Shown: piece after piece, positions 1 through 43,471 of the stretch
Numbering within the stretch: position 1 is the first letter of the stretch
How the letters are laid out: each line of letters begins with the position of its first letter
Source of the DNA: Actinomycetota bacterium
GTDB lineage: Bacteria; Actinomycetota; Actinomycetes; Nanopelagicales; Nanopelagicaceae
Length of the DNA stretch: 43,471 nt
Reading direction: 5' to 3'
NCBI GenBank assembly: GCA_005787575.1
Contig: SYAN01000030.1
Coordinates: forward strand, 1 to 43,471
Made by a program: the position numbers and the translations under genes
The notes under the pieces: generated by a model
The model's input: only the letters and a program-made list of their open reading frames with translations
What the model was told of the DNA's origin: nothing
Database searches by the model: none

Positions 1-48
1 AACCGCCTCCTAAGCGGTAGGTCGCCGGTTCAACTCCGGCCAGGGACG
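1..48 (+). tRNA. tRNA-Arg(CCU), 3' part
   Basis: The window opens inside a tRNA. Visible are the anticodon stem-loop (stem ACCGC/GCGGT, loop CTCCTAA, anticodon CCT), a 5-nt variable region, a perfect T-arm (GCCGG/CCGGC with loop TTCAACT) and the 3' acceptor strand with discriminator G at 48. No full CCA is encoded. The 5' acceptor strand and D-arm lie outside the window. The anticodon reads AGG codons. Confidence 0.85.
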
Positions 49-55
49 CAAACAA

Positions 56-101
56 TTGAATTCTTGATTTGCAGCATTCTTCACGACTCAAGAATGTTCA
101 A
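56..101. terminator. possible shared hairpin terminator between tRNA-Arg and the MMPL gene
   Basis: ATTCTTGA (60-67) and TCAAGAAT (88-95) form a perfect 8-bp stem with a 20-nt loop, extended by TTGA/TTCAA around it. It lies between the end of the tRNA and the stop of the convergent MMPL gene. No strong T-tract follows on either strand, so termination is only a possibility. Confidence 0.3.
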
Positions 102-2193
102 TCTTGAAACGCCTAAGTGATTTCGGTGCCCACCAGTTCCATTCGCCAAAGAGACGCATCAAAGCGGGAACTAAGAATGCCCGAACCAAAGTCGCATCAA
201 GCAAGATGGCGAATGCGACACCAAAGCCGAGCATCTTGATAGAAGTGACACCACTTGTCACAAATGCAGCGAAGACAATTGCAAGGATGAATGCAGCTGC
301 TGTGATGATCCGAGCAGACTTCTGTAGTCCGAAAGCCACCGATTCGATGTTGGAGTGACCAGCATCATGCTCTTCCTTGATGCGCGAGAGAAGGAAGACT
401 TCGTAATCCATAGAGAGGCCGAAGGCGACAATCGCAATCAGCACCATAGAACTTGTATCAAGTGTCCCAGTATTGATGAAGTCCCCAACTAGGAATCCAA
501 GGTTTCCGTCCACAAAAATCCAGGTGAGGATACCCATGGTTGCCGCAAGAGAGATGAAGTTAAGGAGAACTGCTTTTATCGGAAGGAGAAGCGATCCGGT
601 AAAGCCAAATAACATCACAAGGACTGCGATAGTCACCCAGAGCAAAATCCAACCTAAAGTCCTAGAGATTCCATTCTGTGAATCGGTGTAATCGGCAGCG
701 ACGCCACCAACGAGATGTTCAACACCAGTCGGTATTTCACGTATCTGCGTTATGAGTGCTTGACCCTCAGGACTCCTCGGCGGCATCGAATGAATGGCGG
801 TCACTCGCACAAGTTCACCGCTAACTTGTGGTGGGCTAACTCGCAATATTCCTTCGACCCCAGCAAGTTGCTTGGAGAACTCTGCGACTGATGCTGGGTC
901 AGTCCCGCCATTTGGGAAGATCACTTCAAGAGGATTGCTCTCTTGACCCGGAAAATTATCTGTAATGAACTTTGATGCCTGATACGCAGGATCACTCTTA
1001 GGTAGGACTCGGCTATCTACTTGTGAGAATTCAATTCCGCGAATGGGTGCGATAAAGAGTGTGAGTATGAGACCAGAAAGGATGACGACAGGAACAGGTC
1101 GCTTCATGACAAATCTAGCGATTGCTGACCAACGTCCCTCATCACTCTGTCGTATTGCTCGCTTTCGGACAAGTCCTTTGTTTACCTTCGTGCCAATGAT
1201 GTGTAAGAGCGCAGGAAGCGGGAAGATCGCACCAATAACAGCTAGTGCCACGACTATCGTCCCTGCATAGCCCATTGATTTCAGGAAGTTAAGTGGGAAG
1301 AAGATGAGTGAGATGAGTGTGAGCATCACGACAAGACCTGAGAAGAAGACTGTCCTGCCAGCGGTCTTCATAGTGTTAATGATTGCTGTATCTCGGTCTG
1401 CACCACGCTGAAGCTCTTCCCGAAACCTATTGACCATCAACAACGCATAGTCGATACCCAGACCGAGCCCAAGGCCAGTCGTGAGGTTGAGTGCGAAGAC
1501 GCTCACATCAGTGAAGAGAGTGAGGAGGTAAAGACCAAAGAAAGTTCCAAGGATCGCTGTCACACCAATAACAAGCGGCATCGCTGATGCGACGAGGGCA
1601 CCGAAGATGATCACTAAGAGGATGAATACCAAAGGAATTGAGATCGCTTCAGCGAGCTTCAGATCATCTTGGATTCGGCCATTTATCGCGTTTGCGAAGA
1701 TGGCATCTCCTGCTGTGCGCACAGTCAGGCCTTGGAATTCTCCTTCATAACGATCTTGGTAATAGCCACCGTTCTTGTCAATCTCGGTGAAGTCTGAGGA
1801 TTTCAGATAGACGAAGAGAAAAGCTGACTTTCCGTCAGTGCTCCTCATAGAAGGCGGTTTGAGCGCGCTCCAATAAGAAAGGACTCGATCGGCGCTTGGC
1901 TCTGCTCTAACTTGTGATTCAAGCACTCGAGCTTTTGCTTCAACTTCGGCGTCATCCACTGAGCCAGTTGGGGTCGTAATAGTCATAACAACGAATGGGT
2001 CGGTAACGCCGAAGTTGTCTTCGAGGTACTCCCAGACTTTTGCTGAGTCGCTGTTGGGATCTGAGTAGCCGCCGGTATCGAATCGAGAGAAAACCTGTGT
2101 TCCTATTGTTCCGGCAAAGATTGTCCCGATGATCGAAAGCAGGAGTACCGCCTTGCTCCTACGAGCGATCAGATGACCAAGTTTGGCGAACAT
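88..2193 (-). CDS. MMPL/RND-family membrane transporter
   Basis: A 701-residue protein with the two-fold MmpL/RND layout: an N-terminal membrane helix (about 15-36), a large extracytoplasmic domain (about 37-175), a block of five to six helices, then a second copy of the same arrangement. The proton-relay Asp-Tyr pairs of the family are visible in GIDYALLMVNRF (around residue 250) and SMDYEVFLLSRI (around 595). MMPL proteins export lipids or hydrophobic drugs using the proton gradient; the substrate here cannot be read from the sequence. The start is supported by a GGAGAG motif 4 bp upstream of the ATG. It is divergent from a TetR regulator 50 bp away, the usual arrangement for an efflux pump and its local repressor. 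Confidence 0.88.
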   Translation of the reverse strand: MFAKLGHLIARRSKAVLLLSIIGTIFAGTIGTQVFSRFDTGGYSDPNSDSAKVWEYLEDNFGVTDPFVVMTITTPTGSVDDAEVEAKARVLESQVRAEPSADRVLSYWSALKPPSMRSTDGKSAFLFVYLKSSDFTEIDKNGGYYQDRYEGEFQGLTVRTAGDAIFANAINGRIQDDLKLAEAISIPLVFILLVIIFGALVASAMPLVIGVTAILGTFFGLYLLTLFTDVSVFALNLTTGLGLGLGIDYALLMVNRFREELQRGADRDTAIINTMKTAGRTVFFSGLVVMLTLISLIFFPLNFLKSMGYAGTIVVALAVIGAIFPLPALLHIIGTKVNKGLVRKRAIRQSDEGRWSAIARFVMKRPVPVVILSGLILTLFIAPIRGIEFSQVDSRVLPKSDPAYQASKFITDNFPGQESNPLEVIFPNGGTDPASVAEFSKQLAGVEGILRVSPPQVSGELVRVTAIHSMPPRSPEGQALITQIREIPTGVEHLVGGVAADYTDSQNGISRTLGWILLWVTIAVLVMLFGFTGSLLLPIKAVLLNFISLAATMGILTWIFVDGNLGFLVGDFINTGTLDTSSMVLIAIVAFGLSMDYEVFLLSRIKEEHDAGHSNIESVAFGLQKSARIITAAAFILAIVFAAFVTSGVTSIKMLGFGVAFAILLDATLVRAFLVPALMRLFGEWNWWAPKSLRRFKIEHS

Positions 2194-2207
2194 GACTCTC
2201 CGTTCAG

Positions 2208-2236
2208 TTGACTACCGTGAAAGCTTCAGCAATAAT
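2208..2236 (+). promoter_or_regulatory. tetR promoter (-35 TTGACT, 17 bp, -10 AATAAT)
   Basis: TTGACT at 2208-2213 and AATAAT at 2231-2236 are separated by 17 bp. The predicted transcription start, 7-8 bp after the -10, coincides with the ATG at 2244, so the transcript would be leaderless. Confidence 0.6.
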
Positions 2237-2251
2237 GTAAACAATGTTAAC
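2237..2251. promoter_or_regulatory. probable TetR operator
   Basis: GTAAACAATGTTAAC is a 15-bp near-perfect palindrome (one mismatched pair) in the tetR/MMPL divergent region. It overlaps both the predicted start site and the start codon of tetR. A dyad here is the expected place for autoregulation by the adjacent TetR protein; binding is inferred. Confidence 0.5.
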
Positions 2252-2855
2252 ACCTCTTCGCAAGGGCTCGGACTACCATCATGGTGACCTTCGTGATGCT
2301 GTGATCCAAGTTGCCCGAGATCTGGTAGCAAACGAAGGTGTGAGTTCGCTCGGGATAAGAAGAGTCGCACTTCGAGTCAATGTGACCCCAGCCGCGCTCT
2401 ACAGACACTTTGAGAGTCTTGAGCAGCTACGAGGTGAAGTCTCGGGTCGGGTCAGAAATGAGATGGCCGAGATGATGATTCTTGCCAGAGAGAAAGTCGG
2501 GCCCGCCACATTAAGTAAGACTCGTTCACGGGCGCGATTTTCTGCAATAGGAGATGCATACGTCGCGTATGCTCGAAAGTTCCCTAGACTTTTTGAGATC
2601 GCCTTCCTCACCTGTGATGCATTGCCTGAGACCGAAGAGAGCCTTGCTTGGCGCACGCTTGAGGAATCTCTCGAAGAGTTAATCAACTCTGGTTTGTTGG
2701 AGCGAAGAAAGAGTTTGAAAGCTGCCACTTTGGCATGGAGTTCTATCCATGGATTGGCCTCACTCGTTGCGTCTCAGACCATTTCCAATAAGGAGTATCC
2801 ACTTTTTCGAAAGTCTGTACTTGATGGTGTACAAGATGCAGTCTTCGCTCGGTGA
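2244..2855 (+). CDS. TetR/AcrR-family transcriptional regulator
   Basis: A 203-residue regulator. The N-terminus has the family's YHHGDLRDAVIQVA opening (residues 11-24) followed by a helix-turn-helix (about 30-56, ALRVNVTPAALYRHFESLEQL). The rest is an all-helical ligand and dimer domain resembling the TetR C-terminal WHG-type domain. It is divergent from the MMPL transporter and probably represses it and itself through the dyad at 2237-2251. No Shine-Dalgarno precedes the ATG; the -35/-10 pair at 2208-2236 places the transcript start on the start codon. The ligand is unknown. Confidence 0.88.
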   Translation: MLTPLRKGSDYHHGDLRDAVIQVARDLVANEGVSSLGIRRVALRVNVTPAALYRHFESLEQLRGEVSGRVRNEMAEMMILAREKVGPATLSKTRSRARFSAIGDAYVAYARKFPRLFEIAFLTCDALPETEESLAWRTLEESLEELINSGLLERRKSLKAATLAWSSIHGLASLVASQTISNKEYPLFRKSVLDGVQDAVFAR

Positions 2856-2901
2856 TTCTTAAACTGAAGAGTCATATAAGAGAAATTCTCAGTATCTTGG
2901 G

Positions 2902-2907
2902 GATAAT
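2902..2907 (+). promoter_or_regulatory. -10-like element for the 36-codon ORF
   Basis: GATAAT ends 6 bp before the ATG at 2914, the same spacing as at other leaderless candidates in the window. No clear -35 is seen. Confidence 0.35.
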
Positions 2908-2913
2908 CCGAGC

Positions 2914-3024
2914 ATGAGTGAGATTCTGCCAAGCATCACCTCCGATGAGATTGACCTCGAAAATGATGATTCAAAAAGAGAAGAGGAAATCAAGGGAGAC
3001 AGACCACCTCATCACGAGGGATAA
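2914..3024 (+). CDS. small acidic protein, 36 residues, unknown function
   Basis: A short open frame encoding a hydrophilic, mostly acidic peptide (opening MSEILPSITSDEIDLEND, ending RPPHHEG) with no membrane segment or Cys. It sits alone between tetR and the convergent fmdB-like gene, whose stop codon lies 5 bp beyond its own. A GATAAT box 6 bp before the ATG fits the leaderless pattern seen nearby, which is the main reason to list it. No family is recognised and no function is proposed. It may be non-coding. Confidence 0.4.
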   Translation: MSEILPSITSDEIDLENDDSKREEEIKGDRPPHHEG

Positions 3025-3028
3025 GTTT

Positions 3029-3334
3029 CTAGTTTGAAGTGGTTGTGCTTGATGAAGGAGTAGTCGTTGGTGTCGTCGAAGTTGAGGCGTTTGACGCTGG
3101 AGTAGCAGGGGCGTTGGCCGTTGAAGTGGATGAAGAAGTGGTTGAGTCGCTCTTTGCAGTACGAGAATCGGTTTTGTAGAAACCCGACCCTTTGAAAACT
3201 ACTCCCACACTGTTATAGATCTTTCGCACTGGTCCTTGGCAGAGCGGACAATCTTTGATTGCTTCATCTGAGAATGCCTGAACCAACTCAAACTCATGAG
3301 CACAACTGGTGCAGAGATATTGGTAGGTAGGCAT
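3029..3334 (-). CDS. FmdB-family zinc-ribbon protein with disordered Ser/Thr tail (Ruc-like)
   Basis: A 101-residue protein. The first ~55 residues are a FmdB/CxxC regulatory-type zinc ribbon: MPTYQYLCTSC, then CPLCQGPV, giving two CxxC pairs, followed by the GVVFKGSGFYKTDSR motif. Residues 56-101 are a low-complexity Ser/Thr/Ala/Pro tail. In M. tuberculosis a protein of this design, Rv0991c (Ruc), near fthC, is a redox-switched chaperone in which oxidation of the zinc Cys releases activity. The shared architecture and neighbourhood make a similar role plausible; this is inference. A TAGAAT box 6 bp before the ATG suggests a leaderless mRNA. Confidence 0.85.
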   Translation of the reverse strand: MPTYQYLCTSCAHEFELVQAFSDEAIKDCPLCQGPVRKIYNSVGVVFKGSGFYKTDSRTAKSDSTTSSSTSTANAPATPASNASTSTTPTTTPSSSTTTSN

Positions 3335-3340
3335 GAGCAG

Positions 3341-3346
3341 ATTCTA
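3341..3346 (-). promoter_or_regulatory. -10 element of the fmdB/ruc-like gene
   Basis: On the minus strand TAGAAT is followed by 6 bp and then the ATG at 3334. No Shine-Dalgarno is present between them. Confidence 0.5.
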
Positions 3347-3378
3347 GGAAAGTGATAAGAATCTGACTAATCGAAGGT

Positions 3379-3396
3379 GTTGCCAGCGTAGGCAAC
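3379..3396. promoter_or_regulatory. inverted repeat, possible operator for the copC-like gene
   Basis: GTTGCC (3379-3384) and GGCAAC (3391-3396) form a perfect 6-bp inverted repeat with a 6-bp spacer. Its right half overlaps the presumed -35 (TAGGCA, 3389-3394) of the copC-like promoter. No matching regulator is known from the window. Confidence 0.35.
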
Positions 3397-3417
3397 TTCA
3401 TCAACTAGGGCGATAAT
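3389..3417 (+). promoter_or_regulatory. promoter of the copC-like/copD-ctaG operon
   Basis: TAGGCA (3389-3394), a 17-bp spacer and GATAAT (3412-3417) precede the ATG at 3424 by 6 bp. This spacing predicts a leaderless transcript. Confidence 0.5.
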
Positions 3418-3423
3418 CAGCGC

Positions 3424-3957
3424 ATGAGATGGAAGTCAGCAATCACTACCTTGATACTCAGCTTAGGGATTGTGACAACTGGAATCTCGGTTGCTCAAGG
3501 CGTGGAGATTCTCACCACCTCGCCAGGAGTCGATGCGAAGGTGACTATCACTCCGAATTTCGTCACGGTCACGGCCGATCAAGATCTTCTTGATTTCGGA
3601 AACCAGCTCCCAGTCATCTCACCTTCGAACACAAGAGTTGATGATGGTTTGATAACGGTATCGGGTGCAACACTCTCAGTAGGTCTAAATCAGTTGACTG
3701 AGTCCGGAGATTACTTGGTTGAGTATGAAATCCTGGTGGAGAATGAGAGCCCGCTATTTGGGAATTTCTCCTTCACTTTTGAAGCACCTCCTGTGGTTCA
3801 ACCAAATACGCCAAGTCCTTCACCCTCGACGTCGGATCAAGGCAGAGAAGTCGGAAGTTCCACCACTGACTACCTCGTCATCGCTTTACTTGTATTCGCA
3901 TTCTTTGTGTTGCTTTGGCTTGCTCGATTCGCTCGTTCTACCTTTCGCAAGAAGTAG
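3424..3957 (+). CDS. CopC-like extracytoplasmic domain protein with C-terminal membrane anchor
   Basis: A 177-residue protein: signal peptide (about 1-26), one beta-rich CopC/YcnJ-like domain (about 27-122: TTSPGVDAKVTITPNFVTV through GNFSFTFE), a Pro/Ser linker and a membrane helix (about 150-168) ending in basic residues. CopC proteins normally bind periplasmic copper with an N-terminal His. This one contains no His, no Cys and no Met other than the initiator, so a classical copper site is impossible. It is followed after 15 bp by the CopD-CtaG fusion, so the two probably act together in oxidase assembly or copper handling. It could be a structural partner of CopD and not a copper carrier. 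Confidence 0.75.
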   Translation: MRWKSAITTLILSLGIVTTGISVAQGVEILTTSPGVDAKVTITPNFVTVTADQDLLDFGNQLPVISPSNTRVDDGLITVSGATLSVGLNQLTESGDYLVEYEILVENESPLFGNFSFTFEAPPVVQPNTPSPSPSTSDQGREVGSSTTDYLVIALLVFAFFVLLWLARFARSTFRKK

Positions 3958-3972
3958 AAGAGATCGATCAGT

Positions 3973-5787
3973 ATGAATCTTCTTGCAGAGTATCTTCCAA
4001 TAATCTCTGGAAGCCTGGTTATCGGATATTTCTTTTATGCCTCACTTCTTCTACCCGAGCGTGAAGGGCAATTCCTCGCGAATGAATCTTACCGTCGCTT
4101 GGCCTATTTCTCGGCACTCACTTGGTCGTTTTCGAGTGCGCTCTTAATCATTACCTCACTACGTGAAATCATCGGAACGTCATTTGATCTTCAAACCTTG
4201 CGCTCTTATTTGATCCAAGTCTCGTTAGGAAGACTCCAACTACTTCAACTGCTTGCGAGCCTTCTCTTGGTAATCATCATCCGAAGAGTTAAGAGAAACG
4301 GTCCTGCAGTAGGTGCATTACTACTTGCGCTTCTAGGACTTTGCGCACCATTAATCGAGAGTCATAGTGGTGATGCGGGAATGCATGGCCTAGCAATTGG
4401 TTCGATAATCATTCATCTCTCTGCCCTTTCAATCTGGATTGGCGTTATTGCAGGATTCTTGATGATCTCGCAGGAAACTTTCATGAAAGTCAATCAGCGC
4501 TGGCGAGTGATAGCTCCTTGGATCGTTATTTCGGTTCTGGCGAGTGGCCTGTTGAATAGTTGGACTCGCATGAATTTCCGAGATGCATTCGATGGAGATT
4601 ACGCAAGAATTCTTACTCTGAAAGTGGCGCTAGTGATACTCGTTCTTGGCGTAGCTTGGTACTTGAGAAGAGAGGTGCTTCGCAGAGCAATCAAAACGAA
4701 GCTCATTGCATTGGAATTCGGATTCCTTGCTCTCACTTCTCTCGTTGGCAGTTGGCTCTCCAGGACTGAACCCCCAATACGTGGCGACATCCCCTCCCCA
4801 GAGGATTTACGTGCTTTAGGTCTGACGGGATTGAGGTTTCCAGATGAACCCAACCTTTGGCGCCTTGTCATCTCATATGAAGCGGATGGATTGATGCTCG
4901 GCGCACTTATCTTCGTCACTGCGCTCTACATATCGGCAGTAGTGCGACTGGCAAGACGCGGAGTGAAATGGCCAGTGGGTAGGACTATCGCATTCGCCCT
5001 AGGCATCTCGGCAATTGACTTCGCTACAAGTGGCGGTTTAGGTGTTTATGCAAACTTCTCTTTCTCACATCACATGATGGCGCACATGGTCCTCGGCATG
5101 ATTGCACCAATCGGAATAGTCCTCGGCGCTCCAATAACTCTTGCACTGAGAGCTTTACCTAGCGGACGCGATGACCAAGAGCGTGGTCTTAGAGGATTAT
5201 TGGTGAAGGCGCTCTCCTCAAAGGCAGTCGTAATTTTCAGCCATCCGATTATTGCCTTAGCAATATTCGATGGTTCCCTCTTCGTCCTCTATTTCACTTC
5301 AATCTTTGATTCATTGATGGGAAGTCATATCGGCCATCTTCTGATGAGCCTTCACTTCCTTCTCGCAGGCATCCTCTTCTTCCACGTCATAATCGGAATC
5401 GATCCGAGACCACGACAGTATCCACACATTTTTCGCATTGTGATTCTCTTCGCGGCGATGAGTATCCATGCATTCTTCTCGATCTCGTTGCTCTCAAGCA
5501 CCACATTGATTGGCGTGGATTATTACCAAAGTTTGGCCACCCCTTGGGTTTCAGATCTTTTGGCAGATCAGAGGATTGGCGCCTCGATTGGCTGGGTCAT
5601 GGGAGAGATTCCAATCCTTCTCTCCCTTGTCGCAACGTTCCTACAGTGGATCCGCTCCGATGAGCGCGAAGCACGCCGAATCGATCGCGCCTCCAATAGA
5701 GCGAAAGCCCTCGGCGAGAAAGATGAGTTGGATCATTACAACGATTATCTAGCTCGACTTGCCAAGCGAGACGAAGAACTGGGTTAA
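3973..5787 (+). CDS. CopD-CtaG fusion, copper import / cytochrome c oxidase assembly membrane protein
   Basis: A 604-residue polytopic membrane protein. The N-terminal part (about 1-265) has the helix pattern of the CopD domain, including HGLAIGSIIIHLSALSIWIG. After a loop, residues about 300-570 match the caa3-type CtaG assembly family, with the His/Met-rich FSFSHHMMAHMVLGM motif and GSHIGHLLMSLHFLLAGI. Such fusions are common in Actinobacteria and are thought to deliver copper to the CuB centre of the aa3 oxidase. The C-terminus is a charged cytoplasmic tail. It forms a unit with the upstream CopC-like gene, and SURF1, another oxidase assembly factor, lies elsewhere in the window. Confidence 0.85.
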   Translation: MNLLAEYLPIISGSLVIGYFFYASLLLPEREGQFLANESYRRLAYFSALTWSFSSALLIITSLREIIGTSFDLQTLRSYLIQVSLGRLQLLQLLASLLLVIIIRRVKRNGPAVGALLLALLGLCAPLIESHSGDAGMHGLAIGSIIIHLSALSIWIGVIAGFLMISQETFMKVNQRWRVIAPWIVISVLASGLLNSWTRMNFRDAFDGDYARILTLKVALVILVLGVAWYLRREVLRRAIKTKLIALEFGFLALTSLVGSWLSRTEPPIRGDIPSPEDLRALGLTGLRFPDEPNLWRLVISYEADGLMLGALIFVTALYISAVVRLARRGVKWPVGRTIAFALGISAIDFATSGGLGVYANFSFSHHMMAHMVLGMIAPIGIVLGAPITLALRALPSGRDDQERGLRGLLVKALSSKAVVIFSHPIIALAIFDGSLFVLYFTSIFDSLMGSHIGHLLMSLHFLLAGILFFHVIIGIDPRPRQYPHIFRIVILFAAMSIHAFFSISLLSSTTLIGVDYYQSLATPWVSDLLADQRIGASIGWVMGEIPILLSLVATFLQWIRSDEREARRIDRASNRAKALGEKDELDHYNDYLARLAKRDEELG

Positions 5788-5794
5788 TCAGCCC

Positions 5795-6943
5795 ATGGAT
5801 GAACTATTCATTCTGCCGCAGGAGTATCGCGATCTTCGTGCGAGTGTGCGAGCTCTTGCAGAGAAGAAGATCGCGCCATTCGCAAAGACTGTTGATGAAG
5901 AGGCGCGTTTCCCGCAAGAAGCTTTCGATGCGCTTCAGAGCGCCGGCCTCGCGGCAGCACACGTACCGACAGAATTTGGTGGAGATGGGGCGGATGCGCT
6001 TGCGGTTGTGATCATCATCGAAGAAGTGGCGAGAGCATGTGGCTCGTCCTCTCTGATTCCTGCAGTCAATAAGTTGGGATCCCTGCCTCTCATCCTCGCC
6101 GGAACTATTGAGCAGAAGAAGCGATGGTTGACAGCACTGGCACAAGGAAAAGGTTTCTCCTATTGCCTATCCGAATCTGAATCTGGGTCAGACTCAGTCT
6201 CGATGAAGACCAAAGCAATTCGAAAAGATGGAAAGTGGATATTGAACGGAAGTAAGAAGTGGATCTCAAACGCAGGATTCTCCGACTTCTACACAGTTCT
6301 CGCAGTGACAAACCCAGATCAACGATCGAAAGGAATCTCCGCCTTCGTCGTCGAGAAGAGTGATTCAGGAGTTTCATTCGGCGCCCACGAGAAGAAGATG
6401 GGGATGCGGGGATCGCCAACTCGGGAGGTTTATTTCGACGATGTCGAGTTGGATGAGGACCGGTTACTTGGTCAAGAGGGCGAGGGTTTCGCGATTGCTA
6501 TGCGCACCCTTGATCACACTCGCATCACAATCGCAGCGCAGGCGCTGGGTTTGGCTCAAGGAGCTTTTGAGACGGCCGCCCGATATGCGAAAGAACGCAA
6601 ACAATTCGGCAAGCCCATCTTTGATTTTCAAGCCATACAGTTCATGTTGGCAGATATGGCGATGCAGATCGAAGCCGCGCGACAAATCACTTATGCAGCA
6701 GCAGCGCGGAGTGAACGCGGTGATGAGGACCTAACTTTCTTCTCGGCTGCATCGAAATGTTTTGCTACCGATGTAGCAATGCAGGTGACGACCGATGCAG
6801 TGCAAGTCTTGGGTGGTTACGGATATGTCAATGATCATCCAGTTGAACGGATGATGCGTGATGCTAAGTTGACTCAGATCTATGAGGGGACCAATCAGAT
6901 CCAACGCCTCGTGATGTCGCGACATCTAGATAAATTGATGTAA
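5795..6943 (+). CDS. acyl-CoA dehydrogenase
   Basis: A 382-residue FAD-dependent enzyme that introduces the alpha-beta double bond in acyl-CoA thioesters (fatty acid or branched-chain amino acid breakdown). All three domains are present: helical N-terminal (1-125), central beta domain with the FAD-binding CLSESESGSDSVSMKT motif (about 135-150), and C-terminal helices with RKQFGKPIFDFQAIQFMLADM and DAKLTQIYEGTNQIQR, which carries the catalytic Glu of short-chain-type dehydrogenases. I start it at 5795, 7 bp after the copD-ctaG stop, since an upstream start at 5759 would lie inside that gene. The chain length of the substrate is not determinable. No ETF gene is adjacent. Confidence 0.93.
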   Translation: MDELFILPQEYRDLRASVRALAEKKIAPFAKTVDEEARFPQEAFDALQSAGLAAAHVPTEFGGDGADALAVVIIIEEVARACGSSSLIPAVNKLGSLPLILAGTIEQKKRWLTALAQGKGFSYCLSESESGSDSVSMKTKAIRKDGKWILNGSKKWISNAGFSDFYTVLAVTNPDQRSKGISAFVVEKSDSGVSFGAHEKKMGMRGSPTREVYFDDVELDEDRLLGQEGEGFAIAMRTLDHTRITIAAQALGLAQGAFETAARYAKERKQFGKPIFDFQAIQFMLADMAMQIEAARQITYAAAARSERGDEDLTFFSAASKCFATDVAMQVTTDAVQVLGGYGYVNDHPVERMMRDAKLTQIYEGTNQIQRLVMSRHLDKLM

Positions 6944-6961
6944 ATCAAGCTCTCAAAGGTA

Positions 6962-6990
6962 TTGACCTGGATTAATTTCTTTCCCACAAT
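6962..6990 (+). promoter_or_regulatory. promoter of the secreted acidic protein gene
   Basis: TTGACC (6962-6967), 17 bp, CACAAT (6985-6990), then 6 bp to the GTG at 6997. There is no Shine-Dalgarno, so a leaderless GTG-started mRNA is predicted. Confidence 0.55.
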
Positions 6991-6996
6991 TCAACT

Positions 6997-7674
6997 GTGA
7001 AGCTCAAACCATTTCTCACTCTCACTTTCTTTTCTTTGCTCCTTTCACTTCTCGCTATCCCAGTGGGTTCGGTTATCGCCGCAGATGATTGCGGCTTTGG
7101 AAAGTCACGTGACTTAGGTGAGGAGATAGAGGATGAAGATGGAAATCTCATCTACAAACTCCCTGATGGTTCGAAGATAACTCAAGTCGATGAAGAGAGT
7201 TATGAGAGAGAAGATGGGACACCGATCGAGTATGGGAGTTGGGGTGAATGCAAAGCAACGAGTTGGAGCGAAGAAGAGAACGAAGGAAACGCAGCTAAGT
7301 TTTTCTCAGTAAGCATGCTCTCGGATGAGGAGGAGGGAGTGACAAACGAGTTCTCATCGATTCTTCTCACCTGCGAGAAGAATCGATTGACGGTCGAAGT
7401 CAATGTGGAGGATGCGAGATCGGCAGGCTCAAGGGGCAATGGTGAATATCGAGTGGATCGACTTCGTGTCAAGAAATTTCAATACCTTTCAAGAAGCGGT
7501 GATGAATCGATTGCGATCGTAGACACAAAGACTTTCATCAACGATCTGATTAAGGCGAAAAGTAAAGTGGCATTCAAAATCCCGACTAGTTCCGGGAATT
7601 TCACCACGGCTTTCCCCAAGGGGAATTTAGAAATCTTTAGATCGAAGTTTGCAAAGGCGGGATGTAAGTTCTAG
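6997..7674 (+). CDS. secreted acidic protein of unknown function
   Basis: A 225-residue protein with a clear signal peptide (about 1-28, cleavage near VIAADD) and an acidic mature part. The C-terminal ~110 residues (from SSILLTCEKNRLTVEV through YRVD, a hydrophobic helix and a final AKAGCKF) look like a compact domain in which an early and the last Cys could form a disulfide. Related patterns occur in various secreted beta-rich proteins, but I do not recognise a named family. The start is GTG, supported by a well-placed promoter. The gene ends 1 bp before the stop of the convergent patB-like gene, with no terminator between them. Confidence 0.75.
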   Translation: MKLKPFLTLTFFSLLLSLLAIPVGSVIAADDCGFGKSRDLGEEIEDEDGNLIYKLPDGSKITQVDEESYEREDGTPIEYGSWGECKATSWSEEENEGNAAKFFSVSMLSDEEEGVTNEFSSILLTCEKNRLTVEVNVEDARSAGSRGNGEYRVDRLRVKKFQYLSRSGDESIAIVDTKTFINDLIKAKSKVAFKIPTSSGNFTTAFPKGNLEIFRSKFAKAGCKF

Positions 7675-7675
7675 T

Positions 7676-8860
7676 TCAGATTTGAGAGAGCGCCGCTGCG
7701 ATTCGATCGATCGCATCTTCAAGAATCTCACTGCTCGTTGCGAAATTGATTCGAATGAAACCTCGTCCGCCTGGTCCATACAAGGCTCCTGATGCCACGG
7801 CAATCTTTCCGTGCTCAATCATGAGGTTCGAAACATCGTCAATCTCTCCCTCTTTCAGAACATTTCGAAGGTCAAGCCAACCGAAGTAACCTGCATCTGG
7901 TTTGCAATAGATAACTCCAGGAAGTTTCGCTGAGACGAGCGTCGCCAAGAGATGCCTCGCACCATCTAAGTAACCGATCACTGCATCAAGCCAAGGCTCA
8001 CATTGACCATAGGCAACACTTGAAGCAATCGCACCGTAGAGGGATGCACGAGAGTGAAGGGCATGAGGAAGCCGATTCAGTATCGCTTCACTCCTTTCAC
8101 TCTGCGCGACAATCTGTGCGCATTTGAGGCCAGCGAAGCTAAATGCCTTGGTCGCAGAGACGAAAGAAATCCCAACATCCCTTGCTGTATCCGAGATGGA
8201 TAAGAATGGTCTATATCTCTCTGCTTCATAGATTAGAGGAGAGTGAATCTCATCGGAAAGGATGGTCACGCCATATGTGCCAGCGAGTTCTGCAAGTTGG
8301 TGAAGGTCTTCATCGGGATAGATGGAGCCGACCGGATTATGTGGATGACAGAGAATGTGCAACTTAGCGCCATCGCGGTAACCGGATTCGATGAGATTCA
8401 GATCTAGGCGATAGGGATCGCCCGGGGATTTCGGGGGAAGCAGTGGCAGATCAAGTGGCAGAGAATGAATTTCTGCGATCCAGTTGAAGAAATTGTAGTA
8501 GACCGGTGTATTGATGATTATCTTCTCACCGGGTTTTGCGATTAGGCGTGCAACTTCTATCACTGCAACGCCTACATCTGGGGCAATGCGTACTTCTTTT
8601 GGAGCAACACTCCAACCCCAACGATTAGAGGCGAATCGGGAAAAATTCTCCCCAAGCTCTGGGATCTCGCCTAAATAACCTGCATCAGAGTCCTGAATTA
8701 ATTGAGTGATTGCATCTTTGATTGGTTCTGCCAACTCGAAATCCATGACAGCAAATGGCATGGGAAGAATTTCTCGAGAGAAGGCGCGCCACTTCTCTGA
8801 CTTTCTTTTCTGAAGATGTTGAAGTGCCGCAACTTTAATCTCAGGTCGTTGCGCAGACAT
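7676..8860 (-). CDS. patB: MalY/PatB-family PLP-dependent C-S lyase (cystathionine beta-lyase type)
   Basis: A 394-residue fold-type I aminotransferase-like enzyme. Diagnostic motifs: PMPFAVMDFELAEPIKDAI near the N-terminus, CHPHNPVGSIY, ILSDEIHSPLIY (PLP-binding Asp-Glu) and SATKAFSFAGLKCAQ with the PLP Lys at about residue 230. The MalY/PatB group cleaves cystathionine or cysteine conjugates to homocysteine/thiol, pyruvate and ammonia. A plain aminotransferase remains possible. It follows fthC by 17 bp on the same strand. A TATCCT box in that gap, 6 bp before the ATG, could give it its own leaderless transcript. Confidence 0.85.
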   Translation of the reverse strand: MSAQRPEIKVAALQHLQKRKSEKWRAFSREILPMPFAVMDFELAEPIKDAITQLIQDSDAGYLGEIPELGENFSRFASNRWGWSVAPKEVRIAPDVGVAVIEVARLIAKPGEKIIINTPVYYNFFNWIAEIHSLPLDLPLLPPKSPGDPYRLDLNLIESGYRDGAKLHILCHPHNPVGSIYPDEDLHQLAELAGTYGVTILSDEIHSPLIYEAERYRPFLSISDTARDVGISFVSATKAFSFAGLKCAQIVAQSERSEAILNRLPHALHSRASLYGAIASSVAYGQCEPWLDAVIGYLDGARHLLATLVSAKLPGVIYCKPDAGYFGWLDLRNVLKEGEIDDVSNLMIEHGKIAVASGALYGPGGRGFIRINFATSSEILEDAIDRIAAALSQI

Positions 8861-8866
8861 ACGCGA

Positions 8867-8872
8867 AGGATA
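8867..8872 (-). promoter_or_regulatory. -10-like element before patB
   Basis: On the minus strand TATCCT lies directly after the fthC stop and 6 bp before the patB ATG (8860). It may be a secondary promoter within the fthC-patB unit. Confidence 0.35.
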
Positions 8873-8877
8873 GGTGG

Positions 8878-9456
8878 TTATTGATCTGTCGTTTTAAAAC
8901 GGACCAAGATCTCAGGCAGGGCCACGGCATCTACCCGGATGTCGTGCTCCTCACTAGGCAAGGACTCACCGAATAATTCTTCATCATGAAGTAACGCGAC
9001 TTTCCAAGCCGCCCTCGCTTGAGTTCCTTGGGCCAAGGCACGATCGTAGGAACCTCCACCTTGACCGAGTCGCACCCCACTTCGATCAACGCGAAGTGCG
9101 GGGAGTATCACGACATCGAGTGAGCCCGCGAAAACTTCACCTATTGGCTGCATCAAGTTCTTGCGCTTCTTGTCTCGCTCGAACTCGATCTTTGGCTGCC
9201 ACTTGATCCAGGTAATCAGACCTTGCGAGTCAGTTCGTGGCAAGAGAAGTTCTTTCCCAAGAGAAATAATCTTCTCATTGAGAATCAGAGTCGATGGCTC
9301 ATCGCCATAAGAAAGGTAAGAAGCGATGGTTCTCGCCGTCGAGATCTCTGTAGCCCGAAGCAGGTGTAGCCAGTCTCCACCGATAGAACGTTGACTTCGT
9401 TCGAAGCGAAAGCGAGTTCGAAGTTCTTGCTTATTCATTGATGCGAATGAACTCAC
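8878..9456 (-). CDS. fthC: 5-formyltetrahydrofolate cyclo-ligase
   Basis: A 192-residue enzyme that converts 5-formyl-THF to 5,10-methenyl-THF with ATP. Seen are the N-terminal basic region RTRFRFERSQRS, the ELLLPRTD strand and the C-terminal signature GVRLGQGGGSYDRALA that binds ATP/Mg. I choose the GTG at 9456 because a TAGAGT box ends 6 bp before it. An ATG 18 bp downstream (9438) gives the more usual MNKQEL start and is equally possible. It is divergent from the glp-like gene 37 bp away. In many Actinobacteria galU lies at this junction; it is missing here. Confidence 0.9.
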   Translation of the reverse strand: MSSFASMNKQELRTRFRFERSQRSIGGDWLHLLRATEISTARTIASYLSYGDEPSTLILNEKIISLGKELLLPRTDSQGLITWIKWQPKIEFERDKKRKNLMQPIGEVFAGSLDVVILPALRVDRSGVRLGQGGGSYDRALAQGTQARAAWKVALLHDEELFGESLPSEEHDIRVDAVALPEILVRFKTTDQ

Positions 9457-9462
9457 CAACCA

Positions 9463-9468
9463 ACTCTA
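9463..9468 (-). promoter_or_regulatory. -10 element of fthC
   Basis: On the minus strand TAGAGT is followed by 6 bp and the GTG at 9456, predicting a leaderless transcript. Confidence 0.4.
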
Positions 9469-9481
9469 AAGTCTCATGAGG

Positions 9482-9487
9482 TAAAGT
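9482..9487 (+). promoter_or_regulatory. -10 element of the glp/moeA-like gene
   Basis: TAAAGT is followed by 6 bp and the ATG at 9494. The heptamer TAAAGTC also occurs 14 bp upstream. No Shine-Dalgarno is present. Confidence 0.4.
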
Positions 9488-9493
9488 CCGATT

Positions 9494-10375
9494 ATGCGCG
9501 TGGGTGATTTCGCAGCGACAGTGCTCGACTTAGCAAAGCCTCTTACGCCACTTGATCTCCCACTTCTTGATGCCCATGGTGCGACTTTGGCCAGTGATGT
9601 CAGAGATGGCGACAGACTCTTGCTTCCCTCTGGAGTGCGCATCAGGTCGACGCAGATTGCACTTGCTGCTGCTTCGGGACTTGTTCAACTTCCAACCCGA
9701 CCACAGCCACGGGTGGTAGTCATCGCACTGGCTGATATGGCATCGAGCAGCGGCAGCGGTGCCGAAACAAACTCATTCCTCCTTACTACTGCGGTCAAAG
9801 AGGCCGGCGCCTACGGTTACCGAGTCCTGCTCCAGGCTGAGACTCAGTCACATATCAAGGCGGTGATTGAGGATCAATTAGTGAGAGCTGATCTTCTCTT
9901 GATCACTGGTGATGTTGGGGATCGAGCATTTGATCAGATACTCGAAGTTCTATCACGAATCGGGGACTTCAACTCTGTTGATGTGAAATATGTCCGTGGT
10001 GGACGCCATGCATATGGTGTGATCGGTCCCGATGCAACTCCTGCTCTTCTCTTTCCTGGTGATCCGATAGCTGCATATATATCTACTGAGATATTTGCTC
10101 GCCCCATGATCAGAAGCATGATGGGGCTCTACGATCTACATCGACCAGTAGTAAAGGCACGATTGCAGTCAGGACTTTCCTCCGTTGAAGGCTTTCATGA
10201 GTTCCTACTAGCTTCACTGGATCGTGAGGCTGGATCCGTTAAGGCGCTAGAAGATCAATCAAGTCTCATCTCACTTGCTGAAGCGAATGCACTGATTGTC
10301 GTATCTCCTCTGGATATCGAAGTGAAATCAGGGGACGAAGTAGATGTGATCATGTTGGAACGAAGATATCTGTGA
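9494..10375 (+). CDS. short MoeA/Glp-like protein lacking domain II
   Basis: A 293-residue protein, well below the ~400 of MoeA/Glp molybdenum insertases. The N-terminal segment of domain I (about 1-30) runs almost directly into its second segment (GVRIRSTQIALAAASGLVQL, 47-66), so the ~100-residue domain II is absent. Domain III (about 70-215) is recognisable from LLLITGDVGDRAFDQILEVL and LLFPGDPIAAYISTEIFARP, but the usual STGDEL and SGGVSVGDYD motifs are not conserved. A domain IV-like end follows. Its place before the rimJ gene matches actinobacterial glp. Molybdopterin activity is doubtful; it may have been repurposed. Confidence 0.78.
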   Translation: MRVGDFAATVLDLAKPLTPLDLPLLDAHGATLASDVRDGDRLLLPSGVRIRSTQIALAAASGLVQLPTRPQPRVVVIALADMASSSGSGAETNSFLLTTAVKEAGAYGYRVLLQAETQSHIKAVIEDQLVRADLLLITGDVGDRAFDQILEVLSRIGDFNSVDVKYVRGGRHAYGVIGPDATPALLFPGDPIAAYISTEIFARPMIRSMMGLYDLHRPVVKARLQSGLSSVEGFHEFLLASLDREAGSVKALEDQSSLISLAEANALIVVSPLDIEVKSGDEVDVIMLERRYL

Positions 10376-10926
10376 AAACGAATCTAATCGTCTCCTCTAG
10401 CGGAAGAGTCCAACTACGGCCGCTTCGGCTGCGAGATCGTGGTGAGTGGCTTCACCTCAGGTCCCGCAATCGCGATTGGCTTAAACCCTGGGAAGCGACC
10501 TCACCAAGTCTGATCAACTTTGACCCACCTTCATTCGGCCAACTAGTGATGTACCACCGACGCGAAGCACGAAACTTAAGGGCTCTCTCCTACATCATCT
10601 GGTTCGAGGGGAGCATGGTGGGCCAGATAACCATCGGCGGTATTGCCTTCGGTGCGCTTCGTGGTGCTCATATTGGATATTGGATCGACGAGGGATTTAG
10701 TAATCGTGGGATAACTACCGAGGCTGTGGTCGCCATCACCGATTTTGGCTTTCAATCTTTGAAATTACATCGTATTGAGATTGCACTTCGCCCCGAGAAT
10801 GAAGCATCAAAGCGGGTTGCCGTGAAGGCTGGATTCGATTTTGAAGGAATCAGGCCACGATTCCTTCATATAGATGGTGCATGGCGCGATCACATCGTCT
10901 TTGTCAGAGAGAACCCATCCGTCTAA
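10372..10926 (+). CDS. rimJ: RimJ/RimL-like GNAT N-acetyltransferase
   Basis: A 184-residue GNAT enzyme of the ribosomal-protein alanine N-acetyltransferase type. Recognisable are VQLRPLRLRDRGEWLHLR at the N-terminus, the acetyl-CoA-binding strand region GQITIGGIAFGALRGAHIGYWID, GFSNRGITTEAVVAITDFGF and LHRIEIALRPENEASKRVAVKAGF near the C-terminus. The GTG start overlaps the stop of the glp-like gene by 4 bp (GTGA), so the two are translationally coupled. Substrate specificity within the RimJ/RimL group is inferred from conserved synteny. Confidence 0.87.
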   Translation: MKTNLIVSSSGRVQLRPLRLRDRGEWLHLRSRNRDWLKPWEATSPSLINFDPPSFGQLVMYHRREARNLRALSYIIWFEGSMVGQITIGGIAFGALRGAHIGYWIDEGFSNRGITTEAVVAITDFGFQSLKLHRIEIALRPENEASKRVAVKAGFDFEGIRPRFLHIDGAWRDHIVFVRENPSV

Positions 10927-11020
10927 GACTTTTTCGAAACTCTTTTCAATCAAACCACACCACAAATAGTTGATTCGAAATACCCGAAAAGTCCGAATAC
11001 TCCATTTATCTTTATCCCCC

Positions 11021-11863
11021 ATGGGAGCAGGTTTCATCTACCTCGTCATCGTGGGGCTATGGGTCGCCTACTTCCTTCCGCGTTGGATCTCATCGCACGA
11101 AGAACATCTCGGTCGATCGATAGATCGCTATCAAGCACTGCTTGACGCAGTCGGTCGAACTGCCACAGGCGTTGCACCTGTGAGAATCTCTGAAGCCGAG
11201 AGAGCAGCGCGACTTCAAACTCGAAGAGTCACATTTCTTGCGCTCGCCACTTTATTGGCAGTCACCATACTGTTGAATGTGCTTGGCTTACTCTCACCGT
11301 CGCTTCTCTTTGTTCCGATAGTTGGATTCACCGCCTACGTTCTCGTTGTTCGTCGACAGAAATTGATGGATCTGCGAATAAGAGAGAGCGAACTTCTTCA
11401 GGGAACATCTGCAAGACTTCAAGTTATCTCAGAGCAGAGGCAGAATGAAGGTTCACTCAACTCCGCGATATACCGTTCGAAGTATGCCGAGTTGATCGTC
11501 TCGGTTCAGGGTGAGTCAGAGCAAGAGCAGTGGACTCCACTTTCAGAGCGAGAGAGTTATCAATCGAGTGGAATCGTCTTGCTTCCGAAGGGATCTGCTG
11601 GCTCACGAGATACCTGGCAACCAACTCCGGTCCCTGCTCCTACTTATCTTTCGGCATCGCGAGTCGCTCCTGCTCGACGAGTCATTGACCTAACGAATCC
11701 TGGTGCATGGAGTAGTAGGAATAACCCACAGAGTGTTGATGAATTGGCCCAGCTTGAGCAGGAGGCATTAGCGGCTATTGCGCCGAACCCAGATGAGATC
11801 TTTGACCAAGAAGTGGCAGAAGAAGCCGCTTCGCGAATCTCTCGACTACGTAGGGCGAATTAG
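11021..11863 (+). CDS. actinobacterial membrane protein of unknown function
   Basis: A 280-residue protein with an N-terminal membrane helix (MGAGFIYLVIVGLWVAYFLP), a charged segment, two further helices (about 70-120) and a long hydrophilic C-terminal tail. Proteins of this type sit downstream of glp-rimJ in many Actinobacteria; their role is unknown. I start at the ATG at 11021 because the opening resembles homologues of this type and the helix begins at once; an in-frame upstream start at 10970 has no support. The stop overlaps the stop of the convergent pmt gene by 4 bp. Confidence 0.8.
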   Translation: MGAGFIYLVIVGLWVAYFLPRWISSHEEHLGRSIDRYQALLDAVGRTATGVAPVRISEAERAARLQTRRVTFLALATLLAVTILLNVLGLLSPSLLFVPIVGFTAYVLVVRRQKLMDLRIRESELLQGTSARLQVISEQRQNEGSLNSAIYRSKYAELIVSVQGESEQEQWTPLSERESYQSSGIVLLPKGSAGSRDTWQPTPVPAPTYLSASRVAPARRVIDLTNPGAWSSRNNPQSVDELAQLEQEALAAIAPNPDEIFDQEVAEEAASRISRLRRAN

Positions 11864-13137
11864 ATCCAACTCTCTAACCACATCCGCGCTTGCCACTGGT
11901 CATAGCTGATGATGCTTCCGATCTGAATCGGGAGGAAATAGATGAAAGTAATGAAAATAAGGGTGAATCCAAGGGTTATAACCATCCGGGCGCGGTCATA
12001 GTGAAGAAGTAATTCGTTTGCCAGATAGGCCACTGCCAAGATCATGAAAGGGAGAATCACAACGGCATAGAAAGTGAACATGGTCCGATCCGGGAAGAAG
12101 AACCATGGGAGATATCCAGCAATGAATCCACTCAAGATCAGAGTGGATTTTTTCTCTCTGCGATAGAACCAATATCCAATTAGCGATGCGATTGCGATAG
12201 TGGCAAGCCACCAAAGTAATGGGTTACCGAGTGCAAGGATCTCTTGAGAACACTGATCGGATCCACAACTTTTCGGGCTCTGGTAGAAAAAAGAGGTAGG
12301 CCTTCCCATCACCAACCAACTCCAAGGATGTGATCTGTAATTATGATCAACGCTAAGAGTGCTATGGAAATTGTAGATCTCACGGTGATAGTTCCAGAGT
12401 GCAACAATCGGGTTACCACTTGAATCGCGCGCCCAACCACGATCTGAGATAAACCAGCCCATCCAAGAAACTAGATAGATAGAAACTGAAATGAGATTAG
12501 CGCCAATGATCTTCACTGACTCTCGTAGTGGATTTTGGCCCTTTAGATTTCTCAAGGCGCGGATAAGAGCAAGAATCGTGAAAGCGGCTATAAAGTAGAG
12601 AGCACTCCACTTCGTTGCAAAGGCGAGCCCAAGCGCTACTCCCATCAGAAGATATCTCTTGCAAATCAAGAGATAGAAGGAAAGCAGTATGAAGAAGGTC
12701 AGTGTGTTATCCAATAAGGCTGTCCGCGACATCACGATTGCCAGCCCATCAATAGTGAGAAGTGATGCGCAGAGCAAAGCAACGGTCTCAGATGAGAAAA
12801 GTTGTTTCGCGATCAAATAGATCATCAGGACACTGGCCACGCCGATAAATGCGCCTGCCGCTCTCCATCCGAAGGATGAATCCCCGAATATCGCTATCCC
12901 TAGGGCAATGAGCCATTTTCCGATTGCTGGATGAACAATGAATTCAGGATTACTTCCGGTTACCTCGACTCCATATTTGAGGAAGTCGCGGGCACCGTCG
13001 ACGTAGTAGAGCTCATCAAAGACGAGTGAATCGGGTCTACCGAGACGATAGAAGCGAACGATTGTGGCGCTGACCAAGATCGCGACGAGTGCGAGCGAAG
13101 GAATTCGTCGAAGCCATTGAAGTACCTGGTGAAGCAT
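11860..13137 (-). CDS. pmt: protein O-mannosyltransferase (PMT/GT39 family)
   Basis: A 425-residue polytopic membrane glycosyltransferase that transfers mannose from a polyprenyl-phosphate carrier to secreted proteins. Key features: ATIVRFYRLGRPDSLVFDELYYVDGARDF (catalytic Asp-Glu in the first extracytoplasmic loop), VHPAIGKWLIALGI, then alternating helices and loops with YNFHSTLSVDHNYRSHPWSW. The C-terminal end (QARMWLESWI) matches full-length family members, though the protein is somewhat short compared with the ~500 residues usual in Actinobacteria. A longer reading frame upstream would overlap rsmI and is rejected. It is divergent from rsmI across only 16 bp. Confidence 0.9.
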   Translation of the reverse strand: MLHQVLQWLRRIPSLALVAILVSATIVRFYRLGRPDSLVFDELYYVDGARDFLKYGVEVTGSNPEFIVHPAIGKWLIALGIAIFGDSSFGWRAAGAFIGVASVLMIYLIAKQLFSSETVALLCASLLTIDGLAIVMSRTALLDNTLTFFILLSFYLLICKRYLLMGVALGLAFATKWSALYFIAAFTILALIRALRNLKGQNPLRESVKIIGANLISVSIYLVSWMGWFISDRGWARDSSGNPIVALWNYHREIYNFHSTLSVDHNYRSHPWSWLVMGRPTSFFYQSPKSCGSDQCSQEILALGNPLLWWLATIAIASLIGYWFYRREKKSTLILSGFIAGYLPWFFFPDRTMFTFYAVVILPFMILAVAYLANELLLHYDRARMVITLGFTLIFITFIYFLPIQIGSIISYDQWQARMWLESWI

Positions 13138-13142
13138 TAGCC

Positions 13143-13149
13143 TATTGTC
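13143..13149. promoter_or_regulatory. shared bidirectional -10 element for pmt and rsmI
   Basis: In the 16-bp gap between the two ATGs, TATTGT (13143-13148) reads toward rsmI with 5 bp to its ATG (13154). On the other strand GACAAT (13149-13144) reads toward pmt with 6 bp to its ATG (13137). Both transcripts would be leaderless. Confidence 0.5.
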
Positions 13150-13153
13150 CGTT

Positions 13154-13999
13154 ATGGCGCCACTAATCGTTGGTTGTTCCCCGATCGGAAATCCAGATGA
13201 TGCCTCGGTTCGGCTTCGTGAGGCAATCGAGAGTGCGGATCTCATCGCAGCCGAGGACTCAAGGAAGTTCTCACGCCTTGCAACCGACCTTGGCATTCGA
13301 TACCGAGGTGAAGTGATCTCATTCTTCGATGGCAATGAGTCAAGTCGGACCAATCAACTTCTCAAAGAGATTGAATCGGGTAGAGCCGTTCTTTTGATCT
13401 CAGATGCGGGAGCGCCTACGGTCAGTGATCCGGGATTTCGATTGATTAGCGAGTCAGTCAAACGCCAACTCCCGATCGAAGTTCTTCCGGGGCCGAGTGC
13501 AGTTATAACCGCACTCATTTATTCAGGAATGCCTACAGACAGTTTTGCATTTGACGGTTTCATCCCGCGAACTGACCTTTCGCGTCGGGCGTATTTCTCT
13601 CGCTTGTTGGAAGAGAGAAGAAGTTGTATCGCCTTCGAGTCACCGAAGCGTTTGGCAGAATCCCTCGAAGTCGCCAGTGAGATCCTGCCTGCTGATCGCG
13701 AGGTTGCAATCTGTCGTGAATTGACGAAGGAATACCAAGAGATATTCCGCGGGAATATCGAAGTTGCGTTGAAATGGGCAAGAGATCGCGAGGCCAGCGA
13801 GGGAATCAAAGGTGAAGTTACCGTTGTTTTCTCTCCCGCGACTGAGATCTCGCAGGTGAGTGATTCAGAGATCCTTGCACTGGTTGATCAGTTCCTTGAA
13901 GATGGGCTATCAGTACGAGATGCGGTGATGGAGAGTTCGAAGCGACTTTCGATACCGAAGCGCTATGTCTATGACCTCGTCATCAAGCGTGAAGAGTGA
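13154..13999 (+). CDS. rsmI: 16S rRNA (cytidine1402-2'-O)-methyltransferase
   Basis: A 281-residue SAM-dependent tetrapyrrole-methylase-fold enzyme that methylates C1402 in the ribosomal decoding centre. Signature motifs: IVGCSPIGNPDD, DLIAAEDSRKFSRLATDLGI, VLLISDAGAPTVSDPGFRLI, VLPGPSAVITALIYSGMPTD and FDGFIPR. A C-terminal helical region follows. I use the ATG at 13154; a TTG three codons upstream lies inside the putative -10. The pmt/rsmI divergent pair and the following metG are conserved in Actinobacteria. Confidence 0.94.
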   Translation: MAPLIVGCSPIGNPDDASVRLREAIESADLIAAEDSRKFSRLATDLGIRYRGEVISFFDGNESSRTNQLLKEIESGRAVLLISDAGAPTVSDPGFRLISESVKRQLPIEVLPGPSAVITALIYSGMPTDSFAFDGFIPRTDLSRRAYFSRLLEERRSCIAFESPKRLAESLEVASEILPADREVAICRELTKEYQEIFRGNIEVALKWARDREASEGIKGEVTVVFSPATEISQVSDSEILALVDQFLEDGLSVRDAVMESSKRLSIPKRYVYDLVIKREE

Positions 14000-14002
14000 A
14001 GT

Positions 14003-14008
14003 TAGACT
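14003..14008 (+). promoter_or_regulatory. -10 element of metG
   Basis: TAGACT ends 6 bp before the metG ATG (14015), just after the rsmI stop. A leaderless transcript is predicted. Confidence 0.45.
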
Positions 14009-14014
14009 TTCACT

Positions 14015-15562
14015 ATGGCTAAGACTTTCTATGTGACTACGCCTATCTATTACGTCAATGATGCGCCACATATAGGTCATGCCTACACCACGGTCGCAGG
14101 TGATGTCTTAACGAGATGGCATCGACTTCGGGGAGATGATGTCTTCTATCTCACGGGGACTGATGAACATGGACAGAAGATTCTTCGAACTGCAGAAGCG
14201 AATCAAAGCGATCCCGGGCAGTGGTGCGACCGACTTGTCGAGTCAGCTTGGAAGCCACTCTGGAGAGAACTCGATATCGCCAATGATGACTTCATTCGTA
14301 CTACCGAGCCTCGGCACACCGAGCGGGTTCAGCGATTCCTGCAAGGTTTGATGGATAAAGGTTTCATCTATGAGGGCAAATACGAGGGCCTCTATTGCGT
14401 TGGTTGTGAAGAATTCAAGTTAGAAGGAGATCTACTCGAAGGTAATTGCAAGATTCATTCCAAGCCGGTCGAACGACTCTCTGAAACAAACTATTTCTTC
14501 AAACTTTCAGCATTCGTCAAACCGCTCCTTGAACATTATCGAAAGAATCCTGAGGCTTGTTCGCCAGATAGCGCCCGCAATGAAGTGATCTCCTTCCTCG
14601 AAGGTGGAGTGCAAGATCTCTCAATATCGCGATCAACATTCTCTTGGGGAATTCCAGTGCCTTGGGATAAGAGCCAGGTGGTCTATGTCTGGTTCGATGC
14701 TCTTTTGAACTATGCCACTGCAGTCGGACTCGGCGAACCGAGTGATAGTCCACTTGGAAAGATGTTCGCTAAGACTTGGCCTGCGGATGTGCACCTTGTA
14801 GGTCGAGACATACTGAGGTTTCATGCGGTGATCTGGCCAGCGATGTTGATGGCAGCTGGACTTGAAGTGCCCAAAAAGGTCTTTGCACATGGCTGGCTCT
14901 TGGTCGGTGGCGAGAAGATGAGTAAGAGCAAGCTCACTGGTATCGCGCCAAGTCAGATTACTTCTCATTTCGGTCTGGATGCTTTTCGTTACTACTTCCT
15001 CAGAGCAATCCCTTTCGGAAGTGATGGCTCCTTCTCTTGGGAGGATATGTCAGCGAGATATACCAGTGAACTAGCAAATGATTTCGGGAATCTCGCCTCT
15101 CGGGCAGCGGCAATGATTGAGAAATACTGTGATGGGAAAATTCCTGAAGTAGATCGTGACGAGAGCCTCGCAACTTCACTCGCTGAGACTGTGAAAATCG
15201 CTGATGCTGCCTTTGGTCGATTGGATTTTCAAAGTGGAATCCTGGCAGTCATGGAATTCTGCAAACGGATAAATGGCTATCTCACCGAACGAGAGCCGTG
15301 GGCGATTGCAAAGGATGCGAATCGAATTGGTGAAGTCGCAAAGATCCTTTACAACACCGCAGAGTCATTACGAGCTCTTGCCATACTCCTCTATCCGGTT
15401 ATGCCAGGCTCATGTGAAAAACTTTGGATTTCTATTGGCGGCAGAGAACTTGGCGAACTCTCATCACAACGCCTTGGAAATGTGGCGCTCTGGGGACAGC
15501 TGAAGCCTGGAAGCATCGTGACCAAGGGCGAGGCGCTCTTTCCTCGACTTGAGGAGAAATAA
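14015..15562 (+). CDS. metG: methionyl-tRNA synthetase
   Basis: A 515-residue class I aminoacyl-tRNA synthetase. It has the HIGH motif (APHIGHAYTT, about residues 16-25), a connective-peptide zinc site (CVGCEEFK with a later C and H), the KMSKS motif (GEKMSKSKLTG, about 306-316) and the helical anticodon domain ending with the ISIGGRELGEL region. The C-terminal tRNA-binding (EMAP-like) extension is absent, as in many actinobacterial enzymes. It is followed by tatD after 7 bp. It charges tRNA-Met, so it should be essential. Confidence 0.97.
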   Translation: MAKTFYVTTPIYYVNDAPHIGHAYTTVAGDVLTRWHRLRGDDVFYLTGTDEHGQKILRTAEANQSDPGQWCDRLVESAWKPLWRELDIANDDFIRTTEPRHTERVQRFLQGLMDKGFIYEGKYEGLYCVGCEEFKLEGDLLEGNCKIHSKPVERLSETNYFFKLSAFVKPLLEHYRKNPEACSPDSARNEVISFLEGGVQDLSISRSTFSWGIPVPWDKSQVVYVWFDALLNYATAVGLGEPSDSPLGKMFAKTWPADVHLVGRDILRFHAVIWPAMLMAAGLEVPKKVFAHGWLLVGGEKMSKSKLTGIAPSQITSHFGLDAFRYYFLRAIPFGSDGSFSWEDMSARYTSELANDFGNLASRAAAMIEKYCDGKIPEVDRDESLATSLAETVKIADAAFGRLDFQSGILAVMEFCKRINGYLTEREPWAIAKDANRIGEVAKILYNTAESLRALAILLYPVMPGSCEKLWISIGGRELGELSSQRLGNVALWGQLKPGSIVTKGEALFPRLEEK

Positions 15563-15569
15563 GAAGTCT

Positions 15570-16427
15570 GTGGCAGATCGGCATAATCGAGATATTGATC
15601 GGCCGTTAGCGCCGCTTCCTGACCCGCTTCCAATCCCAGCGATTGATTCGCATGCGCACCTCGAGATCATCACCAATACCTCTCCTGATGATCCAGCGAT
15701 CAAAAAAGTCATAGATGAGAGCGCATCGGTTGGGATCAACAGAATCGTCCAAGTGGGCTATTCCGCGGAGCAGTCGGAATGGTCCCTTGCTTTAGCTCAG
15801 CTATATAAAGGGAAAATCTTGGCGACGGTCGCACTTCATCCTAATGAGGCGCCATTAGTTACAGATCTCGAGGCAGACCTTTCAATCATCGATCGACTTG
15901 CAGATCACCAAGAGGTTCGAGGCATCGGCGAAACCGGTCTCGATTTCTTTCGCACGCCGGAAGAACTTCGCGAACGACAGAGTTATTCATTTCGCCGCCA
16001 TATTGATATCGCAAAACGAAAGAAGAAGGCGCTCGTGATTCATGATCGGGATGCACACCGCGCCGTTCTTGATCATCTGACCGAGGAAGGCGCGCCAGAG
16101 CGCACCATCTTTCACTGCTATTCCGGGGATGTTGAGATGGCAAAGGAATGTGTGAGCAAGGGTTATTACCTTTCTTTTGCAGGAACCCTCACCTTCAAGA
16201 ACGCGCCACACCTTCGAGAGGCTTTACTCCAGGTACCACGAGATCTTCTCCTTGCAGAGACAGATTCACCTTTCCTCACCCCTGATCCCTACCGCGGCTA
16301 TCTCAATACTCCGGCACAAACGGCGCGAACCATTCGATTCATGGCCGAATTACGCGGTGACGATCTCGAAGAATTGATTCAAGATCTCAATCGCAATGCT
16401 GAGCATTGTTTCGGATCATTCAACTAA
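15570..16427 (+). CDS. tatD: TatD-family metal-dependent hydrolase (DNase)
   Basis: A 285-residue TIM-barrel hydrolase. Metal ligands are visible in IDSHAHLEI, GIGETGLDFF, ALVIHDRDAH, IFHCYSGDVEMA and LLLAETDSPFLTPDPYRG. TatD proteins cleave DNA or other phosphodiesters with divalent metals. I use the GTG at 15570, preceded by AAGAAG, in preference to the TTG at 15549 inside metG. In many Actinobacteria rpfB lies between tatD and rsmA; here the tatD stop overlaps the rsmA start instead (TAATG). Confidence 0.93.
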   Translation: MADRHNRDIDRPLAPLPDPLPIPAIDSHAHLEIITNTSPDDPAIKKVIDESASVGINRIVQVGYSAEQSEWSLALAQLYKGKILATVALHPNEAPLVTDLEADLSIIDRLADHQEVRGIGETGLDFFRTPEELRERQSYSFRRHIDIAKRKKKALVIHDRDAHRAVLDHLTEEGAPERTIFHCYSGDVEMAKECVSKGYYLSFAGTLTFKNAPHLREALLQVPRDLLLAETDSPFLTPDPYRGYLNTPAQTARTIRFMAELRGDDLEELIQDLNRNAEHCFGSFN

Positions 16428-17287
16428 TGAGATCCAATATCTCCTCTCTTGGTGCTAAAGAGATAAGGGAGATAGCACTATCACTTGACCTCATTCCAAG
16501 TAAGGGTCTTGGTCAAAACTTCGTTCACGATGCCAACACTTGCGAAAAAATAGTACGTCTGGCAGATGTGAACGACTCTGATCGCATTGTCGAAATAGGT
16601 CCAGGGCTCGGATCACTCACTCTCGCACTCCTTCGAGCGGGAGCGAGGGTAACGGCAGTCGAGATTGATAAGAGGCTTGCTTCGCGATTACCAGAGACTT
16701 TGAGTGATCACGGTGCCACACCTGAGTCCTTTGAGGTAATCGCTAAAGATGCGATGCAATTGCTTAACTCTGAAGTTCCTGAAGGTTCACTGCTTGTCGC
16801 AAATCTTCCTTATAACGTCTCAGTTCCAGTTATCTTGCATATTCTCTCGATGAACAAGATCTCACGTGCTGTTGTGATGGTGCAGAGCGAGGTTGCGACT
16901 CGTCTCGCTGCATCCCCGGGAAGTAAGGACTATGGAGTTCCGAGCGCGAAGGTTGCTTGGTTTGCCGAAGCAAAGATCGCCGATCGAGTCTCTGCAAAGG
17001 TCTTCTGGCCGATTCCTCGTGTCGATTCCTCACTCCTTACCCTTCATGCGCATCAACCTTTGGGCACTGAAACTGAACGTGAACTCACCTTCAAGGTGAT
17101 AGATGCTTCATTCAATCAACGGCGAAAGATGCTTCGTTCCTCCCTTGAATCGTTGATCGCTGAGCACCTTCCCAATCAAAGTTGTGCAGAGGTCCTGGAA
17201 GCAAGTGGAATCAAACCCACTGAGCGTGCCGAGTCCATCGACATTGAAGGATTCCTCGCGATAGCAAAGACGCTACAGGGGCGCTGA
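16427..17287 (+). CDS. rsmA: 16S rRNA (A1518/A1519-N6,N6)-dimethyltransferase
   Basis: A 286-residue SAM-dependent enzyme (KsgA) that dimethylates two adjacent adenines at the 3' end of 16S rRNA late in 30S assembly. Motifs: LIPSKGLGQNFVHDANTCEKI, VEIGPGLGSLTLALL (SAM motif I), VEIDKRLASRL, LLVANLPYNVSVPVILHIL (the NLPY catalytic motif) and FNQRRKMLRSSLESL. The ATG overlaps the tatD stop by one base (TAATG), suggesting translational coupling. Confidence 0.95.
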   Translation: MRSNISSLGAKEIREIALSLDLIPSKGLGQNFVHDANTCEKIVRLADVNDSDRIVEIGPGLGSLTLALLRAGARVTAVEIDKRLASRLPETLSDHGATPESFEVIAKDAMQLLNSEVPEGSLLVANLPYNVSVPVILHILSMNKISRAVVMVQSEVATRLAASPGSKDYGVPSAKVAWFAEAKIADRVSAKVFWPIPRVDSSLLTLHAHQPLGTETERELTFKVIDASFNQRRKMLRSSLESLIAEHLPNQSCAEVLEASGIKPTERAESIDIEGFLAIAKTLQGR

Positions 17288-17317
17288 GTTCACACTTCCA
17301 CTCAATCGAATTCCAAG

Positions 17318-17323
17318 TAATGT
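17318..17323 (+). promoter_or_regulatory. -10 element of ispE
   Basis: TAATGT ends 7 bp before the ATG at 17331 in the 43-bp rsmA-ispE gap. No Shine-Dalgarno is seen. Confidence 0.45.
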
Positions 17324-17330
17324 GAAGCCT

Positions 17331-18254
17331 ATGGCGCATCACTCGGTAATGGTCCGAGTCCCCGGAAAAGTTAATCTGCAGCTCTCGGTAGGCCCCAAGC
17401 GAGCTGATGGTTATCACGACATTGCCACGATCTTTCAAGCCGTCTCGATTTATGATGATGTGCGAGTAACAATCAAGGATCCAGATATTTCCGGCGCTTT
17501 TGATATTTCGATCTCATCCGAGCACCCAACGGCCATCCCGACTGACAAGAGCAATCTCGCCTACATCGCCGCAGCGGCAATGTATGAAAAGTTCGAACTC
17601 TCTGGAAGTATCGAAATCAAGATTGATAAGAAAATCCCAGTAGCGGGCGGTATGGCGGGAGGAAGTGCTGATGCGGCAGGTGTCATCGTGGCGCTTGACA
17701 CTTTGTTTAGCCTTGGCCTATCTCGTGATGAGATGCAAGAAGTTGGCGCAACAATCGGAAGTGATGTGCCATTCTCGATTGCTGGTGGTACGGCAGTAGG
17801 GACGGGAAGAGGCGAACGACTTACTCCAGCACTTACTCGAGGACAATATTCCTGGGTGCTTGCGACATCGAGTTCTGGGCTTTCAACTCCTGCTATCTAT
17901 AACGAATGTGATCGACTCCGTGAGGGTATGTCTATTTCAACTCCGCACCTTAGTGAGGCGCTGATGCAAGCGTTATCGACTGCGGATGCGAAGGCCCTCG
18001 GAAAGGCGTTACAGAATGATTTACAAGCGGCAGCTTGTTCGATTAGACCGGCACTGCGTCTCATTCTTGATGTGGGTATGGATTACGGCGCTCTAGGCGG
18101 AATCGTCTCGGGTTCGGGTCCGACAGTGGCGTTCTTGGCAGGCGATGAAGAACATGCCCTTGATCTTGTCGTGGCGTTGACTTCAAGTGGAGTGGTGGGA
18201 AATGTCTTACGTGCGAGCGCACCCGTTGTCGGAGCAACCGTAATCGACCGATAA
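17331..18254 (+). CDS. ispE: 4-diphosphocytidyl-2-C-methyl-D-erythritol kinase
   Basis: A 307-residue GHMP kinase of the MEP isoprenoid pathway. Motifs: VRVPGKVNLQLSVGPKRADGYH (substrate-binding), the ATP loop PVAGGMAGGSADAAG (about 102-116), GSDVPFSIAGGTAVGTGRGE and GGIVSGSGPTVAFLAGD. I prefer the ATG at 17331 to the GTG three codons earlier, which lies in the putative -10 box. The rsmA-ispE order is conserved in Actinobacteria. Confidence 0.95.
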   Translation: MAHHSVMVRVPGKVNLQLSVGPKRADGYHDIATIFQAVSIYDDVRVTIKDPDISGAFDISISSEHPTAIPTDKSNLAYIAAAAMYEKFELSGSIEIKIDKKIPVAGGMAGGSADAAGVIVALDTLFSLGLSRDEMQEVGATIGSDVPFSIAGGTAVGTGRGERLTPALTRGQYSWVLATSSSGLSTPAIYNECDRLREGMSISTPHLSEALMQALSTADAKALGKALQNDLQAAACSIRPALRLILDVGMDYGALGGIVSGSGPTVAFLAGDEEHALDLVVALTSSGVVGNVLRASAPVVGATVIDR

Positions 18255-18263
18255 ACTACAGGC

Positions 18264-18338
18264 TCCTCCATTGTGTAGTGGCTAGCACATGGGCCTTTGA
18301 AGCCCAGGGTCCTGGATCGATACCAGGTGGAGGAGCCA
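18264..18338 (+). tRNA. tRNA-Gln(UUG), CCA encoded
   Basis: A complete cloverleaf: acceptor TCCTCCA/TGGAGGA, D-arm GTG...CAC region, anticodon stem TGGGC/GCCCA with loop CTTTGAA (anticodon TTG), 4-nt variable region, T-arm CCTGG/CCAGG, discriminator G and encoded CCA (18336-18338). G73 suits a glutamine tRNA. The T-loop reads ATCGATA, so position 54 is A where nearly all bacterial tRNAs have T. Confidence 0.93.
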
Positions 18339-18349
18339 TAGATTTTTTT
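18339..18349 (+). terminator. T-tract after tRNA-Gln
   Basis: A run of seven T (18343-18349) follows the tRNA by 4 bp. It could end or pause tRNA transcription after the stable tRNA fold, and it lies just upstream of the glmU promoter. Confidence 0.35.
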
Positions 18350-18368
18350 GGACTTCTTCGAGACGCAA

Positions 18369-18374
18369 TAGACT
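18369..18374 (+). promoter_or_regulatory. -10 element of glmU
   Basis: TAGACT (identical to the metG box) ends 6 bp before the GTG at 18381. A leaderless mRNA is predicted. Confidence 0.5.
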
Positions 18375-18380
18375 GCGGCT

Positions 18381-19988
18381 GTGGAATTGGCGATCATTCT
18401 GGCGGCCGGAGAAGGCACCAGGATGAAGTCGGCCAAATCGAAAGTCCTTCATCAGATCGCTGGGCGATCGCTTATTGCGCATGTCCTTCATGCCTGCGAA
18501 CAAATCAACCCCAAACGCTCGCTCGTAGTCATTGGCGCACATGCAAGCGAAGTCAATGAGCATCTGAGAGAAGTTGCACCAAAGTCGGGGACAGTCTTAC
18601 AGCGGGAGCGAAATGGAACTGGCCATGCAGTACGAATGGCACTTGACTCTGATCTTGCGAAGTCAATAACTACTGGTGATGTAATCGTTCTAGCCGGAGA
18701 TACACCGCTCTTGACTGGCGAGACGCTAGCGAGATTGAGCAAACACCATAGAAGCAATGGAGCGAGTGCGACTGTCTTGACCGCTCAACTCTTTGACCCA
18801 CATGGTTATGGCCGAATAGTCAGGGATAGCGAAGGTCATCTCGAGCGGATCGTGGAAGAAAGTGATTGCACACCCACAGAGCGAGAAATCGATGAGATCA
18901 ACTCTGGTGTCTATATCTTCAAGGTGGATCGGCTACGAAGTGCTCTCGCCAAGATCACATCAGCAAATGCTCAGAATGAGGAGTATCTGACTGATGCCAT
19001 AAAAGTTCTTCGTGAATCTGGTGAGAAAGTATCGGCGTTCACGGTTGATGATGAGAGTGAGATCCTGGGGATCAATGATCGAAGCCAGTTGGCGCTCTGC
19101 ACCGCGCTTATGCGAGATCGCATCAATGATGCATTGATGCGCGAGGGAGTTTCAATTGTCGATCCCGCAACAACCTGGATAGACCTTTCGGTAGAAATCG
19201 CCCCAGATGTGACGATCCTCCCCGGAACCTCTCTTTTCGGATCCACGATAATCGAGACTGGCGCCCAGATTGGTCCGCGCACCACAGTGATAGATAGCGA
19301 AGTTGGGCAGAACGCTCGAGTATTTGAATCATTCGTTCGAGGTTCGGTAATTGGATACAACGCTCAGGTGGGTCCTTACACATTCCTTCGCGAAGGAAGT
19401 GAGCTTGCAACGGGAGTTCGAGTAGGTGCATATGTTGAAGTGAAGAATTCGTCGATTGGTGAGGGAAGCAAGGTCCCACATCTTTCTTACGTGGGAGATG
19501 CAACGATCGGTCGAGAGAGCAATATCGGTGCCGCTACAGTCTTCGTCAACTACGACGGAGTCAAGAAACATCGAAGCGAAGTGGGCGATCATGTCCGTAT
19601 CGGTAGTGACACGATGTTGGTAGCTCCGGTGTCAATTGGTGATGGTGCATACACAGCAGCAGGATCTGTCATCACGGAAGATGTTCCTGCGGGCGCAATG
19701 GGAGTAGCTCGCTCAAAGCAGAGAAATGTGCTGGGATGGGTGATGAGACGGCGCGCCACAACTTCTTCCGCTAAAGCAGCTAAGGCAGCTAAGGCAGCTA
19801 AAGCAGCTAAGGCAGTTAAGGCAGAGGGTGTGGCGAAGAAAACCCAAGCCAGGAAGCCCAAAGCGAAGAAGGCGTCAAGCAAGAAACCAGTGGCAAAGAA
19901 ACCATTGGCCAAGAAGTCAGTGGCAAAGAAATCATCAAGAACCAAGAAGAAGTCCGTTAAGGTCAAGCAGTCGAAGCGGAAGGGTTAA
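18381..19988 (+). CDS. glmU: bifunctional GlcNAc-1-P uridyltransferase / GlcN-1-P acetyltransferase with H1-like tail
   Basis: A 535-residue enzyme making UDP-GlcNAc for peptidoglycan. The N-terminal pyrophosphorylase domain shows IILAAGEGTRMKS (residues 5-17) and VIVLAGDTPLL. The C-terminal left-handed beta-helix (about 250-440) has hexapeptide repeats and the acetyltransferase motif NIGAATVFVNYDGVKKHRSEVGDHVRIGS. Beyond about residue 455 the family normally ends or has a short extension; here about 80 residues of Lys/Ala repeats follow (AAKAAKAAKAAKAVKA, then KKPVAKKPLAKKSVAKKS), resembling the basic tails of histone H1 or mycobacterial HupB. The start is GTG behind a TAGACT box. Confidence 0.95.
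   Translation: MELAIILAAGEGTRMKSAKSKVLHQIAGRSLIAHVLHACEQINPKRSLVVIGAHASEVNEHLREVAPKSGTVLQRERNGTGHAVRMALDSDLAKSITTGDVIVLAGDTPLLTGETLARLSKHHRSNGASATVLTAQLFDPHGYGRIVRDSEGHLERIVEESDCTPTEREIDEINSGVYIFKVDRLRSALAKITSANAQNEEYLTDAIKVLRESGEKVSAFTVDDESEILGINDRSQLALCTALMRDRINDALMREGVSIVDPATTWIDLSVEIAPDVTILPGTSLFGSTIIETGAQIGPRTTVIDSEVGQNARVFESFVRGSVIGYNAQVGPYTFLREGSELATGVRVGAYVEVKNSSIGEGSKVPHLSYVGDATIGRESNIGAATVFVNYDGVKKHRSEVGDHVRIGSDTMLVAPVSIGDGAYTAAGSVITEDVPAGAMGVARSKQRNVLGWVMRRRATTSSAKAAKAAKAAKAAKAVKAEGVAKKTQARKPKAKKASSKKPVAKKPLAKKSVAKKSSRTKKKSVKVKQSKRKG
19771..19824 (+). repeat. six 9-bp tandem repeats in the glmU tail
   Basis: Six copies of a CTAARGCAG-type unit (the last begins TTA) encode Ala-Lys-Ala repeats. 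Codons are nearly identical between copies, which suggests recent slippage expansion rather than convergent selection at the protein level only. Confidence 0.85.
19881..19925 (+). repeat. three 15-bp degenerate repeats in the glmU tail
   Basis: Units at 19881, 19896 and 19911 encode KKPVA, KKPLA and KKSVA, followed by a partial KKS copy. They differ at several bases, so they are older than the 9-bp array upstream. Confidence 0.75.
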
Positions 19989-20978
19989 GTGCAGATGATG
20001 AATGAACTTCGGTTGGGTTCTGAGAAGCGATTGCGACTTTTCACAGGTCGAGGGTTCCCAGAGTTGGCCGAAGAGGTTGCTAATGAGCTAGGTGTGCCAA
20101 TTACACCAACCTCTGCTTATGACTTCGCAAATGGTGAGATCTTCGTTCGATTCGAAGAGAGTGTTCGTGGTTGTGATGCCTTTGTGATTCAATCTCATAC
20201 TGCTCCAGTAAATAAGCAGATCATGGAGCAGTTGATCATGGTCGATGCACTCAAGCGTGCTTCTGCGAAACGAATCACTGTAGTTGCTCCTTTCTATGGC
20301 TATGCGCGTCAAGATAAGAAGCATCGCGGTCGTGAACCAATCTCTGCACGTCTCATGGCCGACTTATTCAAGACCGCAGGCGCTGATCGTTTGATGACTG
20401 TGGATTTGCACTCTTCTCAAATCCAAGGTTTCTTCGATGGACCAGTTGATCATCTCTTCGCGCTACCGCTTCTTGCAGATCACGTAGGAAAGCGTGTTGA
20501 CCGAAAGAAGCTCACAATCGTCTCGCCTGATTCAGGACGTGTCCGCGTGGCTGAACGGTGGAGTGATCTCCTCGGTGGAACCTCTGTCGCTTTCATTCAC
20601 AAAACCAGAGATCCGCGAGTTCCGAATGAAGCCACGACAGGAAAAGTCGTTGGTGATGTAAAAGGACAGACCTGCGTAGTGATTGATGACATGATCGATA
20701 CGGCAGGCACAATCACCAAAGCTGTTGATGCTTTGATAGATGAGGGCGCAGATGAGGTGATCATCGCGGCGACTCATGCGGTCTTCTCGGGGCCGGCGGC
20801 TGATCGACTTCGCAACTCCAAGGTAAGTGAAGTAGTGGTCACTGATACCTTGCCAGTCGCTGAGGCCAACAAATTCGATAAGTTGACCACGCTCTCCATC
20901 GCGCCACTTCTGGCCCGAGCCATCCGAGAAGTCTTTGAAGATGGATCTGTGACGAGCCTCTTTGATGGACATTCCTGA
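19989..20978 (+). CDS. prs: ribose-phosphate pyrophosphokinase
   Basis: A 329-residue PRPP synthetase (ribose-5-P + ATP to PRPP), feeding nucleotide, His and Trp synthesis. Motifs: RVGLFTG-type opening KRLRLFTGRGFPELAEEVA, FANGEIFVRFEESVRG, ITVVAPFYGYARQDKKHRGREPIS cut as the catalytic loop, DLHSSQIQGFF, and the PRPP-binding CVVIDDMIDTAGTITKA. The frame opens with GTG one base after the glmU stop; ATGs at 19995 and 19998 are alternatives. GGAAGGG at 19978-19984 serves as ribosome site. The glmU-prs pair is conserved in Actinobacteria. Confidence 0.94.
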   Translation: MQMMNELRLGSEKRLRLFTGRGFPELAEEVANELGVPITPTSAYDFANGEIFVRFEESVRGCDAFVIQSHTAPVNKQIMEQLIMVDALKRASAKRITVVAPFYGYARQDKKHRGREPISARLMADLFKTAGADRLMTVDLHSSQIQGFFDGPVDHLFALPLLADHVGKRVDRKKLTIVSPDSGRVRVAERWSDLLGGTSVAFIHKTRDPRVPNEATTGKVVGDVKGQTCVVIDDMIDTAGTITKAVDALIDEGADEVIIAATHAVFSGPAADRLRNSKVSEVVVTDTLPVAEANKFDKLTTLSIAPLLARAIREVFEDGSVTSLFDGHS

Positions 20979-20984
20979 TCGATT

Positions 20985-21013
20985 TTGTCTTTCGCTTCGG
21001 TTCAGGCTAATCT
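20985..21013 (+). promoter_or_regulatory. rplY promoter (-35 TTGTCT, 17 bp, -10 TAATCT)
   Basis: TTGTCT (20985-20990) and TAATCT (21008-21013) are spaced by exactly 17 bp. Transcription would begin near 21020, giving rplY a leader of about 84 nt, unlike the leaderless genes around it. Confidence 0.55.
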
Positions 21014-21021
21014 CCGCTTCC

Positions 21022-21078
21022 GCTTTCTGGGGCGAGTGAACTCGCATTAGAAAGCAAAGGCGAGGGACTTAGAAGTCC
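21022..21078 (+). promoter_or_regulatory. two-hairpin mRNA leader before rplY
   Basis: Hairpin 1: GCTTTCT (21022-21028) pairs with AGAAAGC (21049-21055), enclosing an internal loop and an inner stem GCGAG/CTCGC (21032-21045) with a TGAA loop. Hairpin 2: GGACT (21065-21069)/AGTCC (21074-21078) with a TAGA loop. No T-tract follows either, so this is not a simple terminator. Because L25 binds 5S rRNA, autogenous control through this leader is conceivable. Confidence 0.5.
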
Positions 21079-21103
21079 GTAATCGACGAAAAGGAAGAAG
21101 AAA

Positions 21104-21748
21104 ATGGCAGAAATATCAATCAAGGCATCACTTCGCACCGAGTTCGGCAAGGGTGCTTCACGCAGAGCCCGGCGAGATGGTCTCGTCCCAGCTGTCATCT
21201 ATGGTCATGGCGAAAAACCAGTTCATATCGCACTACCTGCAAGGGAAGTAGGAGTCGCAATCAAGACTTCTAACGTACTTCTTGATATTGATATTGATGG
21301 AAAGGTCGAGCTGACGCTCCCTAAATCAATCGTCCGAAATCCTCTCAAAGGACATCTCGAACATATCGATCTCATTCTGGTTCGCCGCGATGAGCGAGTC
21401 CGAGTCATGGTTCCAGTCCACGCAAGCGGAGATTACGATCGCGATGGAATCCTCGAGCACGTCCATAACTCGATTGAGGTGGAGTGTCTTGCAATAAAGA
21501 TTCCTTCACACCTTGACCTAGACATCACCGGACTTGTCGCAGGCGATTCGAAGACTGCTGGCGATGTAACTCTTCCTGAAGGTGTCACTTTGGTTTCGAC
21601 CCCAGATACAGTCGTTGTTCACCTTTCGGTTCGCGCGGCTATGGAAGAACCAGTTGCTGTCGCGGCTGTTGCTGAAGGCGAGGCTGCGCCTGCTGAAGGT
21701 GAAGCTGCCGCTGCCGGTAGTGAAGGCGAAAAGAGCGAGAAGAAGTAA
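21104..21748 (+). CDS. rplY: 50S ribosomal protein L25, CTC type
   Basis: A 214-residue L25/TL5/CTC protein. The N-terminal 5S-rRNA-binding domain (about 1-95) shows RTEFGKGASRRARRDGLVPAVIYG, and a C-terminal beta domain follows (about 100-185). The last ~30 residues are an Ala/Glu-rich acidic tail (AEGEAAPAEGEAAAAGSEGE). The ribosome site AAGGAAGAAG lies 5-8 bp before the ATG. It is the first gene of a probable two-gene unit with pth and has its own promoter and structured leader. Confidence 0.95.
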   Translation: MAEISIKASLRTEFGKGASRRARRDGLVPAVIYGHGEKPVHIALPAREVGVAIKTSNVLLDIDIDGKVELTLPKSIVRNPLKGHLEHIDLILVRRDERVRVMVPVHASGDYDRDGILEHVHNSIEVECLAIKIPSHLDLDITGLVAGDSKTAGDVTLPEGVTLVSTPDTVVVHLSVRAAMEEPVAVAAVAEGEAAPAEGEAAAAGSEGEKSEKK

Positions 21749-21754
21749 AGACTG

Positions 21755-22333
21755 ATGTCTTCCACGACCGAAAGATGGATCGTGGTGGGGCTTGGCAATC
21801 CGGGCGATGAATACGAACGGACTCGCCACAATGTTGGTGCAATGGTCGTCGAAGACCTTGCGAAGCGCCATCGCGTAACTTTCTCTTCACACAAGTCTGG
21901 CAACCGCATCGCCGAATTCAAACTGGGTTCGGTCGCAGTCACACTGGCGAGACCGAACTCCTATATGAATACGCTCGGCCCACAAGTGCGCTCACTTCGA
22001 GACTTCTATTCGGTAGAAAACTCATATCTGATTGCACTGCATGATGAGCTCGATATCGAATTTGCCACCATTCGAATCAAATTCGCTGGAGGTGAGAACG
22101 GCCATAATGGTTTGAAGTCGATGACCTCATCGCTAGGTGGCCCTGAATATTTCCGGATACGACTTGGGATCGGAAGACCTCCCGGTCGACAGGATCCCGC
22201 GGATTTCGTTTTGAAGAAATTCAGTTCTATAGAACGCGAACAACTTCCATCATTCCTAGACCGCGCTGGTGATGCAGTCGAGTCGCTCATCGAGAATGGT
22301 CTTGAGCTCTCGCAATCCACATTCAATTCTTGA
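21755..22333 (+). CDS. pth: peptidyl-tRNA hydrolase
   Basis: A 192-residue enzyme that releases peptides from peptidyl-tRNAs dropped by ribosomes. Signature motifs: VGLGNPGDEYERTRHNVGAMVVEDLA (the N-terminal Asn and His of the active site), LARPNSYMNTLGPQV, LIALHDELDIEFATIRIKFAGGENGHNGLKSM split over the catalytic Asp region, and FRIRLGIGRPPG. It begins 6 bp after rplY and completes that operon, an order conserved in Actinobacteria. Confidence 0.96.
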   Translation: MSSTTERWIVVGLGNPGDEYERTRHNVGAMVVEDLAKRHRVTFSSHKSGNRIAEFKLGSVAVTLARPNSYMNTLGPQVRSLRDFYSVENSYLIALHDELDIEFATIRIKFAGGENGHNGLKSMTSSLGGPEYFRIRLGIGRPPGRQDPADFVLKKFSSIEREQLPSFLDRAGDAVESLIENGLELSQSTFNS

Positions 22334-22379
22334 TTGCACCCTTGACGCTATAAACTCTCGTTTGCTCCTTTGATGCTCC

Positions 22380-22408
22380 CTTGAGGCGACCCCTGGGTAC
22401 TCCTCAAG
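22380..22408 (+). terminator. hairpin downstream of pth
   Basis: CTTGAGG (22380-22386) and CCTCAAG (22402-22408) form a 7-bp stem with a shorter ACCC/GGGT stem inside its loop. It lacks a T-tract. It may protect the rplY-pth 3' end or act as a weak terminator. Confidence 0.4.
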
Positions 22409-22416
22409 CGGGGCTA

Positions 22417-22439
22417 TTCGGCGTTGCAGTGACGCCGAA
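22417..22439 (+). terminator. second hairpin between pth and mfd
   Basis: TTCGGCGT (22417-22424) and ACGCCGAA (22432-22439) form a perfect 8-bp stem with a 7-nt loop, followed by ATTCTCT. It ends 24 bp before the mfd ATG, so it could be a terminator of the upstream operon or part of the mfd 5' region. Confidence 0.45.
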
Positions 22440-22463
22440 ATTCTCTACCGATTGGGTTTTCCG

Positions 22464-25400
22464 ATGTCAGTGAACTTGATGCACGCACTCGGTGAGAGTC
22501 CTGCCATCGACAATCGGCATCAGCGCAGTGTCGAGGTTGCAAGCCAAGCCACAGCGCTAGCTCTGGGCTACCGAGCTTCGACAAAGTTCCTTCTGGTTGT
22601 CGCCCACTCTTCAAGGGCAGAGAGTGAGATCACCACGTCACTGCGCTTCCTTCTCGGCGAAGATTCAGTAGCGCAATTTCCGGCATGGGAGACGCTGCCT
22701 CACGAGCGTTTGAGTCCACAGGGTGACACAGTCGCCAAACGTGTGAAGACGCGTCACCTTCTTGAACAGATTCAAAATGGTGACGAGAGCAATGTTCGGG
22801 TGGTTGTGACTCAAGTTCGAGCGCTATTGCAACCAGTAATCATCTCGGAAGAGGTGAAATCCCTTCTTCTTGCCAAAGGTCTCGAGAAGAGTCAACAAGC
22901 GATAATCGAAAATCTCGTAGCGATGGCTTATCAACGAGTTGATTTGGTTGAGCGAAGAGGAGAGTTCGCGGTCCGCGGTGGCCTAATCGACATTTTTCCA
23001 ACTGATTCTGTGCATCCGATTCGAGTAGACCTCTTCGGTGATGAGATAGAAGATCTTCGGTACTTCTCGGTCTCGGATCAGAGATCCTTGGATGAGGTGA
23101 TTGAACGCATCGAATTGCTTCCAGCGCGAGAACTATTGATCACGACCCAGGTGCGAAATCGCGCTTTGATGGTTGCCGAACGTTTCGATGAGGTTCGGGA
23201 GATGGCATCAAGGATTGCCTCAGGCTCCTATATCGATGGGATGGAGTCAATCTCTTCACTTCTTGCAGACAAACTCCTCCCACTTCATCAGTTGATGCCT
23301 AAAGATTGTGAAGTTATTCTTGTCGAGAGCGCTCGAGTAAGAAGCAGAGCCCTTGATCTTCAAAAGACCGATGAAGAGTTCCTTGATGCGGCCTGGTCAA
23401 GCGCTGCCAACGGTGGCCAGACACCACTAGATCTTAGAGAAGTACTCAAGGAATCGAGTTTTCTCGCTCTTGATGATGTTTTGGAGTCGATGGAGGGTAG
23501 TGGCCTCACAATACGAAGATTTGATAGCTATCGATCTGAGGATTCTCTGTCGGCTTGGGCGGTTGCACCAGTTCCGAATTACAAAGGACAGAGTGATCGC
23601 TTGATTGCAGATCTGAAGAGTTGGCGAGATCAAGGATTTTCGATCTTTATCGGCGCTCAAGGAAGTGGTTTGCTAAAGCGCTATGACGAGTTGATCTCAG
23701 AACATCTTGCAACCAAATTCATATCTGATGGAGATCAAACTCTGACTCCTGGTGTTGTTCACCTTATGAAGACACCACTTCGAGCCGGTTTCATCGCAGA
23801 AGAAGCCAAAGTTGTATTCCTAACTGACCGTGATATCGCCGGCAGAGGATCAGGAGACCCCGCTCTCGTAGATACCGCGAAACTGCCTTCACGCAGAGGC
23901 AAAGAGATCGACCCACTCTCCCTCAAAAACGGGGATTTTGTGGTTCACGAACACCATGGGATCGGACGTTTCATCGAATTGGTGACTCGAACTGTGGCTG
24001 GCGCAGAGCGAGAGTATCTAGTCATTGAGTATGCACCGGCACGTCGAGGTGTGGCTGGCGATCGCATCTTTGTACCAACAGATGCACTTGATGCAATCTC
24101 GAAATACATCGGCGGTGATTCTCCGACAGTTCATCGAATCGGTGGAAGTGATTGGGTGAAGAGTAAGGCGAGAGCCAAGAAAGCCATTCGCGATATCGCA
24201 AAGGAACTGATCAAGGTCTATGCAGCTCGAGTGAGTATGCCTGGTTATGCCTTCTCACCCGATACGACTTGGCAGCGCGAACTTGAAGATGCCTTTGCTT
24301 ACGTTGAGACGCCAGACCAAATCTCGACCATCGAGGAAGTCAAGCGAGATATGGAATCAGATCGACCAATGGATCGTCTTGTTTGCGGAGATGTGGGATA
24401 TGGAAAAACCGAGATAGCAGTTCGCGCTGCATTCAAAGCAGTTCAGGATGGTAAGCAGGTGGCAATCTTGGTTCCAACAACATTATTGGTGCAACAACAC
24501 TTTGCGACATTCACTGCCAGATATGCCGGATTTCCAGTTCGTGTTGCTGCGCTCTCTCGCTTCAACTCGCCAAGTGAGTCGAAGGATGTATTGCGTGGTC
24601 TGGCTGAAGGAAGCGTTGATCTAGTCATTGGTACACATCGCCTACTTTCCAAGGATGTGGTCTTCAAGGATCTAGGGCTTGCAGTGATCGATGAAGAACA
24701 GAGATTCGGAGTTGAACATAAAGAAGCGCTCAAGCATTTAAGAGCTTCTATCGATGTCCTTGCAATGAGTGCAACTCCCATTCCGCGTACCTTGGAGATG
24801 GCAATCACCGGGATAAGGGAGATGTCGACGATTACCACTCCGCCAGAGGAGCGCCATCCGATACTCACTTTCGTTGGCCCGTTTGATCCCAAGCAGGTTA
24901 CGGCCGCGATCCATCGAGAGCTACTTCGAGATGGCCAAGTTTTCTATCTTCATAATCGAGTGGAGAGCATCGATGAAGTGGCAGCAAAGCTTCGCCGATT
25001 AGTCCCTGAGGCAAGAATCGCTGTCGCACATGGTCAGATGAGTGAGGTAGCGCTTGAAGAAGTGGTCCTTGCCTTCTGGAATCGTGAGTTTGATGTCCTG
25101 GTATCCACCACCATCATCGAGAATGGCATCGATGTAGCAAATGCGAACACCTTGATTGTCGAGCGAGCAGATCTCTTTGGTCTATCGCAGTTACATCAAC
25201 TTCGAGGCCGTGTGGGACGAAGTCGAGAGCGCGCATATGCCTATTTCCTCTATGACGGAAATCGACCACTGAGTGAACTCGCACATGATCGTCTTACAAC
25301 GATTGCCACAAATACGGATCTTGGAGCCGGGATGCAAGTTGCTCTCAAGGACTTAGAGATTAGAGGTGCCGGCAATCTCTTAGGTGGTGAGCAATCGGGT

Positions 25401-26012
25401 CATATCGCGGATGTGGGTTTTGATCTCTATATGAGGATGGTCGGTGAGACAGTCGAAGAGATGAAAGTCGCACTTGGGTCAAAGATGAGAAGTGAACCTA
25501 GCCATCGTGAGTGCAAAGTCGAGATTCCCGTCACTGCCCACCTTCCCGAGGATTATGTGACAGCAGATCGGCTTCGACTTGATATTTATCGCCGACTTGC
25601 GAATTCCACTCGGGATGAAGAGATTGATGAGATCTCAGTGGAACTGAGAGATCGGTTTGGTGAATTGCCCGTTCAGGCGATGCGATTACTACGAGTTGCT
25701 AGAGTTCGAAATCGAGTTCGCGAGCTTGGAATCTCAGAAGTGCTCTGGCAGACACACCATGTAAAACTCTCATCCATCACTATTGCTGAATCAAAAGAGC
25801 TGAGAATCAAGCGACTTTATCCCGGTTCAATCTATAAACCCCAGAGCCAGGTCCTTCTTGTGACGCATAACCTTGATGGGTGGCTTGCCACGATGAGTGC
25901 GCCACGGAGCGCATCGGCTAAGGTTGCCCTCGTTGATGCAGGTGATACTCAAGATCGCGAGTTAGTGATACTCGAGTGGCTTGAGAATCTCTTGGAGTCA
26001 TTCTCTCTATGA
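22464..26012 (+). CDS. mfd: transcription-repair coupling factor
   Basis: A 1182-residue Mfd that frees RNA polymerase stalled at DNA lesions and recruits UvrA. Domains in order: UvrB-like N-terminus (about 20-330), RNA polymerase-interacting domain (about 480-560, [18 protein letters not shown]), RecG-type helicase with Walker A [20 protein letters not shown] (about 640) and [24 protein letters not shown], helicase motif [15 protein letters not shown], and a C-terminal TRCF domain. I start at the ATG at 22464 ([14 protein letters not shown]); the TTG at 22452 is less likely. Confidence 0.96.
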   Translation: [1182 protein letters not shown]

Positions 26013-26035
26013 ACTTCTAGCTCTGAAGGGTCGCG

Positions 26036-26647
26036 ATGAAACTGAGATTGCGGATGTTAGCTGCTTCATCTGTAGCGCTTCTTCTCCTACTGACTGGGTG
26101 CGCGAAGATGGATGCGGCAGCAGTAGTCGGGGATTCAGAGATCACATTAGAAACGGTACAAAAGAGCATTACCGCAGTATTAGAAGAACGAAAACTCGTC
26201 GACACCAGTCAGATGGATCTGGCCAGTGGTGACTATCTCTCCAGAACCCAGGCTCAGTTCCATATCTCAGTGGTCTTACTTCAGGAGATCGCTGATGAAT
26301 ACGGGATCGAGATAACCAACTCTGATATTGAATTTGAGTATCAACGTGTGGTCCAGCAGGTGGGTGGCGAAGAAGGATTGCCTATGGCACTCGCGGGCGC
26401 ATCAATCGCCAAAGATGACTTTAGGACTTACATCAAGACTGCTCTCATCTATCAGAGTCTGGCCCAAGCACTTGTTGCGCAAGGTATCCCGCAGGAACAG
26501 GTTGGATCCGCACAACAGTCACTCATCGTTGCAAAAGCTGAGGAGTTAGGCGTTGTGCTCAATCCTCGATTTGGTCTCTGGGATAAAGAAAATGCCACTA
26601 TCCAGCCTGGTGGCGATAGCAATGGTGCAGTGCAGAACCAGGAGTGA
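26036..26647 (+). CDS. SurA N-domain-like lipoprotein
   Basis: A 203-residue secreted protein with a lipoprotein signal: basic start, hydrophobic core and lipobox LLTGC, putting lipidated Cys at residue 22. The mature part starts with AAVVGDSEITLETVQKSI and continues as a helical chaperone domain resembling the SurA/PrsA N-terminal domain; no parvulin isomerase domain follows. GAAGGG 8 bp before the ATG is the ribosome site. It lies between mfd and mazG, the usual place of this actinobacterial lipoprotein. A role in folding secreted proteins is inferred. Confidence 0.85.
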   Translation: MKLRLRMLAASSVALLLLLTGCAKMDAAAVVGDSEITLETVQKSITAVLEERKLVDTSQMDLASGDYLSRTQAQFHISVVLLQEIADEYGIEITNSDIEFEYQRVVQQVGGEEGLPMALAGASIAKDDFRTYIKTALIYQSLAQALVAQGIPQEQVGSAQQSLIVAKAEELGVVLNPRFGLWDKENATIQPGGDSNGAVQNQE

Positions 26648-26659
26648 TTAGCAGTTTCT

Positions 26660-27313
26660 ATGAGTGAAGATGTGAAAGCACTTGATCATCTTCGTGACGT
26701 GATGGACCGACTCCGCTCTCCAGGTGGTTGCCCGTGGGATGCTGAACAGAGTCATTCCTCTTTGCTCACCTATCTCTTGGAAGAGTCATATGAGTTCATC
26801 GATGCTGTCGAACGCGATGATAGGGACGCGATGGTTGAGGAATTAGGTGACCTCTTACTGCAGGTCTTCTTCCATGCTCGAATTGGCCAAGAGCGTAGCG
26901 ATCGAAAGTTCGATATAGATGAAGTTGCAAATCAAGTTGCAGCAAAGCTGATCTCGCGCCACCCGCATGTCTTTGGTGATCTCAAGGTGAATTCGTCTGG
27001 TGAGGTATTGGAAAATTGGGAACGGATCAAGAACGAGGAGAAGCAGCGAAGAGATATTTTTGACGGTGTTCCTCTTGGACAACCAGCGCTCTCACTTGCT
27101 GCAAAGGTAGTGCTTCGCGCCAAGAAGAATGGCCGTGAGATTCCGATGACTGTGAAGGATATGGACCCTGCCGAGCAGAATTTGGAAGTCGATGAGTATG
27201 GTGAGGCGCTCCTTCAACTTGTCTCGCTCGGAGTGGCCAAGGGTTTAGATCCAGAAGATGCACTTCGAAGTGCGACAAGACGTTATATGGATTCGGTGGA
27301 TCGAAGAATTTGA
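26660..27313 (+). CDS. mazG: nucleoside triphosphate pyrophosphohydrolase MazG
   Basis: A 217-residue all-alpha NTP pyrophosphatase that removes aberrant nucleotides. Motifs: LRSPGGCPWDAEQSHSSL, LLEESYEFIDAVE (EExxE metal ligands, about 36-45), MVEELGDLLLQVFFHARI (ExxD, about 58-62) and ISRHPHVFGD. A second, shorter MazG-like helical part follows. It starts 12 bp after the lipoprotein gene and belongs to the mfd-to-ppx group. Confidence 0.94.
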   Translation: MSEDVKALDHLRDVMDRLRSPGGCPWDAEQSHSSLLTYLLEESYEFIDAVERDDRDAMVEELGDLLLQVFFHARIGQERSDRKFDIDEVANQVAAKLISRHPHVFGDLKVNSSGEVLENWERIKNEEKQRRDIFDGVPLGQPALSLAAKVVLRAKKNGREIPMTVKDMDPAEQNLEVDEYGEALLQLVSLGVAKGLDPEDALRSATRRYMDSVDRRI

Positions 27314-27367
27314 ATTCCAACTGAAGTTAGAATCCTTTGAGATAAGATTCGCATCTTGCTTCTTTAG

Positions 27368-29071
<1,704 letters not shown>

Positions 29072-29079
<8 letters not shown>

Positions 29080-29578
29080 TGAAGTCTCGCCTTCAGATAT
29101 TGATGCTATTGCGAAGCAGTTAGGACGCGAGCCACGAGATGTGCATCGCATTGCACATCGTTGTCCTTGCGGTGATCCCGATGTCATCGAGACGCCTCCG
29201 CGACTTGAGGATGAAACGCCATTTCCTACGCTTTATTACGCCACTTGCCCCCGTCTTACCTCGGCGATCTCCACGCTCGAGGGAAGTGGTGTGATGGCAA
29301 CGATGTCAGAAGAATTGGAGCAGGATGCGAATCTCGCTGGCCTCTATCGCGCTGCACATGATGATTACATCGCAACGCGCGATGTGCTCGCCAGGCAACT
29401 TGATATCGATGTCCCTGAGATTGATGGGATTTCTGCTGGCGGAATGCCAGACCGCGTCAAGTGTCTACATGCGCTCATTGCACACTCACTTGCGGTAGGT
29501 GAAGGAGTCAATCCCTTGGGTGATCGCGCCCTTGCAGCGTTAGCACCTTGGTGGCAGAAGGGAAGTTGTCGTGGCTAG
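29072..29578 (+). CDS. DUF501 family protein
   Basis: A 168-residue protein with the typical DUF501 features: QLGREPRDVHRIAHRCPCGDPDVIETPPRL near the start (two Cys), FPTLYYATCPRLTSAISTLE, and GMPDRVKCLHALIAHSLAVG toward the end. The conserved Cys residues suggest metal binding, but no biochemical role is known. The GTG start overlaps the divIC stop by 8 bp and the stop overlaps ppx by 8 bp, so the three are co-translated. Confidence 0.9.
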
Positions 29579-30491
29579 AGTCGCCGCAATTGACTGCGGC
29601 ACCAACTCAATTCGATTGCTGATTGCTGATGTCCAAGCAGGATCCTTTCGAGAAATCTCGCGCGATATGGAGATTGTTCGCCTAGGAGAAGGGGTCGATC
29701 GCACCGGAATGTTCGATGAGCGTGCGGTTGAGCGAACTCTTGGCGCTCTCGATGGTTTCATTGATGAGATGCGACGTCGAGGGGTGGAGCGCATTCGATT
29801 CTGTGCCACCAGCGCCACACGAGATGCGTCCAATCGAGATATCTTCGTTGGTCCAGTTCGAGAGCGACTTGGTATTGAACCAGAAGTGATTCCGGGCGAG
29901 GAGGAAGCGGCGCTATCTTTTCTTGGCGCAACTAAAGAAATCGAAGTAGATCAGGGTCCATTTCTCGTCGTTGATATTGGTGGTGGTTCCACAGAGTTCG
30001 TTCTCGGAGGCGAGAAAGTTGAATCATCGATGAGCGTCAATATCGGCTGTGTCCGAATGGCTGAACGCCACTTACATTCCAATCCTCCGACGAGAGATTC
30101 CCTCGAGCAGGCGATCGCAGATATCGATGATGCAATCGCACGTGCTGGTGAGCAAGTAGATTTTCGATCCGCCAAGAAGTTGATCGCAGTGGCAGGGACC
30201 GCAACGACCGTCGCTGCTGCATCACTTGGCCTTGAAAGTTATGACCGATATGCGATTCATCTGGCCGAGATCCCTGCGCCAGAGGTTCATCGGGTGGCGC
30301 TCATGTTTCAGAGTATGGATAGAGCGGCGATTGCGGCGCTTGGTTATATGCACCCCGGCAGGGTCGATGTCATCACAGCGGGGGCGTTAATACTCTCTCG
30401 AATAATCCAAGCCACAGCTGCGTCTTCATTCATTGCTTCAGAGTCAGACATCTTGGATGGAATCGCACTCTCACTTGGTGGTGTTGATTAG
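29571..30491 (+). CDS. ppx: exopolyphosphatase / Ppx-GppA family
   Basis: A 306-residue ASKHA-fold phosphatase: AAIDCGTNSIRLLIADV (phosphate loop 1), RFCATSATRDASN, VIPGEEEAALSFLGA, FLVVDIGGGSTEFVLGG (loop 2) and VAGTATTVAAASLGL. It is the short form (one ASKHA module, no C-terminal HD domain), as in the actinobacterial Ppx1 type that hydrolyses short polyphosphate or pppGpp. Start is GTG within the end of the DUF501 gene. Confidence 0.93.
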   Translation: MARVAAIDCGTNSIRLLIADVQAGSFREISRDMEIVRLGEGVDRTGMFDERAVERTLGALDGFIDEMRRRGVERIRFCATSATRDASNRDIFVGPVRERLGIEPEVIPGEEEAALSFLGATKEIEVDQGPFLVVDIGGGSTEFVLGGEKVESSMSVNIGCVRMAERHLHSNPPTRDSLEQAIADIDDAIARAGEQVDFRSAKKLIAVAGTATTVAAASLGLESYDRYAIHLAEIPAPEVHRVALMFQSMDRAAIAALGYMHPGRVDVITAGALILSRIIQATAASSFIASESDILDGIALSLGGVD

Positions 30492-30495
30492 CACT

Positions 30496-31188
30496 GTGAA
30501 GAAACTCGCATTGCTTCAAAAAGAGATCGTTGAATGCAGACGCTGTCCTAGGTTGGTGAATTGGCGGGAAGAAGTAGCACGCGTTAAACGAAAGTCATAT
30601 ATAGATCAAGAGTATTGGGGAAAGCCAGTCCCGAGTTTTGGCGTGGATGAACCATCTATCTTGATTGTCGGATTGGCTCCAGGAGCACATGGGGCGAATA
30701 GAACGGGACGAATCTTCACTGGTGACAGTTCAGGAGATTGGCTCTATCGAGCATTGCATCGAGCAGGTCTTGCAAAATTCCCAACCAGCACTTCACGAGA
30801 GGATGGCCAAGAACTCTTCAAAACGAGAATCACCTGTGCGGTCCGATGCGCGCCGCCAGGTAATAAACCGAGCACTATGGAGCGGGATAACTGCAGTCAT
30901 TTTTTCGTGAAGGAAATGGAACTGGTGATGCCCAGCCTGAAAGTGGTAGTCGCCTTGGGAGGCTTTGCTTGGCAGGCAGTTACGCGCCAGTTGTTGGGAA
31001 TGGGCGAAAACTTGAAGCGAATTCCCAGGTTCGGGCACGGTGTCGAGTTGCAGTGGATTGGGAAAGACGGGAATAGTCGCCTTCTGGTTGGGAGTTACCA
31101 TCCCAGCCAACAGAACACCTTCACTGGCAAGCTGACTCAAGCGATGTTGGACCAGGTGATGAAACGGGCAGGTAGATTCTCCCGTTAA
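30496..31188 (+). CDS. family 5-type uracil-DNA glycosylase (Fe-S)
   Basis: A 230-residue glycosylase of the UDG superfamily. Four cluster-type Cys are seen: two in VECRRCPRLVNWREEVA, then CAVRCAPPGNKP and DNCSHFF. The active-site loop reads IVGLAPGAHGANRTGRIFTGDSSG, and the second motif is VGSYHPSQQNTFTGKLT (His-Pro-Ser). Type 5 (UDGb) enzymes remove uracil, hypoxanthine and other deaminated bases. I start at the GTG at 30496, 4 bp after ppx; an upstream frame start lies inside ppx. The stop codon directly abuts the following tRNA. Confidence 0.9.
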   Translation: MKKLALLQKEIVECRRCPRLVNWREEVARVKRKSYIDQEYWGKPVPSFGVDEPSILIVGLAPGAHGANRTGRIFTGDSSGDWLYRALHRAGLAKFPTSTSREDGQELFKTRITCAVRCAPPGNKPSTMERDNCSHFFVKEMELVMPSLKVVVALGGFAWQAVTRQLLGMGENLKRIPRFGHGVELQWIGKDGNSRLLVGSYHPSQQNTFTGKLTQAMLDQVMKRAGRFSR

Positions 31189-31261
31189 GCCCCTGTAGCC
31201 CAACGGCAGAGGCAGACGACTTAAAATCGTCCAAGTGTGGGTTCGACCCCCACCGGGGGCA
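31189..31261 (+). tRNA. class I-shaped tRNA with anticodon UAA (tRNA-Leu by anticodon)
   Basis: A 73-nt cloverleaf: acceptor GCCCCTG/CGGGGGC, T8-A9, D-arm with GG in the loop, anticodon stem GACGA/TCGTC with loop CTTAAAA (anticodon TAA), variable region CAAGT of only 5 nt, T-arm GTGGG/CCCAC with loop TTCGACC, discriminator A, no CCA. A UAA anticodon and A73 fit leucine, but bacterial tRNA-Leu normally has a long variable arm (class II). The gene starts on the base after the UDG stop codon, so it may be cut from that transcript. Confidence 0.85.
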
Positions 31262-31348
31262 CGTTGAATAAGAAGGTTGAATAAGAAGATAGAGAAGACA
31301 GTCAAGACCAAGCATCGCGAAGTCGATGAGATTCAAGGAGATCACGAG

Positions 31349-32128
31349 ATGGAAAGTTCAAATCCAGTATTCAAACGGGGTTATGCCGCGATGGATGTCC
31401 GTGAACTTGATCGAACTGAGGAAGTAAGGAATCTCGAAGAGCAGTTCGCGGCTCCTTCCGCTTCTTCGATTCGCACTGGTCGAATCACGATGGAAGATGT
31501 CGTAGCAAGAACCGGAATGCTCTTTGGAATCTTGGTAGTCACCGGGGCCTTGGCTTGGTATCTCAATCTAGGTTTTGGTGCGCTTCTTCTCGGTTTTGGA
31601 GTGGGTTTTGTCCTCTCATTGGTTATAAGTTTCAGTAAGACAGTTCGTCCAGCGCTTGTGATGGTTTATGCAGCGATGCAAGGACTTGCACTCGGTGTGA
31701 TCAGCAATGTCTACGAGTCCATCTATCCAGGAATCGTCAGCCAGGCAGTGATCGGCACGCTCGCAGCCTTTGTTGGTGCGCTCTATGCATATCGCAGTGG
31801 AAAGGTGCGAGTCACTCCTCGCTTCACGCGAATACTTGTTACTGCATTGATCGGCTATCTTGTACTTGGAGTCGTCAACTTAATCGCAGTGCTCGTCTTC
31901 AATGCCTCAAGCATCTATTCGCAGGGTCTTTTGAGTGTTGGTATCTCTGCACTCGGTGTCGCTCTAGCCTCCTTCTTCTTGATTTTGGATTTCGATCAAG
32001 CGTCGAAGATGGTCGCAGCTGGTGTCCCTGAGGTTGAGTCGTGGCGTGCCGGGTTTGGCCTGATGGTCACAATCGTCTGGCTCTATCTCGAAGTCCTTCG
32101 CCTAATCTCAATCCTTCGTCGCGACTAA
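31349..32128 (+). CDS. Bax inhibitor-1/YccA-family membrane protein
   Basis: A 259-residue protein opening with MESSNPVFKRGY, typical of the actinobacterial YccA group, then a hydrophilic stretch (to about 65) and seven predicted membrane helices (about 66-255), ending near a di-Asp-like charged terminus. Family members may conduct calcium/protons; function in Actinobacteria is unknown. The start at 31349 has a strong AAGGAG 8 bp upstream; the frame's earlier ATG at 31277 lacks one. Its stop overlaps the stop of the convergent MFS gene by 4 bp. Confidence 0.9.
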   Translation: MESSNPVFKRGYAAMDVRELDRTEEVRNLEEQFAAPSASSIRTGRITMEDVVARTGMLFGILVVTGALAWYLNLGFGALLLGFGVGFVLSLVISFSKTVRPALVMVYAAMQGLALGVISNVYESIYPGIVSQAVIGTLAAFVGALYAYRSGKVRVTPRFTRILVTALIGYLVLGVVNLIAVLVFNASSIYSQGLLSVGISALGVALASFFLILDFDQASKMVAAGVPEVESWRAGFGLMVTIVWLYLEVLRLISILRRD

Positions 32129-33354
32129 TCCTCGCGAACTGGAAGAGGGCGTGAATCGTCTTCTTGTGCGGGCACTCCTTTAGGCAAAGTGAGGATGGCG
32201 CTTGCGCTCACAAGGAAGAGAATGAGCGTTGCTAGGAATGCGGCCTGGAATGAGGCCTGGTCTTTGATGATCCCAAGAAGTATTGGCCCAATCATCATCC
32301 CGGCATCTCCTGCCATTTGATAGAAAGCGATAACCCGTCCACCGCGCCCTTTGACGCTATCGCCGACGAGGGCAGCAGGTGCGCTACCAAAGAAGGCGCC
32401 GCCGAATCCGAGAATCACCATTGCCACAATGTAGAGAAGTGGATCAAAGGCGATAGTGAGAACGAATAGCCCGGCGATGACAAAGAAAGCGCCAACAAGT
32501 AGCGCGTAGCGCCTTCCTTTGAGATCGGTGAGCCTTCCTGCTCTCAGGAGAATCAAGCCATTTGCAATTCCAGCAAGGGTGAAACCCAATCCCACCACTG
32601 TTGTGCTCCCACCAAGTTCTTCTGTGACGAAGAGCGGAACAAGTGAGGAGCGAAGGCCAAATAAGACCCAACTGCCGATGAATGTGAGAAGGAGTGCGAT
32701 TCGATACGAGGGAATCCGCATCGCTTCACGTATCCGCATCGCAACCCCATCACCTTCAGGTTTTGTGCTCTCATGACCGAGCTTCTCGGCGGTGAGCCTT
32801 GTGAGTGCGGTGAGTGCTGCGAGGATCAAAGTGATCGTATAGATAAAGAAGGGTGCACGAAGTGAGATATTCATCAAGATCCCGCCGAAGGCTGGTCCCG
32901 TTATCCCACCAAAAAGAAATCCACCGTTGAAAAGGGATTGAGCTCTACCACGGTGCGCATCGTCAACAGATCGAAGAAGTAATGATCCCGCAGCGACTGA
33001 GAACATGGAAGAACCAAGTCCACCAGCAGTCCTGAAGATCAGTAGCTGTTCGTAGTTTTGTGCGAGAGCTGTGAAGAAAGTGAAGAAAGCGACCATCAAA
33101 AGGCCAGTACCAAGCACGAGTCGCTCGCCATATCTCTCCACTAACTTTCCGGCAAATAGACCAGAGACAAGTCGCGCAACAGCGAATGCGCCGATCACTA
33201 CCCCGATTGCGGTCGCGCTCACTCCGAATGAGGAAGCGAAAATCGGAATCGCGGGAATGATCAGGCCAAAACCCACTGCCACAAAGAAAGCGACAGCTGT
33301 GAGGGCAGCAACGGCTGGTGGAAAATCCCTAAATGGTGAGCGTAGTTCTTTCAC
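32125..33354 (-). CDS. MFS transporter (drug-efflux type)
   Basis: A 409-residue, 12-helix major facilitator. The N-half shows AVGFGLIIPAIPIFASSFGVS, the motif A-like GKLVERYGERLVLGTG and FRTAGGLGSSMFSVAAG; a central cytoplasmic loop (about 195-215) and the second half with GRLTDLKGRRYALLVG follow. It lies 3 bp after the DHA2 transporter on the same strand and opens with GTG, so the two are co-expressed. The substrate is unknown; neighbours suggest multidrug or metabolite export. Confidence 0.88.
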   Translation of the reverse strand: MKELRSPFRDFPPAVAALTAVAFFVAVGFGLIIPAIPIFASSFGVSATAIGVVIGAFAVARLVSGLFAGKLVERYGERLVLGTGLLMVAFFTFFTALAQNYEQLLIFRTAGGLGSSMFSVAAGSLLLRSVDDAHRGRAQSLFNGGFLFGGITGPAFGGILMNISLRAPFFIYTITLILAALTALTRLTAEKLGHESTKPEGDGVAMRIREAMRIPSYRIALLLTFIGSWVLFGLRSSLVPLFVTEELGGSTTVVGLGFTLAGIANGLILLRAGRLTDLKGRRYALLVGAFFVIAGLFVLTIAFDPLLYIVAMVILGFGGAFFGSAPAALVGDSVKGRGGRVIAFYQMAGDAGMMIGPILLGIIKDQASFQAAFLATLILFLVSASAILTLPKGVPAQEDDSRPLPVRED

Positions 33355-33357
33355 TTT

Positions 33358-34929
33358 CTAGCCAGCGGCCTCACTCGAACCAGAGCCGATCGTTTCTCTA
33401 AGCGGCCGCTCTCGAAGTCTTGTAGTCAGAATAAATCCAACAGCGATTATTGGTAGAGCTATCCAGAAAACGTCTGAGAAGGCCGAGTCAAAACTATTGA
33501 AGATGACTTCTTGAATGGAAGGTGGAAGGGTATTGATCAATGCAGTGTTCTGAGTTACTCCTGCGATTGCATCGGGAGAAGTGCCGGCAGGAAGTGATGC
33601 TTTGGCATTTGAAATGAAATTATTTGTAAGGATGGTGCCAAAGATCGCCGTGCCAAAAGATGCACCAAGACTTCTAAAGAAAGTGTTGGAACTAGTCGCG
33701 ATTCCCATATCCTTATAATCAACATCATTCTGTAGCGCAATCACTACAGTCTGCATTGATAGGCCAACGCCCATTCCCATCAACATTGCGTAGATTGCTA
33801 GCTGCCAATAGGGCATATCTTTATTTATAGTCGTGAAGAGCAACATCGCGCCCATCATCACGACCATGCCAGCTACTGGAAAGCGCTTGTACTTGCCACT
33901 GGAAGATATCAATCGTCCGCTGGTAATTGCCATCGCCACGATGCCAAGCATCATTGGAATAAGTCGGATTCCAGCTTCACTCGGTGTGTAGAGCAGGTTC
34001 ACTTGCATGTAGAGCGGGAGCAAGACAATTGCACCAAACATCCCAGCACCTGTGATGAATGCAATCATGGAAGTGAGAGAAAAAGTGTGATTCGAGAAAA
34101 GTCGAAGCGGCAAGAGTGGATCCGGCGCGCGACCTTCACGCCAAATGAATAGCACTGCGAAGAGCAATGCCCCAGCGAAGTAGGCAAGTGTGATCGGATC
34201 GAGCCAGCCATCGGCAGGTCCGGTCACCGAGGTAGCAAGAAGCAAAGAGGTCACCGCGACCACCATGAGGAGTGCGCCGAGATAGTCAATCGATTTCTTT
34301 GCATGGGTCTTAGGAATGTGAAGCACCATGGTGGTCACAATGAGTGCGATGATCCCGAAAGGAACATTGATGTAGAAGATCCAACGCCAACCAGTGACAC
34401 CGAAGATCTCATTTTGTTCCGCAAAGAACCCGCCTAAGAGCGGGCCAGCAACAGATGAGAGACCCCAGACTGCGCCAAAGAGCCCTTGGTATTTGCCACG
34501 ATTTCTCGGAGAGACGATATCCCCGATGATGATGAAGGAGAGTGCGAAGAGTCCACCAGCTCCAATTCCTTGTATCGCACGGAAAGCAATCAACTGCGTC
34601 ATATCCGTTGCCACACCTGCGAGGAAGGACCCAATCAAAAATGTGACAATGGCGAAGATGTAAACCGGACGGCGACCGTAGATATCCGAGATTTTTCCGT
34701 AGAGCGGGGTAACCGCAGTTGAGGTCAAGAGATACGCGGTGACGACCCAGGTGTAATGGTTGAGCCCGTTGAACTCCTCCACAATCGATTTGAGCGCAGT
34801 GGAGACCACAGTCTGGTCTAGGGCAGCTAGGAGGATGCCAGTCATCAAACCTGCCATAATGGTCAAAATCTCTTTATGTGAATGTTCTCTTACTTGGTGC
34901 GCCTGGAAATTCTCATGCGATTCGCTCAT
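33358..34929 (-). CDS. DHA2-family MFS multidrug exporter (EmrB/QacA type)
   Basis: A 523-residue, 14-helix antiporter. Typical motifs: MTGILLAALDQTVVSTALKSI (DHA2 motif D1), YGKISDIYGRRPVYIFAI (motif A), FRAIQGIGAGGLFALSFIIIGDI (motif B), GPLLGGFFAE (motif C), WRWIFYINVPFGIIAL. It is expected to expel hydrophobic cations or dyes with protons. It is divergent from the DrrAB-type ABC exporter 86 bp away and precedes another MFS gene. Confidence 0.92.
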   Translation of the reverse strand: MSESHENFQAHQVREHSHKEILTIMAGLMTGILLAALDQTVVSTALKSIVEEFNGLNHYTWVVTAYLLTSTAVTPLYGKISDIYGRRPVYIFAIVTFLIGSFLAGVATDMTQLIAFRAIQGIGAGGLFALSFIIIGDIVSPRNRGKYQGLFGAVWGLSSVAGPLLGGFFAEQNEIFGVTGWRWIFYINVPFGIIALIVTTMVLHIPKTHAKKSIDYLGALLMVVAVTSLLLATSVTGPADGWLDPITLAYFAGALLFAVLFIWREGRAPDPLLPLRLFSNHTFSLTSMIAFITGAGMFGAIVLLPLYMQVNLLYTPSEAGIRLIPMMLGIVAMAITSGRLISSSGKYKRFPVAGMVVMMGAMLLFTTINKDMPYWQLAIYAMLMGMGVGLSMQTVVIALQNDVDYKDMGIATSSNTFFRSLGASFGTAIFGTILTNNFISNAKASLPAGTSPDAIAGVTQNTALINTLPPSIQEVIFNSFDSAFSDVFWIALPIIAVGFILTTRLRERPLRETIGSGSSEAAG

Positions 34930-34996
34930 TTTTGGTTAAAAGACCTTTCAGATAGGGTGCGATTCTACTCCCGATCATTTGCTAGCAATTGAAGGA

Positions 34997-35013
34997 TTGA
35001 GGTTTCAACTCAA
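34997..35013. promoter_or_regulatory. inverted repeat before the DrrA-like gene
   Basis: TTGAG (34997-35001) and CTCAA (35009-35013) form an inverted repeat, with a second TTGAA/TTCAA pair nested around it. It ends 2 bp before the GTG at 35016, where a repressor of the efflux cluster could bind. No regulator gene is adjacent. Confidence 0.25.
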
Positions 35014-35015
35014 CT

Positions 35016-35999
35016 GTGAAGAGCGTCATTACACGAGACCTTGTGAAGGTCTACAAAGTTTCTGCGCGAAGCAAGGATAAGAAATCCGCATCAAAAGAAG
35101 TGCGTGCACTCGATGGACTATCTCTGGATGTCGAAGAAGGAACGGTCCTCAGTGTCCTTGGTCCTAATGGTGCAGGTAAGACCACCCTTGTGAGAGTTCT
35201 CACTACTTTGCTCAGGCCAGATTCGGGCGAAGCAACTGTCGCCGGCGTCGATGTGATCAAACACCCGGATGATGTTCGAAAGTTAATCGGATTATCTGGT
35301 CAATACGCAGCTGTCGACGAGACTTTAACTGGCTGGGATAACTTAGTGATGTTCGCTCGCCTCAATCGCATGAGTAGTGCAACATCTCATGCTCGAGCCA
35401 ATGAACTCTTAGAGCAGTTTTCTCTCGGTGATGCAGCAAAACGACCGATAAAGACTTATTCAGGAGGTATGCGAAGACGGCTTGACCTTGCCGCTTCACT
35501 GATAGTAAAACCAAAGGTTCTCTTCTTGGATGAGCCGACCACCGGACTTGACCCAAGGGGTCGTCAAGAGATGTGGGGTGTGATCAACTCTCTTGTTGAT
35601 AGCGGAGTGACACTCCTGCTCACGACCCAATATCTGGAAGAGGCAGACCAACTTGCAGATGAAATCGCAGTCGTTGATCACGGCAAAGTGATCGCGAGAG
35701 GAACTTCAGATCAACTCAAGCGAGAAGTTGGTGGTGAACGATTAGAGATCGTTGTGGAACAGCAACATATTCCCGCGGTGCGCGAGATAGTCTCGAAGAT
35801 CTCACCAAATGTCATTATTGATGAAGACCTCCGCCGAATCTCTGCGCCAGTGGCCACAGGAACGAAAGCACTTATGGAGGCGGTTAAAGCTTTGGACGAT
35901 GCTGGAATACATCCACTTGATTTAGGCTTGAAGCGGCCGTCGCTGGATGATGTCTTTCTCTCACTCACCGGACATGTAGCAGAGAGCGAGGAGAAGTGA
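35016..35999 (+). CDS. ABC transporter ATP-binding protein, DrrA type
   Basis: A 327-residue ATPase. Walker A LGPNGAGKTTLVRVLTTLL (about 48-66), Q-loop in GLSGQYAAVDETLTG, signature TYSGGMRRRLDLAASLI (about 149-165), Walker B PKVLFLDEPTTGLDPRGRQ and the H-loop-like LLTTQYLEEADQLAD (Gln replaces the switch His position region). The C-terminal ~90 residues, ending with LGLKRPSLDDVFLSLTGH, are typical of daunorubicin-resistance DrrA. It pairs with the overlapping permease gene. GTG start. Confidence 0.92.
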   Translation: MKSVITRDLVKVYKVSARSKDKKSASKEVRALDGLSLDVEEGTVLSVLGPNGAGKTTLVRVLTTLLRPDSGEATVAGVDVIKHPDDVRKLIGLSGQYAAVDETLTGWDNLVMFARLNRMSSATSHARANELLEQFSLGDAAKRPIKTYSGGMRRRLDLAASLIVKPKVLFLDEPTTGLDPRGRQEMWGVINSLVDSGVTLLLTTQYLEEADQLADEIAVVDHGKVIARGTSDQLKREVGGERLEIVVEQQHIPAVREIVSKISPNVIIDEDLRRISAPVATGTKALMEAVKALDDAGIHPLDLGLKRPSLDDVFLSLTGHVAESEEK

Positions 36000-36001
36000 T
36001 C

Positions 36002-36799
36002 ATGAACGCAGTCAATGACTCAATCGTCATAATGAAACGCCAACTCTTGCAGTTGATTCGAATCCCTGAGGTCCTCATCTTCTCAACTATCCAGCCAGTG
36101 ATGTTTGTCTTGCTATTTCGCTACGTCTTCGGTGGATCAATCTCGACGGGTATTCCTGGAGTCGACTATGTGCAATTGCTGATGCCTGGAATCTTCGTTC
36201 AAACAGTGGCATTTACTCTTGCTGGAACTGCTGTGGGTCTTGCGCAAGACATGGAAAGAGGTCTTATTGATCGCTTCCGTTCTATGCCTATTTCAAGGTC
36301 GGCAGTAGTTGTTGGGCGTGCGTTGGGCGATGGTGCGCTCAATGTCGTGGTGCTCTTGGTGATGGGCCTTGCAGGCTTTGTCGTCGGATGGCGCCCTTCC
36401 GCTTCAATCCTTTCGATTATTGGTGGATTTGCCTTCCTCTTACTCTTCGGATTTGCCATGTCTTGGATCGGAGTCTTAATCGGCTTATCGGTTCGTGATG
36501 CACGCGTTGCTAACTCTGCAGTCTTTCTAGCCGTCTTTCCGCTGACCTTCCTATCGAATGCCTTCGCTCCGACCACCGGAATGCCCAAGGCGCTTCAATA
36601 TTTCGCCGAGTGGAATCCAGTTTCGACCATGGTCGCAGCTTGTCGGGAACTTTTTGGGCTAACGAACATCTTTGGTGTGACCGCGAACTCCCTACCAGCA
36701 GAGCAGCCGATCTTGATGTCTTTCTTGTACATGATCGCCTTGATGGTCATTTTCATCCCACTTTCAGTGAGAAAGTACAAGAACTCAACGTCGCGTTAG
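36002..36799 (+). CDS. ABC-2 type permease, DrrB type
   Basis: A 265-residue protein with six membrane helices. The N-terminal MKRQLLQLIRIPEVLIFSTI and QPVMFVLLFRYVFGG are typical, followed by GLAQDMERGLIDRFRSMPISRSAVVVGR (ABC-2 cytoplasmic coupling motif) and NAFAPTTGMPKALQYFAEWNPV. With the upstream DrrA-like ATPase it forms an exporter of hydrophobic compounds such as anthracycline-like drugs or lipids. The frame opens at GTG 35996 overlapping the drrA stop; I use the ATG at 36002, 2 bp after that stop. Confidence 0.9.
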   Translation: MNAVNDSIVIMKRQLLQLIRIPEVLIFSTIQPVMFVLLFRYVFGGSISTGIPGVDYVQLLMPGIFVQTVAFTLAGTAVGLAQDMERGLIDRFRSMPISRSAVVVGRALGDGALNVVVLLVMGLAGFVVGWRPSASILSIIGGFAFLLLFGFAMSWIGVLIGLSVRDARVANSAVFLAVFPLTFLSNAFAPTTGMPKALQYFAEWNPVSTMVAACRELFGLTNIFGVTANSLPAEQPILMSFLYMIALMVIFIPLSVRKYKNSTSR

Positions 36800-36820
36800 T
36801 TGAGTTACCTTTTTAAAGGT
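36782..36820. terminator. terminator between the DrrB-type gene and greA
   Basis: AACTCAA (36782-36788) pairs with TTGAGTT (36800-36806) and is followed by ACCTTTTT, giving a stem then T-run for the forward gene. A second stem ACCTT/AAGGT (36807-36820) lies next to it and could serve the convergent greA. Confidence 0.5.
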
Positions 36821-36828
36821 AGAGAGCT

Positions 36829-37311
36829 TTAGAAGGGCTCGGCTTCAAGAATCGCTACTTGGATCTCTCGACCATTTGGCGCCTTGTAACTGACAGTCTC
36901 ACCAACTTTTGCCCCTAATATCGCCGACCCAAGTGGAGAGTTCTCGCTGTAAACATCCAGATCTGTTGCCGCAATTTCTCGTGACCCTAGGAGAAAACGC
37001 ATCTCATCGCCACCGATATCCACTTTGATCTTCATTCCCACCCCAACAATTCCCGATTCACTTGCTGGTGGGGTCCCGATAATCGCGTGTTCGAGCATGT
37101 GGCGAAGTTGGCGAATACGCCCTTCCATCTTTCCTTGCTCTTCTTTGGCTGCGTGGTAGCCACCATTCTCTTTGAGATCGCCTTCGGCACGCGCTGCCTC
37201 AATTCGCTTGACTATTTCTGCGCGCCTTGGACCTTCGAGGTCTGAAAGTTCTGCAGCTAAACGATCTGCTGCCTCTTGGGTTAGCCAAGTCTTGGTGGGC
37301 TCCTTGCTCAT
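36829..37311 (-). CDS. greA: transcription elongation factor GreA
   Basis: A 160-residue protein with the GreA/GreB layout: an N-terminal coiled coil (about 10-80) carrying WLTQEAADRLAAELSDLEGPRRAEIVKRIEAARAEGDLKENGGYHAAKEEQG in short recognisable parts such as GDLKENGGYHAAKE (acidic tip), and a C-terminal FKBP-like domain with NSPLGSAILGAKVGETVSYKAPNG. It rescues backtracked RNA polymerase. A TAATTT box 6 bp before the ATG suggests leaderless expression. DUF4307 lies immediately upstream on the same strand. Confidence 0.95.
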   Translation of the reverse strand: MSKEPTKTWLTQEAADRLAAELSDLEGPRRAEIVKRIEAARAEGDLKENGGYHAAKEEQGKMEGRIRQLRHMLEHAIIGTPPASESGIVGVGMKIKVDIGGDEMRFLLGSREIAATDLDVYSENSPLGSAILGAKVGETVSYKAPNGREIQVAILEAEPF

Positions 37312-37317
37312 AGCCTG

Positions 37318-37323
37318 AAATTA
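37318..37323 (-). promoter_or_regulatory. -10 element of greA
   Basis: TAATTT on the minus strand, 6 bp before the ATG at 37311, in the 25-bp gap after the DUF4307 gene. Confidence 0.4.
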
Positions 37324-37336
37324 CCCGACTTCTCGA

Positions 37337-37750
37337 TTAGCGCACATCGCAGTTGATCACATCGGCATTGACGGCACGAATTCGGGTGTCGATTTCACTA
37401 GTCTGCGTCACTTTTCCGGGAGCGCCATTGGGTGGGAATCGATCTGTCCGCTCACCCACTATGTTCTTTTCGAAATCTCGAGCGACAAGTGTGCAGACCA
37501 CATCAAGTGATCTCTCGTTGCGCTCAAGAAGGTATGTGATTGATATTCGTTCATCGTCGATAACTTGGAATGAGATCAGCTCGTGCCTGAGTGATGGTTG
37601 GCTGTGATACCCAGCGCTCCAGAGCAGCCATGGAATTCCAAGAATGGCGAAGATGAGGGCTGGAATCTTCCAGCGACTCTGGCCATCAATGTAACGCTTT
37701 CCATAACGATCACGAAGAAAGTCTTTGTCATACTCAGGTCTAATCTCCAT
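37337..37750 (-). CDS. DUF4307 membrane protein
   Basis: A 137-residue protein with one N-terminal membrane helix (about 25-45, IPALIFAILGIPWLLWSAGY) and an extracytoplasmic beta-rich domain with two Cys (VVCTLVARD and NCDVR at the end) that may pair. DUF4307 genes sit beside greA throughout Actinobacteria, with unknown role. It is divergent from the small membrane protein gene across 26 bp. Confidence 0.85.
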   Translation of the reverse strand: MEIRPEYDKDFLRDRYGKRYIDGQSRWKIPALIFAILGIPWLLWSAGYHSQPSLRHELISFQVIDDERISITYLLERNERSLDVVCTLVARDFEKNIVGERTDRFPPNGAPGKVTQTSEIDTRIRAVNADVINCDVR

Positions 37751-37759
37751 GGCGCGCTA

Positions 37760-37767
37760 GTTATACT
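37760..37767. promoter_or_regulatory. overlapping bidirectional -10 elements, DUF4307 / small membrane protein
   Basis: TATAAC (minus strand, 37765-37760) and TATACT (plus strand, 37762-37767) overlap. Each ends exactly 9 bp before its start codon (37750 and 37777), giving leaders of 2-3 nt at most. Confidence 0.45.
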
Positions 37768-37776
37768 CGCCCCATC

Positions 37777-37965
37777 ATGGAAGAGACAAGTTATGACCCT
37801 GGAATCGCTGGTTCGATTGTCTTTTCGAGCCTTACTATCGCCGTAGTCTTACTTTTGATCTCGTTCTATCGTCGCTATCGACGTATGCAACTTCGTGCGC
37901 TTGCTGACCAGAATCCACGAGAATCACAAATTCAAGAGCGCGATCCTCGTGAAGACAGTCGTTAA
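37777..37965 (+). CDS. small single-pass membrane protein
   Basis: A 62-residue protein: short acidic outside end, one helix (about 11-30, GSIVFSSLTIAVVLLLISFY), then a basic RRYRRMQLR stretch and a charged tail rich in Arg/Glu. It overlaps the start of SURF1 by 17 bp and shares a promoter region with DUF4307. Small proteins of this shape occur next to SURF1/DUF4307 in Actinobacteria; the function is unknown, an oxidase-associated role being one possibility. Confidence 0.7.
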   Translation: MEETSYDPGIAGSIVFSSLTIAVVLLLISFYRRYRRMQLRALADQNPRESQIQERDPREDSR

Positions 37966-38698
37966 GAGAATCGCCTTCGCGCTAGTCCTTCTCGCCACAG
38001 CCTCGATCTTTATCTCGCTAGGTCTCTGGCAATGGGCTCGGGCGGGCCAACTTCAAGATCTCAGAAGAGAACTAGAGGCAATTACGAAGATCGCTCCGGT
38101 CGCCTTAAACGAAATTCATGCACCACAAGTTCCACTCGATGGAGCCGTGGTCAATCGCAACGTTGAGGTCTCTGGTCGATACATCGCGCAATTCATCGCG
38201 CGTGGACAGCCTGGTGGTGAGATAGAGGTAGCCCTGCTTGATGTCTCTGGTTCAACCAGACCAGGTGCAATCTTGGTTGCGAGGGAAGTTCTCACGAAAA
38301 GTGATCTGACTTTGCCAGGTGGTGAAGTGAAACTAGTGGCCCGCTTACTTCCGGCTCAACAAGAGGATTACGACCCCAGCGCCCGGCTGACCGAAGCGAG
38401 CGATGACTTAGTTCGCATTTCGAGCGCCCTGATCGAAGGGCAAGTTCAGACTCCGCTCTATGACGGCTACCTCCTCCTTCAATCAGAGGAGAGTGGCGGA
38501 ATCTCATCGCAACTTCGAGTGATTCCCGACCAGATAGCAAAACCCACGGTTCCTGGCTATTACTGGCAACACATCGCCTATGTGGTTATCTGGTTTCTCA
38601 TGGCGGCGGTGACGCTCTACCTACCGTTCTATCAACGCAAGCGAACTAAACTCCTTGCATCCAGCTCGGATCGAAATGAGATAGAGAGGACGAAATGA
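37949..38698 (+). CDS. SURF1-family cytochrome c oxidase assembly protein
   Basis: A 249-residue protein with the two-helix SURF1 design: N-terminal helix followed by LGLWQWARAGQLQDL, a large extracytoplasmic domain with VEVSGRY and DGYLLLQSEESGG, and a C-terminal YYWQHIAYVVIWFLMAAVTLYLPFYQRK segment given here by its WQHIAYVVIWF core. SURF1 helps insert heme a into the oxidase. I choose the GTG at 37949; the open frame extends 18 codons further into the small membrane protein gene without a helix pattern. DUF3817 follows with an ATGA overlap. Confidence 0.88.
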   Translation: MKTVVKRIAFALVLLATASIFISLGLWQWARAGQLQDLRRELEAITKIAPVALNEIHAPQVPLDGAVVNRNVEVSGRYIAQFIARGQPGGEIEVALLDVSGSTRPGAILVAREVLTKSDLTLPGGEVKLVARLLPAQQEDYDPSARLTEASDDLVRISSALIEGQVQTPLYDGYLLLQSEESGGISSQLRVIPDQIAKPTVPGYYWQHIAYVVIWFLMAAVTLYLPFYQRKRTKLLASSSDRNEIERTK

Positions 38699-39021
38699 GC
38701 GCAAACGATAAATCGATGCATGGGGTGTTCATCCGATTTCGCGTGATGGCGGTGATCGCTGGAGTGATGTCGCTCCTGCTCTGGTTCGTCGATTTACCGG
38801 TCGTTTACCTCATCGATAATCCCTCACTCAAGGATCAGGTCTCGTGGATTCCCTATGTTCACGGCTATACCTATCCTTTCTATGTCCTCACAGCTATTCA
38901 CCTTGCTGCGAAGAAGCGGTGGAGCGTGCCAAGAATGATTGGCCTGATTCTTGCAGGGACGCTTCCGGTGGCTTCATTCATAGCCGAGCGACGTCTAGCG
39001 CAGTCGATGGCGACAAAGTAG
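38695..39021 (+). CDS. DUF3817 integral membrane protein
   Basis: A 108-residue protein with about three membrane helices: FRVMAVIAGVMSLLLWFVDL, WIPYVHGYTYPFYVLTAIHLA and MIGLILAGTLPVASFIAERR. These are hallmarks of DUF3817 (YdzA-like), found near oxidase or GMP synthase genes in Actinobacteria. The ATG overlaps the SURF1 stop (ATGA). Function unknown; context suggests a link to respiration. Confidence 0.88.
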   Translation: MSANDKSMHGVFIRFRVMAVIAGVMSLLLWFVDLPVVYLIDNPSLKDQVSWIPYVHGYTYPFYVLTAIHLAAKKRWSVPRMIGLILAGTLPVASFIAERRLAQSMATK

Positions 39022-39176
39022 TAGCGCGCCACACGATTCAACTGCTCTCAACTGACGGCTCTTGGCTCTAGCTCTGCGAAGTCAAATCGGCGTGGCTCCA
39101 TTCCTTGACCCAGTGCTGGAATTATCTTTCTCCTCATAACTACCTCGCTCGAATTTCCCGCCTCGAGAGGCAGACT

Positions 39177-40490
39177 TTGACCGCTCAATCTCGGATCACT
39201 TACGTTTTAGATACAAGCGTCCTCCTCGCAGATCCGGGAGCCATTTACAGATTCGCGGAGCATCTGGTCATCATCCCGATTGCTGTTATCGGAGAACTTG
39301 AGAGCAAGCGAGACCATCCTGAGCTTGGGTATTTTGCACGAAGCGCTTTGCGCGCTCTTGATGACCTTCGAATCAAGCACGGTCGACTTGATGAGTCACT
39401 GCCTCTCAATGATCTTGGTGGCGAGCTCTCTGTAGAGCTCAATCATGCTGATATCAATACATTGCCGAGTGGATTACTCCGCGATGGAACGAATGATTCA
39501 AGAATTTTGGCTGTTGCAAAGAATCTGGCAAGTGATGGCAGGAAAGTCGTCCTCGTCACCAAAGACTTACCACTGCGAGTCAAAGCATCTTCAGTGGGTG
39601 TGGAGGCTGAGGAGTATCGAGCGGAGTTAGCGCCGAGTTCTGGATGGACCGGGATGGAAGAGATTGCAGTCGCTGGCTCACTCATCGATTCGCTCTACAA
39701 GTCCGAAGTGGTTGAGTGTGAAGAAGTTTCAGAACTTCCTTGCCATACCGGGGTGGTCCTGCACTCAGAAAAGGGTTCGGCACTTGCACGGGTCACGGCC
39801 GATCACAAACTCGCACTCGTTCGTGGTGATCGATCTGCATTCGGCCTTCACGGTAGGAGCGCCGAGCAGAGAGTCGCGCTCGATATCTTGCTCGATAATG
39901 AAGTAGGCATCGTCTCCCTCGGTGGTCGGGCCGGAACTGGAAAGTCAGCGCTTGCGCTTTCAGCGGGCCTTGAGGCAGTCATGGAGCGGGGGCTTCATAA
40001 GAAGGTTGTTGTCTTTCGCCCGCTCTATCCCGTCGGTGGCCAAGAGCTTGGCTATTTGCCGGGAAGTGAAGGCGAGAAAATGTCGCCTTGGGCCCAGGCA
40101 GTCTTTGACACCCTCGGCGCCATAGTCTCGCCGCAAGTCATTGAAGAGATTCTTGATCGGGGCCTGATTGAAGTTCTGCCACTGACACATATCCGAGGGC
40201 GATCCCTCCACGATTCCTTCGTGATAGTCGATGAAGCTCAATCCCTGGAGCGCGGCGTGCTCCTTACCGTCCTCTCTCGAATTGGCCAGGGTTCGAGGGT
40301 CGTGCTTACACATGATGTTGCTCAGCGGGACAACCTTCGAGTCGGGCGCCACGATGGCGTCGTCGCGGTTGTGGAGTCGCTCAAGGGTCATCCACTCTTT
40401 GCTCACATCACCTTGACTCGAAGTGAGCGTTCACCGATTGCAGCTTTGGTTACCGAGATGCTTGAGGATCCGATTCAACGCGCCATATAA
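39177..40490 (+). CDS. PIN domain - PhoH-family ATPase
   Basis: A 437-residue fusion. The N-terminal PIN ribonuclease domain (about 8-140) has [27 protein letters not shown] and [21 protein letters not shown] with the acidic active-site residues. The C-terminal PhoH ATPase has Walker [17 protein letters not shown] (about 252-267) and Walker [14 protein letters not shown] (about 345-357). PhoH2-type proteins are RNA helicase-ribonucleases. I start at the TTG at 39177, behind GAGAGG at 6 bp, which matches homologues opening just before YVLDTS; the frame's 39105 start adds an unconserved stretch. Confidence 0.9.
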
Positions 40491-40759
40491 GGCTTTTTGA
40501 GGTGTGCTAAAGGCGCCAGCAAATCCCACAACGACATATCAGGCATTTCGGACTTTCCACAGTCTGACCTGCGGTTTTCTTCATCCCCAAAATTGAGTGA
40601 GGAAAAATTGTGTCGCCATACCCCACCTTAGATTTGCGACCCCTCAGCCCCTTTGTCACCCTATCGACCTCCCCGTTGACTCTGGACCCTCTTTCTGAGG
40701 GTCGATGAGTCATGGCGAAGAGAGTGAACCGGGCCGACCAAGTGAGAAGGAGGTGGGAG
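40491..40759 (+). promoter_or_regulatory. 269-bp leader/intergenic region before the transglycosylase gene
   Basis: No gene is supported here. A possible RNA hairpin pairs TTTTCTTCA (40575-40583) with TGAGGAAAA (40598-40606). Further on, the 19-bp palindrome at 40685-40703 is enclosed by GACTC/GAGTC. The region contrasts with the very short spacers elsewhere, so it probably holds promoter, operator or mRNA control signals. I found no convincing match to a c-di-AMP (ydaO) riboswitch core, which controls similar hydrolases in other Actinobacteria. Confidence 0.4.
40678..40711 (+). promoter_or_regulatory. strong inverted repeat upstream of the transglycosylase
   Basis: GACCCTC (40685-40691) and GAGGGTC (40697-40703) form a perfect 7-bp dyad with a 5-bp spacer; an outer GACTC (40678-40682)/GAGTC (40707-40711) extends it. 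It could be an operator or an mRNA hairpin; no T-tract follows. Confidence 0.5.
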
Positions 40760-41338
40760 ATGGCGAGGATGAAGCGCTTTGTGGCTGTAGCCGCCTTCAC
40801 ATTTCTCTTCCTCCAGGTGACTGACTCTTCGCACGCCTCGGTGACTATCGAACTTTCGGCGGCCGTAACCATTGAAGAGTTGGCTCAGAATCCTTGGAAG
40901 GACTCATGGCTTCGGGCGGCCGAAATGGATCTCCCCGCACTCATGGCCTTCGTCGATTCGAAGTCAGGTGTCAGGGCGGCGGACCTCCAGGCGGTGAGCA
41001 TCCTGGCCACGCGAATATTCCAAGCTCGAGAACCAAAAGGGGCTCGCGCGGCTGGCAGGGAGTTAGCCAAGGCTAAGTACGGATGGGGTAGTTACCAGTT
41101 CGAATGCCTCAACACGCTTTGGACCAGAGAGAGCCATTGGAACTTCAGAGCTCGAAATCCGCGGACTGGCGCTTACGGCATCCCTCAAGCTTTGCCAGCG
41201 ATGAAAATGCAAATCAAGGGTGAGGACTGGCGGACTAATCCATTGACTCAGATTGCCTGGGGTCTTCACTACATCGACGTGCGTTACGAGACTCCTTGCA
41301 AAGCTCTGAAGAAGTTCAAACGCTCGCGTTACTACTAA
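40760..41338 (+). CDS. secreted lytic transglycosylase-like cell-wall hydrolase
   Basis: A 192-residue secreted protein: signal peptide (MARMKRFVAVAAFTFLFLQV, cleavage near SHAS) and a C-terminal lysozyme-like domain (about 110-192) with KYGWGSYQFECLNTLWTRES split over the catalytic Glu in TRESHWN, then TGAYGIPQALPAMKM, DWRTNPLTQIAWGLHYI and RYETPCKA. Such proteins cleave peptidoglycan glycan strands in Actinobacteria. I choose the ATG at 40760 because a textbook AAGGAGG lies 6 bp upstream and it opens directly on the signal peptide; the frame also has an ATG at 40712. The gene is convergent with fumarase. Confidence 0.88.
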   Translation: MARMKRFVAVAAFTFLFLQVTDSSHASVTIELSAAVTIEELAQNPWKDSWLRAAEMDLPALMAFVDSKSGVRAADLQAVSILATRIFQAREPKGARAAGRELAKAKYGWGSYQFECLNTLWTRESHWNFRARNPRTGAYGIPQALPAMKMQIKGEDWRTNPLTQIAWGLHYIDVRYETPCKALKKFKRSRYY

Positions 41339-41371
41339 TTCCGATCAGAGACAGATACCGACTCTCAAGTC

Positions 41372-43027
41372 TTAGCTAATCGGTTTCTTACCGATTGACA
41401 TGGGCTTGCTTGTCTCGGCGAAGAAATCATTTCCCTTGTCATCAACCACGATGAAGGCAGGGAAATCTTCGACCTCGATGCACCAGATTGCTTCCATTCC
41501 CAATTCTTCATAATCGATAACTTCCACTTTCTTGATGCAATCTTGTGCTAGCCGCGCAGCAGGTCCACCTATTGAGCCAAGATAGAAACCACCATGTGCT
41601 TTACATGCATCAGTGACAGCCTTAGAGCGATTGCCTTTTGCAATCATCACCATCGAGCCACCATGTTCTTGGAATAGATCAACATAAGAGTCCATACGAC
41701 CAGCAGTAGTCGGTCCGAACGAACCGGATGCATATCCAGCTGGAGTTTTCGCCGGTCCTGCGTAATAGACCGCATGATCCTTGAAATAGTCAGGTAGTGG
41801 CTTTCCGGCATCAAGAAGTTCTTTCAACTTCGCATGAGCCAGATCTCGGGCAACAACCATGGTCCCGCTCAGCGAAAGGCGAGTCTTGATTGGATATTTG
41901 GAGAGTCTTGCTCTGATTTCATCCATTGGTTGATTGAGGTCGATTTTTACGACCTCTCCTTCTAACTGAGCATCACTCGTCTCAGGCATGAACTGCGCTG
42001 GGTCGCGCTCCAATTGCTCAATAAATACGCCATCCTTGGTGATCTTCGCCTTCGCTTGTCGATCAGCGGAGCAGGAGACCGCAATCGCGATAGGTAGCGA
42101 TGCACCATGTCGCGGCAGGCGTACGACTCTCACGTCGTGACAAAAATACTTTCCACCGAATTGTGCGCCGATACCGAGAGTTTGTGTCAGCTTATGTATC
42201 TCACGCTCTAATTCCAGGTCCCTAAATGCTCTTCCCGTCCGCTCATTTCCGGTTGTTGGGAGGGAGTCGAGGTACTTGGTGCTTGCGAGTTTGGAGACTT
42301 TGAGTGTGTGTTCGGCACTCGTGCCGCCGATCACGACCGCCAAGTGATAGGGCGGACAGGCTGCGGTGCCGATCGATCGCAACTTCTCATCAAGCCAGTT
42401 CATCAAACTTGTCGGGTTAAGAACTGCTTTGGTCTCTTGATAGAGGAATGACTTATTCGCGCTCCCGCCACCTTTTGCGATGAAAAGGAATTCGTATTCA
42501 TCGGCGTGATCTGAGGAGGAGTAGATCTCAATCTGTGCGGGGAGATTGTTTCCGGTGTTCTTCTCCTGCCACATCGTCACTGGTGCAAGTTGTGAATAGC
42601 GAAGATTGAGTGAGGTGTAGGCGTTGTAAATGCCTCGCGAGATTGTTACCTCATCCTTTTCTGTGGTGAGGACTTGTTGGCCTTTCTTTGCCATGACTAG
42701 CGCAGTGCCAGTGTCTTGGCACATGGGCAAAACGCCTCCGGCAGAGATATTTGCATTCTTCAATAAGTCGAGCGCAACAAAGCGGTCATTAGGGGAACTT
42801 TCATCATCAAGAAGAATCGAAGCAAGTTGCTCTAAATGTTCCCGGCGAAGGAAATGATTGATGTCATGTATCGCGATTTCCGTGAGTCTTTCGATTGCCT
42901 CAGGAGAGACTTTGAGGAAAGTCCTTCCATCTGCTGTGAAAGTGGAAATCCCGTCAATATCTAGTTTTCGATAGCGAGTGGCATCTTCCCCTAACGGAAG
43001 AAGGTCTTCGTAGATGAACTCAGGCAT
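41372..43027 (-). CDS. fum: class I fumarate hydratase
   Basis: A 551-residue Fe-S fumarase (fumarate + water to malate, TCA cycle). Both domains are present: the alpha part with [46 protein letters not shown] in short pieces, [25 protein letters not shown], and the beta part with [48 protein letters not shown] and [28 protein letters not shown]. Cys in MCQDTG, AACPPY and SCSA are the likely cluster ligands. The ATG at 43027 overlaps xseB by 8 bp; the longer open frame is shadow of xseB. Confidence 0.94.
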
Positions 43028-43280
43028 CTTCGTCCTTCTCTGCAGAACCAGACTTTGACTCGGGGCCAGACCCAGCTTTCGAAGCTCGCTTCGACGCACT
43101 CGCCTTCGCGATCTTGGCTTTCGCTCCCTCGAGCCACTCTTCACAGACTTTCACGAGCTCTTCGCCACGTTCCCAGAGCTTGAGGGATTCTTCTAGGCCG
43201 AGTTCGCCACCCTCTAACTCAGCTACGACTTCAGCCAACTCTTCTCGAGCTTCTTCGTAGGAGATTCGCTTCTCAGCCAC
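43020..43280 (-). CDS. xseB: exodeoxyribonuclease VII small subunit
   Basis: An 86-residue protein with the XseB core [48 protein letters not shown], represented by [16 protein letters not shown], forming two helices. An unusually long Lys/Ser/Glu tail (about 60-86) follows. It binds XseA to form ExoVII. GTG start, with TAGATT 6 bp before it. It follows xseA by 26 bp and overlaps fumarase by 8 bp. Confidence 0.92.
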
Positions 43281-43286
43281 GCGCTC

Positions 43287-43292
43287 AATCTA
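43287..43292 (-). promoter_or_regulatory. -10 element of xseB
   Basis: On the minus strand TAGATT ends 6 bp before the GTG at 43280, within the 26-bp xseA-xseB gap. A leaderless xseB-fum transcript is possible. Confidence 0.35.
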
Positions 43293-43306
43293 CTCCTTCG
43301 CCAACT

Positions 43307-43471
43307 TCACTTCTCGCTAGCGCTTGTACTTCTCGAAATCTCTGTCGTGCTTCTCACAGTTGCAGCAATTTCCCCGAGAGCAAGTCGAAGTCGGAAATCA
43401 TCACCGCTTTTGACTTGTTTCACGTCTCGGATCAGATCACCCTGTTTCGTCAAGGCCACGGAATAACCTCG
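43307..43471 (-). CDS. xseA: exodeoxyribonuclease VII large subunit, C-terminal part
   Basis: The last 54 codons of a gene entering from the right edge of the window. The translation RGYSVALTKQGDLIRDVKQV followed by GDDFRLRLALGEI matches the conserved C-terminus of XseA. It ends with a Ser/Thr-rich stretch and TGA. ExoVII degrades single-stranded DNA. The rest of the gene lies outside. Confidence 0.88.
   Translation of the reverse strand, partial: RGYSVALTKQGDLIRDVKQVKSGDDFRLRLALGEIAATVRSTTEISRSTSASEK

Follow-up and report, generated by a model that had tools for sequence, protein, structure and literature searches.

A class I body in the leucine tRNA gene for UUA codons of a Nanopelagicales bacterium

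Leucine tRNAs are placed in class II, with a long variable arm, by a review of odd tRNAs (PMC7609411). The locus considered here raises the question of whether a bacterial tRNA that has the anticodon for UUA but only a short variable region can be an ordinary leucine isoacceptor. It lies on contig SYAN01000030.1 of a draft genome from the family Nanopelagicaceae (Actinomycetota; assembly GCA_005787575.1), and all 43,471 nucleotides of that stretch are referred to below as the window. The initial annotation had left three options: a genuine short-arm tRNA-Leu, a tRNA charged with another amino acid, or a special way of reading UUA.

A fully paired class I cloverleaf

The gene and its diagnostic parts are as follows.

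31189..31261, + strand: class I tRNA-Leu(UAA), 73 nt, discriminator A at 31261
31198..31213, + strand: D arm GCC-CAACGGCAGA-GGC, 3 pairs, with C12-G23, C13, A14, A15, G18G19 and A20a
31222..31224, + strand: anticodon TAA (positions 34-36) in the loop CTTAAAA
31232..31236, + strand: variable loop CAAGT, 5 nt (positions 44-48), with U48 facing A15

The UAA anticodon in CTTAAAA, A73 and the 5-nt variable region, all reported initially, were confirmed by three routes: ARAGORN calls a tRNA-Leu(taa) at 31189-31262, the Rfam model RF00005 matches 31189-31261 end to end (57.2 bits, E 7e-10; cut-off 29 bits), and the cloverleaf could be parsed in full. In the parsed structure, the acceptor stem GCCCCTG/CGGGGGC forms seven pairs, including one U-G, and is followed by TA; A26 separates the D arm from the anticodon arm (GACGA-CTTAAAA-TCGTC, five pairs), and the T arm (GTGGG-TTCGACC-CCCAC, five pairs) leads to the discriminator A73. 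Since every stem is fully paired, the variable region needs no alternative placing, which disposes of the concern that its shortness might stem from misalignment. With CAAGT the gene thus belongs to class I (variable region of 4-5 nt) and falls short of the at least 10 nt of class II. Neither broken stems nor lack of conservation, the marks of a pseudogene, were found, and a chance origin of the match is excluded by the Rfam score together with conservation throughout the order. The folding energy of the RNA is modest (z -2.3) and carries no weight as evidence.

A conserved chromosomal location

The tRNA gene is embedded among three protein-coding genes of the same orientation.

29571..30491, + strand: ppx-like gene, belonging to the conserved neighbourhood
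30433..31188, + strand: uracil-DNA glycosylase-like gene (UDG), which more likely starts at the in-frame GTG at 30496
31277..32128, + strand: gene for a Bax-inhibitor-1-like (BI-1) membrane protein, the 3′ neighbour in most relatives

The stop codon TAA of UDG occupies 31186-31188 and G1 of the tRNA is at 31189, so that the two genes are exactly adjacent, as had been noted at the outset. The gene row eno-ftsB-DUF501-ppx-UDG-tRNA-BI1 is conserved, and a search around ppx, which the initial annotation had proposed, covered about 20 relatives belonging to many genera, in most of which the tRNA lies between ppx/UDG and the BI-1-like gene. Two of these have no UDG and the tRNA still lies between ppx and BI-1, in some additional genes intervene, and in one (L134) none of the usual neighbours was found. 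The nearest relative compared, whose neighbouring protein is 87% identical, has an identical tRNA gene, also directly after the UDG stop, in which the CCA end is encoded; CCA is not encoded in the gene of the window. Neither a sigma-70-like promoter beside the tRNA nor a + strand terminator was found there, which fits read-through from UDG but is no proof of it. The tRNA would probably be co-transcribed behind ppx-UDG and released by RNase P and by processing of its 3′ end, CCA being added later. Directly 3′ of the gene, a perfect 13-nt tandem repeat (GTTGAATAAGAAG, two copies, 31263-31288) extends into the start of the BI-1-like frame.

Reading of UUA

Eleven proteins encoded in the window were aligned to their relatives codon by codon. 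UUA is aligned with leucine in 72% of cases, compared with 64-70% for the other leucine codons, and of 161 columns that contain UUA and in which at least 90% of the other codons specify one residue, 154 are leucine columns. This pattern of exchange shows that UUA is read as leucine here. Since no other reader of UUA is known, the tRNA would then have to carry leucine. The alternative in which it carries another amino acid, with UUA reassigned or ambiguous, draws on the class I body, which is atypical among bacterial leucine tRNAs; UUA nevertheless exchanges with leucine codons just as they do with one another, the complete set of leucine determinants is present (see below) and the genome has one ordinary leucyl-tRNA synthetase (LeuRS), so that we regard this alternative as barely credible. 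A special reading of UUA likewise found no support, the 108 UUA codons among the roughly 13,400 codons of the window looking ordinary.

The genome itself, a 1.24-Mb draft that is 88% complete, yields 17 tRNA matches to RF00005. Three are leucine tRNAs: the class I UAA gene of the window, a class I CAA gene and a class II UAG gene. One full-length LeuRS is encoded (profile positions 2-842 of 843); the other matches to the LeuRS profile are partial, lie below the cut-off and resemble related synthetases, one of them being the MetRS encoded in the window. The class I tRNA-Leu(UAA) is probably charged by this LeuRS. No class II tRNA-Leu(UAA) was found in this 88% complete assembly.

Class I and class II genes in the order and phylum

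To cover both forms, the order was surveyed with a pattern that admits short as well as long variable regions. Among the matches listed, tRNA-Leu(UAA) was detected in 139 of 151 genomes; nearly all have the class I length of 43 nt, and mostly there is one per genome. The few longer ones show no anticodon stem by eye, so that none is a convincing class II gene, and three genomes (G089, G132 and G143) have doubtful matches only, again among the matches listed. Genomes of the order that are 99-100% complete (for example, G007, G010, G011, G014 and G017) also contain class I only. Twelve members of the order, all drafts, and one further member of the class gave no match, and none was recovered by a relaxed pattern, the survey pattern being one that misses tRNA genes with altered loops. 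The corresponding tRNA-Leu(CAA) pattern matched 120 of 121 genomes, nearly always at class I length and with some additional chance-like matches.

At the level of the phylum, class I tRNA-Leu(UAA) is present in 62 of 297 genomes, representing 17 of the families sampled, and 24 of these 297 genomes match the class I tRNA-Leu(CAA) pattern. The named holders are Tsukamurella sputi and three Lentzea species. The rarity implied by the initial annotation was thus mistaken: the feature is general in the order and common in the phylum. Both UAA forms were sought in 199 genomes of the phylum: class I turned up in 39 and class II in 97, no genome combined the two, and the rest matched neither pattern. 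Four families (f10, f17, f19 and f48) include both forms in different genomes, which suggests that replacement probably occurred more than once. Short chance-like matches aside, the outgroups that matched (Acidimicrobiia, Chloroflexi, Acidobacteria, Planctomycetes and others) have class II; since class II is what the other sampled bacterial phyla have, the polarity would be loss of the arm rather than its gain.

These distributions also bear on the suspicion that the gene is silent, as a pseudogene or a spare copy, and that a class II tRNA-Leu(UAA) in the unassembled 12% of the genome does the decoding. The incompleteness of the assembly leaves room for such a gene, but complete relatives have the class I gene only, the two classes are mutually exclusive across the phylum, and the gene of the window has all stems paired at a conserved location. 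We consider this scenario very improbable. The pairing of a class II tRNA-Leu(UAA) with a decayed class I gene, which would have overturned the initial interpretation, was not encountered in this genome, and the gene is conserved. Collectively, the short-arm tRNA-Leu(UAA) is a real and ancient structural variant of an ordinary decoding gene.

An altered core with intact synthetase determinants

LeuRS of Escherichia coli and Aquifex recognizes A73, U8:A14, A15-U48, G18G19 and A20a, and the E. coli enzyme does not need the long arm, for mini-tRNAs without it are charged (reviewed in PMC9976931). Every one of these reviewed bacterial determinants is present in the tRNA of the window, which answers the call for an inspection of its identity elements. 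When 39 sequences of class I were compared with 26 of class II, the determinants agreed in both classes but for rare exceptions, namely A15 (38/39) and U48 (36/39) in class I, and G18 (21/26) in class II.

Other positions distinguish the classes. Positions 12, 13 and 23 separate them completely and position 9 nearly so: class I has A9 (37/39) for G9, C12-G23 (39/39) for G12-C23 and C13 (39/39) for a purine at 13. Positions 9, 12-23 and 13-22 form triples that pack on the variable region. The changed positions being those in contact with it, the class I form would reflect remodelling of the core and not just a deletion. In a tree built with the class-specific positions, the class I sequences group together (support 97); when these positions are left out, the tree neither demonstrates nor rejects a single class I clade (p 0.50), tRNA sequences being too short for a tree to settle a single origin. 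A switch of anticodon in another class I isoacceptor was considered and rejected; the D arm and the determinants are of the leucine tRNA type.

The gene is thus very probably a genuine leucine isoacceptor, as the first of the three initial options had it; this option is strongly supported by the comparative data. It would be the organism's normal, and probably only, UUA-reading tRNA, to which the single standard LeuRS would attach leucine. Its lineage would be an old one among bacterial leucine tRNAs, one that presumably lost the long variable arm, with the core altered along with it (A9, C12-G23, C13 and a loop of 5 nt, in most cases with AGU at its end) and the LeuRS determinants, U8/A14 and the others, left almost untouched.

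Relation to other leucine tRNAs

The class I tRNA shares with canonical bacterial class II tRNA-Leu(UAA), including the bldA type, the anticodon, A73, A14, A15-U48, G18G19, A20a, the three-pair D stem and the T loop. It differs in the variable region, which measures 14-19 nt in class II compared with 5-6 nt in class I, and in having A9, C12-G23 and C13 where class II has G9, G12-C23 and a purine at 13. A precedent for a leucine tRNA without the long arm is the mammalian mitochondrial tRNA-Leu(UUR), whose identity depends on A73 and A14 (PMC9976931); that tRNA is organellar and has a loose anticodon branch, whereas the bacterial class I cloverleaf is well paired. In Mycobacterium tuberculosis, tRNA-Leu-2, -3 and -5 are named as long-loop in one report (PMC11541572), which suggests that the remaining tRNA-Leu have short loops. 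In M. phocaicum and M. mucogenicum, a tRNA cluster includes a short-loop tRNA-Leu(TAG) (PMC6582537); this gene is an extra copy, unlike the resident chromosomal UAA gene considered here. The available portions of both papers discuss neither a resident chromosomal class I tRNA-Leu(UAA) nor its core changes and spread. A search of the open-access literature retrieved no paper treating a bacterial tRNA-Leu(UAA) of class I as an isoacceptor; such genes are present in public genomes yet apparently undiscussed.

Class I tRNA-Leu genes also occur in phage records (L096, L097, L098, L099 and L100) with hosts among Pseudomonas, cyanobacteria, Rhodococcus and mycobacteria, one record being a faecal phage sequence. 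Their anticodon is UAA, with GAG and CAA in addition in phage Bonray, and several records have class II tRNA-Leu genes beside class I. The phage tRNAs resemble the gene of the window in loop length and in the C12-G23 signature; they differ in being phage-borne, with some hosts in other phyla. The same core signature and whole-gene identities of up to 83% could be taken to mean that the class I gene was recently acquired from a phage or plasmid tRNA array. However, about 20 relatives from many genera have it at one and the same chromosomal site, flanked on both sides by ordinary housekeeping genes, which makes recent acquisition highly unlikely; a phage source predating the order is possible. 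On a more speculative and improbable extension, class I leucine tRNAs would be one old mobile lineage of Actinomycetota and tailed phages that repeatedly replaced class II UUR isoacceptors because, without any cost to its charging, the arm-less form escapes arm-recognizing enzymes (tRNA-modifying toxins, arm-reading nucleases).

Returning to the genuine leucine isoacceptor, a whole order decodes UUR with class I leucine tRNAs, and about one-fifth of the sampled genomes of the phylum do so for UUA. The two classes offer a natural comparison in which positions 9, 12-23 and 13 move with the arm and LeuRS determinants hardly ever do, and through which arm loss and LeuRS recognition become directly testable. 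The variant is also relevant to automatic tRNA annotation and to studies of UUA-based regulation beyond Streptomyces.

Other tRNA-related loci

Three further observations concern tRNA genes of this genome. Upstream of secE-nusG-rplK, a tRNA-Trp gene (C18:6882-6955, - strand) has the anticodon CGA and is called as tRNA-Ser; the anticodon of its counterpart is CCA in three close relatives, and a single-base assembly error or a strain variant is likelier than recoding. A partial tRNA-Tyr-like copy (C64:9863-9944, - strand), rejected by ARAGORN, is separated by about 2.9 kb from an intact tRNA-Tyr gene and may be a remnant left by a mobile element at its attachment site. Finally, positions 1-48 of the window hold the 3′ part of a tRNA (RF00005 positions 25-71) truncated by the window start.
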